Source: Natronomonas marina (GTDB lineage Archaea > Halobacteriota > Halobacteria > Halobacteriales > Haloarculaceae). Taken from it: 64,000 bases of DNA. Below the pieces are notes generated by a model that did not search any database, was not told the DNA's origin, and saw nothing but the letters and a program-made list of their open reading frames with translations. Shown here piece by piece: positions 1 to 64,000 of the stretch. The DNA lies in assembly GCF_024298905.1 (NCBI RefSeq), contig NZ_CP101154.1:434001-498000 (forward strand), read 5' to 3'. Made by a program: the position numbers and the translations under genes. Position 1 is the stretch's first letter. Each line of letters begins with the position of its first letter.

Positions 1-1467
1 ATTGAGGTTGGTGTAGTAGACCTCCCAATTCCCCTGGTCTTCGGTTCCGGTGTCAGCCCTGGAGATACGTTTCTCCGACGGCATCGTGATGAGCCACGAC
101 TCGGCCTCGCTTTCCGGGACTTCCTCACCGATGCGAACGTCGTATCCCGCTGCATTGTAGTCCAGGTCGTTGTAAATCGCGCCTTCCTTGAGTTCCCTCA
201 CGATAGAGGGCATACGCCCTCGCAGACGGGAAATGAAGTCGAGGCTGTGATTTTCGAGACACTCGTGCATTCCGCGACCGTAGAATCCCCCGTCCATACA
301 GACGACATCAGGCTCAACGTACTGATCGGCGTAGGTGAGCAGTTCGTCTATCTGGTGCTCGATGTTCCCGCGGCGCTGGATGCTCTTCGCGGCCAGCGTC
401 ACGGGTATCTCGACGTTGGCGAGGCTCACGGACGCGATCTGGAACGCGTAGGCGCTCCCCGCCTTCTCATTCACACCCTCGACGCCGATGGGCTGGTCTT
501 CGTGCGGAATCTCATCCCGGTCGAGCGGCTCCCCGTTCTTGTTTTTCTGGTTCGAGTGCCGACCGTACCACATGATATTCGTGAGGTCCACGGCGATATC
601 GGTCGTCTCGGGCAGGTAGCCGTACTCATCGATTACGGTAATGATCGACTCCAAGGCGGCGAGGTACATCTTCCGCAGTTTGAGCATGTCATACTCGCGG
701 AGCTGGTTCCAGAGCGTTTTGAAGCCGGGCACGTCTCGGTAGTAAAAGTACGGGAGAAACCGGAGTGATTCCTCGGCGTCGTTGGGGTGGATGTTGCACA
801 GCCCGGCGATCTCCATCAGCTTGAACAACTGCCACTTGGGGTACGTGACCCGTGACTCGTCCCGGTCCAGCTGGAAATACTGGTACGCTCTCTTCCGCAT
901 CTCGCGCGAGATGAGCACGAGCGGCGGCTCTCCGCGCCCGTCGGCTGAGGATTCCGGCAGCGTGACGACCTCGTCGTTGTCCTCCAGTTCCTCTAGGACC
1001 TCCCGAACCTCGGTACGTACCTCACCGCCGAGTTGTTTCTCGACTTCCTCACTGATGCGCTCGATTGTGTTTTCGGTGACGGTGTCGTTCAGGCCGAGAT
1101 GTTCCGCAACGCCGTCCTTCAACTCCTCTTCGATGGCGTAGTCCTTCGAGGCGGTGAGGGACCGGTAGAGATAGAGCCGTGCGGCGTCCTCCCTGTCGAG
1201 TTTGTACCAGTTCTTCTCCAGCTTCCAGAACGGGAGGGTGTCGGTGACGAGGTCAAGCTCGCCAACGGCTTCGGCTGGATCGAAGCCCTGGTCCAGGTAG
1301 GCCTGAAGCTGCTCCGAGATGGATGCCATCGGCCACCTCTTTGCGTGTAGCAGCTCGAAACCAAGCATCAGGAGTGCCTTCGAGTTATCAGGGAACTCTG
1401 CCGCCAGCTCGGGATTCGACGAAAAGTCGAGATCGATAGATCCAAACTCCTGTGGAGGATTCGGCAC
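1..1467 (-). CDS. DDE-type transposase, C-terminus beyond the window
   Basis: Open minus-strand frame that runs off the left edge, about 489 residues visible. I chose the GTG at 1467 because coherent protein sequence extends up to it; a stop lies at 1480-1482 and ATGs at 1368 and 1329 are alternatives. A long helical N-terminal part is followed by a DDE-like core: an aspartate in AVDLTNIMWYG near residue 294 and one in CMDGGFYGRG near residue 392. The third acidic residue is probably outside the window. This is the pattern of haloarchaeal IS4/IS5-like transposases; the IS family cannot be named without the other end. It would cut and paste its own insertion sequence. The intact visible frame suggests a recent copy next to the capsule genes. 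Confidence 0.8.
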   Translation of the reverse strand, partial: MPNPPQEFGSIDLDFSSNPELAAEFPDNSKALLMLGFELLHAKRWPMASISEQLQAYLDQGFDPAEAVGELDLVTDTLPFWKLEKNWYKLDREDAARLYLYRSLTASKDYAIEEELKDGVAEHLGLNDTVTENTIERISEEVEKQLGGEVRTEVREVLEELEDNDEVVTLPESSADGRGEPPLVLISREMRKRAYQYFQLDRDESRVTYPKWQLFKLMEIAGLCNIHPNDAEESLRFLPYFYYRDVPGFKTLWNQLREYDMLKLRKMYLAALESIITVIDEYGYLPETTDIAVDLTNIMWYGRHSNQKNKNGEPLDRDEIPHEDQPIGVEGVNEKAGSAYAFQIASVSLANVEIPVTLAAKSIQRRGNIEHQIDELLTYADQYVEPDVVCMDGGFYGRGMHECLENHSLDFISRLRGRMPSIVRELKEGAIYNDLDYNAAGYDVRIGEEVPESEAESWLITMPSEKRISRADTGTEDQGNWEVYYTNLN

Positions 1468-1647
1468 GCTTCCGGGACGTTACTGCTGTATAGGTTATAA
1501 ATTAGCAGGTGTCACCTATCATGCATCCCGACTTCACCCTCCGCACCGTAGTACTGCGATGGGCTCCGGTATTGGGCCTCTTCCCGGTCATCGCTGGCAT
1601 CGTACTCGTCGGCACAACTTATTCACTCAATGAGCGGCAATAGAGTT

Positions 1648-3231
1648 CTACGTCGGTTTGATAGATTCGGTTGCTTCCTGTTCCTGAGTACGTACAACCT
1701 CCTCGAACTCACGCATGAACTCATCGACGGTGTTTCCCATGATGACGACAGGCTCGCCCTCTGCGAGAAGATCGGTCAGCACAGTCTCGGCGTCGCTTCC
1801 TTTGTCGTGTCGGGTGACCGGCAGCTCGGTATTCTCAGCGAACGCACGCGTATTGGCCCCGCCAACGTGGGCGCTATCGATGTGGCCTTGATCGTAGAGG
1901 AGGTCAACGTACTCTGCGAACGAGGCGGTTCGACCCCGCCGGTCTCGGCGGAGATAGACGAACGGCAGTATCTGTTCGTCTTCCGAAACGAGTGCCTGAC
2001 GAACCATCTCCGTACTCTCGACGTCGTTCACTTGTGCTGCATTGAACACACGACCGTCGGGAAGTCGTGTCCATTCCGGCTGGATCGCGTCCAAAAACGC
2101 TTCGAGTTCACCCTCGGGGAGCGGCGATTCGCCGAGAAACGACAGGACCGAATCGATTGCGTGCGCAGTCTCTGCCCCGATCATCCCCTCGTGTCGTCCT
2201 GGAATCTCGACCTGTTCGATGGTACCGCCCCGCCGTTCGATCTCCTCTCGCATATACTCGTGGAGAACAGGGTGTTGTTCCCCACTAATGACGTGTGTCC
2301 CGGCGGAGACCGACCGTGCGAATGATCGGGCGATATTGGTCCGCGTCTTGCCAAGCGTGTCGTTGTGATCCTGGCGGACGTTGGTGAGAATGACGATGTC
2401 CGGATCGATGAGTTGTTGATTAATGAGCCGGGTGGTGTACTCGGTGATGCCCTGATTTTCGAAGATGCCGATATCCTCGGCGGCATAGGCATCGAGTTCC
2501 GGAGCGAACTCCCCGATGACGCTGATGTTCTCGTACAGCGTCGTCCGAGGGCCCCGACGTTCGATGGGGTGAACCTCGCCGTTGTGGATGAGTGTCGGAT
2601 GGTTCCCGGTGATCTTCGTCAGGGTATCGTAGCCACGGCGATTGAACACGTCGTCGAGCCGGCGGGTCGTCGATGTCTTGCCACGGCTCCCCGCCACGGC
2701 GATGCGAGTGTCCAGGCGTCGGAGTGCCTTACGGTGACGGAACCCTCGTGTTAACTCTTTAATGATACCGGTCAGGCTCGGCTTCCCGACCTCGATAGGC
2801 CGTGGGCCGTCCCGCCACTCGTATTCGGCACCGATCATAAACATGGGGAGGGCACCCGCGGCCCGCTCCAGGAACCGATCCAACGCATGCCTGGCATCGC
2901 TCTCGGTAGGGAACCGGTCTGCGCTGTTGGCGAGGGTGCGCTCGGGTGTCTGTAGTTGCCACACCCAATTGTTCCTGTCCTGTGGAAGGTCACCACTCGG
3001 AGTCGGGTCTTCCCTGAGGACCGTTCGAGGATCGCTAATATCCTCGCGTTCGAACGCCTCGTCATCACCGGTGAGCGATGCAACTGCACCTCGCACGCGG
3101 TCTACAGCCTGTCGCGCCTCTCGGGATGTATCGTAGTGGTGCCCTCCGGTCGCAACCACGCGTTGCTGAATGCGAAGTCGCCACGACCAGCCGAATCCCC
3201 GTCCATATATCTCGTATGCAGTTCTGCTCAT
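1648..3231 (-). CDS. capB: CapB/PgsB-like poly-gamma-glutamate ligase with N-terminal DUF1508-like repeats
   Basis: Mur-ligase-type ATPase expected to polymerise glutamate into gamma-linked capsule or slime at the inner membrane face. The ATP loop AGSRGKTSTTR is at residues 180-190, and the family signature TNVRQDHNDTLGKT lies around 287-303. At 527 residues it is longer than usual (about 400-450), because of an N-terminal extension with two short repeats (about 5-50 and 88-125) that resemble the DUF1508/YegP fold: YEIYGRGFGWSWRLR and NNWVWQLQTPERTLANSADR, each followed by a helix rich in AR and R. The start ATG overlaps the capC stop (ATGA), so the two are translationally coupled. The order capA-capC-capB in the transcription direction supports the function. 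Natrialba-type haloarchaea are known to make poly-gamma-glutamate. Confidence 0.85.
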   Translation of the reverse strand: MSRTAYEIYGRGFGWSWRLRIQQRVVATGGHHYDTSREARQAVDRVRGAVASLTGDDEAFEREDISDPRTVLREDPTPSGDLPQDRNNWVWQLQTPERTLANSADRFPTESDARHALDRFLERAAGALPMFMIGAEYEWRDGPRPIEVGKPSLTGIIKELTRGFRHRKALRRLDTRIAVAGSRGKTSTTRRLDDVFNRRGYDTLTKITGNHPTLIHNGEVHPIERRGPRTTLYENISVIGEFAPELDAYAAEDIGIFENQGITEYTTRLINQQLIDPDIVILTNVRQDHNDTLGKTRTNIARSFARSVSAGTHVISGEQHPVLHEYMREEIERRGGTIEQVEIPGRHEGMIGAETAHAIDSVLSFLGESPLPEGELEAFLDAIQPEWTRLPDGRVFNAAQVNDVESTEMVRQALVSEDEQILPFVYLRRDRRGRTASFAEYVDLLYDQGHIDSAHVGGANTRAFAENTELPVTRHDKGSDAETVLTDLLAEGEPVVIMGNTVDEFMREFEEVVRTQEQEATESIKPT

Positions 3232-4391
3232 AGGTTATCACCCGACAGGACGGACGCAGACCGTACCTCGGTCTCGTTAGGTTGGGTCACCGCATACCAG
3301 CGCCCAATTCCAACACCGACCACCACCACGAGTATACCTGTCAGTACGACTGGCAGCGTGAGTTCTTGCGGGATACCGCGTGGTTCCGGCGTAGCGAATA
3401 CTCGCGCGGCGACCAACGCCGGAACGAACACCACTGCTTGAAGCGGCAGTACAAGCCGCCGATCGAACGAGCCCGTCACGTGGGCGTTATATGCTGTAAT
3501 GCCGGCGAGCAACGCAGTAAAAAAGCCAGATAGACCGCGATCAATAGGGAGCCAGAGTGTGAAGGGAATCCCCAGGAGAACCGCGAATGCGATAGTGGTT
3601 CCAAGGAGTACTCTGCCATATCGCAGTGTGGCGTGGTTCGCTGCCTGCACGAAGCCGAATGCAAGCACTAACAACGCCACGTACATCACGATGAGCCAGT
3701 AATTCGTGAGTGCGTAGACAGCCAACAAGACCGCGGTGACGACGCCGACCCGGACGCCGAACCGGGCTCTGATGCGCTCGGATACGATCAGACCGGTTAT
3801 AAAGAGACCAGCCACGAGATTCCTCGGTATGACGACCGCTTCGGTTGAGATACTGACGACCGCATTATTGTAGACCGCCACATCGGCGGTTGCTGCGAAC
3901 AACACCGGTGGCGTTACCGTCCCGAATCGCGCAGCGATTCCGGGAGAGACCAGTACAAAACCGAGTGCGAACAGAGCCGTGAACAGGCCCACAGTTGCGA
4001 CTACATCGTTCCGTCGAAACTCCGGTTTGATGCTGTGAAAGTTGTACGCCGCCAACCCCGGAAGAATACTGCCGATCAAGACGATGAGGTCTGTACCAAA
4101 CCCGACCTGAATGAGCCCGAGAAGCGTTACCAATGGGACTGACGTGCCGATGATCAATGCGGCGAGAAATTCGTCTCGGCCGTAGATCAGGGTCCGCTGC
4201 CGAAGGTACCAGAGGCCGATGTACGCGGCGATAGTACTGAGAACGAATACCGGTAGCATCAGGACGTTCTTGAGCGTATACACCGCGAGTACCGGCACGG
4301 TGATCGTTCCGCCAAGACGGTAGCCGGTGAACTGCGTGGTCACTGCTACGCCGAGTAACCCGACAACAGCAAGCAGCGTAGCAACCCACAT
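3228..4391 (-). CDS. capC: CapC/PgsC-like poly-gamma-glutamate biosynthesis membrane protein, apparently duplicated
   Basis: Integral membrane protein of 387 residues with about ten hydrophobic segments, expected to work with CapB in polymer synthesis or transfer. ATG at 4391 chosen; an upstream TTG at 4400 is possible. Bacterial PgsC is about 150 residues, so this is more than twice as long. Two similar motifs, GLAAYNFHSIKPEFRR (around 130) and GITAYNAHVTGSFDRR (around 310), each follow a hydrophobic block, which points to a tandem duplication of the PgsC module. Coupled to capB by a 4-bp ATGA overlap; a 205-bp gap separates it from capA upstream. Confidence 0.8.
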   Translation of the reverse strand: MWVATLLAVVGLLGVAVTTQFTGYRLGGTITVPVLAVYTLKNVLMLPVFVLSTIAAYIGLWYLRQRTLIYGRDEFLAALIIGTSVPLVTLLGLIQVGFGTDLIVLIGSILPGLAAYNFHSIKPEFRRNDVVATVGLFTALFALGFVLVSPGIAARFGTVTPPVLFAATADVAVYNNAVVSISTEAVVIPRNLVAGLFITGLIVSERIRARFGVRVGVVTAVLLAVYALTNYWLIVMYVALLVLAFGFVQAANHATLRYGRVLLGTTIAFAVLLGIPFTLWLPIDRGLSGFFTALLAGITAYNAHVTGSFDRRLVLPLQAVVFVPALVAARVFATPEPRGIPQELTLPVVLTGILVVVVGVGIGRWYAVTQPNETEVRSASVLSGDNL

Positions 4392-4596
4392 TACGTCCAA
4401 TTATAAGCCGTTCAAAGGTAAGTCTGTTTGTCTGCGAGTGGACGTTGGTGAGTTCAGTCTAATCACACTCACTATGGATAGATTGTGAGTCGTGAGTGCC
4501 GATGCCAACCTTCTACCGGTATCTTTCCATAGAGCAGTGACCAACGGTTAGCCGGGTAAATGATTTCTTTTCGGGACGATTGCACCACTAACTCAC

Positions 4597-6759
4597 TCAC
4601 TCGATCTCTGTCCACGATATCTCTTCGTCCAGTAGATCGTCCGTTGCGAACTCGATGGTTGCAGTATCTCGCACCCGGAGGTGGTCGTACTCTTTTTTGT
4701 CCCCTTCGACTGTGTCGGACCACTCGACCAACCGGAGGTTGTCGATACGAACGACACGTTCCTTTCCGCTGCCGGGCGGGTACAGACGGAAGTAAAACCG
4801 AATGTAGTTGGCCTCCGCTGCTGTTTGTAATGGCTGTCTGAGACGTTCCCATCCGGTTGTCTGCCCGAGGTTGATCGACACCGAATCGAGCGCGGAGCCA
4901 CTGGTCGATTCGTACCATCGCACGAGGAGTTCCAGTCGGGCGTCCGACTCGTGACGATACTGCCCGAGCAGCGTTGTCGGCCCTGCGAGCGGCATACGTG
5001 CGGCCGTCGTCAGAATCGATCGCTGCGTGTTGTCGGGCACCCGAGATATTTGAATGCCACCGCTTCCGTCATATCCGAATTCTGGCCCGTTGGAATTCTC
5101 ACCCCGACCGAACCGCCACAGTGCACCTTCATACCGATCGTCGTCGATATCCGGATTGTCGAACGTCCCTGTCGGAAGAAGGTCACGTCCGGGTTCGACC
5201 GACGATTTTCCGTCCTGAACTCGATTGACCCACCCTGATTCTCGTCTGTAAATCATGTTCCTCCCGCTCAGTGTGCGTGTCGCTGCTCGGGTGTCCCTGT
5301 TCCTGTCGGCGATGTATTCGAGGCTCCCGTCACCGAGCGAAAACTCACGGGAAGACAGTCCAGCTGTCCTCCGAAGTTGCCACGTTCGGGGCTTACCGAC
5401 GATCCCTTTCGGAACGTATCCTTCGATCAGGAGTGGCTCTATGTACGCCCTCGTGATTCCATCATCAGTAGCATGGACAGTCAATACGTACGAGGGAAGG
5501 GTTGACCAAAGCTCTTGATCGAATACAAGGTTTCCAAGTGTCCACGCGACCACCGCACCATCTCGCAGTTCCAACCCACCAGTGACGTGAGGATGGTGGT
5601 GGACAACGATGTCTGCGCCGGCCGAAATGGCCGTATCAGTCAGCCGCTCCATCTGTTCGGTCGGTTCCTGCCGGTACTCCTCGCCGCCGTGGATCTGAAC
5701 GACGGTCACGTCCGCATCTGTCTCGGTCTGTGTAACGTGCTCGGCTAACCGTGATTCAGTTGCTGCTGCAACGCCGACGCCGCCCGGAACTGTCAGCGTC
5801 TCGGCGTCGGTAGACCCGGCGGCACTGTTGTTCGCAACCGTATGGGTCTCGGACTGGCCGTCGTCTGCCGACCAGTCCATATCGTACTGTTCTCCCGTGA
5901 CGGTGGTACAGGAAAGTAAGCCAACAGTGAGCCCCTGGACTTCAATGTATGCCGGTTGCCACGCTTCCGTATTCGAGTCGCCGGCACCGGAACTCTCGAT
6001 TCCGGAATCGGAGAGCGTCTGCAATGTGTCGTCCAGTCCTGGTGTGAGCGCATCAAGCGTGTGGTTGTTTCCGAGTGCAGCGTAGTCGATCTCAGCCCTC
6101 CCCATCGCTGCTGCGGCCTCCGGATGAGAGACGAACGTGTACCGTTTCGACGGATGCCTCCAGGCCGTCGTCGTGACCGGCGTTTCGAGGTTGACTGACG
6201 TGATATCGGCATCCGCCAACAGCGGAGAGATACCTCGCAGAATCGCATCGTGTGATGAACGAAGCTCGTCTTGCTGAATCTGGAAATGTGGTTCAAGCGG
6301 GTCATCGTCCTCGTAGAACCGACGACCGAACATCATATCACCGCCAAAGGCGAGTGACACCGTACCGTCACGGGGTGTGAGTGCGATTCGACGGTTTGCA
6401 CCTGGTGCGACAGCGATGGTGCGTCGAATAAACTCCGAGGCGGTAGCGCGCAACCAAACTGGTGCCCCCCATCCTTCGATCTCGAACTGACCCTGCCCGT
6501 CGGTTTTTGTTCGAGCAACTGCTCCCCGACCCGGCACTATCACATCGAGTGTCACGTCCGCGATTGCGTTACCGGAGAGTCCGACGGCTTCCCCCGATAT
6601 CGGCTCGGAAAGTTGCGCGGATGGCTCCCCATCATCTCCGGCCGTGCTCGAACTGTCCGTATCCGAGTCCGATGGCGAAAAAGCGCTGCAACCAGCAACC
6701 CCTGTTGCTGTTCCGACTGTCGTGTACCGAAGGAACTCACGACGGGACCACCGTACCAT
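4597..6759 (-). CDS. capA: CapA/PgsA-like metallophosphoesterase-fold lipoprotein
   Basis: 720 residues. Starts with a Tat signal and lipobox (SRREFLRYTTVGTATGVAGC), so it is probably exported folded and lipid-anchored. Next comes a carboxypeptidase-regulatory-like beta domain (about 50-135). The CapA fold follows, with GGDMMFGR, LGNNHTLDAL, a HGGEEY motif with GADIVVHHHPHVTGG, and TLGNLVFDQ; these are the metal-binding motifs of the family. The last 230 residues are an extra beta-rich region of unknown role, perhaps carbohydrate- or polymer-binding. CapA proteins serve in poly-gamma-glutamate export or anchoring. First gene of the capsule cluster; the ATG at 6759 is placed by the twin arginine. 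Confidence 0.85.
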   Translation of the reverse strand: MVRWSRREFLRYTTVGTATGVAGCSAFSPSDSDTDSSSTAGDDGEPSAQLSEPISGEAVGLSGNAIADVTLDVIVPGRGAVARTKTDGQGQFEIEGWGAPVWLRATASEFIRRTIAVAPGANRRIALTPRDGTVSLAFGGDMMFGRRFYEDDDPLEPHFQIQQDELRSSHDAILRGISPLLADADITSVNLETPVTTTAWRHPSKRYTFVSHPEAAAAMGRAEIDYAALGNNHTLDALTPGLDDTLQTLSDSGIESSGAGDSNTEAWQPAYIEVQGLTVGLLSCTTVTGEQYDMDWSADDGQSETHTVANNSAAGSTDAETLTVPGGVGVAAATESRLAEHVTQTETDADVTVVQIHGGEEYRQEPTEQMERLTDTAISAGADIVVHHHPHVTGGLELRDGAVVAWTLGNLVFDQELWSTLPSYVLTVHATDDGITRAYIEPLLIEGYVPKGIVGKPRTWQLRRTAGLSSREFSLGDGSLEYIADRNRDTRAATRTLSGRNMIYRRESGWVNRVQDGKSSVEPGRDLLPTGTFDNPDIDDDRYEGALWRFGRGENSNGPEFGYDGSGGIQISRVPDNTQRSILTTAARMPLAGPTTLLGQYRHESDARLELLVRWYESTSGSALDSVSINLGQTTGWERLRQPLQTAAEANYIRFYFRLYPPGSGKERVVRIDNLRLVEWSDTVEGDKKEYDHLRVRDTATIEFATDDLLDEEISWTEIE

Positions 6760-6857
6760 TAGTTCGACTAATTCTTACTGAGGTATAATTACTATCGCAT
6801 TGGTGCCGAACCTGAAACTACAGAATTTCACATACATTGTCGTTATGCAATCCTCTC

Positions 6858-7238
6858 TCACGCTTTGTCGAGCACCTTCTCAACTCGACTGACAAGCTCG
6901 GCTTCCGAAAAGGGCTTTGCCACAAAATCGTCAGCACCGGCGTCGAGTGCTTGCACGATATCTTCTTCCCGATTACGGGACGTCAACATGACAACTGGCA
7001 GATCGACGAGTGCGTCGTGATCCCGGATATGTTCGAGAACTGAAAGCCCATCGAGTTCGGGCATCATCACGTCTAACACCACGAGATCTGGTGGGTCGCT
7101 GGTTCGTGATTCGAGATGCTCCCAACACTCAGCACCATCTGTAAACGCCACCACATCCCACCCGTTGTCAGTCAGGTTGAATTCGATGACTTCCCGGGTC
7201 GTCTCATCATCCTCAGCAATGACTATTTCAGCGGTCAT
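6858..7238 (-). CDS. CheY-like single-domain response regulator
   Basis: 126 residues, one receiver domain and no output domain. Acidic pocket EDD near the N-terminus, phospho-acceptor Asp in VVLDVMMPELDGL (about 55), conserved Thr/Ser in VVMLTS (about 86) and Lys in FVAKPF (about 108). It lies 48 bp downstream of the histidine kinase gene on the same strand and 98 bp upstream of capA, so it is probably the kinase's partner, relaying the signal by protein contact. A link to capsule expression is only positional. Confidence 0.9.
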   Translation of the reverse strand: MTAEIVIAEDDETTREVIEFNLTDNGWDVVAFTDGAECWEHLESRTSDPPDLVVLDVMMPELDGLSVLEHIRDHDALVDLPVVMLTSRNREEDIVQALDAGADDFVAKPFSEAELVSRVEKVLDKA

Positions 7239-7286
7239 GTACGCCTCTTATACCCGCTTCATCGCGGGTACGTTTGATCCTACGGA

Positions 7287-9413
7287 TCATTCGCTCCGTT
7301 CACCAGTTCGGATTTCGATGCGTGCTCCCTGATCTGCGGCGGGGACTAAGAGGTCCCACCCGTGTGCTTCCACGACATCGATAACGCTCATGAGTCCGAT
7401 TCCAAATCCCGTCATCTCGTCCGTGTCTCCGAGTGCTTCGATCTCCGTCCGTTGCTTGTCGGAAAACCCTGGCCCGTCATCGGCGACGTAGAACCCCTCC
7501 TCGTCAGCGAGGGGACCGACTTCCACGGTAACCTCGTCGCTACCGTGTTCGACACTGTTGCGAAAGAGATTGCCGAACAGTTGCAGTAGTCGTGTCTCGT
7601 CGGCCTGTATCTCACCGAGCGGGTCGTCTACGGACAGCGTCGCTTCCGGGGCGTCGGTATACGACCACGCTTCTTCAACGGCTGGTTGTAACGAAAGTGT
7701 GCGTATATTGATTGCCTGGCGATCACCACGTGCGATCATCAGCAACTCGTCGATGAGTTCCTCCATCCGGTCCAGGGACTGTTCGACGCGCTCGAAATGC
7801 TGTGGCTCGTTCGTTTTGCGGGCGATTTCGAGAAAGCCGACCGCTCCCGTCATTGGGTTTCGAAGGTCGTGTGCCACGACATCGGCAAACTCTTCGAGGC
7901 GGTCGTTCTGTCGCTGGAGTGCTTCACCACGCTCGGCCAGCTGTTCTTCGCGCTTGACTGCGGTGATGGCCTCCGTGACCAGCGCTTCAAGCAGTTGGAG
8001 GCTTTCGATGTCGATCTCGTCGAACGCATGTGGCTCGGTCGCGGAACTCGTGATGATGCCGTGATTCCCACAGGGAACGTGGACTTCTGACCGCAATGGC
8101 GTCTCCGGGTTGTACGCTCCAGGTTGTTCGGTCAGGTCCTCGTAGTGCCGGATTTCCCCACTGTCGAAACTCTCCCACAGGAGTGCGTCACCTCGCTCGA
8201 ACGTCGGGGCCTCCCCGACGATCCGTACTGCGTCGTCGGTTTCGGCCACCGGGCGTAACACGTCCTGGCTGGCATCGTACTTCCAAAACGCACTCACCGA
8301 GAGACCGAACAGGTCCATAACCTCCTCAATCGTGATGTTTGCGATATCCGTCGTCGTTTCAGCCGCCAGCAACTGCTGTGATATCTCGTGCAGACCTTCC
8401 AGGCGTTCTTCGAATCGCTGCCGTTCGAGTTCGTACCCCGCCCACTGTCCAAGGAGCTTGACCACCTCTCGCTCGCCAGCGGTGAACTCCCGGTCACGGT
8501 CGTGTGGGGCCGCAAAGCAGAACGTCCCATAGAGGGTCTCCCCGACCATGACCTTCGTTCCGATATAACAGCCCAACTCGAACAGTTCGTACGCCGGGTC
8601 ATCGTCACCCAACTCCGCTCGTGCATCCTGCATACCGACCAGGTCGTCGCTTTCGATGGTCTTCCGACAGTACGACTGCTCCAGCGGTGCTGATTCGTCC
8701 GGTTGGAGGAGTTTGTGGTCGCCAACAGCGTGGACGATCTCCTGTTCGCCCTCGTCAACTCTCGTTAAGAACCCAAACGGTAGATCCAGGTACTCACATC
8801 CGATGGAGAGGATGCGTTCGGCTTTTTCTTCGAACGTGAGAGCGTTCTCTGCACCAACTTGGTAGAGCTTGGCGAGCACCTCCTGTTTTTGTTCTGCCGC
8901 CCGGGCCCTCTGCTCGCGCTCTGTCACGTCCCGAACCACGCCGACGATATCTTCAGTGCCGTCGTCGCGGATGTGTTGTGAGACGCGAACGTCTACCATC
9001 TGCTCGGTTTCCTGGTTGAGTTCGAATGTCAGAATCTGGTCCTGAATTTCTCCGTCGGCAAGGTTGTCGATCGCCGTAACGAATCGACTGAACTCCTCCG
9101 ATTGAACCAGTTCCGACTCGACCAGGGTATCGAACGTCTCGCCAACCAGTTCGTTCGGATTATGTCCAACCAGTGAACAAAGCGAGTCGTTGACGTAGGT
9201 GATGGTGCCGTCCAGATTGACGACAAAAACGCCATCCTGCACCGCTTCGATAATGGATTTATAACGGCTTGTGCTCTCTTCGTTATCCCCCAAAGCATCG
9301 TTGTGGGGGCCTGTGTCCATAGATACGTTTTCCACTAATTCATCATAGATGTTTTGTTCGACGGATCTCAACGTCGTGAAGATGGATCCCCGACAGTGGG
9401 GACAAAGTATCAC
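7287..9413 (-). CDS. PAS-GAF-GAF sensor histidine kinase
   Basis: 708 residues from the GTG at 9413; ATG at 9320 (32nd codon) is an alternative start. Order: PAS (about 45-165), two GAF domains (about 185-335 and 345-485), HisKA with the phospho-accepting His in VVAHDLRNP, and HATPase_c with N-box NLFRNSVEHG and G-boxes DDGPGF and GFGIGL. No transmembrane segment is visible, so it should sense a cytoplasmic or redox/light-type signal. The extra N-terminal 31 residues contain CPHC, a possible metal site, if the GTG start is real. Upstream of and co-oriented with the CheY-like gene. Confidence 0.88.
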   Translation of the reverse strand: MILCPHCRGSIFTTLRSVEQNIYDELVENVSMDTGPHNDALGDNEESTSRYKSIIEAVQDGVFVVNLDGTITYVNDSLCSLVGHNPNELVGETFDTLVESELVQSEEFSRFVTAIDNLADGEIQDQILTFELNQETEQMVDVRVSQHIRDDGTEDIVGVVRDVTEREQRARAAEQKQEVLAKLYQVGAENALTFEEKAERILSIGCEYLDLPFGFLTRVDEGEQEIVHAVGDHKLLQPDESAPLEQSYCRKTIESDDLVGMQDARAELGDDDPAYELFELGCYIGTKVMVGETLYGTFCFAAPHDRDREFTAGEREVVKLLGQWAGYELERQRFEERLEGLHEISQQLLAAETTTDIANITIEEVMDLFGLSVSAFWKYDASQDVLRPVAETDDAVRIVGEAPTFERGDALLWESFDSGEIRHYEDLTEQPGAYNPETPLRSEVHVPCGNHGIITSSATEPHAFDEIDIESLQLLEALVTEAITAVKREEQLAERGEALQRQNDRLEEFADVVAHDLRNPMTGAVGFLEIARKTNEPQHFERVEQSLDRMEELIDELLMIARGDRQAINIRTLSLQPAVEEAWSYTDAPEATLSVDDPLGEIQADETRLLQLFGNLFRNSVEHGSDEVTVEVGPLADEEGFYVADDGPGFSDKQRTEIEALGDTDEMTGFGIGLMSVIDVVEAHGWDLLVPAADQGARIEIRTGERSE

Positions 9414-9766
9414 AGCATTGGCTACGAGTTGCGAGAGATCATCTGTGACTATGTTCAGGATAATGAGAGGACAGGGGAACTCCGACTAAGTTACGCGTTA
9501 TAGACTAGTCGAAATGAATCCCGGAACTACGAATCTGAATTTGAGAATCAAGTCTCAATTACCGAGGACTGGGGTGTGGCGGGGTTCTTCCAGCGGGCCG
9601 AGAGGAACGGACGGGACATGGGCTGACGTGCCGGGGTACGGGCGCGGGGAAGGCAGCGTTTGGCCCCGGGCGGCCCGGACGTCGCCCGCTCCGGCACCCC
9701 GGCCGGGTCGAGCGGCCCGGGACACGATTCGGTAAACACTTGCCCGGCCTCGAAGTACGGCCATCC
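9414..9766. other. Gene-free divergent region between histidine kinase and core genes
   Basis: 353 bp with no convincing reading frame. It holds the upstream region of the kinase (minus) and of the small membrane protein (plus). A 6-bp inverted repeat, TTGAGA-N6-TCTCAA, is at 9541-9558. From about 9570 the DNA turns abruptly GC-rich, marking the edge between the lower-GC capsule island and core-like DNA. Confidence 0.6.
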
Positions 9767-10033
9767 ATGTCGGGCGACGGACCGCCGCTCCTGGGACTGC
9801 TGGGCGTCGGCGAGGAGACCCGGGTGCCGGCACGGGTCGACCTCGAGGAGGACCTGAACCTGAAGGCGCTCGTCGACCGCCTGGAACTGGGAGCAGTCCT
9901 GCTGTTCGGACAGCTGATCGTCTACGGCCTGTTCACGGCGTTGCCGGTGACCGTCCAGGTCGGCGTCGCCGTCGTCGTCGTGGTCGCCCTTGACGTCCTC
10001 GACCGGAAGGTCCTCGCCCGGTTCGTCGAGTGA
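9767..10033 (+). CDS. Small membrane protein, unknown function
   Basis: 88 residues. ATG at 9767 is preferred over an in-frame TTG at 9740. A hydrophilic N-terminus is followed by two adjacent hydrophobic stretches (AVLLFGQLIVYGLFTALPV and VQVGVAVVVVVALDVL), and it ends in a short charged tail. No recognisable family. It precedes htpX by about 80 bp on the same strand and could share its transcript. Confidence 0.6.
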   Translation: MSGDGPPLLGLLGVGEETRVPARVDLEEDLNLKALVDRLELGAVLLFGQLIVYGLFTALPVTVQVGVAVVVVVALDVLDRKVLARFVE

Positions 10034-10112
10034 CGGCCGCCCGGCGTTCGTCAGGCTCTCGAACGCGTGAATTTAAAGTCCGTCCGCGAGGACGGAAACG
10101 CGTGTGCCGTCG

Positions 10113-11126
10113 ATGTTACCCGACGATCCGCCCCTCCGCCGCCGGATGGTTCTCACGCTCGTCCTCGTCGTGGTGCTCCCGTTCGCGTTCCTCTACGGGT
10201 TCGTCGCCACGGTCAATCACGTCTTCCTGCCGTTCCTGGGGTCGCTCGACTTCGGCCCCCACCGCGGCGAGGTGTACGTCGAGCCGTGGCTCGCGGTCCC
10301 CGTCGTCGCCGGCGGCCTCGCCGTCCAGGCGTGGTTCGGTCCCCGGACCGTCGTCGGGTCGGTCGGCGCCAGCCGAACCCGCGCCGAGTCGTACCCGGAA
10401 CTGCAGGAGTCGGTGACGCGGCTGGCACAGCTGGCCGACATCGAACCGCCCGACGTCGCGGTGACCGACAACGAGGCGCCGAACGCCGCGGCGGTCCGCG
10501 GTCCCCGGGGGGCGACGGTCGTCGTGACGACGGGTCTCCTGGAGACGCTGGACGAACGGGAGCGCGAGGCGGTTCTGGCCCACGAGATGGCGCACCTCCG
10601 CAACGGGGACGCGACGCTCATGACGGTCGCGTGGCTGCTGCCGACGGTGACGTACTACGTCGCTATGGTGGCGTACTACCTCCTGTACGGCGTCGCCCGG
10701 ATGCTGGGGGTCGGCGGCTCCGCGGACGGCGACGGCGAGGGTGCGGTCAAGGCGATCCTCGTCCTCGTCGTGGCGGCGGTGCTGACGCTGGCGCTGTCGG
10801 CGATGTTCTGGGCGGCGAGCGTGCTGGTCCACCGCGTCCTCTCGCGGTACCGCGAGTACGCGGCCGACCGCGGGGCCGCGGCGCTGACGGGCGACCCGAC
10901 GGCGCTCGCCAGCGCCCTGCGGACGATGGACGAGCGGATGCCGGAGGTGCCGGACAGGGACCTCCGGGAGCTCGACGGCGGCGCAGAGGCGCTGTACGTC
11001 GCGCCGCTGGAGGTGCGGGCCTTCGGCGACGCCGAACTGGTCTCGACGGACGTGTTCCCGGAGACGCACCCGCCGACCGACGAGCGGATCGAGCGGCTCC
11101 GGGAGATGGCGGGAGAGCTGTCGTGA
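10113..11126 (+). CDS. htpX: HtpX-like M48 membrane metalloprotease
   Basis: 337 residues from ATG 10113 (an in-frame GTG at 10104 is possible). Two N-terminal membrane segments, then the zinc site HEMAHLRNGD (about 156-165), two further membrane segments (about 175-240), and a downstream glutamate in YREYAADRGAA that completes the zinc ligands. M48B proteases remove damaged or misfolded membrane proteins with the active site on the cytoplasmic side. Length fits the family. Its stop overlaps the GTG start of the next gene, so the two are probably coupled. Confidence 0.9.
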   Translation: MLPDDPPLRRRMVLTLVLVVVLPFAFLYGFVATVNHVFLPFLGSLDFGPHRGEVYVEPWLAVPVVAGGLAVQAWFGPRTVVGSVGASRTRAESYPELQESVTRLAQLADIEPPDVAVTDNEAPNAAAVRGPRGATVVVTTGLLETLDEREREAVLAHEMAHLRNGDATLMTVAWLLPTVTYYVAMVAYYLLYGVARMLGVGGSADGDGEGAVKAILVLVVAAVLTLALSAMFWAASVLVHRVLSRYREYAADRGAAALTGDPTALASALRTMDERMPEVPDRDLRELDGGAEALYVAPLEVRAFGDAELVSTDVFPETHPPTDERIERLREMAGELS

Positions 11127-12211
11127 GACGACGCCGACTCCTGGCGGCGTTCGGGACGGCCGCCGCCGGGTCGCTGGCCGGCTGTGGCTACGCCTACGGC
11201 GGCGGCGACGTGCGCCGGACCGAACGGGTCGCACCGGGGACGCTCGGCATCCCGCAGTTCGCCGTCGGCGACGGGCGCGTCGTCGGCGCCGCGAACGGCC
11301 GTCACTGGGTCTTCGAGGGGGACGAGCCCGAGTGGGTCGACGGCGTGGAGCTGTCGGTCGCGGACCTGGACGGGTCGAACCGGTGGAGTCACGTCCACCG
11401 GACGGCGGCGCGGTCGGTCGCCGTCGGCGGGGCGGTCTACCTGCTCGACGAGGCCGGACGCGTCGTCGCGGTCGGCGGGCGCGAAGTCGAGGCCGGGGAC
11501 GGCCGGTCGACGGAACTCGAGGGCGAGGAGCTGTGGCGCACGAGCGTCACCGACGCCGGGGCGCCGTTCGTTGCCGACGAGCGGGGTGTCTACGTCGCCA
11601 CCGGCGACGGCGTCGCGGCCGTCCGGGACGGGGCGGTCGCCTGGCGCCGGTCGCTTTCGACGCCGGTCGGAGCGCTGTGGAGCTTCGACGGGGGCGTCCT
11701 CGTCCGCGGGGGTGGCGGCCTCCTCGCGCTCGCCGGGGACGGACGAAAGCGGTGGCGACGGGCGATCAGTAGTGGGGTTCCGGTGTCGGTCGCGGCCGGC
11801 CGCGCCCTCCTCGCCAGGCGGGACCTCTTCGGAATCGCACCCGACGGAACCGTCGACTGGCGGCTGGAGTGGAACCGGCAAACAGAGGCGCTGGCGACGA
11901 ACGACGGCCGTGCGGCCGTCGTCGGGCCCGCGGACGTCCGGACGGTCGACGCCGCAGACGGGACGCGGCTGTGGTCCTCGTCCGTGTCGGTGGAGACGGA
12001 AACCCCCGTGGTCGGACCGACGGCGCTGTACGACGCCTCGGGGTGTCGCGCCGTCGCGGTCGACGGGTCGGGGCGACGGTGGCGCCGCGAACTCGACGGG
12101 GACTGTCGGGCCGTCACCGGGTGGATCGACGGCGAGACCGTCGCGTTCCTCTTCGAGGGCGGCGAGGTCGTGTGGTTCCAGCGGGCCGACCAGGAGCGCG
12201 GCCTACTGTAG
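11123..12211 (+). CDS. Tat-type lipoprotein with PQQ-like beta-propeller
   Basis: 362 residues, GTG start at 11123 overlapping the htpX stop by four bases. The N-terminus RRRRLLAAFGTAAAGSLAGC is a twin-arginine lipoprotein signal with lipobox LAGC. The rest is repeated beta-propeller blades of the PQQ/YncE kind, seen as recurring GDG, DG and W-R motifs such as ELWRTSV, AVAWRRS, RKRWRRA and TRLWSSS. No catalytic residues stand out; such proteins usually bind or scaffold outside the cell. Coupling to htpX suggests a shared envelope-quality role, which is inference. Confidence 0.75.
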   Translation: MRRRRLLAAFGTAAAGSLAGCGYAYGGGDVRRTERVAPGTLGIPQFAVGDGRVVGAANGRHWVFEGDEPEWVDGVELSVADLDGSNRWSHVHRTAARSVAVGGAVYLLDEAGRVVAVGGREVEAGDGRSTELEGEELWRTSVTDAGAPFVADERGVYVATGDGVAAVRDGAVAWRRSLSTPVGALWSFDGGVLVRGGGGLLALAGDGRKRWRRAISSGVPVSVAAGRALLARRDLFGIAPDGTVDWRLEWNRQTEALATNDGRAAVVGPADVRTVDAADGTRLWSSSVSVETETPVVGPTALYDASGCRAVAVDGSGRRWRRELDGDCRAVTGWIDGETVAFLFEGGEVVWFQRADQERGLL

Positions 12212-12856
12212 GTCGGCCTCCAGCGCGAGCGCGCCGCCGATGGCGACCAGCACGGCGCCGGCCGCCAGTCCGGCCGTCGGTCGGTCGGTCACCGCGAGCA
12301 GGCCGAAGGCCGCGAGACCGCCGCCCAGACAGCCGACGACCCCGACCGTCCGGGCGCGGCGGTCCAGCGTGCCGCCCCGCTGGCGGTGGTAATCGACCGC
12401 ACCGAGGCCGACGACGACCGCCGACAGCGCGCCGAGCAGGAGGTTCCCGGCGGCGCCGTACGCCAGGAGACCGAGGGCGACGAGCAGGCCGACCGCGAGC
12501 GAGGCCGACGCCGACAGCGGGTTGACCGACTCGCCGAACCGGGCGTGATAGAGGGCGGGCGGGACGGCGACGACGCTGGCGACGAACGCCCCGAACAGCG
12601 GCCGCCCGGTGGCGACGCCGTACAGCAGTACCGGGGCGCCGCCGAGGAAGCCGACCGCGAGGACGACGTCGGGGCGGAACACCGCCGTCGGGTCCTCCGA
12701 GCGGGCGACGCCGAAGGCGACGAACGGGTACAGAAGGGCGACCCCGACCAGTGCCGTCCCGAGGTGGTCCGCCGAGAAGAGAAACCCGAACAGCGCGAAC
12801 GCGAAGGCGAGGACGAGACCGACGATGGGGGCGGCTTCGGGAACCGGACGACTCAT
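12203..12856 (-). CDS. Polytopic membrane protein, unknown function
   Basis: 217 residues from ATG 12856, with about eight hydrophobic helices separated by very short loops and a RQRGGTLDRRAR basic loop near residue 160. No catalytic motif. Convergent with the lipoprotein gene, overlapping by 9 bp at the 3' ends. I do not recognise a characterised family. Confidence 0.65.
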   Translation of the reverse strand: MSRPVPEAAPIVGLVLAFAFALFGFLFSADHLGTALVGVALLYPFVAFGVARSEDPTAVFRPDVVLAVGFLGGAPVLLYGVATGRPLFGAFVASVVAVPPALYHARFGESVNPLSASASLAVGLLVALGLLAYGAAGNLLLGALSAVVVGLGAVDYHRQRGGTLDRRARTVGVVGCLGGGLAAFGLLAVTDRPTAGLAAGAVLVAIGGALALEADLQ

Positions 12857-12947
12857 CGTGCCGTCTTCGGGCGGGACGGCCAAAGCGCTGGTGCTTTCGG
12901 CGTACCGACCCGCAAGCGTTTAATCGCCGCCGGCGCTATCGAACCGT

Positions 12948-13400
12948 ATGCCGGACTGCCCACTCGCGGACGACTGCCCCAGTTTCTCCGAGCGGATCGA
13001 GGGGATGGGGTGCCAGCACTACGGCGACCGCGGCGGCGCCGAGTGGTGTTCCCACTACAACCAGCCCATCCGTGACCTCAAACAACAGCCCGTCAAGCTC
13101 GGCGAGGAGGTCGTCGTCGACGTCGAGGACATCCACGAGTCGGGCGCCGGCGTCGGCCGAACCGAGGACGGCTTCATCGTGATGGTCGACGGCGTGCTGC
13201 CCGAGGCCCGCGCGAGGGTCGAGATAACGGAGGTCCGCTCGAACCACGCCCGCGCCGAGGAACTGGAGCGACTCCCGATGGACGACGAGGACGCCGAGGG
13301 GGAGTCGGGAGCCGAAGACGGCGGGGAAGCGAAGAGCGAACGGGAGAAGGCACTCGACCGCGAGCGGCTGGGCAGCCGCGAGAACTTCTGGGGCAACTGA
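12948..13400 (+). CDS. TRAM-domain protein with N-terminal cysteine cluster
   Basis: 150 residues. The N-terminus has five cysteines or histidines in CPLADDC, CQHYGD and WCSHYNQP that could bind zinc or an iron-sulfur cluster. Residues about 50-105 form a TRAM beta-barrel (VDVEDIHESGAGVGR and ARVEITEVRSNHARAE), an RNA-binding fold. The acidic tail is low-complexity. Likely a small RNA-binding protein; haloarchaea have many TRAM-only proteins. A TATA-like GCGTTTAATC is about 30 bases before the ATG, so the message may be leaderless. The tfx gene follows after one base. Confidence 0.8.
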   Translation: MPDCPLADDCPSFSERIEGMGCQHYGDRGGAEWCSHYNQPIRDLKQQPVKLGEEVVVDVEDIHESGAGVGRTEDGFIVMVDGVLPEARARVEITEVRSNHARAEELERLPMDDEDAEGESGAEDGGEAKSEREKALDRERLGSRENFWGN

Positions 13401-13401
13401 C

Positions 13402-13857
13402 GTGAGCCTCCCCGACCCCGACGAGTTGCTCGAACGGGCGGGCTTCGACGAGGAGGGGGGCGTCCTCACGCGACGGCAGGCCGAGGTGCTGGCGTTCCGC
13501 GAGCGGGGCGTCTCGCAGGCCGACATCGCCGACCGGCTCGGTACCTCCCGGGCGAACGTCTCCAGCGTCGAGTCCAGCGCCCGCGAGAACGTCGCCAAGG
13601 CCCGCGAGACGGTCGCCTTCGCGGAGGCGCTGTCGGCCCCGGTCCAGGTAACCGTCGAGGCCGGGACCGACCTCTACGACGTGCCGAACATGGTGTACTC
13701 GGCCTGCGACGAGGCCGGCGTGAAGGTCAACCGGACCGCGCCCGAGGTGATGCGGCTGGTCGGCGACGCCGCCGGCGACGCCGTCCACGGCCGGGAGGTC
13801 CGGCGGGAAATCACCGTCAGCGTCACGAACGACGGGTCGGTCCGCGTCCGCGAGTGA
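13402..13857 (+). CDS. Tfx-family DNA-binding protein
   Basis: 151 residues, GTG start directly after the TRAM gene stop. N-terminal helix-turn-helix: LTRRQAEVLAFRERGVSQAD, then LGTSRANVSSVESSARENV (about 23-65), the Tfx signature. The C-terminal half (about 75-150) is the Tfx-specific alpha/beta domain, possibly ligand-binding. In methanogens Tfx regulates the molybdenum formylmethanofuran dehydrogenase operon; in a haloarchaeon the target is unknown. Probably co-transcribed with the TRAM gene. Confidence 0.85.
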   Translation: MSLPDPDELLERAGFDEEGGVLTRRQAEVLAFRERGVSQADIADRLGTSRANVSSVESSARENVAKARETVAFAEALSAPVQVTVEAGTDLYDVPNMVYSACDEAGVKVNRTAPEVMRLVGDAAGDAVHGREVRREITVSVTNDGSVRVRE

Positions 13858-13937
13858 CGGGCGAGTGCGGACGCAGTTCAGGAGTCGTTACGCCCGACAG
13901 ACATTTGTGAGGAGTTCACGTATCCCCACTCGATTCG

Positions 13938-15131
13938 ATGACGACCAGCTTCGGAACCGGGCTTCGCTCCGGGACGGACGGTCGGACGGTGGGGGAGGGG
14001 GCGGCCGCGGATGCGATGGCGGCGGCCGGCGTCGACGGGCAGCCGGGTCTCGCCGTCGTGTTCTGTTCGAGCCGCTACGACTACGAGGCGGTTCTCGACG
14101 GCGTCCGGGGCGCCACGGAGGGAGCACCGCTCCTGGGCTGTTCGTCCGCCGGGGAGTTCACCGAGGCGGGCGTCGAGTCGGGCAGCGTCGGCGTGGCCGT
14201 CCTCGACGGGGACACCCACCGGGCGTTCACCGGGCTGGGTCGCGGGCTGCGGGCCGACGAGACGGCGGCGATGGAGGCCGCCGCCCGGGAGGTGCCGCCG
14301 CGGGTCGAGGGCTACCCGCACCGCTCGGCGGTCATCCTCCACGACGGGCTCTCGGGCAACGGCGAGGAGCTATCGCTGGCCGTGCCGGACGTGCTGGGGC
14401 CGGACACCAGCCTCGCGGGCGGGTCGGCCGGCGACGACCTCGAGATGGAGGCGACCCACGTCTTCCGTAACGAAACCGTCGCCGAGGACGCCGTCGCGCT
14501 CGGCGCCGTCGCCTCGAAGCGCCCTGTGCAGGTCGGCGTCGCCCACGGCCACGAGACCATCTCGCCGCCGCTGGAGGTCACGGCCGCCGACGGGAACGTC
14601 GTCCACGAACTCGACGGCGAACCGGCCTACGAGGTCTGGAAGGACCACGTCCGCGAGGAGGTGGCCGCCGACGGCCACGACCTCGACGCCCTGGAACCGG
14701 GCGAGGAGGCGCTGTCGGCCGCGCTGACGAACTACGCGTTCGGGCTGGAGACGGGCAACGGCCTGAAGGTCCGCTGGCCGGGGCCGACGAAGACGACCGA
14801 CGGCCCGATGGAGTTCACCTGTTCGATACCCGAAGGGACCGTGATGCGGGTCACCGCCGGTACCAACGAGGCACAGAAGGCCTCCGCCCGGCGGGCCGCG
14901 AGGGCGGCGATGGCGGGCACGGACGGGGACGTCGCCGGCGCGCTCGTCTTCGACTGCATCTGTCGGTCGACGGCGCTCGGCGACGGGTTCGACGAGGCCG
15001 TCGCCGGGATGTACGACGAACTCGGGGTCCCGATGCTCGGCTTCGAGACCTACGGCGAGTTGGCCATGGAGCGAGGCCAGCTCAGCGGCTACCACAACAC
15101 CACGTCGGTCGTGATGGTGTTTCCGGAGTGA
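13938..15131 (+). CDS. FIST-domain sensory protein
   Basis: 397 residues with FIST_N (about 30-220: AVVFCSSRYDYEA, LLGCSSAGEFTEAGV, LAGGSAGDD) and FIST_C (about 225-380: FDCICRSTALG, MLGFETYGEL). FIST proteins are thought to bind small ligands, possibly amino acids, and pass the signal to kinases or cyclases. Its last codons overlap a GTG at 15128, in frame with the histidine kinase gene, so the two very likely act as one sensory unit. Confidence 0.9.
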   Translation: MTTSFGTGLRSGTDGRTVGEGAAADAMAAAGVDGQPGLAVVFCSSRYDYEAVLDGVRGATEGAPLLGCSSAGEFTEAGVESGSVGVAVLDGDTHRAFTGLGRGLRADETAAMEAAAREVPPRVEGYPHRSAVILHDGLSGNGEELSLAVPDVLGPDTSLAGGSAGDDLEMEATHVFRNETVAEDAVALGAVASKRPVQVGVAHGHETISPPLEVTAADGNVVHELDGEPAYEVWKDHVREEVAADGHDLDALEPGEEALSAALTNYAFGLETGNGLKVRWPGPTKTTDGPMEFTCSIPEGTVMRVTAGTNEAQKASARRAARAAMAGTDGDVAGALVFDCICRSTALGDGFDEAVAGMYDELGVPMLGFETYGELAMERGQLSGYHNTTSVVMVFPE

Positions 15132-15136
15132 GGGGA

Positions 15137-16450
15137 ATGAGCCAGGAACGGATCGGCGCTGGCGACGGGACCGTCGCCTTGGAGGAGCTAATCGAGGCGT
15201 TCAGCGCGACGGTCGGCTACGAGCGCGCGGAGTCGGTCGTCACGGAGAGTGCCGACGCCGCCGGCGTCGACGACGACCGGGAGTGTGCGCCGGGGGAGGC
15301 GGAGGCCATCTGCGCCCACGCCGAGGCGGCCTACGACGACCCTATCGGCGCCGTCGCGCGGACCCTGCGGAACCGGATCCGGCTCCGTCACCTCGGCGGC
15401 GAGGAGGCCGACGACGTCAGGACGCTGTTCTCCCGGACGACCGACGCCGTCGTCGAGGTGGAGTTCCGGGACGACGATCCGGTTGTTCGGCGAACCAACC
15501 CGGCCTTCGACGACCTCTTCGAGGTGGGTCCGGAAGCAGTCGGGCGGTCGGTCACCGGTCTCGGGGTGCCGCCCGCGAGCGACGACCGGTGGGCGGCGCT
15601 GGTCGACCGGCTCCGGGACGGCGACGACATCGACCTCGAGTTGACCGAGGGCGACCGCGACTTCCGGCTCCGCGGGGTCGGCCTGCTCCGGGACGGCGCC
15701 GTCGACCGCGCGTACCTCGCCTACACCGACATCAGCGAGCGGAAGGCCCGCGAGCGGGAGCTCCGCCGGCAGAACGAGCACCTCGAGGCGTTCGCGTCGG
15801 TCGTCAGCCACGACCTCCGGAACCCGCTGACGGTCGCCAGGGGCCACCTCGAACTCGCCCGCGAGGAGGCCGACGTGCCGTACGCCGAGGACATCGCCGC
15901 CGCCCACGACCGCATCGAGCGAATCATCGAGGAGATGCTCGCGCTGGCTCGCCACGGCCAGACGATAGCGGAGCCGACGCCGGTCGCCGTCCACGACACC
16001 GCCCGCGAGGCGTGGGCGAACGTGGCCACCGGCGAGGCCGACCTCGAACCCGCGGGCGTCGACCGGGCGGTCTACTCCGACCGCGAGCGACTGTTGCACG
16101 TCTTCGAGAACCTGTTCCGGAACAGCGTCGAACACGCGGCCGGCGAGGAAACCCGGTCCGACGCCGACGCCGGGGACGACGGGGGACGGTCGGATCGCGG
16201 CGAGGGCCTCACGGTCCGCGTCGGGGTCGAGGACGGCGTCCTCTACGTCGCCGACGACGGCCCCGGAATCCCGCCCGACCGCCGCGACGAGGTGTTCGAG
16301 GCCGGCACCACCGACGCCGAGGACGGGACCGGGCTGGGGCTGTTCATCGTCAAGCAGATCGCCGAGGCCCACGGCTGGTCCGTCGAGTTGACCGACAGCG
16401 CCGAGGGGGGCGCGCGCTTCGAGTTCGAGGGCGTCGAGGTCGTGGAGTGA
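15137..16450 (+). CDS. PAS-domain histidine kinase
   Basis: 437 residues from ATG 15137 (a GTG at 15128 overlapping the FIST stop is possible). A helical N-terminus (1-90) is followed by PAS (about 95-200, ending DISERKARERE), HisKA with His in VVSHDLRNPL, and HATPase_c with NLFRNSVEHA, DDGPGIPP and GTGLGLFIV. Cytoplasmic, no membrane segments. The upstream FIST protein likely supplies the sensed ligand. No receiver gene is adjacent, so its response regulator lies elsewhere. Confidence 0.9.
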   Translation: MSQERIGAGDGTVALEELIEAFSATVGYERAESVVTESADAAGVDDDRECAPGEAEAICAHAEAAYDDPIGAVARTLRNRIRLRHLGGEEADDVRTLFSRTTDAVVEVEFRDDDPVVRRTNPAFDDLFEVGPEAVGRSVTGLGVPPASDDRWAALVDRLRDGDDIDLELTEGDRDFRLRGVGLLRDGAVDRAYLAYTDISERKARERELRRQNEHLEAFASVVSHDLRNPLTVARGHLELAREEADVPYAEDIAAAHDRIERIIEEMLALARHGQTIAEPTPVAVHDTAREAWANVATGEADLEPAGVDRAVYSDRERLLHVFENLFRNSVEHAAGEETRSDADAGDDGGRSDRGEGLTVRVGVEDGVLYVADDGPGIPPDRRDEVFEAGTTDAEDGTGLGLFIVKQIAEAHGWSVELTDSAEGGARFEFEGVEVVE

Positions 16451-16485
16451 CGACCACTTAAGTCGACGGCCGCCGACCCGCCGGT

Positions 16486-17274
16486 ATGGACCTCGGAATC
16501 GAGGGGAACGCGGCACTGGTGACGGCGGGTACCGCGGGGCTCGGCCTGGCGAGCGCGGAGGCGCTCGCCCGGGAGGGCTGTGATGTCGCGGTGTGTGGCC
16601 GCGACGCCGACCGTCTGGCGCGGGCCGAAGACCGCCTGGCGGCGACCGGCGACGGCGACGTGCTCGCGGTGAGCGCCGACATCACCGAACACGACGAAAT
16701 CGAGGGGTTCGTCGGGAAGACCATCCAGACGTTCGGCCGACTGGACCACGTCGTCACGAGCGCGGGCGGCCCGCCGTCGGGGTCGTTCCTCGACACCGAC
16801 GACGAGGACTGGTATCACGCCTACGACCTGCTGGTGATGAGCGTCGTCCGGACGGTCCGGGCGGCCCACCCGACCATCACCGAGGACGGCGGCGGCACCA
16901 TCGTCTGCATCACCAGCCGGTCGGTCCAGGAGGTCATCGACGAGCTGGTGCTGTCGAACGCCGTCCGGCGGGGCGTCATCGGCCTGATGAAGACGCTCTC
17001 CCACGAGTTCGCCCCGGCGGTGCGGACGAACGCGGTGCTGCCGGGCGCCCACGAGACGGGCCGCATCGAGGAACTCGTCGAGGACGCCGTCGAGCGCGGC
17101 GACTACGAGGACTACGGGGCCGGCCTCGACGACTGGGCCGACGACGTTCCCCTCGAACGGATCGGCGAGCCACGGGAACTGGGCGAGGCCGTCGCGTGGC
17201 TCTGCAGCGAGCGGGCGTCGTACCTCAACGGCGCGGCGGTGCCCGTCGACGGCGGGTCCACCCGGAGCGTCTGA
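16486..17274 (+). CDS. SDR-fold oxidoreductase lacking the usual YxxxK
   Basis: 262 residues with a Rossmann fold: cofactor loop TAGTAGLGLASA (about 11-22), VCGRD, and SAGGPPSG. The active-site region reads ITSRSVQEVIDELVLSN; where most short-chain dehydrogenases have Tyr-x-x-x-Lys it has Leu and Val/Arg. It therefore belongs to the divergent FabG-like subgroup without the classical catalytic pair, so its reaction cannot be assumed. Single gene with its own TATA-like ACTTAAG upstream. Confidence 0.85.
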   Translation: MDLGIEGNAALVTAGTAGLGLASAEALAREGCDVAVCGRDADRLARAEDRLAATGDGDVLAVSADITEHDEIEGFVGKTIQTFGRLDHVVTSAGGPPSGSFLDTDDEDWYHAYDLLVMSVVRTVRAAHPTITEDGGGTIVCITSRSVQEVIDELVLSNAVRRGVIGLMKTLSHEFAPAVRTNAVLPGAHETGRIEELVEDAVERGDYEDYGAGLDDWADDVPLERIGEPRELGEAVAWLCSERASYLNGAAVPVDGGSTRSV

Positions 17275-17341
17275 ACCTCGGTTTCGTGCGGTTAGTCGGT
17301 TCCGGGGTTTATTCCGGTCCAGCCCCACTAGCCGATAGTCG

Positions 17342-18109
17342 ATGTCCGACGACGTTCTCGAGGCGTTCCGGGAGTTCCTGTCGAGACAGCGGGCGCCGGA
17401 GCGGGAGCTACTCGTGGTGAACTGGGAGGGACCCGAAGCCGTCGAGCGGCTCCTGGAGGAGACGTTCGGTCAGTTGCCTCTCGACATCGAGAAGCGGCAC
17501 GACCCCGACCGGGGCGACAACATCATCGTCCTCATCGAGGACGAGGAGGTCGTCGCTACCTCGACGCTGGAGTCGCTCCAGCAGGCGGTGCTCCTGGTGA
17601 ACGTCGACCTCTACAAGACGGGGCTGAGCGGCATCGAGAAGTACGAGGCGCCGGACGTCCTCACCGCCCTCGACGAGATGCTGTTCACGCTCCGGGGGTT
17701 CCCCGCGTCGACGAAGGAGAAACTGTTGCTCGTCGTGATGTCGCGGTTCATCGAAAAACGGGCCCTGGAGGTCGGCGAGGGCCGCCTCGACGTCGCCTTT
17801 CAGGAGCTGTCGCGGATGGAAGACGAGTACGGGACCCGGAAGGTGTACGAGCGACTGGCCGACAGCGACCTCGCTGTCGAGGTTTACGGGGTGCCCGACT
17901 CGATGCCCGATCTCGACGACATCGAGGTCAACGCCGGCGAGACGGCTGGGTACCGCCGGTCGTGGTTCGTCGTCTTCCAGCCGCCGCCGGGCGAGGAACC
18001 GGCCGCACTCCTGGCCATCGAGACCGGTCCGAACGAGTGGGACTCGATGTGGACCTACGACCGCGACCGCGTCGAGCGACTGGGCGAAATCATCGAGTCG
18101 TCGTTCTGA
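17342..18109 (+). CDS. DICT sensory domain protein
   Basis: 255 residues, an alpha/beta protein matching the DICT domain found in haloarchaeal signalling proteins: IVLIEDEEVVATSTLESL (about 61-78), a central helical part, and WFVVFQPPPGEEPAALLAIE near the end. It stands alone, without kinase or cyclase module, so it may act as a partner sensor. Assignment is from memory of the fold pattern. Convergent with the UspA gene, with one base between stops. Confidence 0.7.
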   Translation: MSDDVLEAFREFLSRQRAPERELLVVNWEGPEAVERLLEETFGQLPLDIEKRHDPDRGDNIIVLIEDEEVVATSTLESLQQAVLLVNVDLYKTGLSGIEKYEAPDVLTALDEMLFTLRGFPASTKEKLLLVVMSRFIEKRALEVGEGRLDVAFQELSRMEDEYGTRKVYERLADSDLAVEVYGVPDSMPDLDDIEVNAGETAGYRRSWFVVFQPPPGEEPAALLAIETGPNEWDSMWTYDRDRVERLGEIIESSF

Positions 18110-18110
18110 G

Positions 18111-18536
18111 TCAGGCCGAGCGGACGATGAGGACGTCGTAGTCGGTACCGGAGGCGACCGAACTGCCGACGGTGGAGACGGGTTCGACGACGCGGCCGGC
18201 GTTCTCGCTGCCGACGACGACGAGATCGGCGTCGATCTCGCGGATGGCGTGGCCGATCTCCGTTGCGATGCGGCCCTTGCCGGCGTAGGGGTCGACCCGT
18301 CTGGCCCGGAACTCGCAGTCGGGAGCGACGGCCTTCGCCGCCGAGCGGAGTCGTTCGGCCGCCGCCTCGGGGTCGTACTCGTCGCCCTCGACGAGGTCGT
18401 ACGTCTCCGCGAGCGGTTCGTCGGTCGGGACGACGCTCACGACGAGGAGCGGGTCGTCGTCGCCGACGAACGCTTCGGCGCGGCGGAGCGCCGCTTTCGA
18501 GAGTTCGCTCCCGTCGAAGGCGACCAGACACGTCAT
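18111..18536 (-). CDS. UspA-like universal stress protein
   Basis: 141 residues, single Usp domain: LVAFDGSELSKAALRRAEAF at the N-terminus, DLVVVGSENAGRV and GSSVASGTDYDVLIVR at the C-terminus. The canonical ATP-binding G-2x-G-9x-G(S/T) motif is imperfect, so nucleotide binding is uncertain. Such small cytoplasmic proteins respond to stress. Confidence 0.88.
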   Translation of the reverse strand: MTCLVAFDGSELSKAALRRAEAFVGDDDPLLVVSVVPTDEPLAETYDLVEGDEYDPEAAAERLRSAAKAVAPDCEFRARRVDPYAGKGRIATEIGHAIREIDADLVVVGSENAGRVVEPVSTVGSSVASGTDYDVLIVRSA

Positions 18537-18618
18537 GGTACTTCCTACAGAGTCGACAGTAAAGTAGTTTCACCGGGCGTCGCGGCCGCACGGAGCGCGA
18601 CCGACGGTCCCGGACGGC

Positions 18619-18903
18619 TCACCACGTCTCGATGCGACCCTCGCGGATGTCCTCGACGCACCCCCGACAGTCCCGGTGGTCGGCGTCGTAGCAGGCCGGT
18701 CTGGCAGCCTCGTCCAGCGAGACGCTGCGCTTCTCGGCGTACCGGCGGCAAACGATCTTCGCCCGCCCCTCCTCGTCGGTCGGCAGGTCGGCCTTCGCGG
18801 CCGTCCGGGCGTCGCTGTAGGCGCGCTTGGCTTCCTCGTACTGCTTGCCCGCCGAGTGCAGTTTGGTGCGGAGGAGTCGCTTCAGACGCCGTCGGTTGCT
18901 CAC
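18619..18903 (-). CDS. Small Cys-containing haloarchaeal protein (perhaps DUF7091)
   Basis: 94 residues from the GTG at 18903; the longer frame upstream reads as non-coding. Basic helical N-terminus (RRRLKRLLRTKLHSAGKQYE), then a C-terminal segment with four cysteines (VCRR, ACYDADHRDCRGCVEDI), possibly a metal site. I recall a haloarchaeal family of this shape but am unsure of the number. Divergent from the rpa operon across about 190 bp. Confidence 0.65.
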   Translation of the reverse strand: MSNRRRLKRLLRTKLHSAGKQYEEAKRAYSDARTAAKADLPTDEEGRAKIVCRRYAEKRSVSLDEAARPACYDADHRDCRGCVEDIREGRIETW

Positions 18904-19030
18904 GGCCGCCGGTACGGACGCCGGCCCCAAAGAGTCGTTGGTGGCGTCGTCGTCCCGTGCCCGCAGGGACGCCGATCGCCCGCAGAGGCCGCTCTTTCGG
19001 CGGATTTCCACTTTCACCGCGCTACCGACG

Positions 19031-19045
19031 ATTTTTATACTATCG
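19031..19045 (+). promoter_or_regulatory. TATA box of the rpa operon
   Basis: The run ATTTTTATACTATC is an AT island in GC-rich DNA, about 60 bases before the rpa ATG. It fits an archaeal TATA element with a leader of about 35 bases. Confidence 0.55.
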
Positions 19046-19097
19046 GGCACCAACCGGCGTACGTCTCCCACTGAAAACACGCGGAGACGGAACACCC

Positions 19098-20024
19098 ATG
19101 ACAGACCTGCGACAGCACGCAGTCGAGATACACGAACAGTTCTCCGAGCAGCTAGACGTCACGGTCGACGAGATAGAGGAACGGCTGGAGACGCTGGTCT
19201 CGGAGTACCGCGTCCCCATCGAGGAGGCCCGCCGTAGCGTGGTCTCGACGTACCTCGACGAGGCCGACATGGACCGCGAACAGTTGAGCGGTGGCGGCGA
19301 CCAGGCCGCCGAGGTGGCCGACATCGACGCTCCCGAGGAGTGGCTCGATCTGACCGCCAAGGTGGTCGAACTCTGGGAGCCGCGGGCGGACTCCATCGCC
19401 CAGGTCGGTCTGCTCGGCGACGAGACCGGCACGGTCAAGTTCACCAAGTGGGCCAAGAGCGACCTCCCCGAGCTCGAGGAGGGGGCGGTCTACCGGCTCG
19501 GCAACCTCGTCACCGACGAGTACGAGGGCCGCTTCTCGGTGAAGCTCAACTCGACGACCACCATCGAGGAGGTCGACGAGGACATCGAGGTCGGCGACGA
19601 CGCGACCGAGATCGAGGGCGCGCTGGTGGACATTCAGTCCGGGTCCGGGCTCATCAAGCGCTGTCCGGAGGAGGACTGCACGCGCGTCCTCCAGAACGGC
19701 CGCTGTTCGGAGCACGGCGAGGTCGAGGGCGAGTTCGACCTGCGCATCAAGGGCGTCCTCGACGACGGCGACGAGGTCCACGAGGTCATCTTCGACCAGG
19801 CGGCCACGGAGGAACTGACCGGCATCGGTCTCGACGAGGCCCAGGAGATGGCGATGGACGCCCTCGACACCGAGGTCGTCGTCGAGGAGATGCGCGAGAC
19901 CGTCCTGGGTCGGTACTACCGGGTGACCGGGCCGACGCTCGGCCGGTACGTCCTGGCCGACGAGATGGAGACGCTCGGCGCCGCCGACCCCGAGAGCGTG
20001 CTGATCAAAGCGAGGTCCCTGTAA
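19098..20024 (+). CDS. rpa3: Replication protein A (single-stranded DNA-binding), Rpa3-like
   Basis: 308 residues. An N-terminal helical part (about 1-70) is followed by two OB folds: LTAKVVELWEPRADSIAQ (about 88-105) and a second from about 165. A zinc-finger follows in CPEEDCTRVLQNGRCSEHGE (about 193-212). Length and single zinc finger match Haloferax Rpa3. It binds single-stranded DNA in replication and repair. Its TAA stop shares one base with the next ATG, the classic rpa3-rpap3 pair. Confidence 0.9.
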   Translation: MTDLRQHAVEIHEQFSEQLDVTVDEIEERLETLVSEYRVPIEEARRSVVSTYLDEADMDREQLSGGGDQAAEVADIDAPEEWLDLTAKVVELWEPRADSIAQVGLLGDETGTVKFTKWAKSDLPELEEGAVYRLGNLVTDEYEGRFSVKLNSTTTIEEVDEDIEVGDDATEIEGALVDIQSGSGLIKRCPEEDCTRVLQNGRCSEHGEVEGEFDLRIKGVLDDGDEVHEVIFDQAATEELTGIGLDEAQEMAMDALDTEVVVEEMRETVLGRYYRVTGPTLGRYVLADEMETLGAADPESVLIKARSL

Positions 20025-20614
20025 TGAGTGAATCCGCTCCCACCCGCGAGGTCGCCCGACGCGCCTTCGCGGCCGAGTTCAACGACGCATCGTACACGTT
20101 CAAGGAGTCCGACGACGAACGCGCGCCCGTCTACTCGCTGCTTCCGACCGGCGAGCGGGCCAACCGCGTCTTCGTCGTCGGCACCCTGACCGAGACGGAG
20201 GACGTCGGCGACGACAGCGAGTACTGGCGGGGCCGCATCGTCGACCCCACGGGGACGTTCTTCACCTACGCCGGCCAGTACCAGCCGGAGGCCGCCTCGG
20301 CGCTCCGCGAGACCGAGACGCCGGCCTACGTCGCCGTCGTCGGCAAGCCCCGCACCTACGAGACCGACGAGGGCGACGTGAACGTCTCGCTTCGCCCCGA
20401 GTCCATCACGGTCGTCGACGCCGCGACCCGCGACCGGTGGGTCGTCGAGACGGCCGAGCGGACCCTCGAGCGCATCGAGACGTTCGACGGGGCGGACGAG
20501 TACGCCGCGATGGCCGAAACCCAGTACGAGCCGGACCTCTCGGTGTACCGCGACCAGGTGGTCGCGGCGCTGGAGGACCTCGAGGAGGACGCCGAGGTCG
20601 CCGCCGAGGCGTAG
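20024..20614 (+). CDS. rpap3: RPA-associated protein (RPAP-type OB-fold)
   Basis: 196 residues, one predicted OB fold (VFVVGTLTETEDVGDDSEYW, IVDPTGTFFTYAGQYQ) and an acidic helical tail. Haloarchaeal rpa genes are paired with such COG3390-type genes, whose products bind their partner RPA. The one-base overlap with rpa3 (TAATG) indicates coupled translation. Confidence 0.88.
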   Translation: MSESAPTREVARRAFAAEFNDASYTFKESDDERAPVYSLLPTGERANRVFVVGTLTETEDVGDDSEYWRGRIVDPTGTFFTYAGQYQPEAASALRETETPAYVAVVGKPRTYETDEGDVNVSLRPESITVVDAATRDRWVVETAERTLERIETFDGADEYAAMAETQYEPDLSVYRDQVVAALEDLEEDAEVAAEA

Positions 20615-20696
20615 CGTCCCACCCTCGACCGCCCGTCCGCCGCCGACGCTCGACGGACGACCGGCCGCCGAGCGGCATGCGTCCGTCTGACAAACG

Positions 20697-20706
20697 CTTA
20701 TATACG
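20697..20706 (+). promoter_or_regulatory. TATA box for the RHH coiled-coil gene
   Basis: CTTATATACG lies 28 bases (centre to start) before the ATG at 20730. That spacing predicts a leaderless transcript, common in haloarchaea. Confidence 0.6.
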
Positions 20707-20729
20707 TGGACGAGCCAGCTAGGCACAAT

Positions 20730-21152
20730 ATGGGCAACAAGAACAAGACCATCTCCTTTCGGGTCAACGAGGACGCCTTCGAGACCCTCCGGGAGATAGC
20801 CGAGGAGCGTGACATCTCGCTTTCGGCGGTGTTCCGCGACTACGTGGACACGCTGGTGGCCCACGACGGCCAGGTCCGGGTCGTCCCGGAGCACGAACTG
20901 AAAGGCGGCAGCGCGACCGAGACGGCCTCGCCGACCGAGAGCTTCCCGCCGAAGGTCGAGGTGCCCAAGAGCTTCGTCCGCGAGCACGAGCGGCTCGAAC
21001 TCGAGGCCGAACACCTCCGGGAACAGCTCGACGAGTACAAGCAGTACGTGACGAAGCTCAGCCAGGAACTCGAGGAACAGGAGGCCCAGGACGTCATCCA
21101 ACTGGAGGAACTGGACGAGGAAGCCGAAGAGGAGCCGTTCCGCCTCGGCTAG
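20730..21152 (+). CDS. Ribbon-helix-helix protein with coiled-coil tail
   Basis: 140 residues. N-terminal RHH/CopG-like motif: KTISFRVNEDAFETLREIAE followed by ISLSAVFRDYVDTL (about 5-42). A proline-rich linker leads to a long coiled coil (about 82-125) and an acidic C-terminus. Likely a small dimeric DNA-binding protein. ATG start set by the TATA spacing. Its stop overlaps the convergent neighbour by four bases. Confidence 0.75.
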   Translation: MGNKNKTISFRVNEDAFETLREIAEERDISLSAVFRDYVDTLVAHDGQVRVVPEHELKGGSATETASPTESFPPKVEVPKSFVREHERLELEAEHLREQLDEYKQYVTKLSQELEEQEAQDVIQLEELDEEAEEEPFRLG

Positions 21153-21601
21153 GTGAGTTCGCGCCGCTTTTCCCGCAGTTCGTCTTCCATCTCCTCGCGC
21201 CCGTCGACGGCCGCCAGCCGCTCGGCCGCCTCCATCGTTCGGACGCCGTCGTCGAGGAATGAGAGCACGTCGCCGGGGTAGGCATACAGCATGTAGTCGT
21301 CGCCCATCACGTCGACGATGGCGTCGGGGCCGAGCCCCTCGGCGCGCAACTCCAGCAGGTACGCGACGAACTTCCGCTGGGGGCAGCCGCAGTGCGGGTG
21401 CGACTGGCAGTCGCAGTCGAGGAAGTCCTCGGCGAACTCCAGCACCCGATCCCGGGAGGCCTCGTCGAGTTTCGCGATGCCGTCGCCGGTGAAGAGGATG
21501 TCCAGCGTCGCCCCCGAGAAGGCGCTCTTCGGGAACGACGTGTCCAGCTGGGAGGCCAGCTGCCGGTGGTTCTTGACGTATATCTTGTCGGTGATGGCCA
21601 C
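21149..21601 (-). CDS. Haloarchaeal conserved protein with Cys-rich segment
   Basis: 150 residues from GTG 21601 (VAITDKIYVKNHRQLASQLD). The N-terminal half is an alpha/beta unit (FSGATLDILFTGDGIAKLD). A cluster CDCQSHPHCGC at about 92-102 suggests a metal site. The C-terminus is helical and charged. Conserved across haloarchaea in my memory, with no assigned function. Confidence 0.65.
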   Translation of the reverse strand: MAITDKIYVKNHRQLASQLDTSFPKSAFSGATLDILFTGDGIAKLDEASRDRVLEFAEDFLDCDCQSHPHCGCPQRKFVAYLLELRAEGLGPDAIVDVMGDDYMLYAYPGDVLSFLDDGVRTMEAAERLAAVDGREEMEDELREKRRELT

Positions 21602-21717
21602 GTTGGCGGGGGTAGGCGGTCGGTGGTTAAAAATCACCGGACGCCGTGCGGCCCCGTGGCAGGCGACGGCGGGAGTCGTAACGTATATCCGTCACAGCGG
21701 GGTAGATACGGGTGCGT

Positions 21718-21789
21718 GTCCGGGTTGGGGTATTGGCATCCTCCAGCCTTGTGGTGGCTGGGAAGTGGGTTCGATTCCCGCACCCGGAC
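21718..21789 (+). tRNA. tRNA-His (GTG)
   Basis: Cloverleaf with acceptor TCCGGGT/ACCCGGA, anticodon stem CAGCC/GGCTG around loop TTGTGGT (anticodon GTG), and T-arm GTGGG-TTCGATT-CCCGC. The extra G at -1 (21718) opposite discriminator C (21789) is the identity mark of tRNA-His. No intron, no encoded CCA. Confidence 0.95.
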
Positions 21790-21840
21790 TGATACTACCT
21801 CTTACACTATCGGCGGCAGATCGTTTCGCAGTCAACGTTT

Positions 21841-22032
21841 CTAATCCACCACATCGTGCCGGTCCGGGCGTTCGTGGAAGCGTCCGCTACGACCGAGGCC
21901 GACGCGCACTACCTCGAAAACGTCGTCTCGCTGTGTCCGTCCTGCCACCGGAGGGCGGAGTTCGGGGGCGTCGAACCGGACCGACTCCGGGAGGCAGTCC
22001 GACGGAGGACCGGTTCCGACGGGGCGAATTAG
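21841..22032 (+). pseudogene. HNH endonuclease C-terminal remnant
   Basis: Frame without a plausible start, encoding the C-terminal part of an HNH nuclease: LIHHIVPVRAFVE, DAHYLENVVSLCPSCHRRAE, then a short tail and TAG at 22030. The HH and N-H motif residues and CPSCH are intact, but everything upstream is missing; the frame is open only back to a stop at 21790. It starts about 50 bp after tRNA-His, so it is probably the leftover of an element that once integrated there. Confidence 0.8.
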
Positions 22033-22372
22033 GCCCCCTCTACCGTCGCGTCGGACCCAGTCGCGAGCGTTCGCCCCGACGGCCCGCTATCGCCATCCGT
22101 CGAACGGCGCGCGGAACGGCGCGAACGGTCGGTAGACGGCGTCTGCAACTTTTTGTATCGATAAACGTCCGGGTATAATAGGCGGAATCAAATTATGAAA
22201 CCAATGGAACGTTTAATATACCGGGGAAATGAGAGTGGACGTAAGCAGTCACCATCGGGAAAAACGGCGGGAGACCTCACCCCAGCCTCCACCGACGGAC
22301 GAGTGTTGGTGGGTACGGCACATAAACCCTCCCGGCCGTTCTCCCGACGTGAGACTGCGGACGAAACCAACC
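22033..22372 (+). promoter_or_regulatory. Promoter and leader region of the pilin gene
   Basis: 340 bp without a gene. A TATA-like TTTAATATAC is at 22212-22221, so the pilin mRNA would have an unusually long leader of about 125 bases before ATG 22373. A second AT-rich patch is at 22165-22195. Nothing else is evident. Confidence 0.5.
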
Positions 22373-22864
22373 ATGAAGCTAAACGAGTTATTAACGGACG
22401 ACGACGCGGTATCGCCGGTCATCGGCGTCATCCTGATGGTCGCGATTACGGTCATTCTCGCGGCCGTCATCGGGACCTTCGTCCTCGGTCTCGGTGACCA
22501 GGTCCAGAGTACGACGCCGCAGGCACAGTTCACGTTCAACGAACCCAGCAGCGGTGATGTCGACATCACACACGACGGCGGAGACCCCGTCTCCGCGGAC
22601 AACGTTGAAGTCGTCGACAGTAATAATAACGGACCGTTCTGTGACGGCGGCAGCGGTGACTGGGGAGCCACGGAAATTACAGCCGGTGACACCTGTACGG
22701 ACGTGAGCGGCCTCGGCAGCTCAGAGGGAACCCTCCGAGTCACCTGGGAGTCCGACGACGGTTCCAACAGTGGGACCTCAGAGGGAACCCTCCGAGTCAC
22801 CTGGGAGTCCGACGACGGTTCCAACAGTGGGACCCTCGCGACGTACGACTACGACTTCACGTAA
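22373..22864 (+). CDS. Archaeal type IV pilin-like protein
   Basis: 163 residues. Short charged leader MKLNELLTDDDA, then the class III signal and hydrophobic core AVSPVIGVILMVAITVILAA (about 12-31); cleavage by the archaeal prepilin peptidase is expected just before VSPVIG. The extracellular part is acidic and Ser/Gly/Asn-rich with two Cys (FCDGG, DTCTDV) that could form a disulfide. Residues about 117-154 are a perfect tandem duplication of a 19-residue unit. Probable role: adhesion pilus subunit. Single gene. Confidence 0.88.
   Translation: MKLNELLTDDDAVSPVIGVILMVAITVILAAVIGTFVLGLGDQVQSTTPQAQFTFNEPSSGDVDITHDGGDPVSADNVEVVDSNNNGPFCDGGSGDWGATEITAGDTCTDVSGLGSSEGTLRVTWESDDGSNSGTSEGTLRVTWESDDGSNSGTLATYDYDFT
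22720..22833 (+). repeat. Perfect 57-bp tandem duplication inside the pilin gene
   Basis: Bases 22720-22776 and 22777-22833 are identical. The unit is 19 codons, so the frame is kept and the pilin gains one extra 19-residue block (SEGTLRVTWESDDGSNSGT). Identity at the DNA level implies a very recent event or continuing homogenisation. Confidence 0.95.
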
Positions 22865-22936
22865 CGACCTCGGTCTTCATTTTTCGGACGCGTCGAAAGC
22901 CGATCAGCGACCGCTCTGGGACCACCTAATTAGTTC

Positions 22937-24157
22937 CTACCGACGTACTGTCCCGTCGGTGCCGTAACCGGAGCCTCCGACCGAGGAGTTCTCCCGTCCC
23001 GTACGGCCCGCGATCTCCCCGCCCTCCTTGACGATCTCCAGGGCGGTCATCACGTCGGTCCGGGAGAGGAGTCCGACGAGATCATCCGAGTCGTCGACGA
23101 CGAGCAGTCGCCCGATGCCCTGTTTTTGCATCGTCTCGAAGGCGTCCATGACGGGCGTGTCGGGCGTGACGGTGTGAAGGTCGCGGCTCATCACGTCCTC
23201 GACGCGGTAGGCGTCGCGTTCGACCTCGTCGACCCCGCGTGCGTCGGACAGCGTGACGATGCCGGCGACGCGGCCGTCGTCGAGAACCGGGTAGCCGGTG
23301 TGGCGCTCGCGGAACATCCGGTCGAGGAGGTCGGCGACCGACGCGTCGGGGGCGACGACGTCCAACTCGTTCCGCGGCGTCATCACGTCCCGGACCTCGA
23401 CCCCCTCGAAGGCGGCGTTCATCACGGTGCGGGAGGACTCGGAGGCGGCGGCGATGTAGATGAAGAAGGCCAGCACGATGAGAAAGACGTTGAAGCCGGC
23501 CAGCAGGCCGAACAGCCCGAGACCGATGGCGAACAACTGTCCGACGCGGGCGGCCTGCTGGGTCGCCTTCGCGTGGGGGCGACTCCGGGCCAAGAGCGCC
23601 CGCAGGATGCGGCCGCCGTCCATCGGGAAGCCGGGCAGCAGATTGAACGCCGCGAGGACGACGTTCATCGCCGCGAGATAGGCGAGCGTGAACCGCACCG
23701 CCTCGAGACCGAAGCTGCCCGAGGGGGTGACGAGGAAGGCGGCGTAGGCCAGGACGCCGACGACGACGGAGACGATGGGACCGGCGATGGCGATGTTGAA
23801 CTCCTTCTTCCAGTCCTCGGGAATCTCCTCCATCTGGGCGACGCCGCCGAGCAGCCACAGGGTGATGGACTCGATTGGCACGCCGTAGCGGCGGGCCACC
23901 AGCGAGTGGCCGAACTCGTGGGCGACGACGCAGACGAACAGCCCGATTGCGGCGACGCTCCCGATGCCGTACCGGGCCGGCGTCGATCCGGTCAGGACCG
24001 CCGCGTCGATGGTGGTCCCGAGCGTGTCGTTGAGCAGCGGCACCCACTCGCCGAGCTGGAACCCGATGACGTAGGCGAACACCGGCAGGACCAGCAGGAA
24101 CGTCAGGTCCAGCTTGATGGGGATGCCGAACGCGCTGCCGACGCGAAAGCTCTTCAT
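22937..24157 (-). CDS. Site-2 protease-like M50 metalloprotease with CBS pair
   Basis: 406 residues from ATG 24157. Membrane metalloprotease with zinc site VVAHEFGHSLVARRYG and third ligand in LLPGFPMDGGRILRALL, six or so membrane helices, then two CBS domains (about 245-370: VMTPRNELDVV, VMSRDLHTVTPD). It would cut membrane-anchored regulators inside the bilayer, with CBS domains sensing adenine nucleotides. Divergent from the cupin gene, 86 bp apart. Confidence 0.9.
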   Translation of the reverse strand: MKSFRVGSAFGIPIKLDLTFLLVLPVFAYVIGFQLGEWVPLLNDTLGTTIDAAVLTGSTPARYGIGSVAAIGLFVCVVAHEFGHSLVARRYGVPIESITLWLLGGVAQMEEIPEDWKKEFNIAIAGPIVSVVVGVLAYAAFLVTPSGSFGLEAVRFTLAYLAAMNVVLAAFNLLPGFPMDGGRILRALLARSRPHAKATQQAARVGQLFAIGLGLFGLLAGFNVFLIVLAFFIYIAAASESSRTVMNAAFEGVEVRDVMTPRNELDVVAPDASVADLLDRMFRERHTGYPVLDDGRVAGIVTLSDARGVDEVERDAYRVEDVMSRDLHTVTPDTPVMDAFETMQKQGIGRLLVVDDSDDLVGLLSRTDVMTALEIVKEGGEIAGRTGRENSSVGGSGYGTDGTVRR

Positions 24158-24243
24158 GGGTCGGAGTTGTCCCCGGAGGCGTAAATATCCGACCGGAGTC
24201 GTGGACCCGAGGGTTGGAGTGCGTCGGCCGCCAACGGAGGCGT

Positions 24244-24618
24244 ATGTCCGAGGAACCGCCGCTCGTTCGCCGCAGCGCTGACGTCGAGTACGAGACCGTC
24301 GAGGCGGCCGAGGGCCTCCGGAAGGGCGTCCTCGTCGGCGCCGAGCACGGTGCGCCGAACCTCGCCATCCGGCGGTTCGTCCTCGAACCGGGTGCCGAGG
24401 TGCCGAAACACACCAACGAGATAGAGCACGAGCAGTACGTGCTGGAGGGCGAGTACGTCGTCGGTCTGGAGGACGAGGAACACGTCGTCGGCGCGGGCGA
24501 CTCGCTACACATCCCGGCAGGGACGGTCCACTGGTACCGCAACGAGGGGGACGAGCCGGGGGCGTTCCTCTGTGCGGTGCCGGCCGGCGACGACGAGATT
24601 CGACTCCTCGAGGAGTGA
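24244..24618 (+). CDS. Single-domain cupin
   Basis: 124 residues. Cupin motif 1 in HTNEIEHEQYVLEGEY and motif 2 in DSLHIPAGTVHWYRN give the usual metal ligands (His, His, Glu, His). Small cupins like this bind a metal and a sugar or acid; the substrate is not predictable. ATG at 24244 by comparison with the family's short N-terminus. Confidence 0.85.
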   Translation: MSEEPPLVRRSADVEYETVEAAEGLRKGVLVGAEHGAPNLAIRRFVLEPGAEVPKHTNEIEHEQYVLEGEYVVGLEDEEHVVGAGDSLHIPAGTVHWYRNEGDEPGAFLCAVPAGDDEIRLLEE

Positions 24619-24712
24619 GCGGGTGCACCCGTCGGCGCCGTCCGCAGGGGGTGTGCCGTCCGTCCACACCGCTCCCGGTCCACTGAAATACCCCCGCACA
24701 CTACGTACGGGC

Positions 24713-26740
24713 GTGTCGAAGCAGGTCGCCGCCGTCGATACGCTGTTCCTCCACGAGGCCGGCGACGAGTACGCGGTCGTCGTCCGCCGGGACGGCGAGC
24801 GACTGCTCCGGGGTCGGCTGGAACTGAAGCGAACCGACGCCGGGCCCCGACCCGGCCGGTTCCGCGTCAGGGACGGCGACGACGAGGTGCCCCGCCGACC
24901 CGAGCAGTTCGTCGAGATGGCCCGCCGAGCCGAGCGCATCCGCATCTCCGAGCAGACCTCCCGGGAGGCCCGGACGGACCTGGAGGCGATGCTCGACGGC
25001 TACCAGCTGGCGGCCAAGCAGGTCCGGACCTGTCGCATCTGTGCTGGCAAGGGCCGATACTCGCCGCTGACCTCCGAGACGGCCATCGAGGCCGACGACG
25101 AGCACATCTGCCCGGACTGCGCGAAGCGGGAACTGGAGCGGGAGGCCAACTACCGGGGGCTGCGGTCGGGCGCCCGCGAGCGCCTCGAGGAACTCCTCGT
25201 CGAGGTCGGCGACCTCGAGCGGGTCCGGAACCTGCTGTCGGGGCAACTCGACCCCGACCTCACGAAGTTCGACGAGATAAGCGCGACGACCGACGAGATC
25301 GACCTCGTGCCGACGGAGTCGCTGGACGTCCACCCCGACCTCGCGGCGAGCCTCGAACAGTTCGACGAACTGCTGCCGGTCCAGAGTCTCGCCGTCGAGG
25401 GGGGCCTGCTGGAGGGCCGCGACCAGTTGGTCGTCTCGGCGACGGCGACCGGGAAGACGCTCGTCGGCGAACTCGCGGGCATCGACCGCGCCCTGAAGGG
25501 CGAGGGGAAGATGCTCTTCCTGGTGCCGCTGGTCGCGCTGGCCAACCAGAAGCACGACGACTTCACCGACGACTACGGCGACCTGCTGGAGGTGTCGCTG
25601 CGGGTCGGCGCCTCCCGCATCCGTGACTCGGGCAACCGCTTCGACCCGGGCGCGGACGTCATCGTCGGCACCTACGAGGGCATCGACCACGCGCTGCGGA
25701 CGGGCAAGGACCTCGGCGACATCGGTACCGTCGTCATCGACGAGGTGCACAACCTCGGCGAGGAGGAGCGCGGCCACCGGCTGGACGGCCTCGTCTCGCG
25801 GCTGAAACACTACTGCGAGACGAACGGCTCGGACACCCAGTGGGTGTACCTGTCGGCGACGGTCGGCAACGCGGGGCAACTGGGCGAGAAACTGGGCGCC
25901 CGCCTCGTCGAGTTCGAGGAGCGGCCGGTCCCCATCGAGCGTCACGTCACCTTCGCGGACGGCTCCGAGAAGGTGGACATCGAGAACAAGCTCGTCAGGC
26001 GGGCCTACGACTCGAAATCCTCGAAGGGGTATCGCGGCCAGACCATCGTCTTCACGAACTCCCGGCGGCGGTGTCACGAGATATCGCGGCGCCTGGAGTA
26101 CGACTCGGCGCCGTATCACGCCGGGCTGGACTACGGCCAGCGCAAGCGCGTCGAGCGGCAGTTCGGCGACCAGGAGTTGGCCTGCGTCGTCACGACGGCG
26201 GCGCTCGCCGCGGGCGTCGACTTCCCGGCCTCGCAGGTGATCTTCGACTCGCTGGCGATGGGTATCGAGTGGCTCTCCGTCCAGGAGTTCGAGCAGATGC
26301 TCGGCCGGGCCGGTCGCCCGGACTACCACGACGAGGGGACCGTCTACGTCCTCGTGGAACCGGACTGCACGTACCACAACTCCATGGAGATGAGCGAGGA
26401 CGAGGTGGCGTTCAAGCTCCTGAAAGGCGAGATGGAGCCGGTCGTCACTCGCTACGACGAGGCAGCCGCCATCGAGGAGACGCTGGCGAACGTCACCGTC
26501 GCCGGGAAGGGCGCAAAGCGACTCAACGACCGTATGGTCGGTGAGGTGCCGACGAAACACGCCGTCGGCAAACTGCTGGAGTACGAGTTCATCGACGGGT
26601 TCGAACCGACGCCACTGGGGCGGGCGGTCACCGAGCACTTCCTCGAACCCGACGAGGCCTTCGCAATGCTGGACGCCGTCAGGAAGGGAACACCGCCGTA
26701 CGAACTCGTCGCCGAGATCGAACTCCGCGAGGAGCACTGA
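24713..26740 (+). CDS. Ski2-like DEAD/DEAH helicase with N-terminal zinc domain (DUF5814 type)
   Basis: 675 residues from GTG 24713. N-terminal beta domain (1-90); zinc site CRIC and CPDC (about 105-140); then helicase core with motif I SATATGKT (about 244), motif II DEVHNLGEEE (about 343), motif III YLSATVG, and C-terminal motifs TIVFTNSRRRCHE and QMLGRAGRPD. The C-terminus resembles the winged-helix part of Ski2/Hel308-like enzymes. Large conserved haloarchaeal DNA or RNA helicase; exact role unknown. Confidence 0.88.
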   Translation: MSKQVAAVDTLFLHEAGDEYAVVVRRDGERLLRGRLELKRTDAGPRPGRFRVRDGDDEVPRRPEQFVEMARRAERIRISEQTSREARTDLEAMLDGYQLAAKQVRTCRICAGKGRYSPLTSETAIEADDEHICPDCAKRELEREANYRGLRSGARERLEELLVEVGDLERVRNLLSGQLDPDLTKFDEISATTDEIDLVPTESLDVHPDLAASLEQFDELLPVQSLAVEGGLLEGRDQLVVSATATGKTLVGELAGIDRALKGEGKMLFLVPLVALANQKHDDFTDDYGDLLEVSLRVGASRIRDSGNRFDPGADVIVGTYEGIDHALRTGKDLGDIGTVVIDEVHNLGEEERGHRLDGLVSRLKHYCETNGSDTQWVYLSATVGNAGQLGEKLGARLVEFEERPVPIERHVTFADGSEKVDIENKLVRRAYDSKSSKGYRGQTIVFTNSRRRCHEISRRLEYDSAPYHAGLDYGQRKRVERQFGDQELACVVTTAALAAGVDFPASQVIFDSLAMGIEWLSVQEFEQMLGRAGRPDYHDEGTVYVLVEPDCTYHNSMEMSEDEVAFKLLKGEMEPVVTRYDEAAAIEETLANVTVAGKGAKRLNDRMVGEVPTKHAVGKLLEYEFIDGFEPTPLGRAVTEHFLEPDEAFAMLDAVRKGTPPYELVAEIELREEH

Positions 26741-26774
26741 CGGGACGTACCGCCGCGACGACCGTCGGCCGGCG

Positions 26775-27017
26775 TCAGTCGCTCGCCCGGATTCGCCACG
26801 TCGTCGCGTTCGTGTAGGACCACTTCTCGACGTCGATCCGGTCGTCGGCCTCCCGGAGCCGCTTCAAGAGGAGGCCGACCTGCGAGGGCGTGAGATCGAC
26901 CTCGTCGGCGACGAACTTGCTCTTGACGTAGGCCTCGCCGTCTTCGGCCTGCCGGTGGAGGTACGCCTCGAGACGCTCCTCGTCGTCGTCGGTCACCGTC
27001 TCACAGCGACTGCTCAC
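26775..27017 (-). CDS. Small winged-helix-like protein (perhaps DUF7123)
   Basis: 80 residues, GTG start at 27017. Helix-turn-helix-like pattern FVADEVDLTPSQVGLLLKRL followed by a beta wing (KWSYTNATTWRIR). Likely DNA-binding. Its start overlaps the stop of the upstream membrane-protein gene (GTGA), so the pair is co-translated. Confidence 0.7.
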   Translation of the reverse strand: MSSRCETVTDDDEERLEAYLHRQAEDGEAYVKSKFVADEVDLTPSQVGLLLKRLREADDRIDVEKWSYTNATTWRIRASD

Positions 27018-27259
27018 GAGCGGTCACCTCCCACGTCGTGTCGGTGCCCGGCCACGATGGCCGCGGCGTGCAGTACGACCAGCACCGCGAGCGTCGTCTC
27101 CGAGAGCGAGCCCCGAACGTAGAGTCCGACGGCCGCGACGTGGACGAAGGGGAACGCCGCCGCCGCCCAGAAGGCCACCCCCTCGACGAACGCCAGGAGG
27201 CGACCGAGGGCCCAGCCGAACGGCTCGGACAGCCGACCGGATACCGTGGCGTGTCTCAT
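27014..27259 (-). CDS. Small two-helix membrane protein
   Basis: 81 residues from ATG 27259. Two hydrophobic segments (FVEGVAFWAAAAFPFVHVAA and TLAVLVVLHAAAIVAG) and a His-containing tail. No recognised family. First of a two-gene unit with the winged-helix gene. Confidence 0.6.
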   Translation of the reverse strand: MRHATVSGRLSEPFGWALGRLLAFVEGVAFWAAAAFPFVHVAAVGLYVRGSLSETTLAVLVVLHAAAIVAGHRHDVGGDRS

Positions 27260-27338
27260 ACTCGACTCGACGGAGGGGTATATCAAAGCCGTATCCTAGG
27301 CTAAAACGGCTCTTTGTGCCACCGAATGGCAGGGCGAA

Positions 27339-27626
27339 TCAGGCCACTGCCAGCGACGCCAGCGGCGCGAGCATGCCGGCGAAGGCGATGTCGAGGTACG
27401 AGAGCAGGATGACGAGCACCGCACCCGGCACGCCGCCGACAGCACAGACCAGCACCGCGATCGGCGTGATCGAGACGCCGAGGCCGACGAAGTTGGCGAC
27501 GAGGAGGATGATCACCCCGACGATGGCGTTGACGATGAGCGGTTTCACCGTCTTGATGATGCGGTAGGCCCCGAAGAGCAGCGCCAACGCCAGGACGAGG
27601 AGGGCGATTTCGGTTGTCGTGACCAT
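27339..27626 (-). CDS. BofA-like membrane protein
   Basis: 95 residues with three hydrophobic segments. The central part KPLIVNAIVGVIILLVANFV matches the pro-sigmaK-processing-inhibitor BofA family, here in an archaeon with no sporulation. Function in archaea is unknown; BofA inhibits a membrane metalloprotease in Bacillus, so a protease-modulating role is possible but speculative. Confidence 0.8.
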   Translation of the reverse strand: MVTTTEIALLVLALALLFGAYRIIKTVKPLIVNAIVGVIILLVANFVGLGVSITPIAVLVCAVGGVPGAVLVILLSYLDIAFAGMLAPLASLAVA

Positions 27627-27771
27627 GTCCGGCGGTTCTCGGTGCCGGGGTAAATCCCTTGGGGCCAGCGCGGGCGGTAGTGTTCGGAGTAGTAGTTTTC
27701 AGTCCGTATCTGAACACCGCCGTCCCGCGGAACGAAACGTTTTCACACGCGGAGAGTGTCGATACGGACGC

Positions 27772-27844
27772 GGGACCGTGGGGTAGCTTGGTATCCTTCA
27801 GCGTTTGGGACGCTGTAACCCCGATTCAAATTCGGGCGGTCCCA
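27772..27844 (+). tRNA. tRNA-Pro (TGG)
   Basis: Acceptor GGGACCG/CGGTCCC, anticodon stem CAGCG/CGCTG around loop TTTGGGA (anticodon TGG), T-arm CCCGA-TTCAAAT-TCGGG, discriminator A. 73 nt, no intron, no encoded CCA. Confidence 0.95.
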
Positions 27845-27906
27845 CTTTTCGCGGAGCGAAAACGAGAGCACGGGGCCGAGCGATAGCGGGGCCTCGGCGG
27901 TCCCAC
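27835..27906 (+). repeat. Direct repeat of the tRNA-Pro 3' end, possible attachment scar
   Basis: The 11 bases GGCGGTCCCAC at 27835-27845 (tRNA 3' end plus one base) recur at 27896-27906, 61 bp downstream. Short repeats of a tRNA 3' end are what integrase-mediated insertion leaves behind, but 11 bases could arise by chance in GC-rich DNA. Confidence 0.4.
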
Positions 27907-27922
27907 ATCGATCCACACCGAC

Positions 27923-28087
27923 GTGGATCGTTTTCCGGTGTACGTCCACGAACCGGATGTACTGTATCCCGTCCGTGAGGACGACTTCGAGACGCCGATA
28001 GTGCTTCGCGTCGACGAACCGGCACAATCCGACCCGTCGATAAACTGGGCGCCGAAGTACATCTTCGACGAGCGGTGGCCACCGTAG
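27923..28087 (+). CDS. Possible 54-residue protein or gene fragment after tRNA-Pro
   Basis: GTG 27923 to TAG 28085-28087. The product is acidic and globular-looking (FPVYVHEPDVLYPVREDDF, INWAPKYIFDERWPP) with haloarchaeal amino-acid usage. Overlapping minus-strand frames look like noise. It could be a real small gene or the tail of a lost mobile-element gene, given the repeat just upstream at 27896. Confidence 0.35.
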   Translation: MDRFPVYVHEPDVLYPVREDDFETPIVLRVDEPAQSDPSINWAPKYIFDERWPP

Positions 28088-28192
28088 TCGTCCGTTTCGA
28101 CGGTTCGTCGATCTCCCGGCCACAGTTCGATCGACGTTCCGTCGCCGAAGCACACGCCGGCCGGGACGTGTCTCCCGGCGAATCGGTCGGAG

Positions 28193-28657
28193 TCAGCCGA
28201 AAATGCCGAAGCCGAGGCCGCCGAGGAAGCCGACGATGACCGCGATGGGGTTGTCCTGTGTCTCGACGTCGATGGTGGCGACCTCCTCGCCGTCCTGCAT
28301 GACGCTGAAGGAGTCGCCGAACCCGCCGTCGTTTCGATCCTCGAAGGCGTTGTACCCCTCGTAGGTCAGCGACCCGGGACCGAGATACAACTCCCCGCCC
28401 TTGTCGCAGTAACTGGCTTGCGAGTCGCTGTCGACACAGTCGACGCGAGCGTGGCCGCCGGCGATGACGCCGTCGACGACGAGCGTGCTCCCGTCGTCGG
28501 TTTCGAAGGTTATCTCGCCGGGAACGTCGTCGCCGCCGAGTTCGATGTCGTTGTCGCCGAGGGGGTCCTCGGCGGACTGGGCCGCCACCGGTGTCGCAGC
28601 GAGACCGACGCCGACGAGAAGCGTCAGAAGCGCCACGACCGCAGTACGGGTTTCCAT
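28193..28657 (-). CDS. Secreted or membrane-anchored small protein
   Basis: 154 residues from ATG 28657. Sec signal peptide (RTAVVALLTLLVGVGLAAT, then AAQS), an acidic beta-rich domain with two cysteines (VDCVDS, SYCDKGG) and a glycine-rich hydrophobic C-terminus (IAVIVGFLGGLGFGIFG) that may re-enter the membrane. No family recognised. Divergent from mcm across 140 bp. Confidence 0.65.
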   Translation of the reverse strand: METRTAVVALLTLLVGVGLAATPVAAQSAEDPLGDNDIELGGDDVPGEITFETDDGSTLVVDGVIAGGHARVDCVDSDSQASYCDKGGELYLGPGSLTYEGYNAFEDRNDGGFGDSFSVMQDGEEVATIDVETQDNPIAVIVGFLGGLGFGIFG

Positions 28658-28797
28658 ACCACTCCTACAACAACAAATTAATTCACAGTTCTGCCGGAGG
28701 ATACCCACGTTTTATAAAGAGCTGGCGAGCGACCGCCCACTTTCACCCCGGTTGGCAAAGTTCTTATCCGGTGGCGCGCCAAGCCGTTATATCTCTC

Positions 28798-31700
28798 ATG
28801 GCGCGCGCGGAGGACACCGAGGTCATCGACAAGTTCGAGCAGTTCTACCGCGACTACTACCGCAACGAGATCGGGGAACTCGCCCAGAAGTACCCCAACG
28901 AGCAGCGCTCGCTGTACGTCGACTGGGGTGACCTCTACCGGTTTGACCCCGACCTGGCCGACGACCTCGTCGCCCAGCCCGAGCAGATGCGCGACTACGC
29001 CGAGGAGGCCCTGCGGCTCTACGACCTCCCGGTCGACGTGAAGCTGGGACAGGCCCACGTCCGCGTCCAGAACCTCCAGGAGACGACCGCGATTCGGGAC
29101 ATCCGCGCGCGCCACCGCGGCCAGCTCATCGCCGTGACCGGCATCGTCCGGAAGGCCACCGACGTCCGCCCGAAGGTGACCGAGGCCGCCTTCGAGTGCC
29201 AGCGCTGCGGGACGCTGACCCGCATCCCGCAGACCTCCGGGGAGTTCTACGAACCCCACGAGTGCCAGGGCTGTGAACGGCAGGGCCCATTCGAGATTAA
29301 CTTCGACCAGTCGGAGTTCGTCGACGCCCAGAAGCTCCGTGTCCAGGAGTCACCCGAGGGGCTGCGCGGCGGCGAGACGCCACAGAGCATCGACGTCCAC
29401 ATCGACGACGACATCACCGGGAAGGTCACCGCCGGCGACCACGTCCGCGTGACCGGCATCCTCCACCTCGACCAGCAGGGCTCCGACCAGGACAAATCGC
29501 CCATCTTCGACGTCTACATGGACGGCATCGCCGTCGAAATCGAGGACGAGCAGTTCGAGGACATGGACATCACCGACGAGGACAAAAAGGAGATCATCGA
29601 GCTGTCGAACTCCGGCGACATCTACGAGCAGATGGTCAACTCCATCGCGCCGTCCATCTACGGGTACCGCCAGGAGAAACTGGCGATGATGCTCCAGTTG
29701 TTCTCGGGCGTCACCAAACACCTCCCCGACGGCTCCCGAATCCGGGGGGACCTGCACATGCTCCTCATCGGGGACCCCGGTACCGGGAAGTGTGTCAAGG
29801 GAGATACGAGGGTCACGCTCGCCGACGGTCGGGAGCGGCGAATCGGGCCACTCGTCGAAGAGCACCTCGAGGACCCGAGCCCGATCGACGACGGCGTCTA
29901 CGACGAGGTAGACATCGAGCTGCCGTCACTGGACGCCGATGGTACCATCGCTCGGCATCGAGCGACGACGGTGTGGAAACGAGAAGCACCCGACCGGATG
30001 TACCGCATTCGGACTGCAAGCGGGAAGCAACTCGAAGTCACCCCCTCGCATCCACTGTTCACGCAATCGGGCGGGCAGATCCGGTCGGTCGAGGCAGACG
30101 ACCTCACCGAAGGGGAGTTCGTCGCCGTCCCCCGCTCGATACCGACGACGGGCGACGACACCCTGGACGTCGACTACCGGCAGTCGCGGGCAAACAACGC
30201 CGTCCGACTCGATCCACCGGCCGAGTGGACACCGTGGCTCGGTCGGTTCATCGGATACGTCATCGCCGAAGGACACGTCGATGTGGACGACGGGAACAGC
30301 GCCGACATCCGGGTGACGAACGAGGACTCGGAGATAATCTCCGACGTGACCGAGGCGCTCGACCGTCTCGGTGTCAATTACACGGTGGTCAACGAGCGTG
30401 AGAACAAATCGGCACGGGTGGTTCGATGTGGGTCGAGCGAACTCGCAAGCTTCCTCGAGGCAATCGAACCGGCGGTCCTGAAGAAGTCCGCAGACCAGCG
30501 CGTTCCGGCGGGGGTTCTCGAGGCGTCAGTCGAGACGAAGCGGGCGTTTCTCCGGGCTTACGTCGACGCCGAGGGCCACGTCTCTGCGACACAGCGGGAA
30601 GTGACCGTCGTCTCGATGAGTCGCGACCTGCTCGAGGGCGTCGAGTCGCTACTTCTCGCCGTCGGCGTCTCGGTGAGCATCGAATCGCGTCACAACGGTA
30701 GTTACCGGCTCCGGATCAGCGGTCACGATTACGAGCGATACGTGGAGCGGGTCGGCTTCGTCACCAACCGAAAGTCCGCTGCTGCGGGGTCGTTCGACGA
30801 CGTATCTGGCAACCCGAATCTCGATGTGGTGCCGAACGTGGGGAGCGAACTCGAGAGCATCCGGAAGGCCCTCGCGCTCCCACAGTCCGACTGTGGACTC
30901 CCTCGGAGTACGTACCAGCACTACGAGCGTGGTGACCGGAACCCGAGCCGGGAAAGTCTCCAGCAGGTCGTCGAACGGTTCGACAAGCGACTCCAGTGGC
31001 TCGAGGAGACCCGGAGCCGAATCCGGAATGGCGACTGGGACGACATCGAGTCCGTCCGTGCGAAGTTGGACATCTCCCAGCGCGACCTCGCGGACCGGAT
31101 GGGCGTCGAGCAGACCGCCGTGAGCTACTACGAACGGAACGATGTGGTTCCCGACGGTGGCAGTGCCGCAAGCGCCAGAGCTGCGGTCCTCGAACGAATC
31201 GAACGCGGACTGGCCGCCGAGGAAGGGGTAGAATCGCTGAAACGACTGGCGGGGAACGACATCCGGTGGGACCGCATCGAGACCATCGAGACGATTCAGC
31301 CCGATTACGACTGGGTCTACGACCTCGAGGTACCCGGTACCCATAGTTACGTCTCCAACAACGTGCTGTCGCACAACTCCGCCATGCTCCAGTACATCCG
31401 CAACGTCGCCCCGCGGTCGGTGTACACCTCGGGGAAGGGCTCCTCCAGTGCGGGACTGACCGCCGCCGCCGTCCGCGACGACTTCGGCGACGGCCAGCAG
31501 TGGACGCTGGAGGCCGGCGCGCTCGTGCTGGCCGACCAGGGTATCGCCGCCGTCGACGAACTCGACAAGATGCGGTGTGTGGCCGGTGATACGCTCGTCC
31601 ACTTGGCTGACGGGCGTGTATCCCGAATCAGGGCGTTGGCCAGGGAAGCAGCAAGGACTGGCACGATAGAGGACCTCCCGAACGGTCGCACCATCCGCGA

Positions 31701-34404
31701 TACCGACCTGCGGGTGTGGACGATGACCGACGACGGGCGTCTGGTGGACCGCCCCGTGACCGCCATCCACGAATACGACGCCCCGACGGAGTTGACCCGG
31801 GTGTCGCTCGAATCCGGTGAGTCGGTCACCGCCACGGACGACCACCCCTTCTTCGTATTCGAGGACGGCAACCGGGCCGAACGACCGGCTTCCGACCTCG
31901 AACCCGGCGACTGGGTGTACGTCCCTGCTGACATCCCCACGTCGGTGGCCGACGGTGGAACGGCGGCCACGACCGCCCCGGAACGGACCGAGCCCTTACC
32001 GACCGCCACCGCATTCGGTGCGGTCCTGGGATATCTGTCCGGTGACGGAAACGTCTACTACGACAGCGAAGCGGGAAGCTACGGGATTCGGTTCACCAAC
32101 AAGGAGCGCGAGCTGCTCGAGGACTTCGAGCGTGCCTGTAGAGACGCGTTCGACGCGGAACCGGTCCGATATCCGAGCGAGCAGCGAGACGACGGCGTCG
32201 GTACGGTACGACTACACGGTCGTGAGTACGCGGACGCCGTTCTCGACGCCGGGATGAACCTGGAGACGTACGACCGCAAAGCGTTCCCTCACGAAGTTTC
32301 CGAAGGCTGTAGAGAGACGAAAGCCGCCTTCGTGCGCGCTATGGCCGACAGCGAGGGGACCGTCGACACGTCGGCCGGAAACGTCCGAATCCACTCGGCG
32401 AGCGAAGAGCTCCTTCGGGGTCTCAAGAGCCTCCTGCTGGAGTTCGGTATCTCGTGTCAGCTTCGGTCCCGGGACCGAAAGGGGAAACTGGACCTGTACG
32501 TACTCAATATCACGGCGGCCGATTCGCTTCGGGCGTACGACCGGCATATCGGGTTCGGCCTGAAGCGAAAGCAGTCCGCTCTGGAGGAGGTACGCGCAGC
32601 CGTGGATGGCGACAGAACGATACTCGACGTTCTTCCGGACTGTGGTGAACTCCTCTACGAGTTGAGAGAATCGCTTCGGCTCTATCAGTCCGAGTGTGGG
32701 CTGGACGATGCGACGTACTGTACCTTCGAGAACGGGGACGCGAACCTCTCACTCCACCGGGGGCGTACAGTGCTCGAGCGGTTCGAGGCGCGCGTCGAAC
32801 GCGCTACGGTGGACGAGGAGACGCTGAGCACGCAGTGCGACTGGAAAACTCTTGAAGAGCTGAAGAGGCGCTACAACGTTTCTCAGCGCGAGCTAGCAGC
32901 GGATTCCGCTCACAGTCAGCAGGAGATATCGAGACGGTGGGGTGACGACGAGGAACTTCGAGAGTACATCCGTCGCCGACTCGAGAAAATCGTCGAGGAC
33001 GTTGCACGGACGGACGTATCGCCGCTCGCCGACCTGGTCGACGGCGACGTGAAGTGGCGACGGGTTGCGGACGTCGAGACGGTCGACAGCGAGTACGAGG
33101 ACGACCGGATTCCGGTTCTCCACGAGGAACTGGCCAGTCTCGTCGGCTGTGAGAGTGACTCCGCAGAGCAGCGGGCCCGGGAGCTGCTCGACCCGGACGT
33201 CGATACGACCTCGTGGACCGGTCTCCGGGAAGCTCTGGAGTGTCACGGTGTCCCGCTGGGCCGAATCGCGACCGAACTCGACGTGGCCGAGTCGACCGTC
33301 TCGCGCTGGTTCAACGGCCTGGTAGAAACGGACCGGTTCGAGGACGTGAGGGCCGTCGCGGAACAGCGCATGGCCGAGAGACGCGACGAAATCGGACGGC
33401 TACTGGCGGAAATCGAGTATAGACGGACTCCGAAGGTGTACGACCTCACCGTTGAAGGAACCCACAACTTCGTCGCCAACAGCGCCGTGGTTCACAACTC
33501 CGAGGACCGCTCGGCTATGCACGAAGCACTCGAGCAGCAATCTATTAGTGTAAGTAAAGCAGGAATAAATGCAACCCTCAAATCCAGATGCTCGTTATTG
33601 GGAGCTGCGAACCCCAAGTACGGGAGATTCGATCAATACGAACCTATCGGGGAACAGATAGACCTGGAGCCGGCGCTCATCTCGCGGTTCGACCTCATCT
33701 TCACGGTGACCGACCAGCCGGACGAGGAGGAGGACGCCAACCTCGCCGAGCACATCATCAACACGAACTACGCGGGCGAGTTGCACACCCACCGGGAGAA
33801 CACGGCGACGTCGAACGTCACCCAGGAGGAGGTCGACAACGTCACCGAGGACGTCGAACCGGACATCGACTCCGAGTTGCTGCGGAAGTACATCGCCTAC
33901 GCCAAGCGGAACTGCTTCCCGACGATGACTGAGGAGGCGAAAAAAGAGATACGGGACTTCTACGTCGACCTGCGGGCGAAGGGGCAGGACGAGGACGCCC
34001 CGGTGCCGGTGACGGCGCGGAAACTGGAGGCGCTGGTGCGGCTCTCGGAGGCCTCCGCCCGGATGCGGCTGTCGGACACCGTCGAGGCCGAGGACGCCAG
34101 CCGCGTCATCGACATCGTGCGGTCGTGTCTGCAGGATATCGGCGTCGACCCCGAGACGGGCGAGTTCGACGCCGACGTCGTCGAAACGGGCCAGTCCAAG
34201 AGCCAGCGCGACCGCATCAAGAACATCAAGACGCTCATCAGCGAGGTCGAGGAGGAGTACGACGAGGGCGCCCCGCGCGAGGAGGTGCTCGACCGGGCCG
34301 AGGAGACGGGCATGGAGCGGTCGAAGGCCGAACACGAAATCGAGAAGCTCCGACAGAAGGGTGACGTCTACGAACCGCAGACGGACCACCTCCGGACGGT
34401 CTGA
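28798..34404 (+). CDS. mcm: MCM replicative helicase precursor with two inteins
   Basis: 1868-residue precursor; the mature protein after two splicing events is 698 residues, the normal haloarchaeal MCM length. Exteins: 1-331, 861-926, 1568-1868. N-terminal domain with zinc site CQRCG and CQGC; AAA+ core with Walker A GDPGTGK-S split exactly between K and S by intein 1, Walker B AVDELDKM, and intein 2 inserted right after the following Arg, before SEDRSAMHEA. Arginine finger region LISRFDLIF and a winged-helix C-terminus. It unwinds DNA at the replication fork as a hexamer and cannot work unless both inteins leave. ATG 28798 chosen; upstream codons read as non-coding. The stop shares one base with the next ATG. 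Confidence 0.97.
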   Translation: MARAEDTEVIDKFEQFYRDYYRNEIGELAQKYPNEQRSLYVDWGDLYRFDPDLADDLVAQPEQMRDYAEEALRLYDLPVDVKLGQAHVRVQNLQETTAIRDIRARHRGQLIAVTGIVRKATDVRPKVTEAAFECQRCGTLTRIPQTSGEFYEPHECQGCERQGPFEINFDQSEFVDAQKLRVQESPEGLRGGETPQSIDVHIDDDITGKVTAGDHVRVTGILHLDQQGSDQDKSPIFDVYMDGIAVEIEDEQFEDMDITDEDKKEIIELSNSGDIYEQMVNSIAPSIYGYRQEKLAMMLQLFSGVTKHLPDGSRIRGDLHMLLIGDPGTGKCVKGDTRVTLADGRERRIGPLVEEHLEDPSPIDDGVYDEVDIELPSLDADGTIARHRATTVWKREAPDRMYRIRTASGKQLEVTPSHPLFTQSGGQIRSVEADDLTEGEFVAVPRSIPTTGDDTLDVDYRQSRANNAVRLDPPAEWTPWLGRFIGYVIAEGHVDVDDGNSADIRVTNEDSEIISDVTEALDRLGVNYTVVNERENKSARVVRCGSSELASFLEAIEPAVLKKSADQRVPAGVLEASVETKRAFLRAYVDAEGHVSATQREVTVVSMSRDLLEGVESLLLAVGVSVSIESRHNGSYRLRISGHDYERYVERVGFVTNRKSAAAGSFDDVSGNPNLDVVPNVGSELESIRKALALPQSDCGLPRSTYQHYERGDRNPSRESLQQVVERFDKRLQWLEETRSRIRNGDWDDIESVRAKLDISQRDLADRMGVEQTAVSYYERNDVVPDGGSAASARAAVLERIERGLAAEEGVESLKRLAGNDIRWDRIETIETIQPDYDWVYDLEVPGTHSYVSNNVLSHNSAMLQYIRNVAPRSVYTSGKGSSSAGLTAAAVRDDFGDGQQWTLEAGALVLADQGIAAVDELDKMRCVAGDTLVHLADGRVSRIRALAREAARTGTIEDLPNGRTIRDTDLRVWTMTDDGRLVDRPVTAIHEYDAPTELTRVSLESGESVTATDDHPFFVFEDGNRAERPASDLEPGDWVYVPADIPTSVADGGTAATTAPERTEPLPTATAFGAVLGYLSGDGNVYYDSEAGSYGIRFTNKERELLEDFERACRDAFDAEPVRYPSEQRDDGVGTVRLHGREYADAVLDAGMNLETYDRKAFPHEVSEGCRETKAAFVRAMADSEGTVDTSAGNVRIHSASEELLRGLKSLLLEFGISCQLRSRDRKGKLDLYVLNITAADSLRAYDRHIGFGLKRKQSALEEVRAAVDGDRTILDVLPDCGELLYELRESLRLYQSECGLDDATYCTFENGDANLSLHRGRTVLERFEARVERATVDEETLSTQCDWKTLEELKRRYNVSQRELAADSAHSQQEISRRWGDDEELREYIRRRLEKIVEDVARTDVSPLADLVDGDVKWRRVADVETVDSEYEDDRIPVLHEELASLVGCESDSAEQRARELLDPDVDTTSWTGLREALECHGVPLGRIATELDVAESTVSRWFNGLVETDRFEDVRAVAEQRMAERRDEIGRLLAEIEYRRTPKVYDLTVEGTHNFVANSAVVHNSEDRSAMHEALEQQSISVSKAGINATLKSRCSLLGAANPKYGRFDQYEPIGEQIDLEPALISRFDLIFTVTDQPDEEEDANLAEHIINTNYAGELHTHRENTATSNVTQEEVDNVTEDVEPDIDSELLRKYIAYAKRNCFPTMTEEAKKEIRDFYVDLRAKGQDEDAPVPVTARKLEALVRLSEASARMRLSDTVEAEDASRVIDIVRSCLQDIGVDPETGEFDADVVETGQSKSQRDRIKNIKTLISEVEEEYDEGAPREEVLDRAEETGMERSKAEHEIEKLRQKGDVYEPQTDHLRTV
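29791..31377 (+). other. Intein 1 of MCM (Walker A site), 529 residues
   Basis: Begins with Cys (CVKGDTRVTLADG) and ends HN followed by extein Ser: all splice residues are present. Block B is LEVTPSHPLF with the TxxH motif; the C-terminal block is VYDLEVPGTHSYV. A LAGLIDADG homing endonuclease is inside, with LGRFIGYVIAEGH and FLRAYVDAEGH both keeping the acidic residue, so it may still be active. Helix-turn-helix-like segments follow (ISQRDLADRMGVEQTAVSYY). Insertion between Lys and Ser of Walker A is a known MCM intein site. Confidence 0.95.
31576..33498 (+). other. Intein 2 of MCM (after Walker B), 641 residues
   Basis: Starts CVAGDTLVHLADG, block B SVTATDDHPFF (TxxH), ends VYDLTVEGTHNFV and VVHN before extein Ser. 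Endonuclease motifs FGAVLGYLSGDGN and FVRAMADSEGT keep acidic residues. Larger than intein 1 because it carries at least two helix-turn-helix-like segments (VSQRELAADSAHSQQEISRR and LGRIATELDVAESTVSRWF). A stretch LYQSECGLDDATYCTFENGD mirrors LPQSDCGLPRSTYQHYERGD in intein 1, so the two share an ancestor. Confidence 0.95.
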
Positions 34405-34661
34405 TGGACCGCATCGCCGCCCTCCGACAGATCGAGACCGCGCTGACCGACCTCGAGTCCGGGGAGGCCGACTTAGAGGAGTGCGAGCGGCGCGTGCGGG
34501 CGACGGTGCGGACCTTCGCGACGGAGTTCGACGGCGAACTCGCGGCCTACCGCTCGGAGACGGGGACGGTGGTGCTCGCCGACTCCGAGCGGGCGGCCCG
34601 CGAGCGAGTCCGAGAGCTAACGGGTGCGGACGCGCCGACCGTCGAGCGACTCGACGGATAG
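34404..34661 (+). CDS. Small helical protein coupled to mcm
   Basis: 85 residues; ATG shares its A with the mcm stop. Amphipathic helices (IAALRQIETALTDLESGE, EECERRVRATVRTFATEFD) then a short beta part. No family recognised. Its tight coupling suggests a role near replication, or merely shared transcription. Confidence 0.7.
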   Translation: MDRIAALRQIETALTDLESGEADLEECERRVRATVRTFATEFDGELAAYRSETGTVVLADSERAARERVRELTGADAPTVERLDG

Positions 34662-34697
34662 ATTAATTTTATATTTCAGAGAAAGAAAGTACGTCGC

Positions 34698-35036
34698 GTG
34701 CTGCTGGTCGTGACGTACTCGAAGGGCGCACGAACCTCGCTGCGGAACGCGTGCCGGACCCACGAGGAGAGCGTCGTCCGCCGGTTCGGGCGGGCGGCCC
34801 TGCTGGCGGAGACCGGACACGGGGCGTTCCTCGCGTTGCGCCTGCGGGAGAAACACCCCGACGACGTCCAGATCGAGCGGACCGAACCGTTCAACGAGTT
34901 CCGCGACGTGCCGGATGCCGTCCGGGAGGCCGCGGCCGCCTACGAGGGCCGCGAAAATCGCAACGTCCCGTACGCGAAGTTCGCTGCCGACGGCACCCAT
35001 CCGTCGCCGGCGGAGCTGAAACGACGGGAGCTGTGA
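34698..35036 (+). CDS. Conserved haloarchaeal protein, unknown function
   Basis: 112 residues, GTG start at 34698. Alpha/beta protein starting VLLVVTYSKGARTSLRNACR, with several Arg/His that could contact nucleic acid (THEESVVRRFGR). Second gene after mcm; overlaps the next start by GTGA. Confidence 0.65.
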   Translation: MLLVVTYSKGARTSLRNACRTHEESVVRRFGRAALLAETGHGAFLALRLREKHPDDVQIERTEPFNEFRDVPDAVREAAAAYEGRENRNVPYAKFAADGTHPSPAELKRREL

Positions 35037-35698
35037 GCCTCTACGACCACGTCGCCGTCGTCACGCCCGAGATGTCCCTCGACCGGCGGGCGACGCTCGT
35101 GGCGACCGCCCGGTCGCTGGAGATGACCGCGAGCGTCGACGAGGAGCTACGGGCGGCCAGGGAACGGCTGGCCGACCTCGGCGAGCCGGTGCCGTCGCTC
35201 CCGGAGGCTCGTCGGCGGGTCGCCGAGACCGAGGCGGACCTCGAGCGACAGCGCGAGCGGGTCGCAACCCTCCGGGGACGGCTCGAAGCGAGCGACGACG
35301 AGACCGTCGAAGCGGAGTACCGACGGGCGGTCCAGGAGCTCTCGGAACTCGAGACCGAACACCTCGCCGCCAGGGAGCGAGTCGAGACGGCCCGCGAGCG
35401 GGCTCGCTCGGCCCGCGACGAGCGCGAACGGCGCCTCCGACTGCAGGACCGAATCGACAACCTCGAACAGACCGCCCGCACGGAGTTGGCGGAGGCGGTG
35501 CGACCGGCCGTCGACGACGCCGTCCGGATGGTTCCCGGGGGCGACGCGTCGTCGTTTTCGGAGGCGACGCCGGTGACGGCCGTACTCGCCGCGATTCGGG
35601 TGGGTGCCGTCAGGACGCCCGTCGTCCTGGCGGTCCGGCGCTTTCCCGACGCTCCGTCGGCGGAGAACTGGCTCGAAACGCCGGTCGTACGGCTGTAA
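35033..35698 (+). CDS. Coiled-coil protein, unknown function
   Basis: 221 residues from GTG 35033. Most of the middle (about 35-150) is a long coiled coil rich in Glu, Arg and Ala (RRRVAETEADLERQRERVAT). The N-terminus (SLYDHVAVVTPEMSLDRRAT) and C-terminus (RTPVVLAVRRFPDAPSAENW) look globular. Coupled to the preceding gene by four bases. Confidence 0.65.
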   Translation: MSLYDHVAVVTPEMSLDRRATLVATARSLEMTASVDEELRAARERLADLGEPVPSLPEARRRVAETEADLERQRERVATLRGRLEASDDETVEAEYRRAVQELSELETEHLAARERVETARERARSARDERERRLRLQDRIDNLEQTARTELAEAVRPAVDDAVRMVPGGDASSFSEATPVTAVLAAIRVGAVRTPVVLAVRRFPDAPSAENWLETPVVRL

Positions 35699-35728
35699 CT
35701 TATCACCGAAGACGGGACCAGACGACGT

Positions 35729-36280
35729 ATGCCGACGGTCACGACCGAGACGGTTCGTTCGGACGGCGTAACGCTGGTGGAGATACGTGTCTCCGCCGAC
35801 GGACCACATCGTGTCAGCCTCGCAGTCCGGGCCGACGGGCCGGTCTGGCCGCCGCGAGATACCGACGAGGGACCGACCTGGGACGAGCGGACGGTGACGC
35901 TGGAGGCGTCGTCCCGCCCGACGGGAGTCGGATTCGCAACCCCAACGCCGGCCGACGCGGTCGACGTCGAGGTGGTTGCGGCCGAACCCGTCGACGACGG
36001 CCTGCCGGACGGAATCCGGGCGTGGCTCGACGCCGTCGAGACGCGGGTCGCCGAGGCCGAACGGCTCGCCGCGACGGACGACCTGCGGGCGGCGACGGCT
36101 GCCGTCGCCGCCGTCGGGGGACTCGCCGAGGTGGAGACGCTTTCGGCGGCGCTGCAGCGCGACCGCGAGGTGCTCTCGCGACTCTCGTTCGCGCCGGACG
36201 AACTCCGCCAGCGGGCGGAGGCGGTCGACCTGCCCGTGGGGTCGCTTTCGGCGGTCGCTCAGTCCCGCAGGTCCTGGTAG
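35729..36280 (+). CDS. Conserved protein with beta N-terminus and helical C-terminus
   Basis: 183 residues. Residues 1-85 are beta-rich (TLVEIRVSADGPHRVSLAVR), 90-183 helical (IRAWLDAVETRVAEAERLAA). Fourth small gene downstream of mcm. Its 3' end overlaps the 3' end of the split tfb gene by 22 bp on the opposite strand. Confidence 0.65.
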   Translation: MPTVTTETVRSDGVTLVEIRVSADGPHRVSLAVRADGPVWPPRDTDEGPTWDERTVTLEASSRPTGVGFATPTPADAVDVEVVAAEPVDDGLPDGIRAWLDAVETRVAEAERLAATDDLRAATAAVAAVGGLAEVETLSAALQRDREVLSRLSFAPDELRQRAEAVDLPVGSLSAVAQSRRSW

Positions 36281-36967
36281 GAACTCCGCACGGTCACCGC
36301 CGAGACGTCGGCGACCTCGCTCACCGTTGCCTGCGTCATGTCGTAGCCGGCCTCGCGTGCGGCGGTGTAGAGACACGCGGCCGCGACGCCGCTGGGGTCG
36401 CGGCCGGCGGCCAGTCCACTGTCGCGGGCCCGTTCGGCGAGTTCGCGGGCACGGCGCTCGATGTCGTTCGGCGCGTCGAGCTTCGAGGCGAACCTGGCGA
36501 GGTACTCGGCGGGATCGATCGGTCCCGTCGGGAGCCCGAGTGTCCGGTTCATCGCGTCGTAGGCGGCCGTCAGTTCGTCCTCGGTGGCGGTCGCCTCGGC
36601 GACGACCTCGTCGATGGTTCGGGACACCGAGGCCGTCCGGCAGACCGCGTAGACGGCCGCGGCGGCGAATCCCTCGATGGAGCGGCCCTGCAGCAGGTCC
36701 TCGTCCTGGGCGGACTCGAAGAGCACACAGGCGCGCTCCTGGAGGCTCTCGGGGAGTTCGAGCCGGCCGGTCAGCCGCCGGATCTCCGTGAAGCCGTACA
36801 CCTGATTCCGCTCGCGCTTCGAGCCGATGTGTGCCCGCTTGTGCTGGCGGCGCATCCGGGCGACCCGGCGGCGCTTGCGCCCCTTCAGCCGGGTCGAACT
36901 GCCGATTTCCGTCGACAGCCCGCGGTCGTGCCGCGAGCGAGTCAGCGGTGCGCCGCAGCGCTCGGGG
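36259..36967 (-). pseudogene. tfb: Transcription factor B, 3' part (core repeats) cut off by an integrated element
   Basis: The open frame enters from the att repeat (PERCGAPLTRSRH) and runs through DRGLSTEIG and a basic linker into both cyclin-like repeats: LPESLQERACVLFESAQDED with GRSIEGFAAAAVYAVC, and RRARELAERARDSGLAAGRD with PSGVAAACLYTAARE. The zinc ribbon and B-finger are missing here; they lie at 42788-42982. The last 222 codons (36259-36927) join in frame to that fragment. An internal ATG at 36855 could give a 198-residue truncated protein without zinc ribbon, which should not recruit RNA polymerase and might compete for TBP. Confidence 0.92.
36928..36967 (-). repeat. Left attachment repeat, 40 bp, within tfb
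   Basis: Identical over 40 bp, same orientation, to 42788-42827. The sequence is TFB coding DNA (PERCGAPLTRSRH region). One copy was presumably the original chromosomal attachment site and the other came with the element. Confidence 0.95.
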
Positions 36968-37408
36968 AGTACCGGCTAACAACACGAATCGTCGGACGGG
37001 AAGCGACTGACCCGGTACTCCCCGGCTGTTCCGACGTTAGCCCACTCGTTTCACGACAACGGCCCGATGCCATACTGGGGTTGTGCAATCAACATCCGTG
37101 GCCCCGTAGAAGAAAGTCTAGGCTCCCCGTCGAGGTGTCCCGTCAGAAGCGTCTATTTACTCACACAGAGCGTACTGCACGACGTATTCGGGGACTCGTT
37201 TGTCCGCCGAGAGGGAAACATCGTACAGCCCAAACGAACCTACGTAGAGTCACGCAGACACAGGCTCGGACAACAGTCAGGTGTCTATTTCGGGGATCGT
37301 CTTGTCCGTCCGACCCAAACCCCTCATGAACCGAACGAAGTGCAGAAACGTCGCTCACAATGACGCGAATGAACCCTCACGGCCGTCTCTCGGGACCGCG
37401 GAAGAGCG
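36968..37408. other. Gene-free left end of the element with imperfect repeats
   Basis: 441 bp with only unconvincing frames. Two 20-bp imperfect direct repeats, TTCGGGGACTCGTTTGTCCG (37187-37206) and TTCGGGGATCGTCTTGTCCG (37289-37308), differ at a few positions. They could be binding sites for an element protein, an origin or recombination accessory sites. Nothing else is evident. Confidence 0.5.
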
Positions 37409-37561
37409 TCACCGTCCCGAACGTCCGCCGTTCGTAGAGAGGTAACTGTGCAACCATCCGAGTACAACCGCGGCTACCAGAATGGCCGCCAGGAACGTAT
37501 CGAACCGACTATCCGACCGCCATAGCCGGACGCACTCCCGGCCAACGCGTATCGGGTTCAT
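37409..37561 (-). CDS. 50-residue single-pass membrane protein
   Basis: ATG 37561 overlaps the upstream gene's stop (ATGA). Product: a basic, Arg-rich N-terminus (MNPIRVGRECVRLWR), one membrane helix (FLAAILVAAVVLGWLHSYL, about 23-41) and a short tail ending GGRSGR. The positive-inside rule puts the N-terminus in the cytoplasm. The coupled position as third gene of a small operon is the main support. The size and layout resemble small membrane toxins or phage accessory proteins, but nothing identifies it. Confidence 0.6.
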   Translation of the reverse strand: MNPIRVGRECVRLWRSDSRFDTFLAAILVAAVVLGWLHSYLSTNGGRSGR

Positions 37562-37980
37562 CGTTCCTCAAAGTCGTCTCGGTGGTTGTAATCCGGCCTG
37601 ACCCTCACCACGTTGCTCTGATTCAAGATGTCAAGCAAATCCTCGAACTCCCGGTACAACTCCTGGACCTGTGCTCGGAGTAGACCGATACTCACGGTGT
37701 TCTCCTCGGCCTGTTCCGACGCCCTATGTGCCCGTGAGAGTGCCTTCTCCAATCCCTCGAACTGTTCAGTATCCGTGTCGGCAAGCTGTTGTACCGCCTC
37801 TTGAACCGATATTTCGTCTTCCGTCGACGGATAGACCACGGTCACATCTTCTCCGTCGATCTCCGCCAGTGCCGCCTCAATCGCCGCTTCGGTACTGCCG
37901 GCCCCCTCCGCCTCACCAGCGGATTCGACCGTCTCGCTGCCCGTCGGTTCGTCCATGTCTTCAGGCTTCGACAGGCTCAT
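37558..37980 (-). CDS. Acidic element protein with coiled coil, unknown function
   Basis: 140 residues, ATG 37980 overlapping the stop of the RHH gene. A disordered acidic N-terminus (about 1-40, rich in Glu, Ser, Thr, Gly) is followed by a short beta unit (DVTVVYPSTEDEISVQEAVQ) and a coiled coil (about 70-125, IGLLRAQVQELYREFEDLLD). Middle gene of a three-gene ATGA-coupled operon. Confidence 0.75.
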   Translation of the reverse strand: MSLSKPEDMDEPTGSETVESAGEAEGAGSTEAAIEAALAEIDGEDVTVVYPSTEDEISVQEAVQQLADTDTEQFEGLEKALSRAHRASEQAEENTVSIGLLRAQVQELYREFEDLLDILNQSNVVRVRPDYNHRDDFEER

Positions 37981-38180
37981 GCTCTCACATCCATGACGAC
38001 GGTTTCCTCACAGTGCGGACAATCCAGTTGTTCGCGGCGGCTCTCCCGGTACACATCGAAGATACGACGGAGTAACTCGGCTCGGCTGACCGACAGCCTT
38101 CGAGCTTCGGCTTCGAGGAACTCGTGCATATTCTGGTCGACCTTCGCGGATACGGGGGTATCCCCAAAGCACCGTGCCAT
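37977..38180 (-). CDS. Ribbon-helix-helix-like regulator with CPHC motif
   Basis: 67 residues from ATG 38180 (GTG 38186 possible). SAKVDQNMHEFLEAEARRLS followed by SRAELLRRIFDVY matches the beta-helix-helix pattern of small CopG/Arc-type DNA-binding proteins. A C-terminal CPHCEETVVMDV gives half a zinc site, completed perhaps by dimerisation. First gene of the leftward operon, transcribed away from the structured region, so it probably regulates from there. Confidence 0.75.
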   Translation of the reverse strand: MARCFGDTPVSAKVDQNMHEFLEAEARRLSVSRAELLRRIFDVYRESRREQLDCPHCEETVVMDVRA

Positions 38181-38295
38181 ACCCACAGCTTGAGCTTGGA
38201 AACCAAAGTATTCATTGGTTGTATTACTGAGTAATCAGAGAATACTGCCGGTTACTGGGTGAAACGCTTTTGTCTACCGAACCAATAGCTCCGCT

Positions 38296-38575
38296 AAGCG
38301 GCTGATAGAAAGTACCGGGGGAGAAGGGCTGTGACAAGCTAACCTTCTTTTCCCGTGACTATCAGCCTGTCGCCGTGAAACCGGGTAGGTCGTAGGACTG
38401 TCCGCTAACTTGCGGGCCAACCCGAAAGGGGAACGGGATAACGGGCCAAGCGTCTCCACTAGAGGGCGTAATATAGCATCCCGTCGTAGACGGAGACCAC
38501 ACGGTCGGAGGCGAAGACGGGATGGAACCACGGAAGTGACCGTCGGTCCACACGGTCCAAGGGAACGGAGTAGGG
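38296..38575 (+). ncRNA. Candidate structured RNA, gene-free and highly self-complementary
   Basis: Stems read by eye: 38300-38308 with 38359-38367 (9 bp, perfect), enclosing 38316-38327 with 38343-38355 (12 pairs including G-U, one bulge); 38402-38405 with 38412-38415; 38421-38423 with 38428-38430 closing a GAAA tetraloop; 38477-38485 with 38516-38524 (9 bp, perfect), enclosing 38495-38498 with 38503-38506 around ACAC; 38538-38542 with 38553-38557. The GNRA loop favours the plus strand. It lies between divergent element genes. It could instead be an origin, a recombination site or a long leader of the gene at 38614. No known RNA family recognised. Confidence 0.4.
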
Positions 38576-38613
38576 GATGCCTCGAATAACAATGCGGTAA
38601 TAGAACGGAAGTG

Positions 38614-38838
38614 ATGGAACTAATGGGCTACTGGGTCACCTACGACGACTTCGAGACGAACGGGGAACAGCCGTTCCGGTACAAGCACTTCGATTCGTGG
38701 GGCGGGGCGTGGGTATTCAAACAGAGCAAGGAGCGGATCGGGCTATCGCCGCGGGTGTTCGAGGCCAACGAGTGTGCCACCGACGCCTGTACGACCGACA
38801 CCGACTGGGGGAGAGAACACTGCCGTGAGTGTGTTTAG
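38614..38838 (+). CDS. Small element protein with C-terminal Cys motif
   Basis: 74 residues from ATG 38614 (GTG 38611 also in frame). Aromatic N-terminus (YWVTYDDFETNGEQPFRYKH, WGGAWVFKQSKERIG) and four cysteines near the end (CATDAC and HCREC), a likely zinc knuckle. No family recognised. Directly downstream of the structured region on the same strand. Confidence 0.6.
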   Translation: MELMGYWVTYDDFETNGEQPFRYKHFDSWGGAWVFKQSKERIGLSPRVFEANECATDACTTDTDWGREHCRECV

Positions 38839-38892
38839 AGCGGCCATACGGCCCGCTCCCTACGTCTACAAAGATCGAAAAGAACGGTAAGG

Positions 38893-39162
38893 TCAGTCGT
38901 CGGCTTCGACTTCCCCCGGGAGCATAGACCGGGTTCCGTCCGTCGGGGGCCATTCGTAGTTGCCTTCCCGACGATCCCGTTCGATCCGCTGCTCAAACAT
39001 CGCTTCGAGCTGCTCACACGTTTCGACGGCTTGCCGGACGACTTGGAATTCATCCGGGTCAAGGACGCCAGCGTCGATATGAGAAATGGAACTCCGGGCG
39101 GAGTAGACCCGGCGAAGCGCCCCCTCAACGTGCTTCATGTTGTCGTACTTCTTTTCACTCAT
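38893..39162 (-). CDS. Small helical element protein
   Basis: 89 residues from ATG 39162, which overlaps the preceding gene's end by 8 bp. Starts MSEKKYDNMKHVEGALRRVY, mostly helical with a DPDEFQVVRQAVETCEQLEA stretch and an acidic tail. Last gene of a leftward two- or three-gene unit. Unknown function. Confidence 0.65.
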   Translation of the reverse strand: MSEKKYDNMKHVEGALRRVYSARSSISHIDAGVLDPDEFQVVRQAVETCEQLEAMFEQRIERDRREGNYEWPPTDGTRSMLPGEVEADD

Positions 39163-39346
39163 CGGTTGACACCCGAGTTTCCTCGTCATGGACTGGCAGG
39201 ATCTCGTCGTCGTTGTCCGACGCGAGCCGTAGACGGGCGGCATCACGAAGCCATCCATCAATATCGTTAGTCCATCGCGTTTCGCTGGCAGCCGCTTCGA
39301 CCGCTGCATACTCCTCGGGAGTGAGTTCGACAGTGACAGTGGGCAT
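39155..39346 (-). CDS. Small RHH- or antitoxin-like element protein
   Basis: 63 residues from ATG 39346. MPTVTVELTPEEYAAVEAAA followed by TNDIDGWLRDAARLRL is a strand-helix-helix layout as in CopG-type antitoxins. Overlaps the next gene (38893-39162), so the two could be a regulator plus partner pair; no toxin fold is recognisable. Confidence 0.6.
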   Translation of the reverse strand: MPTVTVELTPEEYAAVEAAASETRWTNDIDGWLRDAARLRLASDNDDEILPVHDEETRVSTDE

Positions 39347-39576
39347 TACTCCGCACCTCCGTTGTTGAACTCGGCCGACCAAGCAATTGGGATTGAGTAT
39401 CTCTTGAACGATGCGCCGGATTCATGCCCGCTGAGGCGGGTAGAGTTTCTTGCGGCCATAGCTCGGTCGCACGGTCGAGGGCGTTCCAGCGCCCCGGCCA
39501 CCTTCTGCGGTGTGCCGTCCCGTGCGTAGTCCCCACTACCGGAGGCCGGTGTCTTATAGGTTAGGATATGTAGCAA
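39346..39576 (-). CDS. Possible small element gene, start uncertain
   Basis: Frame of up to 76 codons whose stop TAA shares one base with the next ATG. The only early start is TTG at 39576; ATG at 39459 would give 37 residues. The product is basic and not clearly folded (ERPRPCDRAMAARNSTRLSG). Stop-start coupling is the main argument for it. Confidence 0.3.
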   Translation of the reverse strand: MLHILTYKTPASGSGDYARDGTPQKVAGALERPRPCDRAMAARNSTRLSGHESGASFKRYSIPIAWSAEFNNGGAE

Positions 39577-39625
39577 CTATGAGGACACAGGACAAGTTGA
39601 AGTGGTCGGGTGAGGAAATACTACC

Positions 39626-39877
39626 ATGCCTCCGAATCCACAAGCGGTTATGGCGAAGCAACGGGCGTTGCTGACGACGACGGAACGTGAACAATTAGCC
39701 GGCGAGCATGGGGATCAGCGCCGATATGAGGCCACATCCCGCGTCCGCCGACGGATTAAGGATGAGCTTACGACGGATATTGAGCTTCTTGAAAAACATC
39801 ACCCTGGCTTGCTCAACGAACTCCGTGACGTTGTTTGTGAGTCGAGAGGCGATAGGGACTCAACAGACGATGTTTGA
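39626..39877 (+). CDS. Conserved haloarchaeal plasmid/provirus protein
   Basis: 83 residues, ATG 39626, preceded by GGTGAGG as a possible ribosome-binding site. Entirely helical and charged (MPPNPQAVMAKQRALLTTTE, RRRIKDELTTDIELLEKHHP). I recall close relatives beside integrases in haloarchaeal proviruses and plasmids; no function is established. Its last 8 bases overlap the next gene. Confidence 0.75.
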   Translation: MPPNPQAVMAKQRALLTTTEREQLAGEHGDQRRYEATSRVRRRIKDELTTDIELLEKHHPGLLNELRDVVCESRGDRDSTDDV

Positions 39878-40181
39878 ATATCAGTTCGAAGACATCCCGC
39901 GTCCTTGGAGGCTGAAGGAATACAACAAACACGGATACGCTACGGTAGCTAATCCCCTTGACAACGCGTATATTAAAGTTGACTTTCGGGACGGGTTTCG
40001 CGTGCAGCTTTACCAACAAGATGAAGATACAGGTGAGTGGGAATTACTACGCGATGAACACCCGGAGGAAAATAGCGAGGCCGAAGATATTATGCGGGAA
40101 ATGATGAATAAAGACTGTTGGGCCGGGGTTAACGAACAGCTTGCAGAGTTGATTAGGAACATCGACGACTCCGACCAATAA
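39870..40181 (+). CDS. Element protein of unknown function
   Basis: 103 residues from ATG 39870, overlapping the previous gene. Beta-rich first half (FEDIPRPWRLKEYNKHGYAT, AYIKVDFRDGFRVQLYQQDE) and acidic helical second half. More AT-rich than core genes. Probably co-transcribed with 39626-39877. Confidence 0.65.
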   Translation: MFEYQFEDIPRPWRLKEYNKHGYATVANPLDNAYIKVDFRDGFRVQLYQQDEDTGEWELLRDEHPEENSEAEDIMREMMNKDCWAGVNEQLAELIRNIDDSDQ

Positions 40182-40241
40182 CCTCCGTTCCTGAACAGGC
40201 TGCCCGTAACGCTATAGTTTTAAGACACCTGATGGGTGTCC

Positions 40242-40898
40242 ATGACGGTGGGTTGCTACGTCCGGGTATCGACGGCCGATCAGAACCTTGACCGGCAGCT
40301 AGAAGCGACGAGCGAATACGCAACCGACGAACTCGGCACGGGCTTGGCGAACGTCGAAACTTACCGTGATAAGTCGACGGGGACGGACACGGACCGGAGC
40401 GGCTACCGGCAGTTAATGAACGACGTGGAGGCCGGCGAGATCGGGACCGTTGTCGTTCACGATACGACTCGACTTACTCGGTCCCTGCAAGACCTAGATC
40501 GAACGGTAGAGCGGATTACCGAGGCCGGTGGGGAACTTCATTTCGTCCGTGATAACCTACCGCCGTTCTCGGGTGACGATGACCCGATGGCTCGGCTCAT
40601 GTTGCAGATGCTCGGGGCGTTTGCGGAGTGGGAAGCTCGGGTCAAACAGAGGAACACCCGTGAGGGGATCGCGGCTCGACGTGCCGACGACGACGAGTAT
40701 CACCACGGCCCCGCACCCCTTGGTTTCGAGAAGGACGACGGTCATTTGATTGAGGGCGACGACTATCACCAGGTGGTCGCGGTACTCGACATGGTACAGA
40801 AAGGGGAGCTGTCGAAGCGAAAAGCGGCAGCCCGTTTAGACTGTGGACGGGCGACTGTTTCCCGGGCGCTTGACCGAGCGGAGCTGTACGGAATATAG
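40242..40898 (+). CDS. Serine recombinase (resolvase/invertase family)
   Basis: 218 residues from ATG 40242. Catalytic domain VGCYVRVSTADQNLDRQLEA with the nucleophile Ser in RVSTADQ, then DTTRLTRSLQDLD and FAEWEARVKQRNTREG. The long E-helix is followed by a C-terminal helix-turn-helix (LSKRKAAARLDCGRATVSRA), as in Hin/Gin-type enzymes. It would cut and rejoin DNA at short sites by subunit rotation: resolving dimers, inverting a segment or aiding excision. Its sites are not visible. TATA-like TATAGTTTTAAG is about 25 bases before the start. Confidence 0.9.
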   Translation: MTVGCYVRVSTADQNLDRQLEATSEYATDELGTGLANVETYRDKSTGTDTDRSGYRQLMNDVEAGEIGTVVVHDTTRLTRSLQDLDRTVERITEAGGELHFVRDNLPPFSGDDDPMARLMLQMLGAFAEWEARVKQRNTREGIAARRADDDEYHHGPAPLGFEKDDGHLIEGDDYHQVVAVLDMVQKGELSKRKAAARLDCGRATVSRALDRAELYGI

Positions 40899-40910
40899 TG
40901 CGTTAGAAGG

Positions 40911-41450
40911 TCAGAAGATTACCAATATACAGAGACAACCCAATGATGCAAAGAGTGAGGATATACCGTACCAAAATATGTTGTTAGCTTTGGAAATGCG
41001 TTTAGCGTTGTCATCGCCCCATGCAAGATACGCAATAGCCATTTCTTTTTGATAATCGCTTGTGCTAATCTCGCCTCTAATCGCGTCGTATGCGTTACGA
41101 CTACTTGGACCGATATGTTCGGGTTGAGATATTTTATACGAATATGCAAAGAAGAACAAACTGAGTAGTAGCGGAAGTAGCGGAACCAATACCTCTCGAC
41201 CGGTTTCAAAAAATCCAAACTGGGTATTTCCAAATTGGAACAGACCTACATAAACAGACCCAAAAAGCAATACAATCTTTATCATATCGACCGATTTGTG
41301 AAGCAATTCCCTGTTCCAATCAAGCCCACGCTCAAAACTTCGTATTGCTTCTTGATTCAATTCCTCCCAAAATTCCGATTCAGGTATCTCTGACTTTTTT
41401 GTTGCTCTAAGTAATTCCTCAATTCCAACTGACCCCTCCTGGTCTTCCAT
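40911..41450 (-). CDS. AT-rich three-helix membrane protein, candidate accessory cargo
   Basis: 179 residues from ATG 41450. A soluble helical N-terminus (about 1-55) is followed by two membrane helices (MIKIVLLFGSVYVGLFQF and LVPLLPLLLSLFFFAYSY, about 55-105), a cytoplasmic loop (about 106-150) and a third helix (FWYGISSLFASLGCLCILVI). Much lower GC than its neighbours, so recently acquired. The layout recalls SLATT-like or other membrane effectors of defence and conflict systems, but no signature confirms it. Convergent with the serine recombinase. Confidence 0.7.
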   Translation of the reverse strand: MEDQEGSVGIEELLRATKKSEIPESEFWEELNQEAIRSFERGLDWNRELLHKSVDMIKIVLLFGSVYVGLFQFGNTQFGFFETGREVLVPLLPLLLSLFFFAYSYKISQPEHIGPSSRNAYDAIRGEISTSDYQKEMAIAYLAWGDDNAKRISKANNIFWYGISSLFASLGCLCILVIF

Positions 41451-41679
41451 GACAGCTGTTACTCTGCGTGAATTTGTAAAATCTGGTACGTCAGACCTTG
41501 ATGCAATTGCAGTCTGGTGAACCCGTTCTACTGGGTAAGTGAAGCCCGCTATTGACTCCTTTAAGTCTATTTGCGGCTATCCGACTGAAACCACGTTCGC
41601 GGCAAACGAGTCCCGTCAGTAGGGACGTATGCGAAGTTTCTGACCCTTAGAATCGACTCTGACGGTTGGGGAGAGGTAG

Positions 41680-42687
41680 CTACAGGCCGTCGAGATAGTC
41701 CCGCCTGGCGTCCATCTTCTCCCGGTCCGTCATTTGGTTGTAGTGCTTTTCCAGCACGTCTGGCGATACGTCGCATCGGTCGCTAATCACGGCCTTCGGG
41801 ACTTCCTCGCGAGAAAGATAGGTCAGGTACCCACGTCGAACGTCATGGGCCGACACCGACGACGGGCATTTGCTGGCTATGTCGCTATCGTTCGCGGCGG
41901 GGCATTCGTCCGGGTCTTTGTCGTGTGGACACCCGCCGTCGTAGATGCAAGGACGAGTGAGCCGGTAGATCGTTCGCTGCATAGTTGTATTCGACGGCCG
42001 TCCGTGGGCGGTGGTAAGGAGCGGGTCACGTCCGTGGTCGTCTCTCACGTCGACGCGATTGTGGCTCAGATAGGCGTCAATAACCTCTCGCGTCCCTCCA
42101 GCGAGTCCAACGACCCGTTCACCGTTTCGTCCGTTCTTGATTGGCGTATCCGTCTCTGGACGATGTTTGAAAGAGACACACGGCTCCTCTGCGTCATAAT
42201 CCCGAACGTCGAGACTACGAATCGCGCCGATCCGCGCTCCGGTTTCCCACGTCAGTAGCATCATCGCATGGTCCCGTGAGGCGTATCGGTACTTTTCGAG
42301 GAACCGAAGAATATCCTCTGCGGCCCCTGATTCGAGATAACGGGTTCGGGCGCGTTCTCCGTCCGGTATCTCAATCCGTTCGGGAAGCTCGGGTTCGACA
42401 GCATCAACCGACCGTGCCCACCGGAGGAACATCCTGACCGACGAGAGGCGGGAAATCAGGGTCAGTTTTGCAACGTCCCGTGCGGTTTTGAGCCGGTACC
42501 GGTGTAGGTCCATCCCGTCAAGCTCGTACAACTGCTGTATGCCCTCGCGTTCGCACCACTCGACAAACAGGCCGACGCGGGACCTGATTGACCGGATCGT
42601 TGATTCGCGTACTTCTGGTTCTCGGACGGCGACGTACATCTCCAGAGCCTCGGAAGGCTCTAGTTCGTTGAATTCGTTGTCTGTCAT
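41680..42687 (-). CDS. Tyrosine recombinase (XerC/D-like integrase)
   Basis: 335 residues from ATG 42687 (GTG 42708 in frame upstream). N-terminal SAM-like core-binding domain (about 20-105: ALEMYVAVREPEVRESTIRS). The catalytic domain has Arg in ETGARIGAIRSLD, His-x-x-Arg in SAHDVRRGYLTY and the nucleophile Tyr in LEKHYNQMT. A Cys/His cluster CIYDGGCPHDKDPDECP is typical of haloarchaeal integrases. It sits 100 bp inside the right attachment repeat and presumably drives integration into and excision from tfb. Confidence 0.93.
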   Translation of the reverse strand: MTDNEFNELEPSEALEMYVAVREPEVRESTIRSIRSRVGLFVEWCEREGIQQLYELDGMDLHRYRLKTARDVAKLTLISRLSSVRMFLRWARSVDAVEPELPERIEIPDGERARTRYLESGAAEDILRFLEKYRYASRDHAMMLLTWETGARIGAIRSLDVRDYDAEEPCVSFKHRPETDTPIKNGRNGERVVGLAGGTREVIDAYLSHNRVDVRDDHGRDPLLTTAHGRPSNTTMQRTIYRLTRPCIYDGGCPHDKDPDECPAANDSDIASKCPSSVSAHDVRRGYLTYLSREEVPKAVISDRCDVSPDVLEKHYNQMTDREKMDARRDYLDGL

Positions 42688-42787
42688 GGGGTGTTCCCTC
42701 TTGCTCACAACCCCATTCGACCGCGGGCCGGTGGGGGGTCCTTCGCGGACGACGACACGAACACCGACAAGCCGGATGTAGACGGGA

Positions 42788-42827
42788 GTGCCGCGAGCGA
42801 GTCAGCGGTGCGCCGCAGCGCTCGGGG
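42788..42827 (-). repeat. Right attachment repeat, 40 bp, within tfb
   Basis: Perfect 40-bp match in direct orientation to 36928-36967, in the same codon phase relative to TFB. The match ends sharply on both sides, so these 40 bp bound the crossover region. Confidence 0.95.
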
Positions 42828-42982
42828 TTCGTATCGTCGTCCACGAAGGACCGCCACTCCGGGCCGCGGTCGATGGCGTCCTCGTCGACGACGAGGCCAC
42901 ACTCGTTGCAGACGGTCTCGGTGTCGGTACTCCGCAGGCGTCCCTCGCACTCGGGACAGGACTGGTGTGTCGTCGCGCTCAT
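42788..42982 (-). pseudogene. tfb: Transcription factor B, 5' part (zinc ribbon and B-finger)
   Basis: 65 codons from ATG 42982 (GTG 42985 possible). Zinc ribbon CPEC and CNEC, then the B-finger stretch DRGPEWRSF and PERCGAPLTRSRH in the att repeat. After the repeat the frame continues into element DNA as unrelated residues until a stop at 42518, overlapping the integrase in another frame. The normal continuation, DRGLSTEIG, is at 36927 and below. It keeps the original tfb promoter, so a short zinc-ribbon fusion may still be made. Confidence 0.92.
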
Positions 42983-43060
42983 CACATGTGTGGATTGGTC
43001 TCGATGGTACTTGAAAAAGGAGCAGTATGGAGTGAAACGAAGCCGGGAGAGGTGCGACAG

Positions 43061-43079
43061 CGTACCGGTAACCGGTACG
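43061..43079. promoter_or_regulatory. 19-bp near-perfect palindrome upstream of tfb
   Basis: CGTACCGGT-A-ACCGGTACG: 9-bp arms around one base, about 80 bp upstream of the tfb start. A strong candidate operator for a dimeric regulator of tfb. The AT-rich TCCTTTTTCAAG (minus strand, near 43010-43022), about 30-40 bases before the start, could be the promoter. Confidence 0.5.
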
Positions 43080-43211
43080 TTGGCCGGTCAATAGAAGACG
43101 ATATCAGCTATTTGAGTCCGCTCAAAGCACGAACAGCAGAGCGAATTCCGGGATTTCTGGACGCCGAGGGTATCACCAGCAGGTCCACAATGCAGCCAAA
43201 ATCAGCAGAAA

Positions 43212-43718
43212 TCAGCTATCTTCGGTGTCTGAGTTGACTCCTTCGAAGAACTCCATAACATCGCTTCGGGATTCGAATTCAACAACTTCAAATACTGGTT
43301 GCGGTGGTCCAGAAGCTCCGCCAAGAAAAAGCATCCCGGCACCAATGTGTTCTGAGTTAATATCTTTAATATCATTTACCTTTTGTCTTTTTGAATCGCC
43401 ACGGTAGGAGTACTCTACAGCGTAATTCCCCGGTTTGGGCTCCCACTCGTTATTGATGAATACGATATCCTCGCTGTCCTCGTATGAGGGATTATCTTGG
43501 TCTGCATCCTGGAAACTTGGAATTCGGTTATAATTTTGATTGAATACCTTGCTCCCCGAACGCAGAACTGTGACGTCCAAATCAACACTTTGAGTGCTAC
43601 CATTATGTATACGCAGAAACCAAAGACGGCGATTCGCCTCTTGCAGAACCGTATTGCAACCTCCAAGGACGATCGTCCCTCCTGCGGCCGATTTTCGCAA
43701 TAGCTCTCTTCTCTTCAT
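43212..43718 (-). CDS. Low-GC Tat-type lipoprotein, unknown function
   Basis: 168 residues from ATG 43718, chosen because MKRRELLRKSAAGGTIVLGG is a twin-arginine lipoprotein signal with Cys 21; an upstream ATG at 43772 adds 18 residues. The mature part is beta-rich (LWFLRIHNGSTQSVDLDVTV, YAVEYSYRGDSKRQK), as in small haloarchaeal surface lipoproteins. AT-rich codon use marks it as foreign. It lies just outside the element. Confidence 0.75.
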   Translation of the reverse strand: MKRRELLRKSAAGGTIVLGGCNTVLQEANRRLWFLRIHNGSTQSVDLDVTVLRSGSKVFNQNYNRIPSFQDADQDNPSYEDSEDIVFINNEWEPKPGNYAVEYSYRGDSKRQKVNDIKDINSEHIGAGMLFLGGASGPPQPVFEVVEFESRSDVMEFFEGVNSDTEDS

Positions 43719-44048
43719 ACGTAACGTATAGTTATTCGTATGGTATTCCGTGGATGATAAATATAATTTCATCTATTCTAATATTTAGCATCCGGATGAA
43801 TCTGAAGTAGCGGGCTTGAGCACGCACTGGTTTACTGTTCACCTATCTTGCTCTCAGTCCACCTGTCGCCACCGATTCGAGGAGGACTCCTCGACGTGGA
43901 CCGTGGCTGACCGACACTCGACCGTGGTAGCGGACGGACGTTGGTTGGTCAGAACGCACCGGTGATCGGTACGCTTCAGGGGGCGGTTCGGATCCCATGC
44001 TTTCGCTCCTGCGAAGGTTTAACTAAAGTGCGGCACCATTGCTCGTGT
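43719..44048. other. Gene-free region
   Basis: 330 bp with no supported gene. Contains a hairpin CGAGGAG-GA-CTCCTCG near 43880-43895 and a TATA-like GGTTTAACTAAAG about 30 bases before the ATG at 44049. Composition changes from AT-rich (left) to core-like (right). Confidence 0.5.
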
Positions 44049-44546
44049 ATGGGCCTGTCGGAGATCGCTGCGGGACTGGAGGTGACGGCCGAGCAGCGGG
44101 ACCGCGGGGTCGCCACGGCCGACGAGACCGGCGGCTCGCTGGCCGACCGGCTGGCACCTTTCGCCGACGAGTTGCCCTGCAAGCCGGCGGACGTGGCGTC
44201 GCTGGTGGAGGCCTACGCCGAGGGCGCGAGCGTCGGCCGGGCCGCCGCCGTGGCGGGGTTGCCGCGGACGAGGGCCGCCAAGACGCTGTACCTGCTCGGC
44301 GAGCCGGTCGACCCACTCTCGCCGACTGCGCGGCGGGTCGTCGACGACTGGCTCGCGGGCGAGGTCTCCCGCACGGAGGCGAAGACGCTCGCAAGCGTCG
44401 GTGAATCGGAGTTCGCACTCGGCGTCTACGTCGCAACGCACGACCCGATAGAGGGCGCCGAGGCAGTGGTGGCAGACGCGCTGGCCGTCGAGGACGCCGC
44501 CGACCCGCTCCGGGACGCCAGGAGTAGCTTCGACGACCTCGTCTGA
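44049..44546 (+). CDS. Conserved haloarchaeal helical protein
   Basis: 165 residues from ATG 44049, all helical (VASLVEAYAEGASVGRAAAV, EVSRTEAKTLASVGESEFAL). The pattern GASVGRAAAVAGLPRTRAAK resembles a helix-turn-helix, so DNA binding is possible. Convergent with the ParA/MinD gene. Confidence 0.65.
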   Translation: MGLSEIAAGLEVTAEQRDRGVATADETGGSLADRLAPFADELPCKPADVASLVEAYAEGASVGRAAAVAGLPRTRAAKTLYLLGEPVDPLSPTARRVVDDWLAGEVSRTEAKTLASVGESEFALGVYVATHDPIEGAEAVVADALAVEDAADPLRDARSSFDDLV

Positions 44547-44560
44547 GCGCTCCCGAGCGA

Positions 44561-45268
44561 CTACAGCGACAGTTTCCCGCGGAGACCGTCGCCGGCGTCC
44601 GGGTCGACGCTGAGGTCCATCGTTGCTGCGAGGACGCCGCCGACCTCTTTGCGGGCGGCCGTGTCGTCCGTGACGGCCGGTGGTTCGCTTTCGAGGGTCG
44701 GGACGGTCGCGTCGGCCTCCGGGTGGCCGTCCGTGTGGGTCACGACGGCGGCCGTCGTCTCGACGCCGAGATCCAACAGTCGGTCGTGCGCCCTGGGGAT
44801 TGCGTCCGACGCGCGGGCGGCGTCGGCGACGACGGCGACGGCGTCGGCGGCTGTCGTCGCTGCGACGGCCTGGTTTGCCGCGACCGGCGGGACGTCGAGG
44901 AGGACGTGGTCGAACGCGCGGACGCCCTCCGCGATGCGGTCCTCGAATGATTCGGCTGCCTCGGGCGTCTTCGCGCGGGCGAGGCGCTCGAACGGTGCCC
45001 TCGCCGGACAGACCGCGAGCCGACCGGCGCCTTCGAGGCGCCGGTCCTGGAGCCCGGTCTCCAGGGGCGCGTCGTCGAGACACAGTGCGGTCATGTCGGG
45101 GTCGATGCGGCCGGGCGTCAGGTCGGCCAGCCCCTGGGTGGCGTAGGCGGCGTCCAGCACCGCGACGTCGCGGCCGTTTCGGGCCAGCAGGGTCGCGCTC
45201 TCCAGGGTCAGTCGGGTGGTACCGACGCCACCGGCGGCACCGACGAAGGCGAGCGTGTCGGTCGTCAC
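44561..45268 (-). CDS. ParA/MinD-family ATPase
   Basis: 235 residues from GTG 45268. Deviant Walker A GAAGGVGTTRLTL: the usual signature Lys (KGGxGKT) is replaced, with Thr-Thr at the end, so ATP binding may be unusual. DVAVLDAAY and VLLDVPPV correspond to the other nucleotide motifs. May position something or have become a non-switching relative. Single gene. Confidence 0.8.
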   Translation of the reverse strand: MTTDTLAFVGAAGGVGTTRLTLESATLLARNGRDVAVLDAAYATQGLADLTPGRIDPDMTALCLDDAPLETGLQDRRLEGAGRLAVCPARAPFERLARAKTPEAAESFEDRIAEGVRAFDHVLLDVPPVAANQAVAATTAADAVAVVADAARASDAIPRAHDRLLDLGVETTAAVVTHTDGHPEADATVPTLESEPPAVTDDTAARKEVGGVLAATMDLSVDPDAGDGLRGKLSL

Positions 45269-45308
45269 ACCTTGGTTTCGCTCGCTATCGTTGAAAAATA
45301 TGACGGGG

Positions 45309-45740
45309 TCAGCCCTGGTCGTTCGTGACGATAGCGTCGGCGATGTCGTCGAGTTCATCCTCGGAGAGATCCGGTAGCGTCCGGACGATGGAGTGGACCG
45401 CTCCGCCGCCGTCGCCCTCGAAACGGGGGACGAGGTGACCGTGGACGTGCGGCACCTCCTGGCCGGCGGCCTCCCCGTCGTTCATACCGACGTTGAGTCC
45501 GTCGGCGTCGACGGCGGCCTCGACGGCGGGCCCCAGACGGCCCAGCGCCTCGAAGACGGCGTCGCGGTCCCCGTCCGGCATGTCCGCGACGCGTTCGTGG
45601 TGGTTCTTCGGGATGACGAGCGTGTGTCCGCGGGACAGTGGGGTCGCGTCCAGAAACGCCTGGACGTTCTCGTCCTCGTAGACGGTCCGGGAGGGAACCT
45701 CCCCGTCGACGATGCCACAGAAGATGCAGTCCTCGCTCAT
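45309..45740 (-). CDS. HIT-family nucleotide hydrolase/transferase
   Basis: 143 residues from ATG 45740. N-terminal CIFCGIVDGEVPS with a zinc-type Cys pair, and the catalytic histidine triad in VPHVHGHLVPRF. Histidine-triad proteins hydrolyse nucleoside phosphoramidates or dinucleoside polyphosphates. Followed upstream by the uracil-DNA glycosylase gene on the same strand. Confidence 0.93.
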   Translation of the reverse strand: MSEDCIFCGIVDGEVPSRTVYEDENVQAFLDATPLSRGHTLVIPKNHHERVADMPDGDRDAVFEALGRLGPAVEAAVDADGLNVGMNDGEAAGQEVPHVHGHLVPRFEGDGGGAVHSIVRTLPDLSEDELDDIADAIVTNDQG

Positions 45741-45771
45741 GTGTGGACGAACGAGCGGCCGTACCAAGAAT

Positions 45772-46407
45772 CTAGGGCGGGGCACCGAGCGTCTCGAGCG
45801 CCTCGCCGATGGCTCGCTGGTAGCCGGCGTCGTCGTAGCCGAGGCGCGGAATCCAGATGTCGCGGTAGGATGGGTGCAAGAGCGGCAGTATCGGCGGTAG
45901 CGGCTCCGTTTCGATGGGTTCCAGCACGGCCTCGACGAAGCCATCGAGCGACCGGTCGGTCGCCGCGAGCAGCGACTCGGTGGCGTGACGCCCGGTAGCG
46001 ACGACACACGCCGGGTCGACCGTCTCCAGTTCCTCGAACAGATAGGGCCGGCAGTTGGCGCGCTCCTCGGAGGTGGGTTCGCGGTTCGAGCCCTCTCCGT
46101 CGCTCGGAAAGCACTTGACGGCGTTGGTGAAGTAGAGGTCGTCGGGGTCGTAGCCGAGCGACTCGAAGCGCCCGCGGATACGGCGGCCGCTGTGTCGAGC
46201 GGTGTAGGCCATCCCGGTGTGGTTGCCGCCCTGCCAGCGGTCGGCCCCGGGGTCGCCGGCGCCGGGCGCCTCGCCGACGACGACGAGCGTGGCGTCCAGC
46301 GAGCCGACGCCCCACGAGATGCACGTCCGGGAAGCGGCCAGTTCCGGGCAGCGCCGACAGTCCGCCGCCAGCGGGTTCCGGTCGTCGGGATCCGGGAACG
46401 GGGGCAC
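45772..46407 (-). CDS. Uracil-DNA glycosylase family protein (4Fe-4S type)
   Basis: 211 residues from GTG 46407; an ATG at 46476 is also in frame, but the AT-rich TATA-like patch 46452-46475 would then be inside the gene. DCRRCPELAASRTC gives iron-sulfur ligands, VVVGEAPGAGDPGAD the active-site loop, TNAVKCFP the middle motif and LLHPSYRD the C-terminal His motif. Removes uracil from deaminated DNA, important in hot, bright brine. Confidence 0.87.
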   Translation of the reverse strand: MPPFPDPDDRNPLAADCRRCPELAASRTCISWGVGSLDATLVVVGEAPGAGDPGADRWQGGNHTGMAYTARHSGRRIRGRFESLGYDPDDLYFTNAVKCFPSDGEGSNREPTSEERANCRPYLFEELETVDPACVVATGRHATESLLAATDRSLDGFVEAVLEPIETEPLPPILPLLHPSYRDIWIPRLGYDDAGYQRAIGEALETLGAPP

Positions 46408-46533
46408 GGTCGAGGGTTCGTGCGCCAGCGACCTCGTTCTTCCGCCCCGACCGATATAATCGAGATAATATACCATATAGCTGTATAGGCAGTATTAGCC
46501 GAACCCTTACTTACCCGAAGCCTCTCCAGTCGT

Positions 46534-46716
46534 ATGCGAATGAGTGACATACCCTCGGAACGGAGCGTCGAAGGGACCAACGACCACCCGAAGTCCCCGC
46601 TGGACACCGATCGGTACGCACACCTCTCGCTGGACGACGACGCCGTCGTCATCTACGACCGCGAAGAGCCCGATACCTGGGTCCAGTCGGATTTCGTCGT
46701 CGAGATCGGCGTGTAG
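46534..46716 (+). CDS. Small acidic haloarchaeal protein (perhaps DUF7331)
   Basis: 60 residues, ATG 46534 (46540 also possible). RYAHLSLDDDAVVIYDREEP and WVQSD are reminiscent of a haloarchaeal family of very small proteins. Divergent from the glycosylase gene across an AT-rich promoter patch. Confidence 0.65.
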   Translation: MRMSDIPSERSVEGTNDHPKSPLDTDRYAHLSLDDDAVVIYDREEPDTWVQSDFVVEIGV

Positions 46717-46731
46717 ACTGTTTCAGGCCAC

Positions 46732-46968
46732 CTACTCGACGAGCGGCAGGACCGCGCCGAAGACGATGGGGACGACGAATCCGACCGCGACGCCGAGTAT
46801 CTCCATGCCGAGGAGTGCCTGCTCGACGGCCGCGGGCATCGACGGGAGAACGGCGTGTCCGGCCAGTTCGCCGATCACGCCGAGTGCGAACAGCGCGACG
46901 CCGGCCAGGAAGCCGGTCTTTGCGATTCGGGCGTAGTCGAAGTTTCGGGAGCGTCGCTGATGGCTCAT
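46732..46968 (-). CDS. Small two-helix membrane protein
   Basis: 78 residues from ATG 46968. Basic N-terminus (SHQRRSRNFDYARIAKTG) and two hydrophobic helices (FLAGVALFALGVIGELAGHA, ILGVAVGFVVPIVFGAVLP). A conserved haloarchaeal type, function unknown. Its 3' end faces the small gene at 46534-46716. Confidence 0.65.
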   Translation of the reverse strand: MSHQRRSRNFDYARIAKTGFLAGVALFALGVIGELAGHAVLPSMPAAVEQALLGMEILGVAVGFVVPIVFGAVLPLVE

Positions 46969-47053
46969 GGGCGCGCTTTCCGTCTGTCGAGTGAAAGCCT
47001 TCCGGTCCCTCCTCGGTCGAAACGCATATAGCCGCGAGTGGCGCAGTGGAGCC

Positions 47054-47281
47054 ATGCGAGAACTCCTCGTTTCGGCGGTCGAACTCCTGGCGTACCTCCT
47101 CACCACCGCGGTGCTCGCGGTCGCCGGGGCCTTCGCCGAACTCACGAGTCTCACGTACGTTTCGGCCGGGAACACCAAGTTCGCCGTCTGGCTGGCCGTC
47201 GTCGGCGCCGTCGCGCTGTATGCGGCCTTCTCGGTCGGGACCGAGAGGCTACTGCCCCGACTGCAGTCGCTCCGGGGCTGA
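47054..47281 (+). CDS. Small two-helix membrane protein
   Basis: 75 residues from ATG 47054. Hydrophobic helices LLAYLLTTAVLAVAGAFAEL and FAVWLAVVGAVALYAAFSVG with a short Arg-containing tail. No family recognised. Convergent with the gene ending at 47284. Confidence 0.6.
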   Translation: MRELLVSAVELLAYLLTTAVLAVAGAFAELTSLTYVSAGNTKFAVWLAVVGAVALYAAFSVGTERLLPRLQSLRG

Positions 47282-47283
47282 AC

Positions 47284-47982
47284 TCAGTTCCTGGTCGGCT
47301 TCGAGTCGCCGGTCGTCGTCGCGTCGTCGGGCGGTTCGTGCCCCTCGACGGCCTTGGCCACGTCGGTGTCCTTCGGGGTGTCGACGTGCCAGCGGTCGAC
47401 CGCCGTCTGGTAGTCCGCTAGCTTGTTCGACGTCCGTATCTTCAGGTCGTCGTCGTTGACGTTCACCTCGAAGACGTAGTCGTCCGTGTCGGCCCGGCGG
47501 AGGTTCGCGCTGACGAGTTCGTTGTCGAAGTAGTACGGCGACACCTGCGTCATGACGTTCTTGTAGACGCTGCCCTCGACCTTCCGGACGGCCTTCCGGG
47601 TGGCCGAATCCGCCGCGCGGGCGACGTAGTTGATCGACTTCCGCCACTCGTCGACGGCCTCCTTCGGCTTCTCGAGGTTCTCGTAGGAGTCGGCGAGCTT
47701 CTCGCCGGCCGTCTTGAGGTCCTCGTCAGGGGCCTTGCCGGCCTGCTCGCCCTCCCCCTCCGAGATGCTCGCCTGCTCTGCGGTCTTGCGGTTGACGTCC
47801 TCCCGGAGCCGCTCGTCAGCCTTCGGTCGCCACTCGTCCCACTCGTCCAGCGCCGCCTCGTCGACGCCGACTCCCTCGTCGGCGATGTCCTTGAGCGCCC
47901 GGGTGATCCGCTCTCCGTGTTCGACCACGTCGACCCAGCTCCCCCGTATCTCGAAGCCGGAAACACTCTCTTCGACCTCCAT
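47284..47982 (-). CDS. Conserved haloarchaeal protein (perhaps DUF5828)
   Basis: 232 residues from ATG 47982. Acidic and largely helical in the first 140 residues with a charged, probably disordered stretch (ISEGEGEQAGKAPDEDLKTA), then a beta-containing part (TQVSPYYFDNELVSANLRRA, YVFEVNVNDDDLKIRT) and a disordered tail. Function unknown. Divergent from upp. Confidence 0.7.
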   Translation of the reverse strand: MEVEESVSGFEIRGSWVDVVEHGERITRALKDIADEGVGVDEAALDEWDEWRPKADERLREDVNRKTAEQASISEGEGEQAGKAPDEDLKTAGEKLADSYENLEKPKEAVDEWRKSINYVARAADSATRKAVRKVEGSVYKNVMTQVSPYYFDNELVSANLRRADTDDYVFEVNVNDDDLKIRTSNKLADYQTAVDRWHVDTPKDTDVAKAVEGHEPPDDATTTGDSKPTRN

Positions 47983-48088
47983 TTACAGGAGATTGGTGGG
48001 CGAGCACCTTACCTCTTGTCGCTGCCTCGGCGGGTGACGCCGTCGGGACGACAACTGATTTTAAGCGGCCGGCGCCCGCGTCTCCGAT

Positions 48089-48760
48089 ATGCCGATCGAG
48101 GACCGCGACGACGCCCACGTCATCACGCACGCGCTGGCGAAGCACACCCTCTCGGAGCTCCGGTCGGTCGAGACCGATCAGGTGGCGTTCCGCGACGGCC
48201 TGGTAGAGCTGGGCCGGCTCTGCGGGTTCGAGATAATCGACGGGATGATGGAAACGGAGTACGTTTCCATCACGACGCCGCTGGCGGAGACCACCGGCGA
48301 GGTCGTCAAAGGGCTCGACGACGTCGTCATCGTCAACGTCCTCCGGGCGGCGACGCCGTTCGTCGAGGGGCTCGTCGAGGCGTTCCCCCACGCCAGACAG
48401 GGCGTCATCTCCGCCGGGCGAAACGAGGAGGCCGGCATGAACGACGAGGGGCAGTTCCCCATCACCGTCGACTACGTGAAGCTCCCCGAGATAAACGACG
48501 AGGACACCGTCATTGTCGCCGATCCGATGCTCGCCACCGGCAGCACGATGGTGGCGGTGCTGGAGGAGGTCCTCGAGATGGGCGACCCCGAGCGGCTGGT
48601 CGTCCTGTCGGCGGTCAGCGCCCCGCCGGGGCTGGTCCGTGTCGACGAGGCGTTCCCGAAGGCCGACGTCATCACCGTCAGCGTCGACGAACGCCTCGAC
48701 GAGGACGGCTACATCGTCCCCGGCGTCGGCGATGCCGGCGACCGCGCGTTCGGTACCTGA
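48089..48760 (+). CDS. upp: Uracil phosphoribosyltransferase
   Basis: 223 residues. Salvages uracil: uracil plus PRPP gives UMP plus diphosphate. PRPP loop [14 protein letters not shown] (about 149-162), upstream motif [14 protein letters not shown], and the uracil-binding C-terminal [10 protein letters not shown]. Length fits the family. TATA-like TTTTAAGCGG about 27 bases before the ATG suggests a leaderless message. Confidence 0.95.
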
Positions 48761-48919
48761 CCCGGCCGCCCGAACCCGCCGTTTCCGGTCGAGATACGGC
48801 CGACGAGTTCCGAAATCGGCCTCCATACGAACCGGCGAAGACCCCTCCGCTTCACATGGAGGTGTCTGCCCGCCTGCGGTTTCGTTCCTGTCGAAGCGTC
48901 AGACGCACGACGGACGCCT

Positions 48920-49519
48920 CTAGTCGATGGTCGCGCGGCCGCCGGTCGCACTCCGGAGCCTATCCCGGACCGCTTCGGCGCCCGCGACTGGAGCGCGGAT
49001 TTCGAAGGTGACCTCGGCCTCGTATGCGGCCTCGAATGCGACGCCCTCGCTCTCGAGGACGCTCCGGACGGTCCCCGAATCGTCGTAGGCGACGGTGACG
49101 ACGAACGTCTCGTGGGGGCGCCGCCGGACGATCTCGGCTGCCGCGAGGGCGTCGGTCGCCGCCGTCGAGTAGGCCTGAACGAGCCCCCCGACGCCGAGTT
49201 CCGTCCCGCCGTAATACCGGGTGACGACGACGGCGACGTCCTCCAGTTCGCGGCCCGAGAGCACCGACAGCACCGGCTGGCCCGCGCTCCCCGAGGGCTC
49301 GCCGTCGTCGTCGGCGTACTCCCGGAACGGGTCGGCGCGGACGCGGTAGGCCACCGCGTTGTGGGTGGCGTCAGGGTGGTCTGCCTCGACACCCTCGATG
49401 AATGTCTCGGCGCCAGCGACGTCATCGACGGGTTCGGCGTGGCCGACGAACTCCGAGCCCTGGACGGTAAAGCGGCTCCGTCCGCCCGTCTCGAGCGTCC
49501 TGTAGGTGTCGTCGGGCAC
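48920..49519 (-). CDS. YigZ/IMPACT-family protein
   Basis: 199 residues, GTG start at 49519. N-terminal IMPACT domain (SRFTVQGSEFVGHAEPV, DDGEPSGSAGQPVLSVL, VVTRYYGGTELGVGGLVQAY) and a C-terminal ferredoxin-like domain (about 130-195). Family members bind nucleic acid or regulate translation under stress; archaeal role unclear. Confidence 0.9.
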   Translation of the reverse strand: MPDDTYRTLETGGRSRFTVQGSEFVGHAEPVDDVAGAETFIEGVEADHPDATHNAVAYRVRADPFREYADDDGEPSGSAGQPVLSVLSGRELEDVAVVVTRYYGGTELGVGGLVQAYSTAATDALAAAEIVRRRPHETFVVTVAYDDSGTVRSVLESEGVAFEAAYEAEVTFEIRAPVAGAEAVRDRLRSATGGRATID

Positions 49520-49611
49520 GCCTGCCGCTGGGGTTGCCGAGGATAAACCCGTTTCGCGTCGGCCGGGTCGGCTACCGAGGTTTATACGTCCCGCCGGCGT
49601 ACCGCGAGTGA

Positions 49612-50784
49612 ATGGAGCCCACGACCCTCGTGACGTTCCTGGTGGCGGGGGCCGCCAGCCTCTTCATGGCGTGGGCCATCGGCGCCGGCTCCTCGGGATC
49701 GACGCCCTTCGCACCCGCCGTCGGCGCCAACGCCATCTCGGTGATGCGGGCGGGCTTCTTCGTCGGCGTGCTCGGCGTCCTCGGCGCGACGCTGCAGGGT
49801 GCGAACGTCACCGAGGCGGTCGGCCGCGAACTCGTCGTCGGGACGACGCTGTCGCCCGGCGCCGCCATCGCCGCCCTCTCCATCGCGGCGGCGCTGGTCG
49901 CCGTCGGCGTGTTCACCGGCTACCCCATCGCCACCGCCTTCACCGTCACCGGCGCCGTCGTCGGCGCCGGACTGGCCCTCGGCGGCGACCCCGCCTGGAA
50001 CAAGTACTACGAGATACTCGGCGTGTGGACGCTGACGCCGTTCGTCGGCAGCGGCGTCGCCTACGGCACCGCGAAACTCCTCCGGCACGAGTCGGTGCCC
50101 GAGCGGGCGGCGATACCGGCGCTTGCGGGTCTCGTCGGTGCCATCCTCGCAAACGTCGAGTTCGTCCTCCTCGGGCCGCCCGGCGGTACCGGGACCATCG
50201 CCTCGACGCTCGGCGGCGACGCCCTCGTCGGGCGGGCGGCGGTCACCCTGGCTTTCGCCGCCGCGGCCGCCGCCGCGCTGGCCGCCGACATGCGGAGCGA
50301 CGAGGCGGCCGGCCAGCGGCACTTCCTGCTCGCGTTGGGCGCGCTTGTGGCCTTCTCGGCCGGCGGCAGCCAGGTGGGACTGGCGCTCGGGCCGCTGTTG
50401 CCGCTTTTCGACACGACGAGCGTCGAGATACCGCTGACGGCACTCCTCTTCGGCGGCGGCGTCGGTCTCCTGCTCGGCTCGTGGACCGCCGCCCCCCGGA
50501 TGATAAAGGCCATCTCGCAGGACTACTCCTCGCTTGGCCCCCGGCGCTCGATCGCCGCGCTCATCCCCTCGTTCGCCATCGCCCAGACCGCCATCTTCCT
50601 CGGCGTGCCCATCTCGTTCAACGAGATCATCGTCTCGGCGGTCATCGGTGCCGGCGCCTCGGCGGGTACCGGCGGTATCAGCGCCGGCAAGATGGGCTAC
50701 ACCGTGCTGGCGTGGGTGGGGTCGCTCGTCGGCGCCGGCGTGCTCGGCTACGGCGTCTACACCGCCGTGAGCGCGGTACTGTAG
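49612..50784 (+). CDS. Pit-type inorganic phosphate transporter
   Basis: 390 residues, 10-11 membrane helices. The duplicated PiT signature is seen as GANAISVMRAGFF near the N-terminus and GAGASAGTGGISAG near the C-terminus; GYPIATAFTVTGAVVG and GVPISFNEIIVSAVIG are the paired motifs. The usual GANDVANA is GSSGSTPFAPAVGANAIS here. Likely cation-coupled phosphate uptake. Confidence 0.9.
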   Translation: MEPTTLVTFLVAGAASLFMAWAIGAGSSGSTPFAPAVGANAISVMRAGFFVGVLGVLGATLQGANVTEAVGRELVVGTTLSPGAAIAALSIAAALVAVGVFTGYPIATAFTVTGAVVGAGLALGGDPAWNKYYEILGVWTLTPFVGSGVAYGTAKLLRHESVPERAAIPALAGLVGAILANVEFVLLGPPGGTGTIASTLGGDALVGRAAVTLAFAAAAAAALAADMRSDEAAGQRHFLLALGALVAFSAGGSQVGLALGPLLPLFDTTSVEIPLTALLFGGGVGLLLGSWTAAPRMIKAISQDYSSLGPRRSIAALIPSFAIAQTAIFLGVPISFNEIIVSAVIGAGASAGTGGISAGKMGYTVLAWVGSLVGAGVLGYGVYTAVSAVL

Positions 50785-50846
50785 GTCTTCGTCCCCGTCG
50801 TCCCACGTCGCCGGGGCGTCCCGAGACGCCTGGCTGCACGCGGCAG

Positions 50847-52223
50847 TCAGGACTCCTCGTTGACCGGTTCCGTCTCGGGGGCGGCCTCGTACTCGTCGGT
50901 CTTGACCAGTCGGGCCTTCATGATGCGCGTGTTCTCGACGCGCTCGACGTAGATGTCGAGGCCGTCGTACTCGATGGTCTCGCCCTCCTCGACGAGACGG
51001 CCCGCGCGGTTGAAGATGAACCCCGCCAGCGTCTCGAACTCCTCGCCCTCGGGGATGTCGACGTCCAGCGTCTCGTTGACCTCGTCGATGTTGACCTCGC
51101 CCTTGAGGATGGCCGTCCGGTCGTCGACGATTTCGATGGGTTCCTCCTCGCCGGACTGGAGTATCTCGCCGACGATCTCCTCGGTGATGTCCTCCATCGT
51201 CACGATGCCCTCGGTCGTCCCGAACTCGTCGATGACGATGACCATGTGCATCCGGTTTTCGCGCATCTCCGCCAGCAGGTCGTCGACGTTCTTCGACTCG
51301 GGGACGTGCAGCGTCTCCCGGATGAGGTCCTCGAGTTCGACGTCGTCCCGTTCGCCGTAGGTGTAATCGCGGATCAGATCGGAGATGTGGACGACGCCGA
51401 GAACGTTGTCGAGGCTGCCGTCGTAGACCGGCAGCCGGGTGTGGTTCGACTGCACGCAGGCCTGGATCGCCTCGTCGATGCTGGCGTCCTTCGAGACCGC
51501 CTCCATGTCGAGCCGCGGCGTCATGATCTCCTTTGCGATGGTGTTCGTAAATCGGAAGATGCGCTGGAGCATCTCGCGTTCGTCCTCTTCGAGGACCCCC
51601 GCGCGCTCGCCGGTCTCGATGATGTCGCGTATCTCCTCGCGGGTGACGTAGGTGGACTCGATCTCGCTGCGGCCGCCGGTGACGCGGTTGACCTGCCGGG
51701 TCAGGTAATCGAAGGTAACGATCAGCGGCAACAGGACGTACTCCGAGAGCTTCAGCGGCCGGGCGATGCGGAGCGCCCACGACTCGGTGTTCTCGACGGC
51801 GTAGGACTTCGGCGCGCTCTCGCCGAACAGCAGCACCAGGGCGGTGATGCCGAACGTGGCGACGAAGACGGCGATCGACTGGGAGACGTAGATGGCCAAA
51901 AGCCCCGTCGCTATCGAGGACATGGCGATGTTGACGATGTTGTTGCCGACGAGGATCGTCACGAGCAGCCGGTGGGGGTCGTCCTTGAGGTCCGCCAGCG
52001 TCCCCGCACCGGGGATGTTGTCGGCGACCATCGAGTCGATCCGGTGGGGCGGCAGCGAGAACATCGCTATCTCCGACGAGGAGAAGAACGCCGACAGCCC
52101 CAGCAGGACGAGGATCGTCACGCTCCCGAGCGCGGCGATGGCCGCGTCGCTGATCGGGAGTTCTGACGGTCCGGCGCCGGTCTGCATCACCGCTACCGGA
52201 AGCGACCACGCGAGAGAGCCCAT
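50847..52223 (-). CDS. CNNM/HlyC-CorC-type membrane protein with CBS pair
   Basis: 458 residues. DUF21 membrane part (about 20-210; ALGSVTILVLLGLSAFFSSS, then TILVGNNIVNIAMSS), two CBS domains (about 220-345; IMTPRLDMEAVSKDASIDEA, MVIVIDEFGTTEGIVTMEDI) and a C-terminal CorC/HlyC domain. Family members transport or regulate magnesium and sodium. Single gene. Confidence 0.92.
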   Translation of the reverse strand: MGSLAWSLPVAVMQTGAGPSELPISDAAIAALGSVTILVLLGLSAFFSSSEIAMFSLPPHRIDSMVADNIPGAGTLADLKDDPHRLLVTILVGNNIVNIAMSSIATGLLAIYVSQSIAVFVATFGITALVLLFGESAPKSYAVENTESWALRIARPLKLSEYVLLPLIVTFDYLTRQVNRVTGGRSEIESTYVTREEIRDIIETGERAGVLEEDEREMLQRIFRFTNTIAKEIMTPRLDMEAVSKDASIDEAIQACVQSNHTRLPVYDGSLDNVLGVVHISDLIRDYTYGERDDVELEDLIRETLHVPESKNVDDLLAEMRENRMHMVIVIDEFGTTEGIVTMEDITEEIVGEILQSGEEEPIEIVDDRTAILKGEVNIDEVNETLDVDIPEGEEFETLAGFIFNRAGRLVEEGETIEYDGLDIYVERVENTRIMKARLVKTDEYEAAPETEPVNEES

Positions 52224-52339
52224 CTGAACGTGCGGGTTTCTCCGGGACCGGGATTAAGGCTTGTCATCACCGACGACCCCGTGCACCGCCGGCGGACGAG
52301 GGCGACACGCTTAGGCGGCGCCCGACCGTACCGCTGCCC

Positions 52340-52654
52340 ATGACCGACACCGAATCCGCCCCGGCGATAACCCTGTACCGACTCCAGGCGTGTCCGTTCT
52401 GCGAACGCGTCGTCCGCACGCTCGACGACCTCGACCTGGAGTACCGCTCGCGGTTCGTCGAGGCCCGACACTCCCGCCGGGACGTCGTAAAGCGGCTGAC
52501 CGGCGCCCGGACGGTCCCGGCCATCGTCGACGAGACGACCGGCGTGACGATGAGCGAGAGCGCGAACATTGTGAAGTACCTCGAGACGACCTACGGCGAC
52601 GGCGGCGTCGACCCCGTCCACGTCACCGCCAGCGCCGCGGGTGATGCCGAATGA
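52340..52654 (+). CDS. Glutaredoxin/GST N-terminal-like thioredoxin-fold protein
   Basis: 104 residues. Thioredoxin fold with active site CPFC (about 18-21) in LYRLQACPFCERVVRTLDD, cis-proline TVPAIVD, and MSESANIVKYLE, as in glutaredoxins. Dithiol redox role. Stop overlaps the peroxiredoxin-like start (ATGA), so they form a redox operon. Confidence 0.9.
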   Translation: MTDTESAPAITLYRLQACPFCERVVRTLDDLDLEYRSRFVEARHSRRDVVKRLTGARTVPAIVDETTGVTMSESANIVKYLETTYGDGGVDPVHVTASAAGDAE

Positions 52655-53166
52655 ACCTCGGCTTCGACGTGGTCGAACTCGGTCCCGCGGACGCCCCCGA
52701 GGTCGGCGAGACGGCGCCCGACTTCACCCGCCCGCTGGTCGACGACGAGTACTGGGAGGACGTCGCGCTGTCGGATCTGACCGACGACGGCCCCGTCGTC
52801 CTCGTCTTTCACACGATGGACGGCGACTTCCCGGCGACCTACATCTGGCAGGAGATCCGCGACCGCGGCTGGGACGCCTACGACGCCGAAATCGTCGGCT
52901 GCTCCATCTCGACGCCCTACGAGCACTCCCGCTTTCTCGAGGAGTGGGACCTGGAGGCGTTCCGGCTCTTCTCGGACCCGGCGAACGGCGTCGCCGAGGC
53001 CTACGGCATCGCTCACGACCTCGACGGCATGACCGGCATCGCCGAACCCCGGCCGGCCGTCTTCGTCCTCGACGGCGACCGCACCATCCGGGCCTCGTGG
53101 GTGGCGACCGAGTGGCCCGAGTTCCCGCCGTACGGCGACCTCGAGGACGCGATCGAGTCGCTGTGA
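52651..53166 (+). CDS. AhpC/TSA-type peroxiredoxin-like protein
   Basis: 171 residues with peroxiredoxin fold (DFTRPLVDDEYWEDVALSDL, PRPAVFVLDGDRTIRASWVA). The usual peroxidatic motif Pro-x-x-x-Thr-x-x-Cys is replaced: the region reads FHTMDGDFPATYIWQ, with no Cys there, and the only Cys is in IVGCSIS. It may work by another mechanism or with the adjacent glutaredoxin-like protein. Confidence 0.85.
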   Translation: MNLGFDVVELGPADAPEVGETAPDFTRPLVDDEYWEDVALSDLTDDGPVVLVFHTMDGDFPATYIWQEIRDRGWDAYDAEIVGCSISTPYEHSRFLEEWDLEAFRLFSDPANGVAEAYGIAHDLDGMTGIAEPRPAVFVLDGDRTIRASWVATEWPEFPPYGDLEDAIESL

Positions 53167-53753
53167 CCGTGACCGACGACGACCTCCGGGAGGCGGTCGC
53201 CGCCCTCCGGCGCGGCGATCTCGTCGTCTACCCCACCGAGACGATCTACGGCCTCGGCGCCGACGCCCTCGACCCCGAAGCGATCGAGCGCGTCTTCGAG
53301 GCGAAGGGTCGTCCCCGCGACAAACCGCTCTCGATGGCGCTGCCCGACGCCGCGGTCGCGGCCGACTACGCACGCGTCTCGGCGCGCGAACGGGCCTTCT
53401 GCGACCGCTTCCTTCCCGGTCCCGTTACGGTCCTGCTGGAACGGACCGACCGGGTACCCGACGCTCTGGTCGCCGGCCGAAATCGGGTCGGCATCCGGGT
53501 CCCGGACCACGACCTCGCGCGCGACCTCGCGCGGCGAGTCGGGCCGATAACCGCCACGAGCGCGAACCGGAGCGGGGCGCCCAGCGCACGCCGGGTCGAG
53601 GAAATCGACGCCTCGATACGCGACGCTGCGGTCGTCCTCGACGGGGGCGAGACGCCCGGCACCGAGAGCACGGTCGTGAACGTCGCGGCGGACGAAATCG
53701 TCCGTCGAGGCGCGCTGGCCGACGACATCGAGGCGTGGCTGGCGGAGAACTAA
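53163..53753 (+). CDS. Sua5/YciO/YrdC threonylcarbamoyl-AMP synthase family
   Basis: 196 residues from GTG 53163, overlapping the previous stop (GTG 53169 also possible). Motifs VVYPTETIYGLGADA, EAKGRPRDKPLSM (KxR/SxN-type ATP and carbonate site), LPGPVTVLLERT and TATSANRSG. Supplies threonylcarbamoyl-AMP for t6A in tRNA. Only the YrdC domain is present, without the extra Sua5 domain. Confidence 0.92.
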   Translation: MTVTDDDLREAVAALRRGDLVVYPTETIYGLGADALDPEAIERVFEAKGRPRDKPLSMALPDAAVAADYARVSARERAFCDRFLPGPVTVLLERTDRVPDALVAGRNRVGIRVPDHDLARDLARRVGPITATSANRSGAPSARRVEEIDASIRDAAVVLDGGETPGTESTVVNVAADEIVRRGALADDIEAWLAEN

Positions 53754-53766
53754 GGGTCCCGGACGC

Positions 53767-54636
53767 TCAGTCGCCCTCCGCGGCGACCGGAACGGACTCC
53801 GACGTCTCCGACGGGTCCTCGCTGGCGGCCTCAGTAGTCTCGTGTTCGGCCTGCCGCCAGACCGTCATGCCCACGACCAGAGCGATGACGACGTCGTAGT
53901 AGACGCCGCCCGGGGCCACGCGGAACGCCGTCGCGGAACTGTACACGTACAGTCCGACCGCCAGCGCGCCGACCGCGAGGCTCCGGTCGGGCGAACGCTC
54001 CCGGAGGGCGACGGCGGCGTCCGCGAGCAGCGGCTTCCCGGTGAAAAGCAGGACGATGCCCGAGAGCAACGCGAGGTTGACGAAGAAGTGGGTGGCGAAC
54101 GCCGACTCCAGGGCCCGCTCCAGCAGCGCGACGACCCGGGGATCGTACGGCCAGAAGGCGAAACGGGTCGGGTACACCACCGCGGCGTACGGCACCAGTG
54201 CCATCAGCCCGGCGAGCAGTCCGGTGGCGAGACGGGCCTCCCGCCACTGGTCGGCCCGGCGGTTCCGGAACGCCTCGTCGGTCGTCTCGACGGGATAGCC
54301 GAGATCCGACAGCGCCGACCGGATATCGGCAGCCGTCAGCCGTTCGGGGTCGTAGTCGACCCTGGCCGTGCCGTGGCGGTGGCTGGCGGTGACGTTGCTC
54401 ACCCCCTCCCGGCTCAGCAGGACGCGCTCGACGAGTCCCGCACAGGTCCGGCAGTCCAGCCCCGTCAACTCGAAGACGCTGTGGTCGTCCGACTCCCCGA
54501 CCGTCGAGGTTGCGACCGACTCCGCCGCGGCCTCGTGGACGTCGCCCGCCGCGAGTCCGTCGATCCCCTCGACGGCCCGCTCTACGTCGCGCCGACACCC
54601 GCCCGCGTCGTGGCCTTCGGATGTGTCCGTTCCCAT
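53767..54636 (-). CDS. HMA-domain membrane protein (P1B-ATPase-like without the ATPase part)
   Basis: 289 residues from ATG 54636. Metal-binding HMA domain FELTGLDCRTCAGLVERVLL (about 55-75; the CxxC is DCRTC), VTASHRHGTARVDYDPER, then four or five membrane helices (about 145-265). No phosphorylation DKTG, CPC or nucleotide domain, so it is not a pump itself. It could deliver copper to a pump or sense metal. Could be a truncated descendant of a CopA-type gene. Confidence 0.8.
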   Translation of the reverse strand: MGTDTSEGHDAGGCRRDVERAVEGIDGLAAGDVHEAAAESVATSTVGESDDHSVFELTGLDCRTCAGLVERVLLSREGVSNVTASHRHGTARVDYDPERLTAADIRSALSDLGYPVETTDEAFRNRRADQWREARLATGLLAGLMALVPYAAVVYPTRFAFWPYDPRVVALLERALESAFATHFFVNLALLSGIVLLFTGKPLLADAAVALRERSPDRSLAVGALAVGLYVYSSATAFRVAPGGVYYDVVIALVVGMTVWRQAEHETTEAASEDPSETSESVPVAAEGD

Positions 54637-54731
54637 CTCCGTTCCTCCGTGGTACGGTATCACATGTTCGTCCAGGGGCTTCAAACTACGGTTGGCGGTC
54701 CGGGGCGCCGATTCCCGCGCTGCGGCGAGGC

Positions 54732-55385
54732 TCACAGCGAGAGCCGCGACCGGAGCGAGCGCGTCCGCGCCCCGCACTCGGTCCGGTACTCGCAGGGCTC
54801 ACACCGCGTCTCGTCGTCGAGACGCGGCGGCGGACCGTCGAGGGACTCGACCGTCCGAAGCGCCCGCCGGTAGGCCGCTTTCCGTCCGGTCGTGAGTCGG
54901 AGTCGTCTCACCTCTCCGTGGGCCGGGTACTCGACTACGGCCCGCGAGACGGCCGTCTCCCGCTCCCAGGCCAGCGCCTTCGCGGCCGCCGTCGCCCGGA
55001 CCGAGTGGGGCTCCCAGACGCCCCGCTCGGGCGGCCGACCGGCCGAGACGACGACCGGACGGGGCGGCGACTCCAGCACCTTGTGGGCGATACCGCGGCA
55101 GTCCTTGCCCTCCAGCAGGACGTCCCGTCCGGCGGGGTCGACGAGACGCTCCCAGCAATCGAGGCGCGCTCTGGCGCTCCCGAGGTTCGAGCGGTACTGG
55201 GTCGGCGTGACGGCTATCGGTTCCTCGGTCAGGTCCGTCCCGGCAGCGAGGAGTTCCGGATACCGGAAGGCGAGTTCCCGGACGGTCTCGACGTCGTCGG
55301 GCGGACTGCGGTCGTCGTCGCGGCGGCGGTAGTAGAGCTTCCGCGGACAGTACGCTGCCGTTGCGAGGTCGGTGAACGTCTCCAC
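54732..55385 (-). CDS. Stand-alone Cas4-like nuclease
   Basis: 217 residues, GTG start at 55385. N-terminal Cys in TAAYCPRKLYYRR, then PD-(D/E)xK-like core, and three C-terminal Cys in RCEPCEYRTECGAR: the four-Cys 4Fe-4S layout of Cas4/Dna2-like nucleases. No cas genes or CRISPR array nearby, so it is a solitary homologue, perhaps in DNA repair or recombination. Confidence 0.78.
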   Translation of the reverse strand: METFTDLATAAYCPRKLYYRRRDDDRSPPDDVETVRELAFRYPELLAAGTDLTEEPIAVTPTQYRSNLGSARARLDCWERLVDPAGRDVLLEGKDCRGIAHKVLESPPRPVVVSAGRPPERGVWEPHSVRATAAAKALAWERETAVSRAVVEYPAHGEVRRLRLTTGRKAAYRRALRTVESLDGPPPRLDDETRCEPCEYRTECGARTRSLRSRLSL

Positions 55386-55594
55386 GGGCCCCCTGGCCGC
55401 GGCTCCGTACTTGAACCCTCGCTCGCGTGCTCCCGCCGGCCACCGTCCGCCGGCGAGGGCGTTCGGGGTAGTTCCAGCCGTTGCGGCACCACGTCACCCG
55501 TACGCTGGACACTACCACCGACGTCGGTGGCAGTGCCGGGACGCGTCCCCGCGGCACCGACGGGGCTTTTGTGACGCCCGTCCCTCGATCCGGT

Positions 55595-55981
55595 ATGCCC
55601 GAGCGGAACGTCCTCGGCGACCCCCTCGAACCGTGCAGCACCGACCCGATGACCGGCTTCCAGCGGGACGGCCGCTGTTCGTGTCACGACGGCGACCGCG
55701 GCCGGCACGAACTCTGTGCGGTGATGACCGACGAGTTCCTCGCGTTCGGGGCCGAGCGCGGCAACGACCTCACGACGCCGCGACCGCAACTGGAGTTTCC
55801 GGGTCTCGAACCCGGCGACCGCTGGTGTGTCTGCGTCCCGCGGTGGGTCGAGGCGCTGGAGGCCGTCCGTAGTCGGCAGGTCCCCGAGACCACGGTCCCG
55901 CCGGTGGTGCTTTCGGCGACCAACGAGGCGGTACTGGAGACGGTGCCGCTGGAGACGCTGAAACGGCACGCCTACGAGTGA
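55595..55981 (+). CDS. DUF2237 family protein
   Basis: 128 residues from ATG 55595. Signatures MPERNVLGDPLEPCSTDPMT, TGFQRDGRCSC, HELCAVMTDEFLAF and PGDRWCVCVPRWVEALEA are those of the DUF2237 family, which has several conserved Cys and His that may bind metal. No known reaction. Convergent with rio1, which begins right after it on the other strand. Confidence 0.88.
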   Translation: MPERNVLGDPLEPCSTDPMTGFQRDGRCSCHDGDRGRHELCAVMTDEFLAFGAERGNDLTTPRPQLEFPGLEPGDRWCVCVPRWVEALEAVRSRQVPETTVPPVVLSATNEAVLETVPLETLKRHAYE

Positions 55982-56854
55982 CTAGCCCTCGACGTCGCCG
56001 GACGGTTCCGGTTCCGGTTCGGTGACGTACGCCAGCAGGTCGTCGTCGTCGACCTCCAGCCCCTGCCGGCGGAAGAAGGCGGCGACGTTGTGACAGTCCC
56101 GCTCCAGGAACTCGCGGCTGTTGGGGTGGTGGACGGTGACGGCCTGTCCCAGGTCGAGCAGGCAGAGTTCCCCCTCGTGGACGACGATGTTGTACTCCGA
56201 GAGGTCGCCGTGGACCAGCCCCGCCCGGTAGAGCCGGCGGGCGTACTCCCTGACCACCTCGTAGGCCGTCTCGGGGTTCTCGACGCGGACCTCGTTGAGC
56301 CGCTTCGCGCGGTCGTCCTCGCCGCCCAGGTACTCCATCACGAGGACGTTCCGCTCGACGGCGATTGGTTCGGGCACCCGGACGCCCGCCTTCCGGGCGC
56401 GCTTGAGGTTGGCGAACTCCTTTTTCGTCCACGCGACGACGACCTTCTTCTTGTCGGAGCCGATGCCCTCGAATCGGGGGTCGCCGTCGAGGTACTCCCG
56501 CATCTGCTTGAAGTCCGAGGCGTTGATGCGGTAGATCTTCACCGCCACCTCGCCGTCGGGTCCCAGCGCGGTGTAGACGTTGGCCTCCTTGCCCGTCGAG
56601 AGCGGGCCGCCGAAGGCGTCGACGTAGCCGTCCTGGACGAGTTTGTACAGCGCCCCCAGCGTCGCGTCGTCGAACACCGAGTCGGTGACCTTGAACTGCT
56701 CGGTGTTCTGGATCCGTTTCCGGAACTCGAGGAACTCCCGGTCCTGCCGGCGGGCGATGCGGTCGGCCTCCGTGTCGGCGACGTCGAGTTCCTCCCACTC
56801 GTCGCCGGCCGCCGCGTCGTCCTCGACCTCGAGCAGGCCGTACTCCTCGGTCAT
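55982..56854 (-). CDS. rio1: RIO1-type serine/threonine kinase
   Basis: 290 residues. ATP loop LSTGKEANVYTALG (about 84-97), catalytic VHGDLSEYNIVV (about 216-227), metal-binding LLDLGQAV (about 233-240). Archaeal RIO1 acts in late small-subunit ribosome maturation. The N-terminus is acidic, as expected in halophiles. The next gene on this strand is eif1a. Confidence 0.95.
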   Translation of the reverse strand: MTEEYGLLEVEDDAAAGDEWEELDVADTEADRIARRQDREFLEFRKRIQNTEQFKVTDSVFDDATLGALYKLVQDGYVDAFGGPLSTGKEANVYTALGPDGEVAVKIYRINASDFKQMREYLDGDPRFEGIGSDKKKVVVAWTKKEFANLKRARKAGVRVPEPIAVERNVLVMEYLGGEDDRAKRLNEVRVENPETAYEVVREYARRLYRAGLVHGDLSEYNIVVHEGELCLLDLGQAVTVHHPNSREFLERDCHNVAAFFRRQGLEVDDDDLLAYVTEPEPEPSGDVEG

Positions 56855-56930
56855 CGGTTCGGGCTACAGGGCGCCGACGGAAAGCGTCACCGGTCGTTCG
56901 AGAAGAGCGGGGGGCGGACGCGGACGGGAC

Positions 56931-57224
56931 TCAGACGCTGTCCTGGATGTGGCCTTCCTCGCGGAGCTGGTCGGCCTCCTGTTTGTCGTAGCGCCAGGCG
57001 ATGTCGGCCTTCTCGTCCTGCCAGTCCCACGGCTCGACGAGGACGACGTCGTCCTCCCGTATCCAGATGCGTTTCTGCATCCGCCCCGGAATCCGGGCGG
57101 TTCGCTCCTTGCCGTCCATGCACCGCACCTTCACCCGGTTGGCACCGAGCATGTTCGTGACGACGGCGAACACCTCGTCGTCGTCGGGCATTCGGAGGTT
57201 CTTCCGTCCCTCGTTGTCGCTCAT
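56931..57224 (-). CDS. eif1A: Translation initiation factor eIF1A
   Basis: 97 residues from ATG 57224. S1-type OB fold: [20 protein letters not shown] and [20 protein letters not shown], then [20 protein letters not shown]. Binds the small ribosomal subunit and promotes scanning and start selection. Upstream of rio1 on the same strand, 76 bp apart; both serve the ribosome. Confidence 0.96.
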
Positions 57225-57473
57225 GTCCGACGCTTGGAAAGGGAGGCCTTTAACTGCTGTGCAGACCGTCTGGCGACGGCTCGGTCCCACCGACCCGCTC
57301 CCGACCGACGCGCGCCAACCCCCGCTCGGAGCCGAAATCACGTTGAAAGAGCAAATGTTGCTGGTACTCGCTCGGCGACCGTTTCCCTCAAATAACCCCG
57401 GGGCCTGCCAACCGCGGTGTGTTAAAATACGGTGGCAAGTGTTAAAGGGATGGAAGGGCAGTCTCCGCGCGTC
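57225..57473 (+). promoter_or_regulatory. Promoter region of the alcohol dehydrogenase
   Basis: 249 bp between eif1a and the dehydrogenase. AT-rich GTTAAAATACGG at 57421-57432 is a TATA candidate about 45 bases before ATG 57474; GTGTTAAAGG lies closer (57440-57449). Confidence 0.45.
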
Positions 57474-58577
57474 ATGAGCACGGCTGACACCGAACAGGAG
57501 TCGGAGACGATGCGCGCCGTCGTCTTCCAGGAACCCCAGGAGAAGATGGAGGTAGAGGAGGTCGACCGCCCGGAACCGGACGCCGACGGCATCGTCGTCG
57601 AGACGGAGGCCTGCGGTATCTGTCGGTCTGACTGGCACGCCTGGCAGGGCGACTGGGACTGGGTGGGGGTCATGCCCACGCCCGGCCTCATCTTCGGGCA
57701 CGAACCCGTCGGTATCGTCAAGGAGGTCGGCGAGGACGTCGAGAACTTCAGCGAGGGCGACCGCGTCTGCGTTCCCTTCAACCTCAGCGACGGCACTTGC
57801 CGGTACTGCAAGCAGGGTCGCGCCAACATCTGCGAGCGCGTCATCCCGCTTGGCTTCGTCTCCTTCCAGCCCGGCGCCTTCGCCGAGGAGTTCCCCGTCC
57901 GCAACGCCGACCACAACGTCATCAAACTCCCCGACAACGTCGACCCCGTCGACGTGGCCGGCCTGGGCTGTCGGTTCGCCACCGCCTTCCACGGGCTGGT
58001 CCACCGCGTCGACGTGACCGCCGGCGACTGGGTAGCCGTCCACGGCTGCGGCGGCGTTGGCCTCTCGGCGGTCCACATCGCCGACGCCCTCGGCGCCAAC
58101 GTCATCGCCGTCGACCTCGGCGAGGACAAACTCGACAAGGCCGAGGAACTCGGCGCCGACGAGACCGTCAACGTCACCGAGGTCCAGGACGTCCCGCAGG
58201 CCGTCAAGGGCCACACGCCGTCCAGCCGCGGCGTCGAGGTCAGCGTCGACGCGCTGGGCGTCGCCGAGACCTGCCGCAACTCCGTGAACTCGCTGGCCAA
58301 GGGCGGCCAGAACCTCCAGATCGGCCTCACCACCAGCGAGGAGGAGGGCGAGGTCTCCCTGCCCGTCGACACCATCGTCATGGACGAACGCGAGTTCATC
58401 GGCTCCTTCGGCATGCCGCCCCACGAGTACGAGGAGATCTTCTCGATGATGGAGCAGGACAAGATCGACCCCGGCAAGATCGTCTCCGAGACCGTCGCGC
58501 TGGACGACGTCCCCGACGTCATCGCCTCGATGGACGACTACGACACCGTCGGCATCCCCGTCTGCGACGAGTTCTAG
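57474..58577 (+). CDS. Zinc-dependent alcohol dehydrogenase family
   Basis: 367 residues from ATG 57474 (an ATG at 57450 is also in frame). Catalytic zinc ligands: Cys in [12 protein letters not shown], His in FGHEPVG, and a later CGCR-type region ([12 protein letters not shown]). Structural zinc cysteines appear only partly, as [16 protein letters not shown]. Rossmann motif [15 protein letters not shown] (about 182-196) for NAD(P). Oxidises or reduces an alcohol or aldehyde; substrate unknown. Very biased codon use suggests strong expression. Confidence 0.9.
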
Positions 58578-58593
58578 ACACCCACTTTTTACA

Positions 58594-58620
58594 CGGCCGC
58601 TCGCCGGTGGCGAGCGGCCG
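58594..58620. terminator. Strong 12-bp hairpin after the alcohol dehydrogenase
   Basis: Perfect 12-bp stem with a 3-base loop (arms 58594-58605 and 58609-58620), preceded by CTTTTT and followed by GCAAAAACG. It lies 17 bp after the stop and may terminate or stabilise that transcript. A second palindromic patch follows to about 58745. Confidence 0.6.
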
Positions 58621-58826
58621 GCAAAAACGTGGGGAAAATATGCGCGCGACCTTCCAGCCGCGCCCTCCGGGCGCGTTAGTCAGGTTGCGCTACGGCACCT
58701 CACTTCGTTCGGCGCCGCGAACCGCTCGGCGCTTCGCGCCTCGCGGATGCTGGCGGCTTCCCGACTATCGGTTTCCAGTGAGAACGAATACGGTCCCTTT
58801 TACTTCCCGGCCGACACTGCTGGCGT

Positions 58827-59036
58827 ATGGACACGGAAGTCGCACGGAAGACCCTCGGAGACACCGGAATCGTCGGTCTCGCGTCGCTCGTCGTCGGCTT
58901 CGTCATCCTCGGCCGGGAGAACCGACGGGCCGCCGTCGGCGCGCTGGCGCTCGTCGTCGGCTACGCCCTCGTCGGGCACGGCCTCATGGAGTCGTTCCTC
59001 AGGTCGATGGGCATGGAGTACGAGGACCTCTTCTAG
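58827..59036 (+). CDS. Small two-helix membrane protein
   Basis: 69 residues from ATG 58827. Hydrophobic segments TGIVGLASLVVGFVILG and AVGALALVVGYALVGHGLM joined by RENRRA. No family recognised. Its stop overlaps the end of the opposite-strand gene at 59033. Confidence 0.6.
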   Translation: MDTEVARKTLGDTGIVGLASLVVGFVILGRENRRAAVGALALVVGYALVGHGLMESFLRSMGMEYEDLF

Positions 59037-59269
59037 TCGCGCTGGAGGACGTAGACGAGGAGGACCAGCAGGCCGCCGACCGGCGTCGCGACGATGGCGG
59101 CCAGGCCCGCCACCACCGCCCACAGCGCGCCGTTCTCCTCGCCGCGCCGCTCGGCGTCCGTGTAGATGTAGTACGCCAGCACGAACGGGACGACGAGCGA
59201 CAGGACGAAGAGGAGGAGGACTATCAACAACTCGGGACCGCCGGGGATGCCGAACTGGAGGGGCAGCAT
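59033..59269 (-). CDS. Small membrane protein
   Basis: 78 residues from ATG 59269. PELLIVLLLFVLSLVVPFVL and ALWAVVAGLAAIVATPVGGL, with a cytoplasmic loop YTDAERRGEENG. This layout (helix, ERRGE loop, helix) recurs in haloarchaeal and bacterial small membrane proteins of unknown role. Confidence 0.65.
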   Translation of the reverse strand: MLPLQFGIPGGPELLIVLLLFVLSLVVPFVLAYYIYTDAERRGEENGALWAVVAGLAAIVATPVGGLLVLLVYVLQRD

Positions 59270-59307
59270 GACAGAACCTGCGACCGGCGTCGACAAAAAG
59301 GTCGCCC

Positions 59308-61281
59308 TCAGTCGGGGTCCCGCGCCCGGTGTTCGCTGATGAGGCGGTCCAGTTCCTCCTCCTTCCGCTCGCGGCGCCGTTCTTCGGCGCGGGCCTCCCA
59401 GTCGTCGACGACCGCCTCGACGTCCGACTCCCTCGTGACCGCGAGTTCGTCGACCTCCTGGATGGCCACGTCGTCGGCCGGTCCGACCGGAACCTCGTTC
59501 TCGAAGAGCACCCGGTCGGCCTGCTCGGAGAGCCCGCCCTCCCGGAGGACGACCCGCGGCTCCTTCTCGACCAGGAGTTCGGCCGTCGAGCGCCCGGCGC
59601 CGCTGGCGTCCCGCAGGTAGACGATGTCGCCCGGCGCGATGCCGTAGGCCGCCTCGGCGGTCTCGATGGCGTCGGTCGTGAACTGCTCGATCGGCTTGAC
59701 CGGCACGAGGTCGCTCTTGGCCTCGGCGACGTCCGCGAAGTTCGAGTGGTCGAGCTTCCACAGCTCCTTGAGCCGTTCCAGTTTCGCGTCCAGTTCCTCG
59801 TTTTCCTCCTCGGCTTCGGAGAGTTCCCGCTTCAGCCGCTCGTTCTCGCGTTCGAGGCGAGTCACCTCGCGGCGCTCCCGGGCCTCCTTGCGTTCCTCGC
59901 GGCGGGCCTCCGAGAGCTCCTCCTCCAGTTCGGCGACCCGCTCGTCCTTCCGCTCGATGGTCTCCTCGAGGTCCTCGATGTGGCCCTCCAGCCGGCCGAC
60001 GCGGGCCTCCAGCCGCTTTATCTTCTTCTCCTCGGCGGTCAGCTCCCGGGGGTCGTGTTCGGTCGACTCCGTCTCGCCGTCGTCCTCGTCGGTCAACTCC
60101 TCGACGACGCTCTCGACGCTCTCCTCGCCGCCGACGACGCGGGCGATGACCTCCCCGCGGTCCAGTTCGGGGGGCGTCTTGGCCGCGACCCGCTCGAACT
60201 GCTCGGCGTGGTCGTCGAAGGCGAAAAGCGCCGCAGCCAGGGCGTCCCGCTCGTGGTCGTTGTCGTACGGCTCCTCGCGGGTCCGGTGGAGCTTCTCGTC
60301 GACCGGCAGGTCCCGCTCGGGAATCCAACCGCCGGCGTCGAAACTCCGCCGTATCTTCTCGACGGTGTCGGGCATCGGCTCGACGTCGGCCGCCACGAGC
60401 ACCGGCCGGCCGTGCTCGATTATCCACTCGATGACCTCGGCGGTGTCGGCGGTCCGCGTCGAGTGGACGTCCAGGGGCGACCCGTCGAGGTCCAGGAGTG
60501 CGACCGCCGTCGTCGTCCCGGGGTCGATGCCGACGACGACGTGGTCGCGCCGGGTCGCCAGCGGGCGGTACTCGATGCCGTCGCGCCGCTCGCGCTCGAT
60601 TTCGACGCGGACGTCGCCCGACCGGCGCGCCGAGACCGGAATCTCGGCCGGCGTCGCCTCGACCTCGAATATCGCCCGCGAGAAGCCGCCGTACTTCTCG
60701 GTGACCTCTCGCTCGAACTCGAGGCCGGCATCGTCGAGTTCGGACTCGACCTCGCGTGCGGCCCGCTTGACCGAACCGTGGATGCGTCGGGTGAAGCGGT
60801 CCTCGCTCCACCCGCCGCCGCCACCCGTCGAGCGGCCCCGGGCGACCTTCACCTCCGTCGTGTCCGTGAAGGCCGACACCTCGTAGCCGACGTTGTGCGC
60901 CGCCAGGCGAGCGGCCGCCTCCGCCTCCTGCATCGCCGGCTTCCCGTAGGGGACGCCGTGGCGGGCGGCGACCCGCGAGAGGGGTTCGGGTCGCTCGTCG
61001 CCCGTCACCTGCACCAGTTTCGTCCCGGTCGGCAACTCCCGGAGGAAGGCCACGAGCGCGCCCTTGTCCTCGGCGAGTTCGTACGTGTTGTCCGTCGCCA
61101 CGATGGCCGGCTCCTCGTTTCGGATCAGCCGGAGCAGTTTGCGCCGGCTGACGACGTCGCGCTCGATGTCGTCGCCGTCGACGACCACCAGGGCGTAGGA
61201 GGGCGCGTCGCCCCGGACGTCGCCGCTCTGGACGTCGACGCCGAAGATGACCGAATCGAGGGCGCTCGTGCGCGTGCTCAC
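59308..61281 (-). CDS. DUF460 family protein with RNase H-like core and coiled coil
   Basis: 657 residues from GTG 61281. N-terminal DUF460 part (about 10-130), then an RNase H/RuvC-like fold (VVVGIDPGTTTAVALLDLDG, about 243-262; VLVAADVEPMPDTVEKI; DNDHERDALAAALFAFDDHA) keeping acidic residues of a nuclease, a coiled coil (about 410-500) and a C-terminal SH3-like/OB region. A conserved archaeal protein, likely nucleic-acid acting; no experimental role known to me. Confidence 0.85.
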   Translation of the reverse strand: MSTRTSALDSVIFGVDVQSGDVRGDAPSYALVVVDGDDIERDVVSRRKLLRLIRNEEPAIVATDNTYELAEDKGALVAFLRELPTGTKLVQVTGDERPEPLSRVAARHGVPYGKPAMQEAEAAARLAAHNVGYEVSAFTDTTEVKVARGRSTGGGGGWSEDRFTRRIHGSVKRAAREVESELDDAGLEFEREVTEKYGGFSRAIFEVEATPAEIPVSARRSGDVRVEIERERRDGIEYRPLATRRDHVVVGIDPGTTTAVALLDLDGSPLDVHSTRTADTAEVIEWIIEHGRPVLVAADVEPMPDTVEKIRRSFDAGGWIPERDLPVDEKLHRTREEPYDNDHERDALAAALFAFDDHAEQFERVAAKTPPELDRGEVIARVVGGEESVESVVEELTDEDDGETESTEHDPRELTAEEKKIKRLEARVGRLEGHIEDLEETIERKDERVAELEEELSEARREERKEARERREVTRLERENERLKRELSEAEEENEELDAKLERLKELWKLDHSNFADVAEAKSDLVPVKPIEQFTTDAIETAEAAYGIAPGDIVYLRDASGAGRSTAELLVEKEPRVVLREGGLSEQADRVLFENEVPVGPADDVAIQEVDELAVTRESDVEAVVDDWEARAEERRRERKEEELDRLISEHRARDPD

Positions 61282-61393
61282 GGTCCCTGATAGGGCTCGG
61301 TCGAGTATAAACTCCGTGCCGGGACCGCCGCCGGGAGCCGTCGCCGCCCGCACGGGGGTTCGATTTTTCACCCCCCGCGACAACCGTCTAGCG

Positions 61394-61849
61394 ATGGCAC
61401 GCTACTTCGAGGACCTCGAGGTCGGCGACGTGTACGAACTCGACGGTCGCTACGACGTCACGAGAGAGGAGATAAAGGAGTTCGCCGAGCAGTACGATCC
61501 ACAGCCGTTCCACCTCGACGAGGCGGCCGCCGAGGAGTCCATCTTCGGCTCCTTGGCCGCCTCGGGGTGGCACACCGCCTCGGCGTGCATGCGCCTGCTC
61601 GTCGACGGCTTCCTCGACCCCGAGACGTCGATGGGCGCCAGCGGCGTCGAGGAACTTCGGTGGCTCCAGCCGGTCCACCCCGGCGACACGCTCCGCGTCG
61701 AGGTCGAGGTCCTCGAGAAGCGGCCCTCCGAGAGCCGCCCCGAGATGGGTCACGTCCGAACGAAACTGACCGGCTTCGATCAGAACGACGACCCCGTCAT
61801 CGAGTGGAAGGCCTCCGGGATGTACCGCCGGCGCGACCCGGGAGCGTAG
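61394..61849 (+). CDS. MaoC-like hydratase/dehydratase
   Basis: 151 residues from ATG 61394. Hot-dog fold: RYFEDLEVGDVYELDG, ITEF-type FAEQYDPQPFHLDEAAAEES with the catalytic Asp and His, and FGSLAASGWHTASA. Hydrates enoyl-CoA-type thioesters in fatty-acid or polyhydroxyalkanoate metabolism. Single domain. Confidence 0.92.
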   Translation: MARYFEDLEVGDVYELDGRYDVTREEIKEFAEQYDPQPFHLDEAAAEESIFGSLAASGWHTASACMRLLVDGFLDPETSMGASGVEELRWLQPVHPGDTLRVEVEVLEKRPSESRPEMGHVRTKLTGFDQNDDPVIEWKASGMYRRRDPGA

Positions 61850-61867
61850 CGGCGGCCGGCCCCCGCA

Positions 61868-62530
61868 TCACTCCAGGGCCGCGCGGTACTGCGCGAGGGC
61901 GTCCTCGGCGACCTCGCCGTCGAAGGCGACCGTGCCGTCGACCAGCACCGTCACGCGGTCGAAGGCCTCGCCGAAGGCCTCGACGTTGTGCGTCGAGACG
62001 ACGACACACCTGTCGTCGCCGGGGTACTCGGCGAGAAACGAGACGATGCGCCGCCGGGAGTGGTCGTCGACGTCGGTCAGCGGTTCGTCCAGGAGGAGGT
62101 AGGTCGGCCGCTTGACCATCGCCAGCGCCAAATCGAGTTTCGTCCGGAAACCGCCCGAGAGGTCGCTCGCGGTCCGGTGGGCGGCCGGTTCGAGCCGCAG
62201 CTCCTCCAGGAGCGTCTCGGTCCACGACTCCGGCGGCGGGTCGGCGGCGAACGAACGGAACACCGAGAGGTTCTCCCGGACGGTGAGGTCGGGGTAGAAC
62301 CGCGGCGTCTGGAAGCCGACGCCGACGGGGACGTCGGGCCGGTCGATCCGGCCGTCGGTCGGCCTGGCCAGGCCCGACAGCAGGTGAAACAGCGTCGTCT
62401 TCCCGGAGCCGTTGGGCCCGACGAGGCCGTGGACGGTCCCCGGCCGCACGGCGACCGACACCGACGAGAGGGCGGTCACCGCGTCGTAGCGCTTCGTGAC
62501 CCCCTCGACGACGAACTCCGCGTCACTCAT
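61868..62530 (-). CDS. ABC transporter ATP-binding protein
   Basis: 220 residues from ATG 62530. Walker A GPNGSGKTT (about 38-46), signature LSGGFRTKLDLALA, Walker B YLLLDEP, switch His in VVSTHNVE. Small size and context with an ABC-2 type permease point to an exporter. Overlaps the upstream permease gene by 8 bp. Confidence 0.93.
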   Translation of the reverse strand: MSDAEFVVEGVTKRYDAVTALSSVSVAVRPGTVHGLVGPNGSGKTTLFHLLSGLARPTDGRIDRPDVPVGVGFQTPRFYPDLTVRENLSVFRSFAADPPPESWTETLLEELRLEPAAHRTASDLSGGFRTKLDLALAMVKRPTYLLLDEPLTDVDDHSRRRIVSFLAEYPGDDRCVVVSTHNVEAFGEAFDRVTVLVDGTVAFDGEVAEDALAQYRAALE

Positions 62531-63599
62531 GGACCCCACCCCGCTCGTAGTGTCTGATGGCGACCGCGAGCAGCACGAGTGCGCCGACGGCCGCCGCCGC
62601 CATCCAGGTCAGGTACTCCGAGTAGAAGGACAGCGATTCCCCGCGCAGCATCGTCCCGCGAAGCGTCACCAGCGAGTAGTGGGTCGGCAGCGACCGGGAG
62701 ATGCCTTTCCGGACCGCCGAGTAGAAGCCGACGGGGTAGACCAGCCCCGACAGCGTCAGCACGCCGACCGAGACGCCGAGGTTGACGAACACCGCCGCCT
62801 GGCGGAGGCGCAGGAAGAAAAGCACCGCCAGTCCCGCGGCCGCCATGTAGAGGAAGGACAGTCCGAGCACCGCGAGCGTCTCGACGCCCAGCGCGCCGAA
62901 GCCGTAGCCGTAGTAGCGGGCCGCCGCCGAGGCCGTCGCCGCCGGCACGACCACGAGGGCGCCGTAGAACAGCAGTTTGCTGGCGACGACGGTCTCCAGA
63001 CGCGTCTCGGTCCGGAGTCGGTCCATCACGCGGCGTTCCTCCCGGACCTGGTAGGGCAGGTACACGAGCGCGTAGAGGACGACCAGCGCGAACAGCGCCG
63101 ACGGCAGCATGAACTCCGAGAGCGTTCGCTCGGTGCCGACCGACTCCCGTTCGAGCGTGACGGTCGCGGGGAAGACGCTGTCGAACCGCGACTGCAGCAG
63201 GTCGAAGGTCAACGCGGCGGGGTCCGACAGCGGCGCGTTCGTCCGGTCGGTGACGACGGTCACCGTCGCCTCGGCGTCGTCGTCGGTGAGGTCCGGCGGG
63301 ACGACGAACGTCAGGTACACCTCCTCGCGCTCCATCGCCCGGACCGCGGCCGCCCGGCTGTCGTACTCGACGGGCGTCGAGAAGAAGCCCACCGCGCCGC
63401 GGACGAGCCGCACGTCCGACTCCGAGGTCGTATCGTCGGCGGGCGCGACCGCGACCGGGATGTCCTGGGGGATGGTCTGCTGGTAGACGGAGGTGCCGGC
63501 CGCGAGCGCCGCCGGCACGACGACCAGCAGGACGACGAACAGCCCGAGGTTCCGCCGGACGGTGATGGCCTCCTTCCGGAGGAGTGCGATGGGGTCCAC
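62523..63599 (-). CDS. ABC-2-type permease
   Basis: 358 residues, GTG start at 63599. One N-terminal helix (NLGLFVVLLVVVPAALAAG), a large external domain (about 45-175) and five or so C-terminal helices, the NatB/YhgE-like layout of ABC-2 exporters. Pairs with the ATP-binding gene. The preceding gene on the same strand ends at 63601. Confidence 0.9.
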   Translation of the reverse strand: MDPIALLRKEAITVRRNLGLFVVLLVVVPAALAAGTSVYQQTIPQDIPVAVAPADDTTSESDVRLVRGAVGFFSTPVEYDSRAAAVRAMEREEVYLTFVVPPDLTDDDAEATVTVVTDRTNAPLSDPAALTFDLLQSRFDSVFPATVTLERESVGTERTLSEFMLPSALFALVVLYALVYLPYQVREERRVMDRLRTETRLETVVASKLLFYGALVVVPAATASAAARYYGYGFGALGVETLAVLGLSFLYMAAAGLAVLFFLRLRQAAVFVNLGVSVGVLTLSGLVYPVGFYSAVRKGISRSLPTHYSLVTLRGTMLRGESLSFYSEYLTWMAAAAVGALVLLAVAIRHYERGGVHE

Positions 63600-63600
63600 G

Positions 63601-64000
63601 CTACAGGTATCCCGCGAGGGTCGCCGCGCCCTCGACGTCGCTCCGGTAGCGGAGGGTCACGACCGACTCCTCCTGGTCTATCTCTATCTTTCCTAGCTCC
63701 TCGGCGACGGCCGCGTCGTCGACGTCGTTCCGCAGGAACGAGCGGGCGGCGACGGTCAGGTCCGCTATCCCGCGGGCGTCGCTCCGGTCGTCGGTCCGCA
63801 TCTCGGCGTCGATAGCGACCGTCGATTCGGCCGCCGCGTACGATACGGTGGCGACGTTGGCCTTCTCGTAGACGTCCAGGGAGACGATGTCGGGGACCCG
63901 CTCGCTGTCCTCCGAGGGGAGGTATGCTCGGGGGTCGTCGGTGGCCGCGGTGACGTAGGTCGTCCCCTCGGCGTCGGCCTCGCCGGCGTCCTCGAAGGCG
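63601..64000 (-). CDS. Protein associated with the ABC exporter, N-terminus beyond the window
   Basis: 132 residues of an open minus-strand frame entering from the right edge and ending at TAG 63601. An acidic beta-rich part (TTYVTAATDDPRAYLPSE, DIVSLDVYEKANVATVSY) is followed by a helical stretch (SFLRNDVDDAAVAEELGKIE) and a beta C-terminus (VTLRYRSDVEGAATLAGYL). It stops one base before the permease start. No family recognised. Confidence 0.7.
   Translation of the reverse strand, partial: AFEDAGEADAEGTTYVTAATDDPRAYLPSEDSERVPDIVSLDVYEKANVATVSYAAAESTVAIDAEMRTDDRSDARGIADLTVAARSFLRNDVDDAAVAEELGKIEIDQEESVVTLRYRSDVEGAATLAGYL

Follow-up and report, generated by a model that had tools for sequence, protein, structure and literature searches.

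Among the described systems, the closest to the pilin analyzed here is the Haloferax volcanii type IV pilin (8fj5), which has the same N-terminus and is both its top sequence match and its top fold match. The 8fj5 sequence, however, consists of 145 residues, and the phmmer match to it (2.3e-32) covers only residues 1-137 of the query, reaching through the first copy of a duplicated unit; because the match ends there, just one hairpin unit is matched to 8fj5. PilA1 (9myg) and PilA2 (8gi2) of Natrinema sp. J7-2, which are the second and third fold matches, share the N-terminal domain but differ in their globular domains, which have diverged (33% and 29% identity, respectively). The pilins of two congeneric species (genomes G010 and G011, loci L114 and L115) occupy the same chromosomal slot and carry the same C-terminal motif, TWESDDGSQTGT, but have a single copy of the unit and are encoded by two slot pilin genes, as against one in the host. 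In bacteria, contingency loci in surface proteins contain variable intragenic tandem repeats, with several units and often degenerate older ones.

The locus described here lies in a 64-kb stretch of Natronomonas marina DNA (the window, i.e., the entire stretch that was analyzed). Similarly to the bacterial contingency loci, it has a tandem repeat lying in frame within the gene for a surface protein, but there are only two copies, and no copy-number series was seen among the relatives examined. It is best explained, with a probability of roughly 80%, as a single, recent, lineage-specific 57-bp tandem duplication in a PilA-like type IV pilin gene, with a small likely effect. The literature search returned nothing on tandem-repeat copy number variation in pilins of halophilic archaea, on beta-hairpin duplication in pilins, or on bacterial intragenic tandem duplication by slippage with microhomology.

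The duplicated unit and its pilin

Direct comparison revealed two identical 57-bp units (57/57 bases match) located head to tail and in frame at positions 22720-22833, so the original prediction of a perfect 57-bp tandem duplication in a pilin gene, with no loss of frame over its 19 codons, was correct on both counts. The frame is kept, 57 being divisible by three. Tandem Repeats Finder reported the same array (22720-22834, period 57, 2.0 copies, 100% match) with a score of 230, the highest of the 5 arrays in the window. A perfect repeat of 57 bases is far beyond chance. The array holds exactly two identical units, with no degenerate older units seen, and the match between the copies extends 1 base past the unit on the right and 0 on the left, which gives a junction microhomology of 1 bp. 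A search of the host genome with the unit, allowing up to 3 mismatches, found only 2 matches, both inside the array, which rules out a mobile or dispersed element. The features of the locus are listed in Table 1.

Table 1. Features of the pilin locus (window coordinates)
Feature	Position	Strand	Evidence or comment
tRNA-His(GTG), left border of the pilin slot	21718..21790	+	tRNA-His in 7/7 regions from related genomes
HNH endonuclease gene remnant	21823..22032	+	69-aa ORF, Pfam HNH 7.6e-06; N-terminal part missing
TTTAATA element, possible TATA box (putative function)	22212..22218	+	161 bp upstream of the ATG
Type IV pilin gene (PilA-like), 163 aa	22373..22864	+	Pilin_N, TIGR02537, phmmer to 8fj5 chain; DAVSPVIGVILMVAITVILAAVIGTFVLGLG (processing site and H-domain) near the N-terminus
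Unit 1 of the 57-bp tandem duplication	22720..22776	+	Codon phase 22721-22777 encodes SEGTLRVTWESDDGSNSGT
Unit 2, same as unit 1	22777..22833	+	Followed by LATYDYDFT, last strand
M50 metalloprotease with CBS domains, right border of the slot here	22937..24160	-	Pfam M50 1.9e-26, CBS 4e-28; synteny

The 163-aa ORF is matched by the Pfam domain Pilin_N (PF07790; E = 7.5e-26, 91.2 bits versus a cut-off of 25.2) and by the NCBIfam archaellin/pilin N-terminal domain TIGR02537 (E = 3.8e-13, 48.7 versus a cut-off of 20); the equivalog model for UpsA scored below its cut-off (21.6 versus 130). There is a second in-frame ATG upstream, at 22229; the start at 22373 yields MKLNELLTDDDAVSPVIG as the N-terminus, and five relatives have N-termini that align with it. 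The predicted prepilin peptidase site, DAVSPVIG, and the hydrophobic H-domain that follows it are intact, and DAVS is the site given for H. volcanii PilA3 in Table 1 of PMC4371748. The duplicated unit corresponds to a strand and the turn of the C-terminal beta-hairpin, and each added unit brings 19 residues with a net charge of -3. The protein contains no N-X-S/T sequon. The host genome has 11 Pilin_N matches, indicating many pilin paralogues, as well as 8 matches to the T2SSE-family ATPases and one to the prepilin peptidase family (PF01478); given these ATPases and the peptidase, the product is plausibly assembled into a filament. In the upstream regions of 11 slot pilins, the TTTAATA element was found exactly in 5 and its core, TTAAT, in 10, at the same place; if this element is the TATA box, the pilin leader would be long.

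Distribution of the second copy

The homologues in G010 and G011, located in the same slot between tRNA-His and M50, each carry the unit once and, over the C-terminal stretch, match the window pilin best. The C-terminus of the relatives that were read consists of one strand-turn-strand, such as TLRVTWESDDGSQTGTLADYEYDFTGS in G010, and it is the first strand with its turn that occurs twice in the window gene. When this gene is aligned to its G011 homologue, one 60-nt gap falls at the array, which equals the 57-bp unit plus 3 nt; gaps in the alignment to G010 are more scattered, yet a single unit is placed there, too.

Pilin matches were found in all 20 genomes of the genus, host included. Pilin-like ORFs were gathered by motif (201 distinct ones from 211 sequences, later 217 distinct ones from 225), and an internal tandem repeat was detected in just 1 of the 217, the window gene (score 19, the next best being 4.5), in what is a selected set rather than a census, the matches in 142 genomes having been fetched only in part. 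The strict strand motif occurs twice in the window gene, once in 85 ORFs, and not at all in 131, which makes this motif alone a weak count.

A 48-aa query spanning both copies matched sequences in 7 of the 146 genomes of the family (host included) and in 34 of the 392 genomes of the order, and no second two-copy gene was seen among these matches; duplicated hairpins with strongly divergent sequences would escape such a query. None of the 12 family-search rows from other genomes starts before query residue 14. The order search gave 20 rows outside the host that start at residue 13 or earlier, and each of them, when read, proved to be a single hairpin preceded by unrelated sequence. These include the apparent two-copy counterexamples in G195 (residues 4-44), G287 and G299 (both 8-44), and G016 (8-46); the longest rows of the order search, which formally span much of both copies, have low identity (37-38%). 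A scan of viral contigs for relatives found 5 stretches that fit the pattern, none of which encoded a relative. The original prediction had set copy-number variation against a single fixed copy number, and with regard to relatives, all those examined are single-copy.

Predicted structure

The best AlphaFold model of the window pilin, built with 6 sequences, has a mean pLDDT of 67.1 and a pTM of 0.50 (across the five models, pLDDT spans 67.1 to 47.2). It consists of an N-terminal helix (residues 15-41) followed by strands, with copy 2 forming a strand at 137-145 that is followed by a strand at 152-161, whereas residues 112-133, comprising most of copy 1, have pLDDT below 50. In the model of a single-copy relative (pLDDT 72.2), the corresponding strands are at 131-137 and 144-151. 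The choice of the looped-out copy is weak, because the input alignment has a gap opposite copy 1 and so favors a copy 1 loop; the alignments are thin, because the scan of genome contigs yielded 2 loci from 38 pattern matches. Foldseek searches with this modest-confidence model found 8fj5 as the best fold match (E = 2.3e-10, TM 0.49/0.59), and 8fj5 was also the best match for the single-copy relative. The predicted fold, with a long N-terminal helix and a beta domain, is thus like that of the solved archaeal pili.

The chromosomal slot

The slot between tRNA-His and the M50 or cupin gene (window 21718-24160; loci L114 to L120) holds 0, 1, 2, or 4 pilin genes and is thus a small hotspot where pilins are gained and lost. 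In the 8 genomes examined of the 20 in the genus, slot pilins number 1 in the host, 2 in each of G010, G011, and G009, and 4 in G012, with 0 matches in G014, G007, and G004. In G009 and G012, the pilins are followed by a cupin gene, with no M50 match between. One of the slot pilin matches in G012 contains an internal stop. Another slot pilin, in G010 (L114:5551-5943), has a shortened H-domain (LAAVITEPQAQF, compared to LAAVIGTFVLGLGDQVQSTTPQAQF in the window pilin) and therefore may not assemble normally.

The 69-aa HNH ORF of the host matches the last 52 residues (39/52 identical) of a 265-aa HNH protein encoded beside tRNA-His in G009 (L119:5070-5864), and ORFs of 263-265 aa are found at the HNH position in L114, L117, L118, and L120 as well. 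In addition to the intact M50/CBS protease gene, the slot contains fragments that resemble the C-terminal part of its product (L114:6021-6352 and L115:7998-8117), suggesting local duplications there.

Age and origin of the duplication

The two copies differ at 0 of 57 positions, compared with 15 of 57 between the unit and its counterpart in G011 and 11 of 57 for G010. The recent expansion proposed originally is therefore supported: the unit was doubled after divergence from G011 and G010, unless the copies have been homogenized. Gene conversion could keep the copies identical, so that "recent" is not strictly proven. The absence of differences bounds the divergence of the copies to about 5% (95% level, assuming independent evolution), and the age is bounded only roughly, because the nearest homologues belong to other species (best protein identity, 68% over residues 1-135).

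Within about 0.79 Mb of distinct sequence from the host and related genomes, a sample chosen around pilin and M50 genes and not at random, four places have perfect tandem duplications with periods of 20-399. Their periods are 76, 61, 57 (the window array), and 30 bp; this count sets aside an N run in L120 and takes as one place the 30-bp array, for which two units are listed. Neither 76 nor 61 is divisible by three. Open frames contain the 61- and 30-bp arrays, but none is open across the 76-bp array. Duplications of this size are rare, yet they are present elsewhere in these genomes, and since three of the four lie at other places, the location of this one in a pilin gene need not mean anything. 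A paper on archaeal type IV pilins describes certain pilin genes as prone to tandem duplication.

We infer that the change went from one unit to two. One C-terminal beta-hairpin unit would have been copied once through replication slippage or illegitimate recombination, with 1 bp of homology at the break; homology being nearly absent, slippage or illegitimate joining fits better than recombination between existing repeats. The product is a pilin longer by 19 residues, in which the N-terminal processing site and H-domain, which drive assembly, are unchanged. Most likely, copy 2 occupies the native position of the hairpin, and copy 1 would protrude from the globular domain as an additional acidic loop. 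This extra copy would remain open to loss by ordinary deletion between direct repeats.

Alternative explanations

Direct repeats that are perfect and in frame can gain or lose units, and this gene might be a contingency locus, in which the number of hairpin units shifts often by slippage or recombination and generates surface variants of the pilin that evade viruses or change adhesion. The change indeed falls in the C-terminal beta domain and alters the net charge by -3 per unit, and filamentous surface structures are described in PMC7911016 as usable by viruses for reaching the cell. Nevertheless, the array has two copies only, without degenerate older units, no other pilin with at least two units was found among the 217 ORFs or the matches to the two-copy query (146 family and 392 order genomes), and the genome has many pilin paralogues (11 Pilin_N matches) instead; this makes such a locus improbable. 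Even less probable is the related idea of a hairpin module that varies naturally, with cells of the species carrying pilins of one, two, or more units and the number being selected by pilus-binding viruses or surface adhesion. The mechanism of antigenic or virus-receptor variation suggested in the original prediction thus finds no support in an array of just two identical units that has no counterpart with two or more copies in the other pilins examined. Its other suggestion, pili of variable length, is rejected: a longer subunit should not lengthen the filament, and at most the filament surface would change.

Somewhat likelier than either form of copy-number variation, although still doubtful, is a damaging duplication, whereby the 19 extra residues disturb folding or packing and the pilin is becoming a pseudogene. 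In its favor, the adjacent HNH gene has been cut down to a C-terminal remnant, pilins are gained and lost in the slot (0 to 4 in 8 genomes), one slot pilin match in G012 has the internal stop, and the single-copy relative gave a better model than this pilin did (pLDDT 72.2 versus 67.1). However, the frame, the N-terminal processing region, the H-domain, and the final strand are all intact, the upstream element is kept, and the model retains the C-terminal hairpin. An assembly or sequencing artefact is the least probable of all these explanations. Tandem repeats can be misassembled, but this array is just 114 bp long, in a genome that comprises 2 contigs with 99.98% estimated completeness, so reads would normally span it.

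Implications

A single recent duplication remains the preferred explanation, and the consequence of the extra 19 residues and three net negative charges is probably little or none. This looks like an ordinary small mutation in an ordinary pilin gene, and nothing found here supports a surface-variation switch. The duplication would matter more only if the copy number varies within the species. As it stands, it offers a clean natural case of an in-frame duplication that lengthens the globular domain of a pilin while leaving the parts needed for assembly intact.

What the first reader, a model, noticed from the sequence alone, without database searches (positions are those of the whole stretch)
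38296..38575. Highly structured, gene-free 280-nt segment in the element: possible new ncRNA
Two perfect 9-bp long-range pairings (38300-38308/38359-38367 and 38477-38485/38516-38524), nested inner stems and a stem-closed GAAA tetraloop fall in a region without a credible reading frame, between divergent genes. I do not recognise tmRNA, RNase P, SRP RNA or a group I/II intron in it.
Basis: partly seen in the sequence, partly recalled or inferred. Interest (0 to 1): 0.75.

Follow-up and report, generated by a model that had tools for sequence, protein, structure and literature searches.

The report
Structured RNA in haloarchaeal integrative element
A small piece of mobile DNA in a salt-loving archaeon carries, next to its repressor gene, a roughly 300-letter segment that most likely makes a folded RNA of an undescribed type, because a second mobile element in a distant relative has the same fold at the same place with matching changes in its stem; what the RNA does is still unknown.

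Summary
The segment is real and gene-free. Its total folding energy is only modestly unusual (z -2.1), but its 5' hairpin (P1, 38300-38367) is exceptional (z -5.3; 6th of 10,654 72-nt windows). Neither a DNA homologue in the collections searched nor an Rfam match was found. The element (36928-42827, 40-bp direct repeats, inserted in a tfb gene) shares an integrase, a serine recombinase and a ribbon-helix-helix (RHH) repressor with a 5.1-kb element in a tRNA-Arg gene of another haloarchaeal family (G040). Divergent from its RHH gene, G040 carries the same RNA: a structure model built from the window alone finds it as the best hit in the whole G040 genome (45.4 bits, E 9e-7), against 16.6 bits for a sequence-only model. 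The internal-loop bases are identical (10/10), while the stem shows three compensatory double changes and one mismatch. A shared BRE/TATA-like promoter lies 39-42 nt upstream of P1. It is most likely a transcribed structured RNA of an undescribed, very rare family (2 members in about 400 genomes of the class). I favour a free-standing, RHH-controlled RNA of the element; a structured leader of the small ORF downstream is the main rival. Function is inferred, not shown.

The parts
36928..42827 (.). Integrative element bounded by a 40-bp direct repeat (36928-36967 and 42788-42827), splitting a tfb gene
   Evidence: direct repeat found; TFB N-terminal part 42.6-42.98 kb (-) and C-terminal part 36.26-36.98 kb (-)
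37980..38186 (-). RHH (CopG-type) putative repressor with C-terminal CxxC motif; ATG at 38180
   Evidence: Pfam RHH_1 1.7e-4; homologues in G040 and G405 46-52% identical
38201..38245 (.). Palindromes in the AT-rich divergent promoter region (AACCAAAGTATTCATTGGTT 38201-38220; ATTACTGAGTAAT 38223-38235): candidate RHH operators
   Evidence: G040 has TATACAAGTTTGGTTGTATA at the equivalent place; binding is inferred
38261..38273 (+). Promoter-like BRE/TATA string GAAACGCTTTTGT; predicted start about 38296
   Evidence: G040 has GAAACCCTTATTT, 42 nt before P1 (39 nt here); the degenerate string occurs once in the window; haloarchaeal consensus CGAAA / TTWT from PMC4983044
38300..38367 (+). P1 hairpin: outer stem 38300-38308/38359-38367, internal loop AAAGUAC/UGA, inner stem from CGGG(38316-38319)/CCCG(38352-38355)
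   Evidence: z -5.25; conserved in G040 with 3 compensatory changes
38368..38382 (+). Conserved strand after P1: TGTCGCCGTGAAACC (G040 TGTCACCCTGAACCC)
38373..38444 (+). P2 domain: CCGU(38373-38376)/ACGG(38441-38444) with internal loop GAAA/GAUA; G040 has CCCU...GGGAUAGGGG
   Evidence: predicted; one compensatory change by hand alignment (tentative)
38477..38524 (+). Distal hairpin with 9-bp perfect stem
   Evidence: G040 has a 9-bp hairpin in the distal part too (CTACCGTAC/GTACGGTAG), but homology is not shown
38611..38838 (+). 75-aa ORF with Cys-rich C-terminus, directly downstream; no relatives found
40236..40898 (+). Serine recombinase (invertase/resolvase type), shared with the G040 element (68% identity)
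41680..42708 (-). Tyrosine integrase, shared with the G040 element (46% identity)

Best explanation
The + strand of 38296 to about 38575 is transcribed from its own archaeal promoter (GAAACGCTTTTGT, 38261-38273), starting at about 38296, into a structured non-coding RNA of roughly 280-300 nt. It opens with a rigid hairpin (P1) whose asymmetric internal loop AAAGUAC/UGA looks like a G-bulge (sarcin-ricin-like) motif and is the likely contact site for a protein or a tertiary partner; a second conserved stem (P2) and variable hairpins follow. A divergently transcribed RHH repressor probably binds the palindromes between the two promoters and sets both transcripts. RNA and RHH, with integrase and serine recombinase, are the shared core of small haloarchaeal integrative elements whose cargo differs. 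The most likely mode of action is in trans, as a protein-binding regulatory RNA serving the element (control of its gene expression, maintenance or excision). Shown by computation: homologous conserved structure, covariation in P1, shared promoter-like string, synteny. Inferred: transcription, repressor binding, the G-bulge motif, trans action. The precise task is a guess.
For: Homologue found by synteny, not by the RNA itself. Non-circular test: window-only CM scores the G040 locus 45.4 bits, E 5e-8 in 205 kb and best in the whole G040 genome, E 9.4e-7, next 0.57; the sequence-only model gives 16.6 bits. P1: 3 pairs with both sides changed, 96% of cells paired versus 39-56% when slid; unpaired internal-loop columns 10/10 identical while 11/18 stem positions are. 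Chance that the three 3'-side changes fall on partners of the four changed 5' positions and restore pairing is about 0.002. P1 sequence alignment 161 vs null 108 +/- 9, 0 of 500. Shared promoter-like string at 39/42 nt. No coding signal. Window P1 folds better on the + than on the - strand. Same neighbours in both elements.
Against: Only two members. P1 has one broken pair in G040; the shuffle control has no power with two sequences (71/500). The 3' half is not alignable by sequence. Whole-segment z only about -2.1 in both. In G040 the P1 hairpin alone folds slightly better on the antisense strand (-17.1 vs -14.2). No transcription data; no terminator seen before the 75-aa ORF; the G405 element has the RHH gene without the RNA. 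No target, partner or phenotype is known.
Confidence: 0.5

Rival explanations
1. Cis-acting structured leader: the segment is the 5' untranslated region of the small ORF that follows (75 aa here, 61 aa in G040) and controls its expression, for example as a protein- or ligand-responsive leader.
For: Both elements have a same-strand small ORF at nearly the same distance from P1 (314 and 299 nt), and no T-run terminator is visible between RNA and ORF.
Against: The two ORF products share no recognisable similarity and match no family. Most haloarchaeal mRNAs are leaderless, and the authors of a Haloferax transcriptome study call translational control by structured leaders not typical (PMC4983044). 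A weak CGAA/TAACAAT string at 38583-38593 would suit a leaderless start of the ORF of its own (inference from sequence).
Confidence: 0.3
2. DNA-level element: the inverted repeats are a recognition region for the RHH protein, a partition site, an origin or a recombination site of the element, and the RNA-like look is secondary.
For: The region adjoins an RHH gene and lies at the end of the element opposite the integrase in both elements; in G040 the sense strand is not favoured in P1 folding.
Against: Unpaired internal-loop bases are more conserved than the stem bases, and the stem covaries, as for an RNA. No match to the att repeats above chance. The palindromes that suit an RHH operator lie upstream (38201-38245), outside the structured segment.
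Confidence: 0.12
3. The resemblance is chance or a degenerate remnant without function: GC-rich intergenic DNA with a strong hairpin.
For: Other 72-nt windows of this sequence fold as unusually; two members only.
Against: Window-only model finds the syntenic place as best hit of a whole genome, E 9.4e-7; promoter-like string, loop and compensated stem are all kept.
Confidence: 0.08

Closest known systems
Ornate large RNAs of bacterial mobile elements (GOLLD, ROOL; also OLE)
   Same: Structured RNA without a protein frame, some in phages or mobile elements, function largely unknown (PMC12286853)
   Different: Here about 280-300 nt and in haloarchaea; no sequence or Rfam covariance match
Bridge RNA of IS110 elements
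   Same: Structured RNA carried by an element that encodes a recombinase (PMC11208160)
   Different: Recombinases here are an ordinary serine resolvase/invertase and a tyrosine integrase, and the RNA has no complementarity to the att repeats above chance
Haloarchaeal intergenic sRNAs (e.g. Haloferax sRNA132)
   Same: Intergenic transcript with its own BRE/TATA promoter (PMC4983044, PMC6560208)
   Different: Carried by a mobile element, paired with an RHH gene, and with a conserved structure; no sequence relationship was tested

Membership tests
Any Rfam 15 family (RNase P, SRP, tmRNA, group I/II introns, GOLLD, ROOL, OLE, riboswitches and others) | covariance-model match at or near the gathering score | tested here: not met
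   no match in the whole window; best matches with permissive E-values are implausible microRNA/snoRNA models far below threshold for window and G040
tmRNA / tRNA | ARAGORN hit | tested here: not met
   only tRNA-His and tRNA-Pro elsewhere in the window
Bridge-RNA-like guide RNA | loops complementary to the element's target/donor junctions | tested here: not met
   longest matches to att repeats 7-8 nt, as in shuffled RNA
Bridge-RNA-like guide RNA | IS110-type DEDD recombinase next to it | tested here: not met
   element encodes a Resolvase-domain serine recombinase and a Phage_integrase tyrosine recombinase
Type III toxin-antitoxin RNA | tandem RNA repeats followed by a ToxN-like endoRNase | tested here: not met
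   only short two-copy repeats; downstream proteins match no family
Structured RNA conserved between elements (new family with the G040 RNA) | compensatory changes in stems with conserved loop sequence, same genomic place | tested here: met
   two members only
Structured RNA conserved between elements (new family with the G040 RNA) | conserved structure beyond P1/P2 (distal hairpins) | tested here: inconclusive
   both have a 9-bp distal hairpin but sequence similarity of the 3' half equals the null
Structured RNA conserved between elements (new family with the G040 RNA) | is transcribed | not testable with these tools
   only a promoter-like string is shown

The most novel reading that the evidence does not exclude
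An undescribed RNA family that is a core, RHH-controlled part of small haloarchaeal integrative elements and acts directly with the serine recombinase or integrase (as scaffold or switch for excision, inversion or integration).
Probability: 0.08. Interest if true: 0.85.

Novelty: new member of a known kind. Interest (0 to 1): 0.52.

Why it matters
Structured RNAs of archaeal mobile elements are hardly catalogued. This gives a defined, covarying RNA with a predicted start site, a candidate repressor and a clear core-versus-cargo setting, so its transcription, partner and role in element maintenance can be tested. It also shows that such RNAs may be missed by sequence search: DNA similarity found nothing, while synteny plus a structure model did.

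Tried and rejected
Short blastn hits of the segment in seven genomes lie inside conserved host protein genes and are chance. CM hits in G281 and G125 (E 0.02-0.06) lie inside annotated-like long frames and break the loop motif: rejected. The second G040 hit (E 0.57) was not pursued. Plasmid, phage and viral-contig searches by DNA, by RHH, integrase and recombinase protein, and by three hairpin patterns gave no relative. Loci brought in by the 83-aa protein carry no RNA; the loci from the recombinase search of viral contigs were not scanned with the RNA model. RHH homologue in G405 has no RNA upstream. Guide-type complementarity to att sites or to the rest of the element: none above shuffles. 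A 12-nt match of the G040 RNA to the 23S sarcin-ricin loop and a GGGAUAAC resemblance to 23S were noticed from memory only and, in view of the negative Rfam scans, taken as chance. MAFFT could not align the distal hairpins sensibly.

Full report
What is in the sequence. The segment 38220-38570 has no coding signal in any frame; it lies between an RHH gene read to the left (37980-38186; Pfam RHH_1) and a 75-aa ORF read to the right from 38611. Folding energy of the whole segment is only modestly better than shuffled (z -2.12; 8th of 185 windows). The signal is concentrated in the first hairpin, 38298-38369 (z -5.25, 0 of 200 shuffles; 6th of 10,654 windows), and less securely in 38470-38530.

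The setting. A 40-bp direct repeat (36928-36967 and 42788-42827) bounds a 5.9-kb integrative element that splits a tfb gene. It encodes a tyrosine integrase, a serine recombinase and small proteins, mostly without family. No DNA relative of the structured segment was found in 391 genomes of the class (seven short hits are chance matches in host genes), in plasmids or phages, and Rfam has no match.

The homologue. The RHH protein has one clear relative in 194 genomes of the class: G040, of another family (E 7.8e-15). There, too, it lies in a small element: integrase (46%), serine recombinase (68%), RHH (50%), bounded by a 33-bp repeat at a tRNA-Arg gene. Its other large gene is a GmrSD restriction enzyme, so the cargo differs. 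Divergent from the RHH gene, exactly as in the window, lies GGGATATGGAAAGTACCGGG...CCCGTGACCATAACCCTGTCACCCTGAAC, against GGCTGATAGAAAGTACCGGG...CCCGTGACTATCAGCCTGTCGCCGTGAAAC in the window. The P1 region aligns far above shuffled sequence (161 vs 108 +/- 9, 0 of 500), and so does the full intergenic region (533 vs 418 +/- 24, 0 of 1000), while the 3' half alone does not.

Structure is what is conserved. In P1 the ten unpaired internal-loop positions are identical, but the outer stem has changed: of nine pairs five are unchanged, three changed on both sides and still pair, one is a mismatch in G040. Sliding the partners destroys pairing (96% to 39-56%). A simple count gives about 0.002 for three such changes by accident. 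The strongest test is not circular: a covariance model built from the window sequence only finds the G040 place with 45.4 bits, E 5e-8 among 205 kb and as best hit of the whole G040 genome, E 9.4e-7, the next being 0.57; the same model without base pairs gives 16.6 bits. A second stem, P2 (CCGU/ACGG around a GAAA/GAUA internal loop; CCCU/GGGG around GAAC/GAUA in G040), is likely but rests on a hand alignment. Both RNAs have a 9-bp hairpin in the distal part, but homology of these is not shown.

Transcription. A BRE/TATA-like string, GAAACGCTTTTGT in the window and GAAACCCTTATTT in G040, lies 39 and 42 nt before P1, which would start the RNA a few bases before P1. It fits the haloarchaeal consensus CGAAA/TTWT (PMC4983044) and occurs once in the window. 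Palindromes suited to an RHH operator lie between this promoter and the RHH gene in both elements. In the window P1 folds better on the + strand; in G040 the small hairpin does not favour either reading clearly (-14.2 sense, -17.1 antisense). No expression data were available.

Range. A two-sequence model of P1 searched in 381 class genomes and 99 genomes of the family of G040 found only these two members; two weak hits lie in protein genes. Viral contigs gave none. The RHH gene of a third element (G405) has no such RNA. The family is thus very rare, or changes too fast for this model.

How it may work. The RNA, its divergent RHH gene, integrase and recombinase are what the two elements share; the rest differs. 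I take it to be a free-standing RNA of the element whose level is set by the RHH protein, with P1 as a protein- or tertiary-contact site: the AAAGUAC/UGA loop contains AGUA opposite GAC, the sarcin-ricin (G-bulge) arrangement (inference from established motif knowledge, not tested). The main rival is a structured leader of the small ORF that starts 299-314 nt after P1 in both; the unrelated products and the rarity of structured leaders in haloarchaea speak against it but do not exclude it. A DNA-level site and pure chance are less likely for the reasons given above. Guide-RNA action on the att sites finds no support.

Verdict. Its reality as a conserved RNA structure I put at about 0.85, the free-standing reading at about 0.5 and any precise function much lower.

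Noticed in passing
36928-42827: The element splits a tfb (transcription factor B) gene: N-terminal Zn-ribbon part ends at the right repeat, cyclin-fold part lies left of the element; the host tfb copy looks inactivated. Use of a protein gene rather than a tRNA as att site is notable, since the related G040 element uses tRNA-Arg.
   Followed up: partly
L061:2818-7982: Related 5.1-kb element in G040 carries a GmrSD-type (type IV) restriction enzyme as cargo between integrase and serine recombinase.
   Followed up: partly
39346-39576: Small ORF on the minus strand whose KVAGALERPRPCDRAMAARNSTRLSG stretch is kept at 80-86% DNA identity in other genomes (G417, G185), higher than anything else in this half of the element.
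   Followed up: no
28591-34404: MCM helicase gene of 1937 aa that appears to hold two inteins.
   Followed up: no
58566-58640: Strongest hairpin of the window by energy against shuffles (z about -7.8 on the minus strand); another at 48234-48310. Not examined.
   Followed up: no
L048:3556-4361: In G405 a third RHH relative is followed by a coiled-coil protein, as the RHH gene of the window is followed by a 140-aa protein with Gln/Glu-rich helices; no RNA there.
   Followed up: no
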